14,760 nucleotides of DNA, taken from NCBI GenBank assembly GCA_040752395.1, contig JBFMHD010000057.1:1-14760 (forward strand), read 5' to 3'. The notes beneath the pieces were generated by a model that did no database searches, was not told the DNA's origin, and saw only the letters and a list, made by a program, of their open reading frames with translations. The position numbers and the translations under genes were made by a program. Positions within the stretch are counted from its first letter, which is position 1. The number at the start of each line of letters is the position of its first letter. Shown here piece by piece: positions 1-14,760 of this stretch. Source of the stretch: JBFMHD01 sp040752395 [NCBI: Candidatus Hydrogenedentota bacterium]. Its GTDB lineage: Bacteria > JBFMHD01.

Positions 1-190
1 ATTCACATAAAACTCAGTCTGATTTAACCTCGTTACTTTGATCATAGACTACACTTGTTGCTTCGCTCCATTGTAAATTGCAAATTGTAAATTTATTTGC
101 CTACTACGGGTCTTGTGACCCTTACTACTTCTTTGTGCCTTTGTGCCTCTGTGCCTCAAGAAGCAAGATAACGAAAGAAGTTTGCTTTCT
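1..190. other. Non-coding region downstream of flgE copy 2
   Basis: No convincing gene is seen here. The stretch holds an A/T-rich run with TTGTAAATT/TTGCAAATT units (71-95), a perfect GGGTC-TTGT-GACCC hairpin (108-121) flanked on both sides by TACTAC, three tandem TTTGTGCC-type octamers (132-155) and the 12-mer GATAACGAAAGA (167-178), which recurs inverted at 13402-13413. On the minus strand an imperfect AAAGAA/TTCTTT hairpin lies just after the flgE stop, but no T-run follows it, so it is not a convincing intrinsic terminator. Confidence 0.6.
132..155 (+). repeat. Tandem octamer repeat, TTTGTGCC family
   Basis: Three back-to-back 8-bp units read TTTGTGCC, TTTGTGCC and TCTGTGCC. Inverted copies (GGCACAAA twice) lie at 10189-10204 and degenerate direct copies at about 10227-10264. 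All are intergenic in this window. No function can be read from the sequence. Confidence 0.85.
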
Positions 191-3100
191 TTATTGTCTG
201 AGCGTTAATATTTCTTGCAGAACCTGGTCTGCTACACGTATGACACGCGAATTAGCCTGGAACCCACGCTGGGTTATGATTAAATCTACAAACTCATAAG
301 ATAAATCTACATTTGAGTTCTCTAAAGAACCAGGCGCGATCGAACCTCTACCATCATTACCCGGAATCCCTATCCTTGCTTGACCGCTGTTAACTGTCTC
401 AACATACATATTCTGACCCTCAGATAAAAGACCCGAAGGATTATTAAACGCAGCTAACGCAACCCTTGCTAAATCCATACTATGACCATTCGAGTATAAC
501 CCTGTTACATAACCATTCTCATTAAACGCGAACGAGGTCAATCTGCCTGCTTGGAACCCGTTCTGATAATAAACCTGGGCATCTGAATCACCCTCATTCT
601 GTATAACACCATTAAGCGCAATATTATCCATTGGTATCTTTACTACATCAGCGCCTGCTTCTGGCGGAGGAGCACCCTCAGTGGTAGCAGATTCATAAGG
701 CGGGTCAAAATAAATACCCTTGTAACCTACTGTCGCAGAGTTACCATCTGTTGTTAATGGGTCTGCTGGTGACTCAAATACAACTGAATTCGATGAATCA
801 TAAACGCCGTCTTCATCAAACGCAAGGATACCCATGCCAGCGGTTCGTGGATTCGTAGTTGACGGGTCAGTTGGGTCCGGGACACTCCATAACCATTTGT
901 TCTGACTCAACCTCTCAAACGTTATTCTCAGGTTGTGTGCAACACCAAGTGAATCATACACTTCTACTGTGGTAACATGCTGATAATCCTGTGAGTCATT
1001 TAATGTTGCAGATACCGGCGAACCGCTATCAGCCCGATTCGGCGTAGCACTCGATGTATTTGGCGTAAAACTTAAAGCTTCTGCTTCTTTATCACCCGAA
1101 CCATCTATCGTTCCATTCGGTATTATAATATCTACTCTGCCATCATAAGCATAAGTTTCGATCTTAACCGAGTATCCGTCACCGAGCTGTGGGAAATTCT
1201 GTGGATAATCTGCATTGTTTACCCAGGTACCACCACGCGTGTCAAGTAATGCGAACTCGCCGTCCTCAGCATCAGGCACACTTATAATTGTCCATCTCCC
1301 GGGATCAATCTCGTGTTCATAACTAACAACTGGTTTTATACCACTTGTAACATCCTGAGAGATTGTTAATTGTGCTGAAAGCGAATACGTTACCTGAACC
1401 ACAGCACCACCTGCTATATCATCAGCAAACGCTAACTCAGCTCTGCCATTTGCAACCGCATTACTTGAACGATTTGTCACCTTAAAATAATTGCCACTCA
1501 TAGTTGTTATATCGGTGCTTGGAGATAATTGGGTATATTCTCTACCATTTACAAAAACTCTTATATCATAAAGTGTACTATCCTGGGGGCTAATCCCAAG
1601 TTGCCGCTGCTGCAGTGAAGAACTACCATCAGCAAATCGTGGGTTCTGTGGGAACGCTATATATAAACCATCTACATTAGTACCACCACCAGCTGTATTA
1701 TCAAATCGCTGGTCACCACCACCAGCTGTTGCTATCCTTGATTCTGTATCACCTATTAATACTATATCTCCTGGATCAGAGACAAAGAACTGTCTGTTAG
1801 CTTCATTTAACGAAGCCTTGGAGGTAAGCTGTGTATAATTGTTGCCATCAATAAATACGTTCACATCATATTGTGGTGTCGCAGTTGTTGAGATATCTAC
1901 TAAATTACCATAATCAAGTATGAGTAAATTCTTTTCAGGTGTTCCTGAGGTATCCATATCAGGAGAATCACTTATTTCACTGTCTGATACAACTTCACTG
2001 CTTTTTTCATTTGTAAACATGATTGCCGGGCCTGAATTATAATTACCATTAACCGAACCAAATGAATAAGAAATATCTATCTGTGTTGGTACAGTTGCAC
2101 CTGCATCTTGCCAGAGAGGTATGTCTTGATTAAATATTACCTCTCCTTTTGCTGAATCTACATAGTACTGTAAAGCAGCGCCAGTGCCTGTTGCTGTAAA
2201 CCCTGATTGTGAAGCTGTTCCTGGCGGGTTTACCTGTGTACCAGTTACACCATTAACTTGTACAGTGATACTAAATTTAGTCGGGTCATTAGAATTAGGA
2301 ATTATATTTTTACCTCGTAGCTGGACCGCATCAAGATAGTTACCCCCACCATACGGTGAATTAAACATACCACCAACATACGTTGTATAAGTACCAGCTG
2401 CTTCTGTCCTTACATATGAATTAGTTGCGTCACCACCAGCCCAGTCTATCATCGAGGTCGAAGCACCAACTGTATCATCAAAATCATCAGTTCCTTTGAA
2501 CCCAACCTCATCTGCTTCATCTACCGTAGCATCACTATCATCATCAACACCATCAACACCATCCTCGTCAACTGTGTCATCATCAGATCCAGCAAAATCT
2601 ATTTCTGTAAAATCATCTGTTGTTCCATTAACATCATCATCTACCCCGACGTTACCAGGCCCACCATCAGCACCAACCATAGAATGCGCCAAACTTACAT
2701 CATTAGTATCATTTACTCCTGCACTTGAAATAGTAATGTTGTGAGATACTCTACCAGGTGTTGCACCACCAGCACCGTTTATAATAACTGTTTCAGTAGC
2801 TTGTGTTACAACCGGGATATAAGTATCTAACCAATTTTCAGATGGTGGTGCATCAGGAAGAGTTATAATATTTCCGCTGATCTTTGAAGCTTCTTCAAAA
2901 GTTACTGAGATATTTGAAGGATCTGAAACAGAATTTCCTTTTGCATCTTTTGTTAAACCTATTGTAAAATAGTCATTCGCTCCGTTTGGGCCTGAAGTTA
3001 AACCACGTGCATTGCCATAATCATTTGCTGCATCTGTTGTTGATGTATAATCCGGTATCTCATCTGTATGCTCCAATATACCGTTCTCAACACCTTCGCC

Positions 3101-3928
3101 ACTACCATCTGTATCTATCCAGTGCCCCACTACTTTACCTGAAGAATCAAGTTTCAAAATACCTCTGATCGATATGCCTGAACCAATAAGCCCATCAGAT
3201 TGATGAGTAGCTACTTTCCATTGACCTGTACTAGCATCTTTCTGATAAGCTGTGTACCTGTAATAAGGCTTTGTTGGACTCATATGCTCAAACCGTATCT
3301 GTACCTCTTCTGTTACATTATTTTTCGTAAACGATACGGTGATCGGTTCAATAGCAAGTTGTTGAGAAGCATTTAAATTACCTCTTAATTTGATCTGACT
3401 GGTTGCCTGTGCCTCAAGCACACGTCCCAACTCAATATGAAGACTTTCAACTGGCTGTGTATGATCTACAATAAAGGTATTTGTTATAGTGCTCCTTGTT
3501 GCGTTCCAGCCCTGCAATCTGTAACCGTTTGACGGATTAACAAGATACCCATCTCTATCAAGCTCAAAATTGCCAGCCCTAGTATAGAAATTACCTGAAT
3601 CCGTACCATTCTTGAGTATGAAGAAACCATCACCCTGAATAGCGATATCAGTATTTTTGTTAGTAATCTCCAGGGATCCTTGAGAGAAATCGCGGCAGAT
3701 AGAAGATATGCCCTGACCTAATCCGATCTGCCTCGGGTTTTGACCACCTTTGTCATCTTCAGGAGCAGTGGCAATGCGTGTGGTCTGACTGAAGATGTCT
3801 TCAAACCGTACCCGGCTATTTTTATAAGCTGTGGTATTAACGTTAGCGATGTTATTTGAGATAACATCAAGTCGGGTCTCGTGGTTCTGTAAACTCGAGA
3901 TACCCGTAAAAAGTGAGCGAATGACCAT
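191..3928 (-). CDS. flgE: Flagellar hook protein FlgE, very large paralog (copy 2)
   Basis: Hook structural subunit, exported by the flagellar type III system and polymerised under the FlgD cap. The N-terminus (about residues 1-145) has the rod/hook signature with SNNIANVNT near 24-32, then GDGFFIL near 99-105 and FYTRAGNFELDRDGYLV. The C-terminus (about 1120-1245) has the FlgE ending with SNVDLSYEFVDLIITQRGFQ and an amphipathic last helix. At 1245 aa it is about three times the usual FlgE length. The middle contains an Asp-rich stretch (about 428-488) and three copies of a module with a YDVxVFxxGxxYTQL core or related ends (about 550-624, 684-727, 781-850). The start is ATG with a strong AGAGGAGG 8-9 bases upstream, 20 bp after the preceding gene's stop. 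It is the last gene of the operon visible here. FlgE family assignment is firm; why it is so large is unknown. Confidence 0.95.
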   Translation of the reverse strand: MVIRSLFTGISSLQNHETRLDVISNNIANVNTTAYKNSRVRFEDIFSQTTRIATAPEDDKGGQNPRQIGLGQGISSICRDFSQGSLEITNKNTDIAIQGDGFFILKNGTDSGNFYTRAGNFELDRDGYLVNPSNGYRLQGWNATRSTITNTFIVDHTQPVESLHIELGRVLEAQATSQIKLRGNLNASQQLAIEPITVSFTKNNVTEEVQIRFEHMSPTKPYYRYTAYQKDASTGQWKVATHQSDGLIGSGISIRGILKLDSSGKVVGHWIDTDGSGEGVENGILEHTDEIPDYTSTTDAANDYGNARGLTSGPNGANDYFTIGLTKDAKGNSVSDPSNISVTFEEASKISGNIITLPDAPPSENWLDTYIPVVTQATETVIINGAGGATPGRVSHNITISSAGVNDTNDVSLAHSMVGADGGPGNVGVDDDVNGTTDDFTEIDFAGSDDDTVDEDGVDGVDDDSDATVDEADEVGFKGTDDFDDTVGASTSMIDWAGGDATNSYVRTEAAGTYTTYVGGMFNSPYGGGNYLDAVQLRGKNIIPNSNDPTKFSITVQVNGVTGTQVNPPGTASQSGFTATGTGAALQYYVDSAKGEVIFNQDIPLWQDAGATVPTQIDISYSFGSVNGNYNSGPAIMFTNEKSSEVVSDSEISDSPDMDTSGTPEKNLLILDYGNLVDISTTATPQYDVNVFIDGNNYTQLTSKASLNEANRQFFVSDPGDIVLIGDTESRIATAGGGDQRFDNTAGGGTNVDGLYIAFPQNPRFADGSSSLQQRQLGISPQDSTLYDIRVFVNGREYTQLSPSTDITTMSGNYFKVTNRSSNAVANGRAELAFADDIAGGAVVQVTYSLSAQLTISQDVTSGIKPVVSYEHEIDPGRWTIISVPDAEDGEFALLDTRGGTWVNNADYPQNFPQLGDGYSVKIETYAYDGRVDIIIPNGTIDGSGDKEAEALSFTPNTSSATPNRADSGSPVSATLNDSQDYQHVTTVEVYDSLGVAHNLRITFERLSQNKWLWSVPDPTDPSTTNPRTAGMGILAFDEDGVYDSSNSVVFESPADPLTTDGNSATVGYKGIYFDPPYESATTEGAPPPEAGADVVKIPMDNIALNGVIQNEGDSDAQVYYQNGFQAGRLTSFAFNENGYVTGLYSNGHSMDLARVALAAFNNPSGLLSEGQNMYVETVNSGQARIGIPGNDGRGSIAPGSLENSNVDLSYEFVDLIITQRGFQANSRVIRVADQVLQEILTLRQ
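2465..2647 (-). other. Asp-rich, possibly calcium-binding insert in FlgE copy 2
   Basis: Residues about 428-488 contain 22 Asp and several Glu in about 60 positions, with stretches such as GVDDDVNGTTDDF, GSDDDTVDEDGVDGVDDD and SDATVDEADE. The pattern resembles degenerate thrombospondin-3/dockerin-like DxDxDG calcium loops, although a perfect loop is not present. In the DNA it appears as CAT/ATC-rich short repeats on the plus strand. The calcium role is an inference from composition. Confidence 0.55.
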
Positions 3929-3948
3929 AAAAAACCTCCTCTGAAAAG

Positions 3949-4398
3949 TTAGTGGTTCGTAATAATAACCCCAAACTCCGAGCTCCGAACCCCGAGCTCC
4001 GAACTTCGAATAATTGCTGAATCTATGTTCGTAAAAATGTTGTCCTTCATACTTTGTATATCCATAGCAGTAACAACTGTGCTGTTCGGTAAATTTACTA
4101 TAAACCCTACCCTCTCAAGTATTATCAAACTCTCTCTGCAATGTTTACTTTCAGCTTTGCTAATAGCATCTAATAAAGATAATATCTCTTTATCTGTTAA
4201 TTTGATGCCGCGTGAATATAGCCTTTTCAAAGAATGAGCAGAAAACTTTAGATCACCTGCCTGCTCAATAGCTTTACCAAGTACCTCGCTAAAACTTAAA
4301 TCAGATATAAGTAACGGCTTTACATCTTTACTTGAACCTACTTTTAAATCTATCTCTTTAAATTCAATCTTCTTTAATCGCAAATCCGAATAATTCAT
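3949..4398 (-). CDS. TIGR02530-type flagellar operon protein
   Basis: A small cytoplasmic-looking protein (149 aa) of the family that sits beside flgD/flgE in many flagellar operons and whose precise role is not settled. Family hallmarks are LKFSAHSLKRLYSRGIKLT (about 50-68), a central helix, ESLIILERVGFIVNLPNSTVV, and the NIFTNIDSAII ending (about 120-130). The normal family end lies at about residue 130. The last 19 residues (131-149, starting RSSELGVRSSEFGV) are encoded by a tandem repeat of intergenic type and are probably a late extension. It starts 15 bp after fliK, with a weak AGGGTGG ribosome site, and ends 20 bp before flgE copy 2, so it is surely co-transcribed with them. Confidence 0.85.
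   Translation of the reverse strand: MNYSDLRLKKIEFKEIDLKVGSSKDVKPLLISDLSFSEVLGKAIEQAGDLKFSAHSLKRLYSRGIKLTDKEILSLLDAISKAESKHCRESLIILERVGFIVNLPNSTVVTAMDIQSMKDNIFTNIDSAIIRSSELGVRSSEFGVIITNH
3970..4010. repeat. Tandem repeat CCGAGCTCCGAAC inside a gene's 3' end
   Basis: Two exact 13-bp copies of CCGAGCTCCGAAC (3978-3990 and 3992-4004) sit in a longer run of related CCGAA/CTCCG units. The run encodes the odd C-terminal tail of the TIGR02530-type protein. Confidence 0.85.
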
Positions 4399-4413
4399 TG
4401 TCCACCCTGTTTT

Positions 4414-6285
4414 CTATGCTAAATAATTCAACTCTGTTGCGAGCCAGCTTGGTTGAACATCATTCTTAAGATCACTACCAGTTGTTTCTTCTGCTTCTTC
4501 AATAACATTGCCGTAATAATCATAGCCTCCTCCATCTTCGTATGTGAACCCCTGTTCTTTATCACCAGGGTAATTCTCTGAAAAAGCCATTAATTCAAAA
4601 TTCTCAACATCGATATTCATTTCTTTTAATGTCTTTTTCAATTCATCAAGTTCATCTTTTATAGCATTCATCACCAGATTATTTTCTATATAAATTTTTG
4701 CAGTAAGTTTGCTGTCTTTTAACTCGAGCTGTAGCTCAAGTCTTCCCAGAAACTCGGGTTTCAGCTTCAAACTCATACTCGAGACCTCGTCTTTTAATAC
4801 AACCCTTGCCTGCTGGATTATCTGGTCCATAATCTGTTTGGTATTCAGTGTCTGATTGGTATTGTTCTGGGTTAAATTTCTTGTTTGGTTCGCATTATTC
4901 ATATTAGATTTATCATTTTTAGATGAAAAATTCGAGAGCATATTATCATTACTATTATTTTTTATGTTTTTTATTGATAAATCTATGTCTACTGGTTTAT
5001 CTGTTTGCGCGATGTTAGCTTTTTGAAATCTTACTCCTCTTAAATCTTCGATTAAAAAGACTTTTTGAGGATTTTCATTTTCGGTCTTTGGTCTGAATTT
5101 TTCAGTATCTATCTCTATTTTAAACTCTTTATTAATATTAAGCCTCTCATCTCTTTTAATAGACTTATCTTCTTTGATTTGTAAATCCTCTATCTGTTTT
5201 TTTGTAATCTTCCGTTGTTTTGAGGTATCGTCTTCAAGTTTAGTTTCGTATTTTTCAATTGTGCCTCTATTTTCATTTTTCTCTTCTTTTGTTTTTCTAC
5301 TAATCTTTACTTCTTTATCCTTTGTTGTAATTTTAGCGGTGTTTTCATCATCCTGTTTTTCAGTCAGGATATCCCTGTTACTATCAATATTCTCTTTTTT
5401 ATTTATTATCTCTCTTGTCTTTTTAATTAGCTGGTAGAAGTTTGATTCTCTAATATCTCTTTCCTTGTTCTCGCTTTGTTTTATCTCAACCTTGATCTCT
5501 AATTTATTATTGTTTTTTTCTTCGATTACTTTTTGAACAATGTTATTATCTTTAATAAAATCTATTATATTATTAAGTTCAGCAATAATTACGGCCCACT
5601 CATTAATGTCATCAACATTTTTTATCTCTTTTTTCTGAACAAGTTCTAACAATTCCTTTAATTCCATCCCTCTGTCTTTGAAAAACTTGAGCAGTTCCTC
5701 GATATCTTTTTTATCAATCTTTTTTTCTTTAATGAGTGCGATAAGATTTTTTATCAATTTTTCTAAATCTTTAATCTCTTTTTCAACCTCTTTATCTTTT
5801 GATTGATTTTTGTTTTCTTTTTCTTTGGTTTTTACATTTTTCTCATCTTTATTATGAATCTCCTGTTTTGCATCAGATTCATTGATCTGTTCCTGTTCGC
5901 TATTCCCCTCTTTTCTTTTGTCCTTTTCTACCTTATTTTCTGATACATTGTACTTGTATTCATCGCCCTGGATTTTATCTGGTTCAATCTTTTTATTTTC
6001 TTCTTTATACTCTTTGCTATTTAAATTAGTTTGTTTTACTTCAGCCATATAAGAAACTCTATCTTTTTCTGTATCAGATTTTATCTCAATTTTTTCAATC
6101 TTTACTGGTTGGTTCTGTTTTAATATTTCGCATCCGGCAAAAATGTTCTCGAGCACAGCATTAAATCTCTCGTTCAGGAAGATTTTGAACTTTGATTCAG
6201 GATTCCAAGATTTAATCTTTTCATTTTTTAGCTCTTTTTCTCCACTAATTTTATTTAACGCAACTAAATCATTTTTTGTTACCAT
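4414..6285 (-). CDS. fliK: Flagellar hook-length control protein FliK
   Basis: FliK is secreted during hook growth, measures hook length and triggers the export switch from hook to filament substrates. The C-terminal Flg_hook domain is clear at about 487-565: VSSMSLKLKPEFLGRLELQL, then LTAKIYIENNLVMNAIKDEL and LKKTLKEMNIDVENFEL. Residues about 60-400 are extraordinarily rich in Lys and Glu and are probably largely helical (leucine-bearing heptad-like pattern about 165-255). An Asn-rich linker (about 440-485) precedes the domain. At 623 aa it is longer than many FliK proteins, which matters if it acts as a ruler. The start ATG follows AGAGGAG with good spacing. The coding strand is strikingly A-rich compared with flgE. 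Long A-runs in it remain in frame. Assignment rests on the C-terminal domain and operon position. Confidence 0.93.
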   Translation of the reverse strand: MVTKNDLVALNKISGEKELKNEKIKSWNPESKFKIFLNERFNAVLENIFAGCEILKQNQPVKIEKIEIKSDTEKDRVSYMAEVKQTNLNSKEYKEENKKIEPDKIQGDEYKYNVSENKVEKDKRKEGNSEQEQINESDAKQEIHNKDEKNVKTKEKENKNQSKDKEVEKEIKDLEKLIKNLIALIKEKKIDKKDIEELLKFFKDRGMELKELLELVQKKEIKNVDDINEWAVIIAELNNIIDFIKDNNIVQKVIEEKNNNKLEIKVEIKQSENKERDIRESNFYQLIKKTREIINKKENIDSNRDILTEKQDDENTAKITTKDKEVKISRKTKEEKNENRGTIEKYETKLEDDTSKQRKITKKQIEDLQIKEDKSIKRDERLNINKEFKIEIDTEKFRPKTENENPQKVFLIEDLRGVRFQKANIAQTDKPVDIDLSIKNIKNNSNDNMLSNFSSKNDKSNMNNANQTRNLTQNNTNQTLNTKQIMDQIIQQARVVLKDEVSSMSLKLKPEFLGRLELQLELKDSKLTAKIYIENNLVMNAIKDELDELKKTLKEMNIDVENFELMAFSENYPGDKEQGFTYEDGGGYDYYGNVIEEAEETTGSDLKNDVQPSWLATELNYLA

Positions 6286-6311
6286 ATAAATCTCCTCTGA
6301 AAAACATTGTA

Positions 6312-6341
6312 ATTATAATAATTCGGGGTACCAGAAGCCAA
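6312..6341 (-). promoter_or_regulatory. Candidate sigma-70-type promoter before fliK
   Basis: On the minus strand, TTGGCT (6336-6341) and a perfect TATAAT (6312-6317) are 18 bp apart, in the 69-bp gap between flgE copy 1 and fliK. Transcription would start just upstream of the fliK AGAGGAG site. Four of six -35 bases match the consensus. It would let fliK and flgE copy 2 be expressed apart from flgD and flgE copy 1. In AT-rich DNA a TATAAT can occur by chance. Confidence 0.4.
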
Positions 6342-6354
6342 CATATCAACTTCT

Positions 6355-9300
6355 CTACCGTTTCATCTCTATAGCGATCCGTGTCATATCATCTGATGCT
6401 CTGACTATTCGCGAGCTTGCCTGGAACCCACGTTGCGCACGAATCATATCAACAAACTCTTTTGCTAAACTCACATTCGAGGCTTCAAGTGAATACGCTA
6501 AAACACTGCCAGCACCATCAACCCCGGGAACAGAAATAGTGGTCTTCTTACCCGCATTTAACGAATCACTAAACATATTCTTCTCTATAAAATGTAAAGC
6601 CTTTGGATTTGTAAATTCCTGTAACATCACCTGAGCAAGAATCGCACTCTTACCATTATCAAACATACCCGTAATTTTACCCTGATCCCCAAATTCGATG
6701 TTCAAGAGATTCCCGGTTGCAAACCCGTCAAGATATCCTATATCAAGATCGCTCGGGCCACCATTCTGAATCGTTTGTATGTTTCCTGCCTCATCAGTAT
6801 ATGAAAGCGTTATGTTTAAAGCTTGAGCACCCTCAGGTGTCCAGCCTAAAGCTGTGTATATAATACTGTTTTCTGCATCATATAGACCATTCTTATCAAA
6901 AGCTAATATCCCATAACCTGCAGGCGTATTTGTTCTGTATTTTATCTCCGCTGTTGCCTCAGCATCAATATCTCTCGAAAACGCAATCTCACCTGTTGTC
7001 GGGTCAGTTACAATGAAATAATTCGTATCTGCTCCTGTTTGCGGGAATGCGCTTACCTGCGTAAACTCAACTGTGCTATTATCCTCAGTTATTTTTATTG
7101 TCACATCATAAAGATTGTTATTTAAATCTTTAACTCTTAAATCGCCTTGTGGTAAAGTTAAGCCGTCTCGTGTTGTACCACCACCTGCAGGATTGTCCTC
7201 TATCGGCGCACTCGTAAAAGTTGCTTTATATATAGGAGAAATTGTGTATAGATATCTGTTCTGACTTAATCTCTGGTACTCAAAAGTAATATCATGTTTA
7301 TTACCAACCGAATCATAAATCGTCGTACTGAACCCATAAGTATAATCAATCGAGTCTTTTAGAGAACCGTTTCCTTCCATGTTCGTTGCTATAACCGCAA
7401 GGTTACCAAGCTCATATTCGAACCCACCATTAAATCCTGAAGGATAAGATACTATGGTAAAACTTTCGCCACCAGTTGTTGCCTGTAATCTAACATAAAC
7501 ATCTTGACCTGCTTGAACTAAAGTAGCTGTTAAACCTTCTATACCATCCTGCGGATCATTAACTAAATTTACAAAATCCTGAACCGAGCTATTCACAGGA
7601 ACAGTAATCTCATCAGCACTACTATCATTAAAGATTACAGAGAACTTTTCAGCATTTAATGGCGTAATAATATCAGTTGCCTGGTCAAAAATCTTATTCG
7701 ATACTGCGCTGTCTCTTAACCCTTCATCTGTTTTAGCCTTGATTATAAAATCTTCGGCTAATAAGTCCTGCGAATGATCTGGTTGATACTTTTTTTGGAC
7801 ACCATTCGGTATCAATACATCAACCCCATTTATAGTGTAGAAATCATAACCATCAACAGTATGACTCGGATTAATAATCCCGAACCTGTCATTATCTGTT
7901 GGATTTTCATTAGCACTTAAATCTATGAATTCATCCGTACCAGTTGTGTCTCTATAATGAGCTTTTATTTTACCTTCTTCATTGATTTCAATTAAGCCCG
8001 CTATACTTAAACCCGTATCATCATTTTGTATTTTAGTATTATTTTCGTATGCTTCATATCTATAAATATTTTTTGCAGGATGAACCCTTTTAAACCTGAA
8101 CTCAAGCTCTGAGACTTCAACACCTGAAGTAAAACCACTTGAGATCGATTCATCAGTGTCCGAAGTGTTCGGGTCATTAAATTTAGCTTTAAATGCACGT
8201 GGAAAAATCGGGATTGAAGTTATAGAAATAGATGATTCATCTGGTGTTAGTTGAAGATAATACCGGCCATCATCTTCTAAAATATCAGCTGAAAGATACG
8301 GTATCCCTGATGTATCATCATTGATTAAATCAACCAGTCCTTGAAGTGTTGTACCTTCGGGAATCGTAATCGTTCTTGAAACACCGTTTGAAAATGTAAC
8401 TTTTAATTGTTCTTCTTCATTAGGTATGTAGCCTTCAGTAAAACCACCTAAACTCGACGGCGATTCATAAACCTGATATACTGCTTTGTTATTCGGATCT
8501 TGTGGGATAAGCTGTAAATAGTATCTATTATTATCTGGATCAAGATAAGCAGATGCTATCACATCTATAGATTGAGTGTTTATTAAATCCACAACCTGCT
8601 GTAATGTCATCCCTGGATTAATAACAAATGTCTCAAGATCATTATCACTGTATCTTATTGATAATTTCTCAGCACTACTAGAAGCAGGCACAACCTCACT
8701 TGTCAATAACTCAAGACTGGCAATGGATTGAACAGGCCAGGGATTAGGAGTGATAACAGTTGCCGGGTCATCAAAATACCTGTTTGACGTTACATTGATA
8801 GCTCTCTCATATTGAATACTTATCGGGTTGATTGGGGTCTCTGCTTCTGCATTAAGGTTTCCTTGCAATCTTATAATAGTTGTAGGTTGACCAGGAAGCA
8901 CAGTCGGTAAATCAGTTATATTCTCAAGTGTGGTTCCCTGAATCTCATATTGGCCCGAGCTTGTATTATACGTAGCAATAACGCCCTGCACAAAATATCC
9001 GTTTTCTGCATTAACAAGCGTCATATCCGCATCAAAAACAAAATCACCTGCACGCGTGTAAAGATAGTTGCCGGGTGAATATGGGTCACTTAATATAAAA
9101 TAGCCGTTTCCAAGTATCGCAATATTTGTAGAGATATCCGTGTGCTCAATATTCCCCTGTTTCAAATCCCTTATAATACTGGCAACCACAGTGCCTTTGC
9201 CTTTCTGGATCGGGTTTCTACCTGCTCTGTTTCCTTCTTCTTCAGTAGCAGGTTTCAGTGTCTCAGTAAATACCTCGGCAAATTTTACATCAGACCTTTT

Positions 9301-9405
9301 GAATCCAACAGTATTAGCATTTGCAACATTGTTTGAGACAGTATCAAGAAAAGTCTGGTGATTTAAAAGCGAGCCTTTTGCAAGCCAGATAGAACTAAAT
9401 GACAT
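6355..9405 (-). CDS. flgE: Flagellar hook protein FlgE, large paralog (copy 1)
   Basis: Hook subunit with intact ends: SNNVANANTVGFK near 24-36, ILGNGYFILSD near 97-107, YTRAGDFVFDADMTLVN, and a C-terminal EASNVSLAKEFVDMIRAQRG near 974-993. At 1016 aa it is more than twice the usual length. The middle carries three copies of a module of about 70 aa resembling the flagellin hook IN motif (about 245-313, 331-399, 585-655), each with a TLQxxVDLIN-like helix and a YYLQL-like strand. It also has one copy (about 757-824) of a module shared with the other FlgE. FlgD-adjacent position suggests it is the first hook subunit made. It ends with TAG. The ribosome site before its ATG is weak (GGAAAC), and a 215-bp gap separates it from flgD. 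No cysteine is present. Confidence 0.95.
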   Translation of the reverse strand: MSFSSIWLAKGSLLNHQTFLDTVSNNVANANTVGFKRSDVKFAEVFTETLKPATEEEGNRAGRNPIQKGKGTVVASIIRDLKQGNIEHTDISTNIAILGNGYFILSDPYSPGNYLYTRAGDFVFDADMTLVNAENGYFVQGVIATYNTSSGQYEIQGTTLENITDLPTVLPGQPTTIIRLQGNLNAEAETPINPISIQYERAINVTSNRYFDDPATVITPNPWPVQSIASLELLTSEVVPASSSAEKLSIRYSDNDLETFVINPGMTLQQVVDLINTQSIDVIASAYLDPDNNRYYLQLIPQDPNNKAVYQVYESPSSLGGFTEGYIPNEEEQLKVTFSNGVSRTITIPEGTTLQGLVDLINDDTSGIPYLSADILEDDGRYYLQLTPDESSISITSIPIFPRAFKAKFNDPNTSDTDESISSGFTSGVEVSELEFRFKRVHPAKNIYRYEAYENNTKIQNDDTGLSIAGLIEINEEGKIKAHYRDTTGTDEFIDLSANENPTDNDRFGIINPSHTVDGYDFYTINGVDVLIPNGVQKKYQPDHSQDLLAEDFIIKAKTDEGLRDSAVSNKIFDQATDIITPLNAEKFSVIFNDSSADEITVPVNSSVQDFVNLVNDPQDGIEGLTATLVQAGQDVYVRLQATTGGESFTIVSYPSGFNGGFEYELGNLAVIATNMEGNGSLKDSIDYTYGFSTTIYDSVGNKHDITFEYQRLSQNRYLYTISPIYKATFTSAPIEDNPAGGGTTRDGLTLPQGDLRVKDLNNNLYDVTIKITEDNSTVEFTQVSAFPQTGADTNYFIVTDPTTGEIAFSRDIDAEATAEIKYRTNTPAGYGILAFDKNGLYDAENSIIYTALGWTPEGAQALNITLSYTDEAGNIQTIQNGGPSDLDIGYLDGFATGNLLNIEFGDQGKITGMFDNGKSAILAQVMLQEFTNPKALHFIEKNMFSDSLNAGKKTTISVPGVDGAGSVLAYSLEASNVSLAKEFVDMIRAQRGFQASSRIVRASDDMTRIAIEMKR
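7441..8673 (-). repeat. Three repeated ~70-aa IN-motif-like modules in FlgE copy 1
   Basis: Segments encoded at 8467-8673, 8209-8415 and 7441-7653 align by eye. Each has an E-[KQ]-[LF]-x-V/I-x-F/Y opening, a TI/TV-x-[PV]-x-x-[TS]-[TLV]-Q stretch, then [VF]-[DN]-L-[IV]-N, an L-x-A segment and Y-[YV]-x-[QR]-L. The first two are adjacent and the third is separate. The pattern matches my recollection of the flagellin hook IN motif (PF07196) found in FliD and flagellins. Confidence 0.7.
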
Positions 9406-9620
9406 TATAAGTTTCCAAATGCAATTTGTGTCCGCAAATAATTATTAAGTTTATGGCTTTATTGGCATCAGTTCCTTGATTGAACCGTCCTGCCTGTTTA
9501 TCCCTGCGAAACCAGGGCTTTTATTAAGCCAGTTCTGGAAACCGTTTCTAATTTAAAGTCACCACATCCCAACTATCCCACGAACCATAGTCTCCACATT
9601 CCCATACCACCATACCATCT
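9406..9620 (-). other. flgD-flgE gap with coding-like remnant and hairpins
   Basis: An open stretch at 9451-9552 reads RNGFQNWLNKSPGFAGINRQ followed by DGSIKELMPIKP and a stop, with no start codon. It looks like the 3' end of a lost gene but is short enough to be chance. The same DNA can fold as CCCTG-GTTTCG-CAGGG (9502-9517) and a longer GGCA/TGCC plus GGTTC/GAACT stem (9464-9494). Positions 9561-9619 are a degenerate CCCA/CCATA repeat. No promoter for flgE is convincing here. Confidence 0.35.
9561..9619. repeat. Degenerate CCATACC/CCCA intergenic repeat
   Basis: The stretch is made of short related units (CCACATCCCA, CTATCCCACG, CCATAG, CCACATTCCCATACC, ACCATACC). It lies immediately 3' of flgD, in the same style as the other low-complexity intergenic repeats of this window. 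Confidence 0.6.
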
Positions 9621-10061
9621 TTACTGTGAATCAAGCGGATTTAATAATACCTGCGTTACGTTTTCAATCGGTATCTCAACAATTGTATTATCATTCTGTC
9701 TGAGACTGACATAGGGTTTATTTTCTTGGTATCTAACACTTGTAGCGATCCCTGTGATTTTCGCCCCCTCACTATCAACGCCCTCAACGATTTTCCCAAG
9801 CATCGAAACAACAGAAGTCGTATTTATTGCGATAAGCATCTGCTCGAATTTTTTGTTAAGGTTTGTCATCTGCTCTAAAGACGAGAACTGAGCCAGTTCT
9901 GCGATGAACTCTTTGTCATTCTTCGGTTCAAGCGGGTCTTGATGTTTGAGTTCTGCTACAAGCAGTTTCAAAAACGCATCCTGACCCAGAGTCTTTTGGA
10001 TCGCCTCAGTAGCCTTTGTCTCTGTTCTATTATTTATACTTGAGCTTATTGATGCTACCAT
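9621..10061 (-). CDS. flgD: Flagellar hook capping protein FlgD (short form)
   Basis: FlgD forms the scaffold cap on which FlgE assembles and is itself lost when the hook is finished. The conserved N-terminal domain covers about residues 25-70, with LGQDAFLKLLVAELKHQDPL followed by the ELAQFSSLEQM motif. Residues 85-146 form a small beta domain (MLGKIVEG...GIATSVRY...VEIPIENVTQVL). At 146 aa it is the short form lacking the extended C-terminal part, as in Bacillus-type FlgD. ATG is preceded by AGGAGAGAG (10065-10073) with 7-bp spacing. It is the first gene of the minus-strand hook operon, and a sigma-28-like promoter lies just upstream. Confidence 0.95.
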   Translation of the reverse strand: MVASISSSINNRTETKATEAIQKTLGQDAFLKLLVAELKHQDPLEPKNDKEFIAELAQFSSLEQMTNLNKKFEQMLIAINTTSVVSMLGKIVEGVDSEGAKITGIATSVRYQENKPYVSLRQNDNTIVEIPIENVTQVLLNPLDSQ

Positions 10062-10084
10062 CTACTCTCTCCTGACTACTTCTT

Positions 10085-10112
10085 GTTTCGGCTTTTCTAT
10101 TTAATTACTTTA
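10085..10112 (-). promoter_or_regulatory. Candidate sigma-28 (FliA/SigD) promoter for the hook operon
   Basis: On the minus strand, TAAAGTAA (10105-10112) and GCCGAAAC (10085-10092) are separated by 12 bp. The flagellar sigma-28 consensus is TAAAGTTT, N11, GCCGATAA, so each half matches at 6 of 8 positions and spacing is one longer. The expected start would be about 17 bases before the flgD ATG, just upstream of its AGGAG. Position and motif agree, but there is no experimental or statistical support. Confidence 0.5.
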
Positions 10113-10188
10113 GCACTACCTTAACCATAGCATTGATAATTCTGCATGTTTAGCATAAAGAGGTTTCTTTTTAAAGTCGTTTTTTTCA

Positions 10189-10264
10189 GGCACAAAGGCA
10201 CAAAGTTTTTTTGAGGCTTTTTATATCCCTTTGTACCTCTTTCCCCTTTGTCACTTTGTAACCC
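10189..10264. repeat. Inverted arrangement of GGCACAAA / CTTTGT repeats
   Basis: Two exact GGCACAAA octamers (10189-10204) are followed by CCCTTTGT, CCCCTTTGT and CACTTTGT units in the opposite orientation (about 10227-10264). They belong to the same family as the octamers at 132-155. Confidence 0.7.
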
Positions 10265-10347
10265 ATAAGCAAAATAGGGTTTTAAAAGAAATCTCTTCGT
10301 TTTTATATTGACAACTTTTTTAATTTTTGATTTCTAATATTTGATTT

Positions 10348-10375
10348 CACCACTATAAACCCCTTTATCCTGGTG
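10348..10375 (+). promoter_or_regulatory. Inverted repeat overlapping the PIN ribosome-site region
   Basis: The arms are CACCA (10348-10352) with TGGTG (10371-10375), and ATAAA (10355-10359) with TTTAT (10364-10368), around a CCCC loop. It ends 8 bases before the PIN gene ATG, and the right arm includes the GGTGG that is the only ribosome-site candidate. It could be an operator for toxin-antitoxin autoregulation or an mRNA hairpin that limits translation. Confidence 0.45.
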
Positions 10376-10383
10376 GTTGACTT

Positions 10384-10822
10384 ATGAGAATCTATTTAGA
10401 TAATTGTTCATTAAATAGGCCTTTTGATAATCAAGAACAGATACGGATTAAAATAGAAACCGAGGCTAAGTTATTCATTCAAGAGAAAATCAAAAATAAA
10501 GAAATTGAACTGGTAATATCATATATTCTAATATATGAAAATAGTGTTAATCCATTTGAAGAAAGAAAAATTCATATATCAAAATTGGAGAAATATGCTG
10601 ATATTAATATAAATGAAAATAAAAATATAATAAAAATAGCAGAAGAACTAAATAAAAAAAAATATTAAATCGAAAGATGCATTACATATTTCTTGCGCAA
10701 TTGAGGGTTCTTGTAAATATTTTATAACTACTGATGACTCGATACTGGTGAGACCTGATGAAATTAATAGAATAAAAATCGTATCACCAATAAAATTTAT
10801 AGAACTGGAGGATTTAAAATGA
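10384..10822 (+). pseudogene. PIN-domain toxin (VapC-like nuclease), frameshifted
   Basis: PIN proteins are metal-dependent ribonucleases, often toxins. The first 94 codons open with MRIYLDNCSLNRPFD, giving catalytic Asp6, and include YENSVNP with an acidic Glu52. The frame then ends at 10666-10668. In the +1 frame, coding continues from about 10661 with SKDALHISCAIEG and KYFITTDDSIL, which are the remaining PIN acidic motifs, and stops at 10820-10822. The break is an A9 run (10654-10662). One A fewer would give an intact protein of about 146 aa. The true stop overlaps the next ATG as ATGA, showing translational coupling to the partner. Frameshifted by decay, assembly error or transcriptional slippage. 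PIN identity is strong; the toxin role is inferred from context. Confidence 0.8.
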
Positions 10823-11025
10823 TAACAGATACCGAACTAAAATTAAACGGTTATAAAATTTTAACAGAAAATTTAGGCGAAGTGTTGACAGAGAGATTTA
10901 TCGCATTATTACAACGCGAAAAATTTGATTATACCAAATGGCAGAAAGATTTATGGAAAAATATCCCGGTTAAAGAACTTAGTAAAAAAGCTATGGATTA
11001 TAAAAATAATAATGATATCCATTGA
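10819..11025 (+). CDS. Small partner protein of the PIN gene (putative antitoxin)
   Basis: An intact 68-aa protein whose core, ERFIALLQREKFDYTKWQKD followed by LW and a KELSKKAMDY end, matches my recollection of small proteins encoded beside PIN genes of the YLDxCxLNRPFD type. That linkage is from memory, not a search. The ATG overlaps the stop of the (frame-corrected) PIN gene as ATGA and follows GGAGGA with 6-bp spacing, so the two are translationally coupled. It is the only one of the four toxin-antitoxin genes here without a lesion. I see no classic AbrB, RHH or HTH DNA-binding signature, so the antitoxin role is inferred from position. Confidence 0.7.
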   Translation: MITDTELKLNGYKILTENLGEVLTERFIALLQREKFDYTKWQKDLWKNIPVKELSKKAMDYKNNNDIH

Positions 11026-11328
11026 AGAGATTCAGAGCAAAGTAAAAATGGACACTATTTCTATACTATTCATTCTGTTATTGAACGCGAAAAGGAAAAA
11101 CTGACCATAAAGTAGATAAAGGATGCTCTTTGTAAAAGTGAAATTTTGGAAGAATATCCAGATACCGGTCGTGGTGAAAGTTGCCTGGTTGTTGGTTTTT
11201 CGAAAAATGTTCCTATCCATATCGTGTGTGGCCGCCGGGGCGATTATATCTCTCTGATCACAGTATATATACCTTGTCCACCAAAATTTATTGATCCCTG
11301 GACAAGAGGAGGAAAAAATAATGGATAA
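11012..11328 (+). pseudogene. DUF4258 protein, disrupted by a frameshift and a TAG
   Basis: Reconstructed by joining frames: MISIEEIQSKVK (from ATG 11012), then GHYFYTIHSVIEREKEKLT, IKDALCKSEILEEYPDTG, CLVVGF, PIHIVCG and ITVYIPCPPKFIDPW. This is the DUF4258 pattern: N-terminal H/R helix, EEYPDTGRG, and a beta strand ending in an ITVYxPxxxxFxxxW-like tail. DUF4258 proteins usually precede a YgiT-type zinc-finger gene, as here. Lesions are one missing A in an A5 run (11044-11048), a -1 change, and TAG at 11113-11115 where a Gln codon CAG would fit. TAG ends flgE copy 1 in this window, so it is a real stop in this genome. The start overlaps the preceding gene by 14 bp. Probably inactive. Confidence 0.75.
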
Positions 11329-11571
11329 AGAAAAAAATGTAACTTTTGCGGTAGTAGGGACTATACAAAACGAAAAATCGAGTATCTTTATAGTCATAAA
11401 AATAAATATCTATTGGTCCCTGATATGCCTGTAGAAATCTGCCGAAATTGCGGGATGGTATATTATGATGGAGTCTCTATGGAAAAGGTAGAAGAACATT
11501 TTAATGCTGTGTATCAGAATTTAGAAAAACCAGAATCCTATATAAATATTCCAAAAGTTTCCCTTGCTTAA
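11321..11571 (+). pseudogene. YgiT/MqsA-type zinc-finger protein, frameshifted
   Basis: The reconstructed product begins MDKEKK and continues CNFCGSRDYTKRKIEY, LLVPDMPVEICRNCGMVYYD and a C-terminal YINIPKVSLA. Two CxxC pairs (CNFC and CRNC) form the zinc site of YgiT-type antitoxin-like proteins, which act as partners and DNA-binding repressors for the upstream small toxin. No C-terminal HTH is present, so it is the short form. The ATG has AGAGGAGGA upstream and overlaps the DUF4258 end. After ATG the frame is off by one: the A7 run at 11331-11337 would need eight As. The local codons read GA-A_AAA_AAT, a canonical -1 slippery heptamer, and a -1 slip there would restore the whole zinc-finger frame. 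It may therefore be broken, or expressed by frameshifting. Confidence 0.75.
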
Positions 11572-11603
11572 AAAACTATATTATTAAAGTAACCGGAGTT
11601 TCT

Positions 11604-11666
11604 TTATCTTGCTTCTTGCCTCTTGCATCTTTTTTCTGATACTTCCCACTTCTTCTCCACCTACAC
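11604..11666. repeat. CTTGCxTCTT low-complexity repeat
   Basis: Units CTTGCTTCTTGCCTCTTGCA followed by a T-run and CTTCCCACTTCTTCTCC. It is related to the CTTGTTTCTTGCATCTTGCA array at 13381-13413 and, inverted, to 157-180. Confidence 0.65.
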
Positions 11667-11810
11667 CTGAGAACGTGTGAAATAACCATCATTAATACCG
11701 GGCAACTCTTTTATTATCAGCCCCTGTTTTCTGAAAAAGTCTAATTTTTTCACACGTTCTGAGTGATTACCACTCCACAAAGAATTCTCTTGATTTTTTA
11801 GACAATTTGT
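11661..11810 (-). pseudogene. Coding-like remnant of an unknown gene
   Basis: From 11810 a 49-codon stretch stays open to TAG at 11661-11663. It reads NCLKNQENSLWSGNHSERVK, then KLDFFRKQGLIIKELPGIND and GYFTRSQV. Its residue use looks more protein-like than its surroundings. There is no ATG; GTG at the ERVK position is a poor start with no close ribosome site. In-frame TAA codons lie immediately upstream. I do not recognise the family. It may be the 3' end of a lost gene, a small mobile element's content, or chance. Confidence 0.3.
11670..11760. repeat. 13-bp inverted repeat bounding ~90 bp (MITE-like)
   Basis: AGAACGTGTGAAA (11670-11682) and its exact complement TTTCACACGTTCT (11748-11760) face each other across 65 bp. 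Read as 12-bp ends GAACGTGTGAAA, the element is 89 bp and is flanked on each side by TGA, a possible 3-bp target duplication. It has no transposase. A long-looped RNA hairpin is an alternative. Confidence 0.5.
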
Positions 11811-11850
11811 TTATTAAAAGACTCGTGCAACAGGCTCATAAACTAAATTA

Positions 11851-13296
11851 TTATACCTTTATTCTGACCGTATATTTAACAACGACCTCCTGGTCTTTAG
11901 GTACAGGCACGTTAAACTCTACAGTGTTGACATCTTTTTTTTCAAAATCATGAGTTTTATCTATCACTTTCCAATCACCATAAATATGTTCAATAACAGT
12001 TACTATCACATCTTCTTTTTTATGGTTACGGAGTTTTACCTCAAACGACATTTCATACGTATGAGATGGTACAACCACTTTATAGTTTGTTTGTCTCCGT
12101 TCTCCTACAATATCAAATGCATTTCCAATATTTATCCGAAATTTTTCATCTTTTGGTGTATGGTCAATTTCATCTTCACCTATAAACTGTAAAGATTTAT
12201 CATCATCAGATTTATAAACTCTTATTTTCCCTTTAGGGAGAGGCAACCCAAGATGATTCTCTTTGCTGTTTTTCACTTCCAGCATAACCTTAATTTTCTT
12301 TGATTGTTTGTCCTGAGAATTGAACCAGTAGTAAAGAGGCTCGTTTTCATAAATAAATCTTTTTACGACTGAAACACCTACAGACTCAAGTAATGTCATC
12401 TGTTTGGTTTCATTATCCTTAATAGTAGTACGTCTTCCCAAGGTGTACATATGATATTCAAAAAACGATTTTTCTTCAAACTGAGGTTCCCTTCCTATTT
12501 TTCCCTCAGCAGCATACAATCTATACCCTATATTCTTTGGGGTGGGGGGCTCTACTCTATGAACATCACCAGCGATAAGTTTAAGTTTAGCATTTTTATA
12601 AGTAGCTCCGCTTTTATTATCCAGAGTTACCCAGCCTGTTAAATCAACATTTTTATCATTTTCATCTATAACAGTAACATAATCACATTTCCAGTTAATG
12701 CCATTAGTTAAATAAGAGACTTCAATTTTTTGTTCTGTTTCAACATCACTTTTTACAAGCCATCTAAGAGTCGGTTTAGCTATTAAATTTTCTGGTATTT
12801 TGGGAAGCACCACTCTGCCCGGATAGCCTATACTAATTTTATCGCCAATCTTATATATAGCACCGCCATTAAGAGAAATTAGAGTAGCTTTTGTCACCTT
12901 CTCTTCAGGCACATCCTTCACCATCTGGATTTCATATAGTTCCACTTCTTTATTTAAATATTTTTCCATTAACTTATTTGGATTAAGCAAATCATACTCA
13001 TAATTCTGTTCCATGATAGATACTGCATTTGGGTTTGAGAAAGATTTAAAACTTACTGAAGTCGGGTCTATTTGAGACGCAACATCACTAAACTCTACTT
13101 CATTATTATCTTTAGCAAGTTTTATTTTTCTTATCTCCCGTACAAGTCCTAGGTTACTATTATAAATAGTAATAAAAATATCCTGCTGGTCATCAAGAGT
13201 TGACTTAACTTTAAATTCTTCAGCAATTGCTGGCCCAAACGCCTGTCCTACAAATAATACAATAAATATTACAGCCAAAATAATCTCTTTACGCAT
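11851..13296 (-). CDS. Secreted DUF4139-domain protein
   Basis: A protein of unknown function exported by the Sec pathway. I chose the ATG at 13296 (481 aa) over the longer open frame from 13362 because it has a strong AAGGAGGG (13303-13310) and begins MRKEIILAVIFIVLFVGQAF, a signal peptide with likely cleavage after AIA (residue 25). The extra upstream codons translate intergenic repeat DNA. Residues about 40-180 form an N-terminal beta-rich half. The DUF4139 half (about 190-481) shows YLTNGINWKCDYVTVID, LTGWVTLDNKSGATYKNAKL with LIAGDV, LPLPKGKIRVYKSD and a W-containing VEFNVPVPKDQEVVVKYTVR end. No membrane anchor follows, so it is probably periplasmic or cell-surface. It lies 81 bp after the oxidoreductase; whether they share a transcript is unclear. 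Confidence 0.85.
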   Translation of the reverse strand: MRKEIILAVIFIVLFVGQAFGPAIAEEFKVKSTLDDQQDIFITIYNSNLGLVREIRKIKLAKDNNEVEFSDVASQIDPTSVSFKSFSNPNAVSIMEQNYEYDLLNPNKLMEKYLNKEVELYEIQMVKDVPEEKVTKATLISLNGGAIYKIGDKISIGYPGRVVLPKIPENLIAKPTLRWLVKSDVETEQKIEVSYLTNGINWKCDYVTVIDENDKNVDLTGWVTLDNKSGATYKNAKLKLIAGDVHRVEPPTPKNIGYRLYAAEGKIGREPQFEEKSFFEYHMYTLGRRTTIKDNETKQMTLLESVGVSVVKRFIYENEPLYYWFNSQDKQSKKIKVMLEVKNSKENHLGLPLPKGKIRVYKSDDDKSLQFIGEDEIDHTPKDEKFRINIGNAFDIVGERRQTNYKVVVPSHTYEMSFEVKLRNHKKEDVIVTVIEHIYGDWKVIDKTHDFEKKDVNTVEFNVPVPKDQEVVVKYTVRIKV

Positions 13297-13377
13297 AATT
13301 AAACCCTCCTTATTCCTGTTTTTCCATTTTGCATTTTTTGATGTGTACCTCAAGGTACCCATTTCGGTAGAGTTTTT
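13297..13377. other. 81-bp gap between oxidoreductase and DUF4139 gene
   Basis: It holds the strong AAGGAGGG of the DUF4139 gene, an ATTTTGCATTTTTTGA low-complexity run, and a GTACCT-CA-AGGTAC inverted repeat (about 13343-13356). I see no clear promoter. The repeat run makes the open reading frame appear to start 66 bp too early. Confidence 0.5.
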
Positions 13378-14472
13378 TTATCTTGTTTCTTGCATCTTGC
13401 ATCTTTCGTTATCTTTCTTTTTGCCTAATTTTGAATATATTGACTTAAACTTTAAAAATACCTCCTTGCCTGATTCCGCTGACTCGTATATAGTATTAAT
13501 AAGCTCTAAGGATTTCCTTGCTTCTATACCATCTATAAGCGCTTTTCTGTTATCCTTTATACTTGAAAGAATGTTTAAATAAAATTGTTTATGATTATAA
13601 GCAAACTCGTCCGGGTTCTTACCCCATTCTTTGAAAACAATCTCGTCTTCTTCTTCTTCCTTCTCAAACTGCCATATCTTTAAATTATCGGTCGCAAACC
13701 CACCAATCTCAACACTGCCTCTTTCACCCAATATACTTAATGAACCCTCTATATCTTTAGGTCTTGTTGCAGTAGTGGCTTCTATAACACCTAAAGCACC
13801 GTTCTCAAATCTGAGTATAGCGACCCCTGTATCTTCGCACTCAATCGGTGCTAATCGCGTAGTAGTGTATGCTTTAACACTTAAAACATCACCCATCAGC
13901 CAGCCGAGTAAATCGATATGATGTGCAGCCTGATTGGTGATTACACCGCCATCCATAGCCCATGTCCCACGCCACGATGCGGATTTATAATAATCATCTC
14001 TTCTGCACCATCTCACCCTTACCGTACCAAGAACAAGTTTACCAAACCTGCCAGATTCAATAGCTCTTCTTAATGCAAGAACAGGCTTGTTAAACCTGTT
14101 CTGTTTTACTACAAAAATTCTTGTAGAGTTCTTATCACAAACCCTTATTAAGTCATCTGCATCTTTTAATGTTAATGCTAATGGTTTCTCAATAATAAGG
14201 TTTCTAACATAGGGAGAGACATTAATCCCTATCTCAGAATGCGTACCACTCGGCGTTAAGATACAGACGATATCAAGTTTCTCATTATTAACCATTTCTA
14301 TGTAATCTTTATAACATTTAAGTTCTGGTCTTTCTCTATTAAATTTTTCAAAGAGTGACGTATTTAGATCAGATAATGCTATGAGTCCCAACTCTTTAAT
14401 ACTATTTATTACAGCAAGATGCTTTTTAAATATCGTACCGCAACCTATAACACCAACTCTCAATCTCTCCAT
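13378..14472 (-). CDS. Gfo/Idh/MocA-family NAD(P)-dependent oxidoreductase
   Basis: A cytoplasmic dehydrogenase of the family that acts on sugars and nucleotide sugars, often for surface polysaccharide synthesis. The start used is ATG 14472 (364 aa), with GGAG 6 bp upstream; a TTG four codons earlier is less likely. The Rossmann dinucleotide motif is RVGVIGCGTIFKKH near residues 5-18. The family EKP lysine motif (IIEKPLAL) is near 95-97. The catalytic region, DGGVITNQAAHHIDLLGWLM, is near 174-193, with the conserved His and Asp. The C-terminal beta domain has GALGVIEATTATRP and LGERGSVEIGG. The final 18 residues (347-364, ending DNERCKMQETR) are translated CTTGCATCTT-type repeat DNA. It starts 24 bp after the upstream membrane-protein gene, suggesting an operon. 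The exact substrate cannot be read from sequence. Confidence 0.9.
   Translation of the reverse strand: MERLRVGVIGCGTIFKKHLAVINSIKELGLIALSDLNTSLFEKFNRERPELKCYKDYIEMVNNEKLDIVCILTPSGTHSEIGINVSPYVRNLIIEKPLALTLKDADDLIRVCDKNSTRIFVVKQNRFNKPVLALRRAIESGRFGKLVLGTVRVRWCRRDDYYKSASWRGTWAMDGGVITNQAAHHIDLLGWLMGDVLSVKAYTTTRLAPIECEDTGVAILRFENGALGVIEATTATRPKDIEGSLSILGERGSVEIGGFATDNLKIWQFEKEEEEDEIVFKEWGKNPDEFAYNHKQFYLNILSSIKDNRKALIDGIEARKSLELINTIYESAESGKEVFLKFKSIYSKLGKKKDNERCKMQETR
13381..13420. repeat. CTTGCATCTT repeat inside the oxidoreductase 3' end
   Basis: Units CTTGTTTCTTGCATCTTGCA and ATCTTTCGTTATCTTTCTTT. The 12-mer TCTTTCGTTATC (13402-13413) is the exact inverse of 167-178. It encodes the last residues of the oxidoreductase. 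Confidence 0.75.
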
Positions 14473-14496
14473 CTTTATCTCCAAAACTATACTCTC

Positions 14497-14760
14497 TCAA
14501 TTTTTATTAAACGCTGTCAATAGTTTATATAAAGAGATTATAAAAGTCAAAATACACACGATAAAAAAGAGTAATGCCGGAATGTTTACACCTTTGCTCA
14601 TTGTCAAGATAAAGAAAAGATCAGGCTCTGCACTACTTAATAGATACCTGATGTGACCGATATAAGGCGACCAGGTTAATTCATAAATTGTACTATGTCT
14701 CTGTGACTGAGCCCATTCTATATAATCCATAAAATTTACTAAAAAACCAGGTACCTGGAT
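14497..14760 (-). CDS. C-terminal end of a membrane protein (partial)
   Basis: The reading frame is open to the window edge, so the gene starts beyond it. At least 87 residues are seen: PGFLVNFMDYIEWAQSQRHS, then a LTWSPYIGHIRYLLSSAEPD region, and a hydrophobic span IPALLFFIVCILTFIISLYK near the C-terminus, followed by a short charged tail. The SP-x-IGHIRxL pattern next to a membrane helix recalls the ends of polytopic integral membrane proteins such as glycosyltransferase-type enzymes, but I do not recognise the family. It ends at TGA 14497-14499, 24 bp before the oxidoreductase ATG on the same strand. An internal ATG at 14730 is not the likely start because the frame continues upstream. Confidence 0.7.
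   Translation of the reverse strand: MQVPGFLVNFMDYIEWAQSQRHSTIYELTWSPYIGHIRYLLSSAEPDLFFILTMSKGVNIPALLFFIVCILTFIISLYKLLTAFNKN

What the first reader, a model, noticed from the sequence alone, without database searches (positions are those of the whole stretch)
191..9405. Two giant FlgE hook paralogs in one operon, flanking FliK
FlgE normally occurs once and is about 260-450 aa. Here two divergent copies of 1016 and 1245 aa, both with intact rod/hook termini, lie in one operon on either side of fliK and the TIGR02530-type gene. Together they suggest a hook made of two subunits, a sheathed or decorated hook, or alternative hooks. The inserts would lie on the outer surface of the hook.
Basis: partly seen in the sequence, partly recalled or inferred. 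Interest (0 to 1): 0.7.

Follow-up and report, generated by a model that had tools for sequence, protein, structure and literature searches.

The report
Two giant hook proteins, one operon
A bacterium of unknown kind carries two very large, different copies of the protein that builds the flagellum's flexible joint, close together in one gene block, and similar doublings turn up in other bacteria, which suggests that some hooks may be built from two proteins rather than one.

Summary
A five-gene minus-strand block, flgD-flgE1-fliK-TIGR02530-flgE2, encodes two intact hook-family proteins of 1016 and 1245 aa. Both have rod/hook termini, the D1 domain and the FlgE-specific D2 domain, and their modelled cores match solved hooks. 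In three trees they are sisters among FlgE (95-99% bootstrap), but AU tests do not exclude other placements of fast-evolving FlgE1. They share two accessory domains found in no other ORF collected here. FlgE1 also has three repeats resembling the flagellin/FliD 'IN' domain.

Size is unusual, not unique. Doubling is rare but recurrent: in a phylum taken to be Synergistota, 11 of 101 genomes with a FlgE_D2 match have more than one FlgE, nine with two as direct neighbours, one copy reaching 1487 aa. Both copies are under purifying selection in three pair groups. I favour in-operon duplication with both products entering one hook. Campylobacter jejuni, with two hook genes but one protein in the purified hook, warns that this is unproven. 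The window's organism and close relatives were not found.

The parts
9621..10061 (-). flgD, hook cap/scaffold protein, 146 aa, first gene of the block
   Evidence: PF03963 83.9 bits
6355..9405 (-). flgE1, divergent hook-family protein, 1016 aa, 111 kDa, pI 4.3
8452..8742 (-). FlgE1 residues 222-318: first Flagellin_IN-like repeat
   Evidence: similar to the second repeat, z 14.3; model residues 225-318 match FliD D2 and V. cholerae flagellin outer domains, Z 7.3-8.4
8176..8424 (-). FlgE1 residues 328-410: second Flagellin_IN-like repeat
   Evidence: PF07196 23.9 bits, cut-off 22.7, on a 221-aa fragment; not listed for the whole protein at E<=0.01
7426..7674 (-). FlgE1 residues 578-660: third Flagellin_IN-like repeat
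   Evidence: z 13.9 to the second repeat, 4.4 to the first; no Pfam match on its own fragment
7906..8163 (-). FlgE1 residues 415-500: accessory domain shared with FlgE2 ('D2a')
   Evidence: z 22.8 to FlgE2 190-285, 0 of 200 shuffles as high
6916..7200 (-). FlgE1 residues 736-830: accessory domain 'X', inserted inside D2
   Evidence: z 7.6, 4.0 and 11.9 to the three FlgE2 stretches; the 4.0 is hardly above chance pairs of the same table
4414..6285 (-). fliK, hook-length control protein, 623 aa
   Evidence: PF02120 50.4 bits at 492-564; purine-rich site GAGGAGA before ATG
3949..4398 (-). TIGR02530-family flagellar gene, 149 aa
   Evidence: 100 bits, cut-off 83.2; PF12611
191..3928 (-). flgE2, slower-evolving hook protein in the usual place after TIGR02530, 1245 aa, 133 kDa, pI 4.2
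   Evidence: AGGAGG site before ATG
3074..3361 (-). FlgE2 residues 190-285: shared domain 'D2a'
2399..2671 (-). FlgE2 residues 420-510: Asp-rich stretch (25 Asp in residues 420-500)
1364..2371 (-). FlgE2 residues 520-855: three stretches taken as copies of domain 'X' (520-625, 655-740, 745-855)
   Evidence: first to third z 4.8 (1 of 200 shuffles as high), second to third z 8.1; first to second not above z 3
554..1021 (-). FlgE2 residues 970-1125: FlgE_D2 domain
   Evidence: PF07559 55.2 bits

Best explanation
The hook block (usually fliK-flgD-TIGR02530-flgE in the loci read that have TIGR02530) was duplicated or extended in this lineage, leaving flgD-flgE1-fliK-TIGR02530-flgE2. FlgE2 kept the usual place and a conserved core and is probably the main hook subunit; FlgE1 diverged faster. 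Both keep the D0, D1 and D2 parts of a hook subunit, so the likely course is: both are exported by the flagellar export gate before the FliK switch, both polymerise on the rod under the FlgD cap, and one hook is built of two subunit types (mixed, or in successive segments), with large acidic inserts on its outer face. Shown: genes, domain content, cores, sister position within FlgE as the best tree, shared accessory domains, recurrence of pairs elsewhere. Inferred: co-expression, export, co-assembly, which copy dominates, surface role.
For: Intact ORFs with all four hook-family domains. Modelled cores match hooks: FlgE1 Z 27.2, rmsd 2.5, 391 of 401 residues of 6k9q; FlgE2 Z 24.9, rmsd 3.8, 327 residues. 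Of 47 FlgE columns conserved at 90% or more in 74 references, FlgE2 keeps 45 and FlgE1 37; references: median 46, lowest 24. Sister support 95/91, 97/96, 99/95 (the bootstrap had not settled). Shared domains D2a and X, with no hit to either profile among the other collected ORFs at E<=1. FAEVF and FEDIF at residues 42-46 correspond, by eye, to FADMF at 39-43 of E. coli FlgE (sequences); that this is the export-gate motif FxxxF is recalled. Tandem pairs recur in a phylum taken as Synergistota: 11 of 101 genomes with a match have more than one FlgE, with dN/dS 0.09-0.28 for both copies in three pair groups.
Against: C. jejuni has two hook genes but a purified hook of one product (PMC5069557). 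AU tests do not reject FlgE1 grouping with Synergistota FlgE (p 0.32) or with FlgG (p 0.35). FlgE1 lacks 10 of 47 conserved columns and its start has no obvious strong ribosome-binding site. No close relative of the window was found, so selection on these two genes could not be measured, and the rest of the genome is unseen. Neither protein reaches the NCBIfam FlgE equivalog cut-offs. In the Synergistota pairs one copy is usually small, unlike here.
Confidence: 0.48

Rival explanations
1. Campylobacter-like arrangement: FlgE2 alone builds the hook; FlgE1, next to flgD, is a minor or accessory product (a few copies at the rod-hook or hook-filament end, an assembly factor, or hardly used).
For: C. 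jejuni precedent (PMC5069557). FlgE1 branch 1.22-1.68 against 0.34-0.42 for FlgE2. FlgE1 next to flgD; weak start signal.
Against: FlgE1 keeps all hook domains including D2 and 37 of 47 conserved columns. No special affinity to the second epsilon FlgE model NF004495: 77.8 bits, cut-off 857.
Confidence: 0.27
2. Alternative hooks: the two genes are used under different conditions, each making its own hook.
For: A gap of 215 bases without a gene lies between flgD and flgE1, so a separate promoter is possible. R. leguminosarum has two FlgE, one needed for colonising all five plants and the other for one (PMC11103875, passage seen).
Against: In the window a single fliK, flgD and TIGR02530 gene serve both, in one direction (the rest of the genome is unseen); promoter-like matches in the window are no more than in shuffles (38 against a mean of 53.3).
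Confidence: 0.1
3. FlgE1 is a redundant duplicate on its way to decay.
For: Long branch and loss of 10 of 47 conserved columns.
Against: 1016 codons without a stop, organised domain repeats, confident core model; in Synergistota both copies of such pairs are kept under purifying selection.
Confidence: 0.1
4. FlgE1 is another rod/hook family member (FlgG, FlgF, FlgK).
For: An AU test does not reject FlgE1 with the three FlgG-like rows (p 0.35).
Against: FlgE_D2 present (27.5 bits, cut-off 22.7); best FlgE model 231 bits against 169 for the best FlgG, 132 for FlgF and 42 for FlgK models; inside the FlgE clade, 100/98; shared D2a and X domains with FlgE2.
Confidence: 0.03

Closest known systems
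Campylobacter jejuni FlgE (Cj1729c, 865 aa) and the second hook gene Cj0043; H. pylori FlgE2 (PDB 5npy)
   Same: Two divergent FlgE genes in one genome (C. jejuni); large extra domains; both window cores match 5jxl, 5az4 and 5npy.
   Different: Here both copies exceed 1000 aa and sit in one block; no affinity to the second-epsilon-FlgE model; in C. jejuni only one product was found in the purified hook (PMC5069557, passages).
   Same: Two flgE genes next to or around flgD; one copy can exceed 900 aa; in the six long Synergistota proteins scanned (five from pairs, one single) the extra length lies between D1 and D2.
   Different: In the nine neighbour pairs one small copy (431-509 aa where complete) plus one large; no TIGR02530 gene recognised by BLAST in these loci; inserts give no hit to the D2a, X or IN profiles; separate clade in the tree.
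Giant flagellins (PMC6248924, passages seen)
   Same: Insert growth of an axial flagellar protein, described as convergent in many phyla, Synergistetes among them.
   Different: Those are filament, not hook, proteins.
Rhizobium leguminosarum FlgE1/FlgE2 (PMC11103875) and two genes named flgE in Bdellovibrio (PMC2277423); passages seen
   Same: Two genes named flgE in one genome.
   Different: By their locus numbers they lie apart, not in one block; one of the Bdellovibrio genes is tabled as a basal-body rod protein.

Membership tests
FlgE hook protein (both copies) | Flg_bb_rod N-terminus, D1 domain and Flg_bbr_C C-terminus | tested here: met
   All over Pfam cut-offs for both
FlgE hook protein (both copies) | FlgE-specific D2 domain (PF07559) | tested here: met
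   FlgE2 55.2 bits, FlgE1 27.5 bits, cut-off 22.7
FlgE hook protein (both copies) | Hook-subunit fold of the core | tested here: met
   Z 27.2 and 24.9 to hook 6k9q; FlgE2 was modelled without its first 45 residues, so its N-terminal helix was not tested
FlgE hook protein (FlgE2) | Place inside the FlgE clade, away from FlgG and FlgF | tested here: met
   100/98; not contradicted
FlgE hook protein (FlgE1) | Place inside the FlgE clade, away from FlgG and FlgF | tested here: inconclusive
   With FlgE2 among FlgE in all three trees, but AU p 0.35 for grouping with FlgG-like rows
FlgE hook protein (both copies) | Presence in the assembled hook | not testable with these tools
   Needs proteomics or cryo-EM
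NCBIfam FlgE equivalog models (naming thresholds) | Whole-protein score over the cut-off | tested here: not met
   Best NF004241: 413.3 and 231.2 bits against 469; the broader TIGR03506 cut-off 70.25 is met by both
Second FlgE of epsilonproteobacteria (taken to be model NF004495; label recalled) | Score over the cut-off 857 | tested here: not met
   105.2 and 77.8 bits
Flagellin_IN domain (PF07196) in FlgE1, second repeat | Score over the cut-off 22.7 | tested here: met
   23.9 bits on a 221-aa fragment; not listed for the whole protein at E<=0.01
Flagellin_IN domain (PF07196) in FlgE1, first and third repeats | Score over the cut-off 22.7 | tested here: inconclusive
   No separate match; resemblance to the second repeat only

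The most novel reading that the evidence does not exclude
Two-protein hooks are a recurrent, selected solution: several unrelated bacterial lineages (the window's, at least four times in Synergistota, one Bacillota genome) doubled flgE within or beside the hook block and build one hook from two subunit types whose large outer domains, in FlgE1 including flagellin/cap-type IN repeats, give the joint a decorated surface.
Probability: 0.33. Interest if true: 0.75.

Novelty: new variant of a known kind. Interest (0 to 1): 0.55.

Why it matters
The hook is described as about 120 copies of a single protein (PMC5069557, passage seen). If tandem FlgE pairs are co-assembled, the universal joint of some flagella is a heteropolymer, and FliK length control and FlgD capping must serve two subunits. 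The Synergistota pairs, kept under purifying selection in several genomes, make that directly testable in an isolate.

Tried and rejected
Close relatives: the genome-contig scan with FlgE1 found none; viral-contig scans with FlgD, FlgE2 and a FlgE alignment found none. The window's phylum stays unknown: the DUF4139 neighbour matched 12 of 38 genomes, best 51% in the phylum of G008 (taken as Armatimonadota) and 49% in that of G017 (taken as Latescibacterota), which does not place it. Protein searches of plasmid records with FlgE1, FlgE2 and the two neighbours gave only hits under 60% identity.

D2a profile: 0 of 291 and 0 of 64 genomes in those two phyla; without a positive control this shows little. 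X and D2a profiles hit no other collected ORF at E<=1. The IN profile hits a few FlgE weakly, best E 0.0007. Segment borders were chosen by eye, and unrelated pairs there reach z 3.9, so z of about 4 is weak.

FlgE2 insert: model under pLDDT 50 over most of residues 270-980, so no fold is claimed; in the rows shown no match outside the core exceeds Z 4.0, which excludes nothing. Regulatory scan: promoter-like and terminator-like counts not above shuffles. Rfam and tRNA: nothing. The last genome search listed genomes already seen and added nothing.

The PF07559 surveys undercount: Desulfosporosinus genomes with a FlgE-like ORF beside flgD have no PF07559 match (G007, G013).

Papers: ten searches. 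'FlgE + Synergistetes' listed 5 papers, of which I saw passages of one; 'two hook proteins' with FlgE listed 0; 'tandem duplication' with four other terms listed 0. In what I saw no report of tandem FlgE pairs appeared; most subscription papers are not in that library. Passages of PMC11187230 and PMC11974857 were seen and not used.

Full report
WHAT IS THERE. The minus strand carries, in order of transcription, flgD (9621-10061), flgE1 (6355-9405, 1016 aa), fliK (4414-6285, 623 aa), a TIGR02530 gene (3949-4398) and flgE2 (191-3928, 1245 aa). FlgE2 and FliK start behind strong purine-rich sites; flgE1 does not, and lies 215 bases behind flgD. Both FlgE proteins pass Pfam cut-offs for all four hook-family domains and score best against FlgE models, though below the FlgE equivalog cut-offs, with the broader TIGR03506 cut-off met. 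They are 42% identical over an N-terminal stretch of 203 columns and 36% over a C-terminal stretch of 217. No whole genome is held for the window, so what else the organism carries is unseen.

CORES AND INSERTS. The AlphaFold model of FlgE1 has a confident core (D1 and D2 mostly above pLDDT 80) and moderate or poor inserts (mean of the whole 65.0); the core aligns with the Salmonella hook 6k9q over 391 of 401 residues, Z 27.2, rmsd 2.5. For FlgE2 (residues 46-1245) the core is confident, the insert is not (mean of the whole 50.4); core Z 24.9, 327 residues. Inserts lie between D1 and D2 and, in FlgE1, also inside D2. FlgE1 has three repeats resembling Flagellin_IN: one passes the Pfam cut-off on a fragment, the repeats resemble each other (z 14.3, 13.9, 4.4), and residues 225-318 of the model match FliD D2 and V. 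cholerae flagellin outer domains at Z 7.3-8.4, values that the tool itself calls middling; Foldseek lists one FliD (6iwy) at E 0.003. Two further domains are shared by the two proteins: D2a (z 22.8) and X (one copy in FlgE1, three stretches in FlgE2; z 4.0 to 11.9, the lowest hardly above chance). X sits inside D2 in FlgE1 and before D2 in FlgE2, so domains have moved. Neither profile hit any other collected ORF at E<=1. Both inserts are acidic.

DESCENT. In trees from the conserved ends (100, 84 and 72 rows; 271, 270 and 272 columns) the two window proteins are sisters (95/91, 97/96, 99/95) among FlgE, and FlgE1 has the longer branch (1.22-1.68 against 0.34-0.42). The bootstrap had not settled. 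For one search I left out a list of very long rows, FlgF-like short rows and three in four of the rows of 456, 463 or 467 aa (mostly spirochaetes); for I picked 39 reference rows by hand, one of which (L007) was missing, and three rows are under half filled. AU tests do not reject FlgE1 with Synergistota FlgE (p 0.32) or with the FlgG-like rows (p 0.35), so the sister relation rests on bootstrap and on the shared domains.

NEIGHBOURS ELSEWHERE. Of 84 loci read (80 from the FlgD scan, 4 from plasmid records), none held two FlgE-like ORFs of 380 aa or more; the usual order is fliK-flgD-(TIGR02530)-flgE; a number of loci are cut by contig ends, and four (L010, L019, L024, L068) show no FlgE-sized ORF. 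Surveys with PF07559 (phylum names inferred from locus titles, since the tool names none; they miss FlgE without a recognisable D2): 14 of 20 genomes behind loci, one each; 21 of 64 Latescibacterota, one each; 186 of 198 Spirochaetota, one genome with two, on two contigs; 1 of 288 in the phylum of a Lentisphaerales genome; 119 of 199 Bacillota, eight with two rows, of which seven are pieces of one frame and one (G885) has two genes of 522 and 831 aa on opposite strands; 101 of 149 Synergistota, 11 with two or three rows, in separate frames. Armatimonadota were searched with the FlgE2 protein instead (71 of 121; match listing truncated), where I saw no second FlgE-sized frame in the rows shown.

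SYNERGISTOTA PAIRS. Reading the 11: nine have two genes as direct neighbours on one strand (G1136, G1106, G1087, G1139, G1159, G1164, G1197, G1194, G1133; in G1159, G1164 and G1133 one of the two is cut by the contig end); in G1167 and G1137 flgD lies between the two. G1167 has a third copy on another contig; the third place of G1164 is probably the other half of its cut small copy. In the nine neighbour pairs complete small copies measure 431-509 aa and complete large ones 655-1487; the large copy is first in G1136/G1106 and second in the other seven (in G1133 the second is cut, and is called large by its place in the tree). All 30 Synergistota rows form one clade (100/99), in which copies group so that at least four doublings are the simplest reading; one of the groups concerned is weakly supported (83/68). 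Copies compared between genomes give dN/dS of 0.09, 0.15 and 0.28 (small) and 0.21, 0.13, 0.21 and 0.24 (large), with dS of 0.5-1.6; the inserts alone give 0.25, 0.17 and 0.21, and in a fourth comparison are saturated. Both copies of such pairs are maintained. This is the strongest evidence that paired hook proteins are useful; it is indirect for the window.

HOW IT PROBABLY WORKS. Two hook subunits with intact assembly parts beside one FliK and one FlgD: the simplest reading is one hook with two subunit types and a decorated surface. The C. jejuni case, where two hook genes exist but the purified hook holds only FlgE2 (PMC5069557, passages), keeps the rival alive. A packing estimate from recalled dimensions gives hooks of 24-32 nm.

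VERDICT. Real, unusual, not unprecedented: new variant of a known kind. The pair is confirmed; the two-protein hook is plausible and untested.

Noticed in passing
window 3967-4010: The C-terminal tail of the TIGR02530 ORF (RSSELGVRSSEFGV) is encoded by a short tandem repeat that looks like intergenic repeat DNA read through into the gene.
   Followed up: no
window 10213-10249, 11596-11632, 13370-13406; inverted at 157-178: A dispersed repeat of about 37 bases upstream of the block, part of it (20-22 bases) inverted downstream of flgE2.
   Followed up: no
window 11851-13362: DUF4139 protein; 12 of 38 genomes searched had a match, best 51% in one genome of the phylum of G008 and 49% in one of the phylum of G017.
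   Followed up: partly
L144 5712-7100 (G1167), L140 6237-7604 (G1137): Divergent FlgE of 462 and 455 aa that form their own deep branch within the Synergistota clade.
   Followed up: partly
L112 1312-3777 (G139): FlgE of 821 aa with an extreme end branch of 5.4 in the tree.
   Followed up: no
L060 2946-6812; L126 921-4424: Very long FliK-like ORFs of 1288 and 1167 aa beside FlgE of about 700 aa.
   Followed up: no
L150 7078-9744 (G990): A Bacillota FlgE of 888 aa with a weak Flagellin_IN match (16.4 bits, below the cut-off), so IN-like domains in hook proteins may recur.
   Followed up: no
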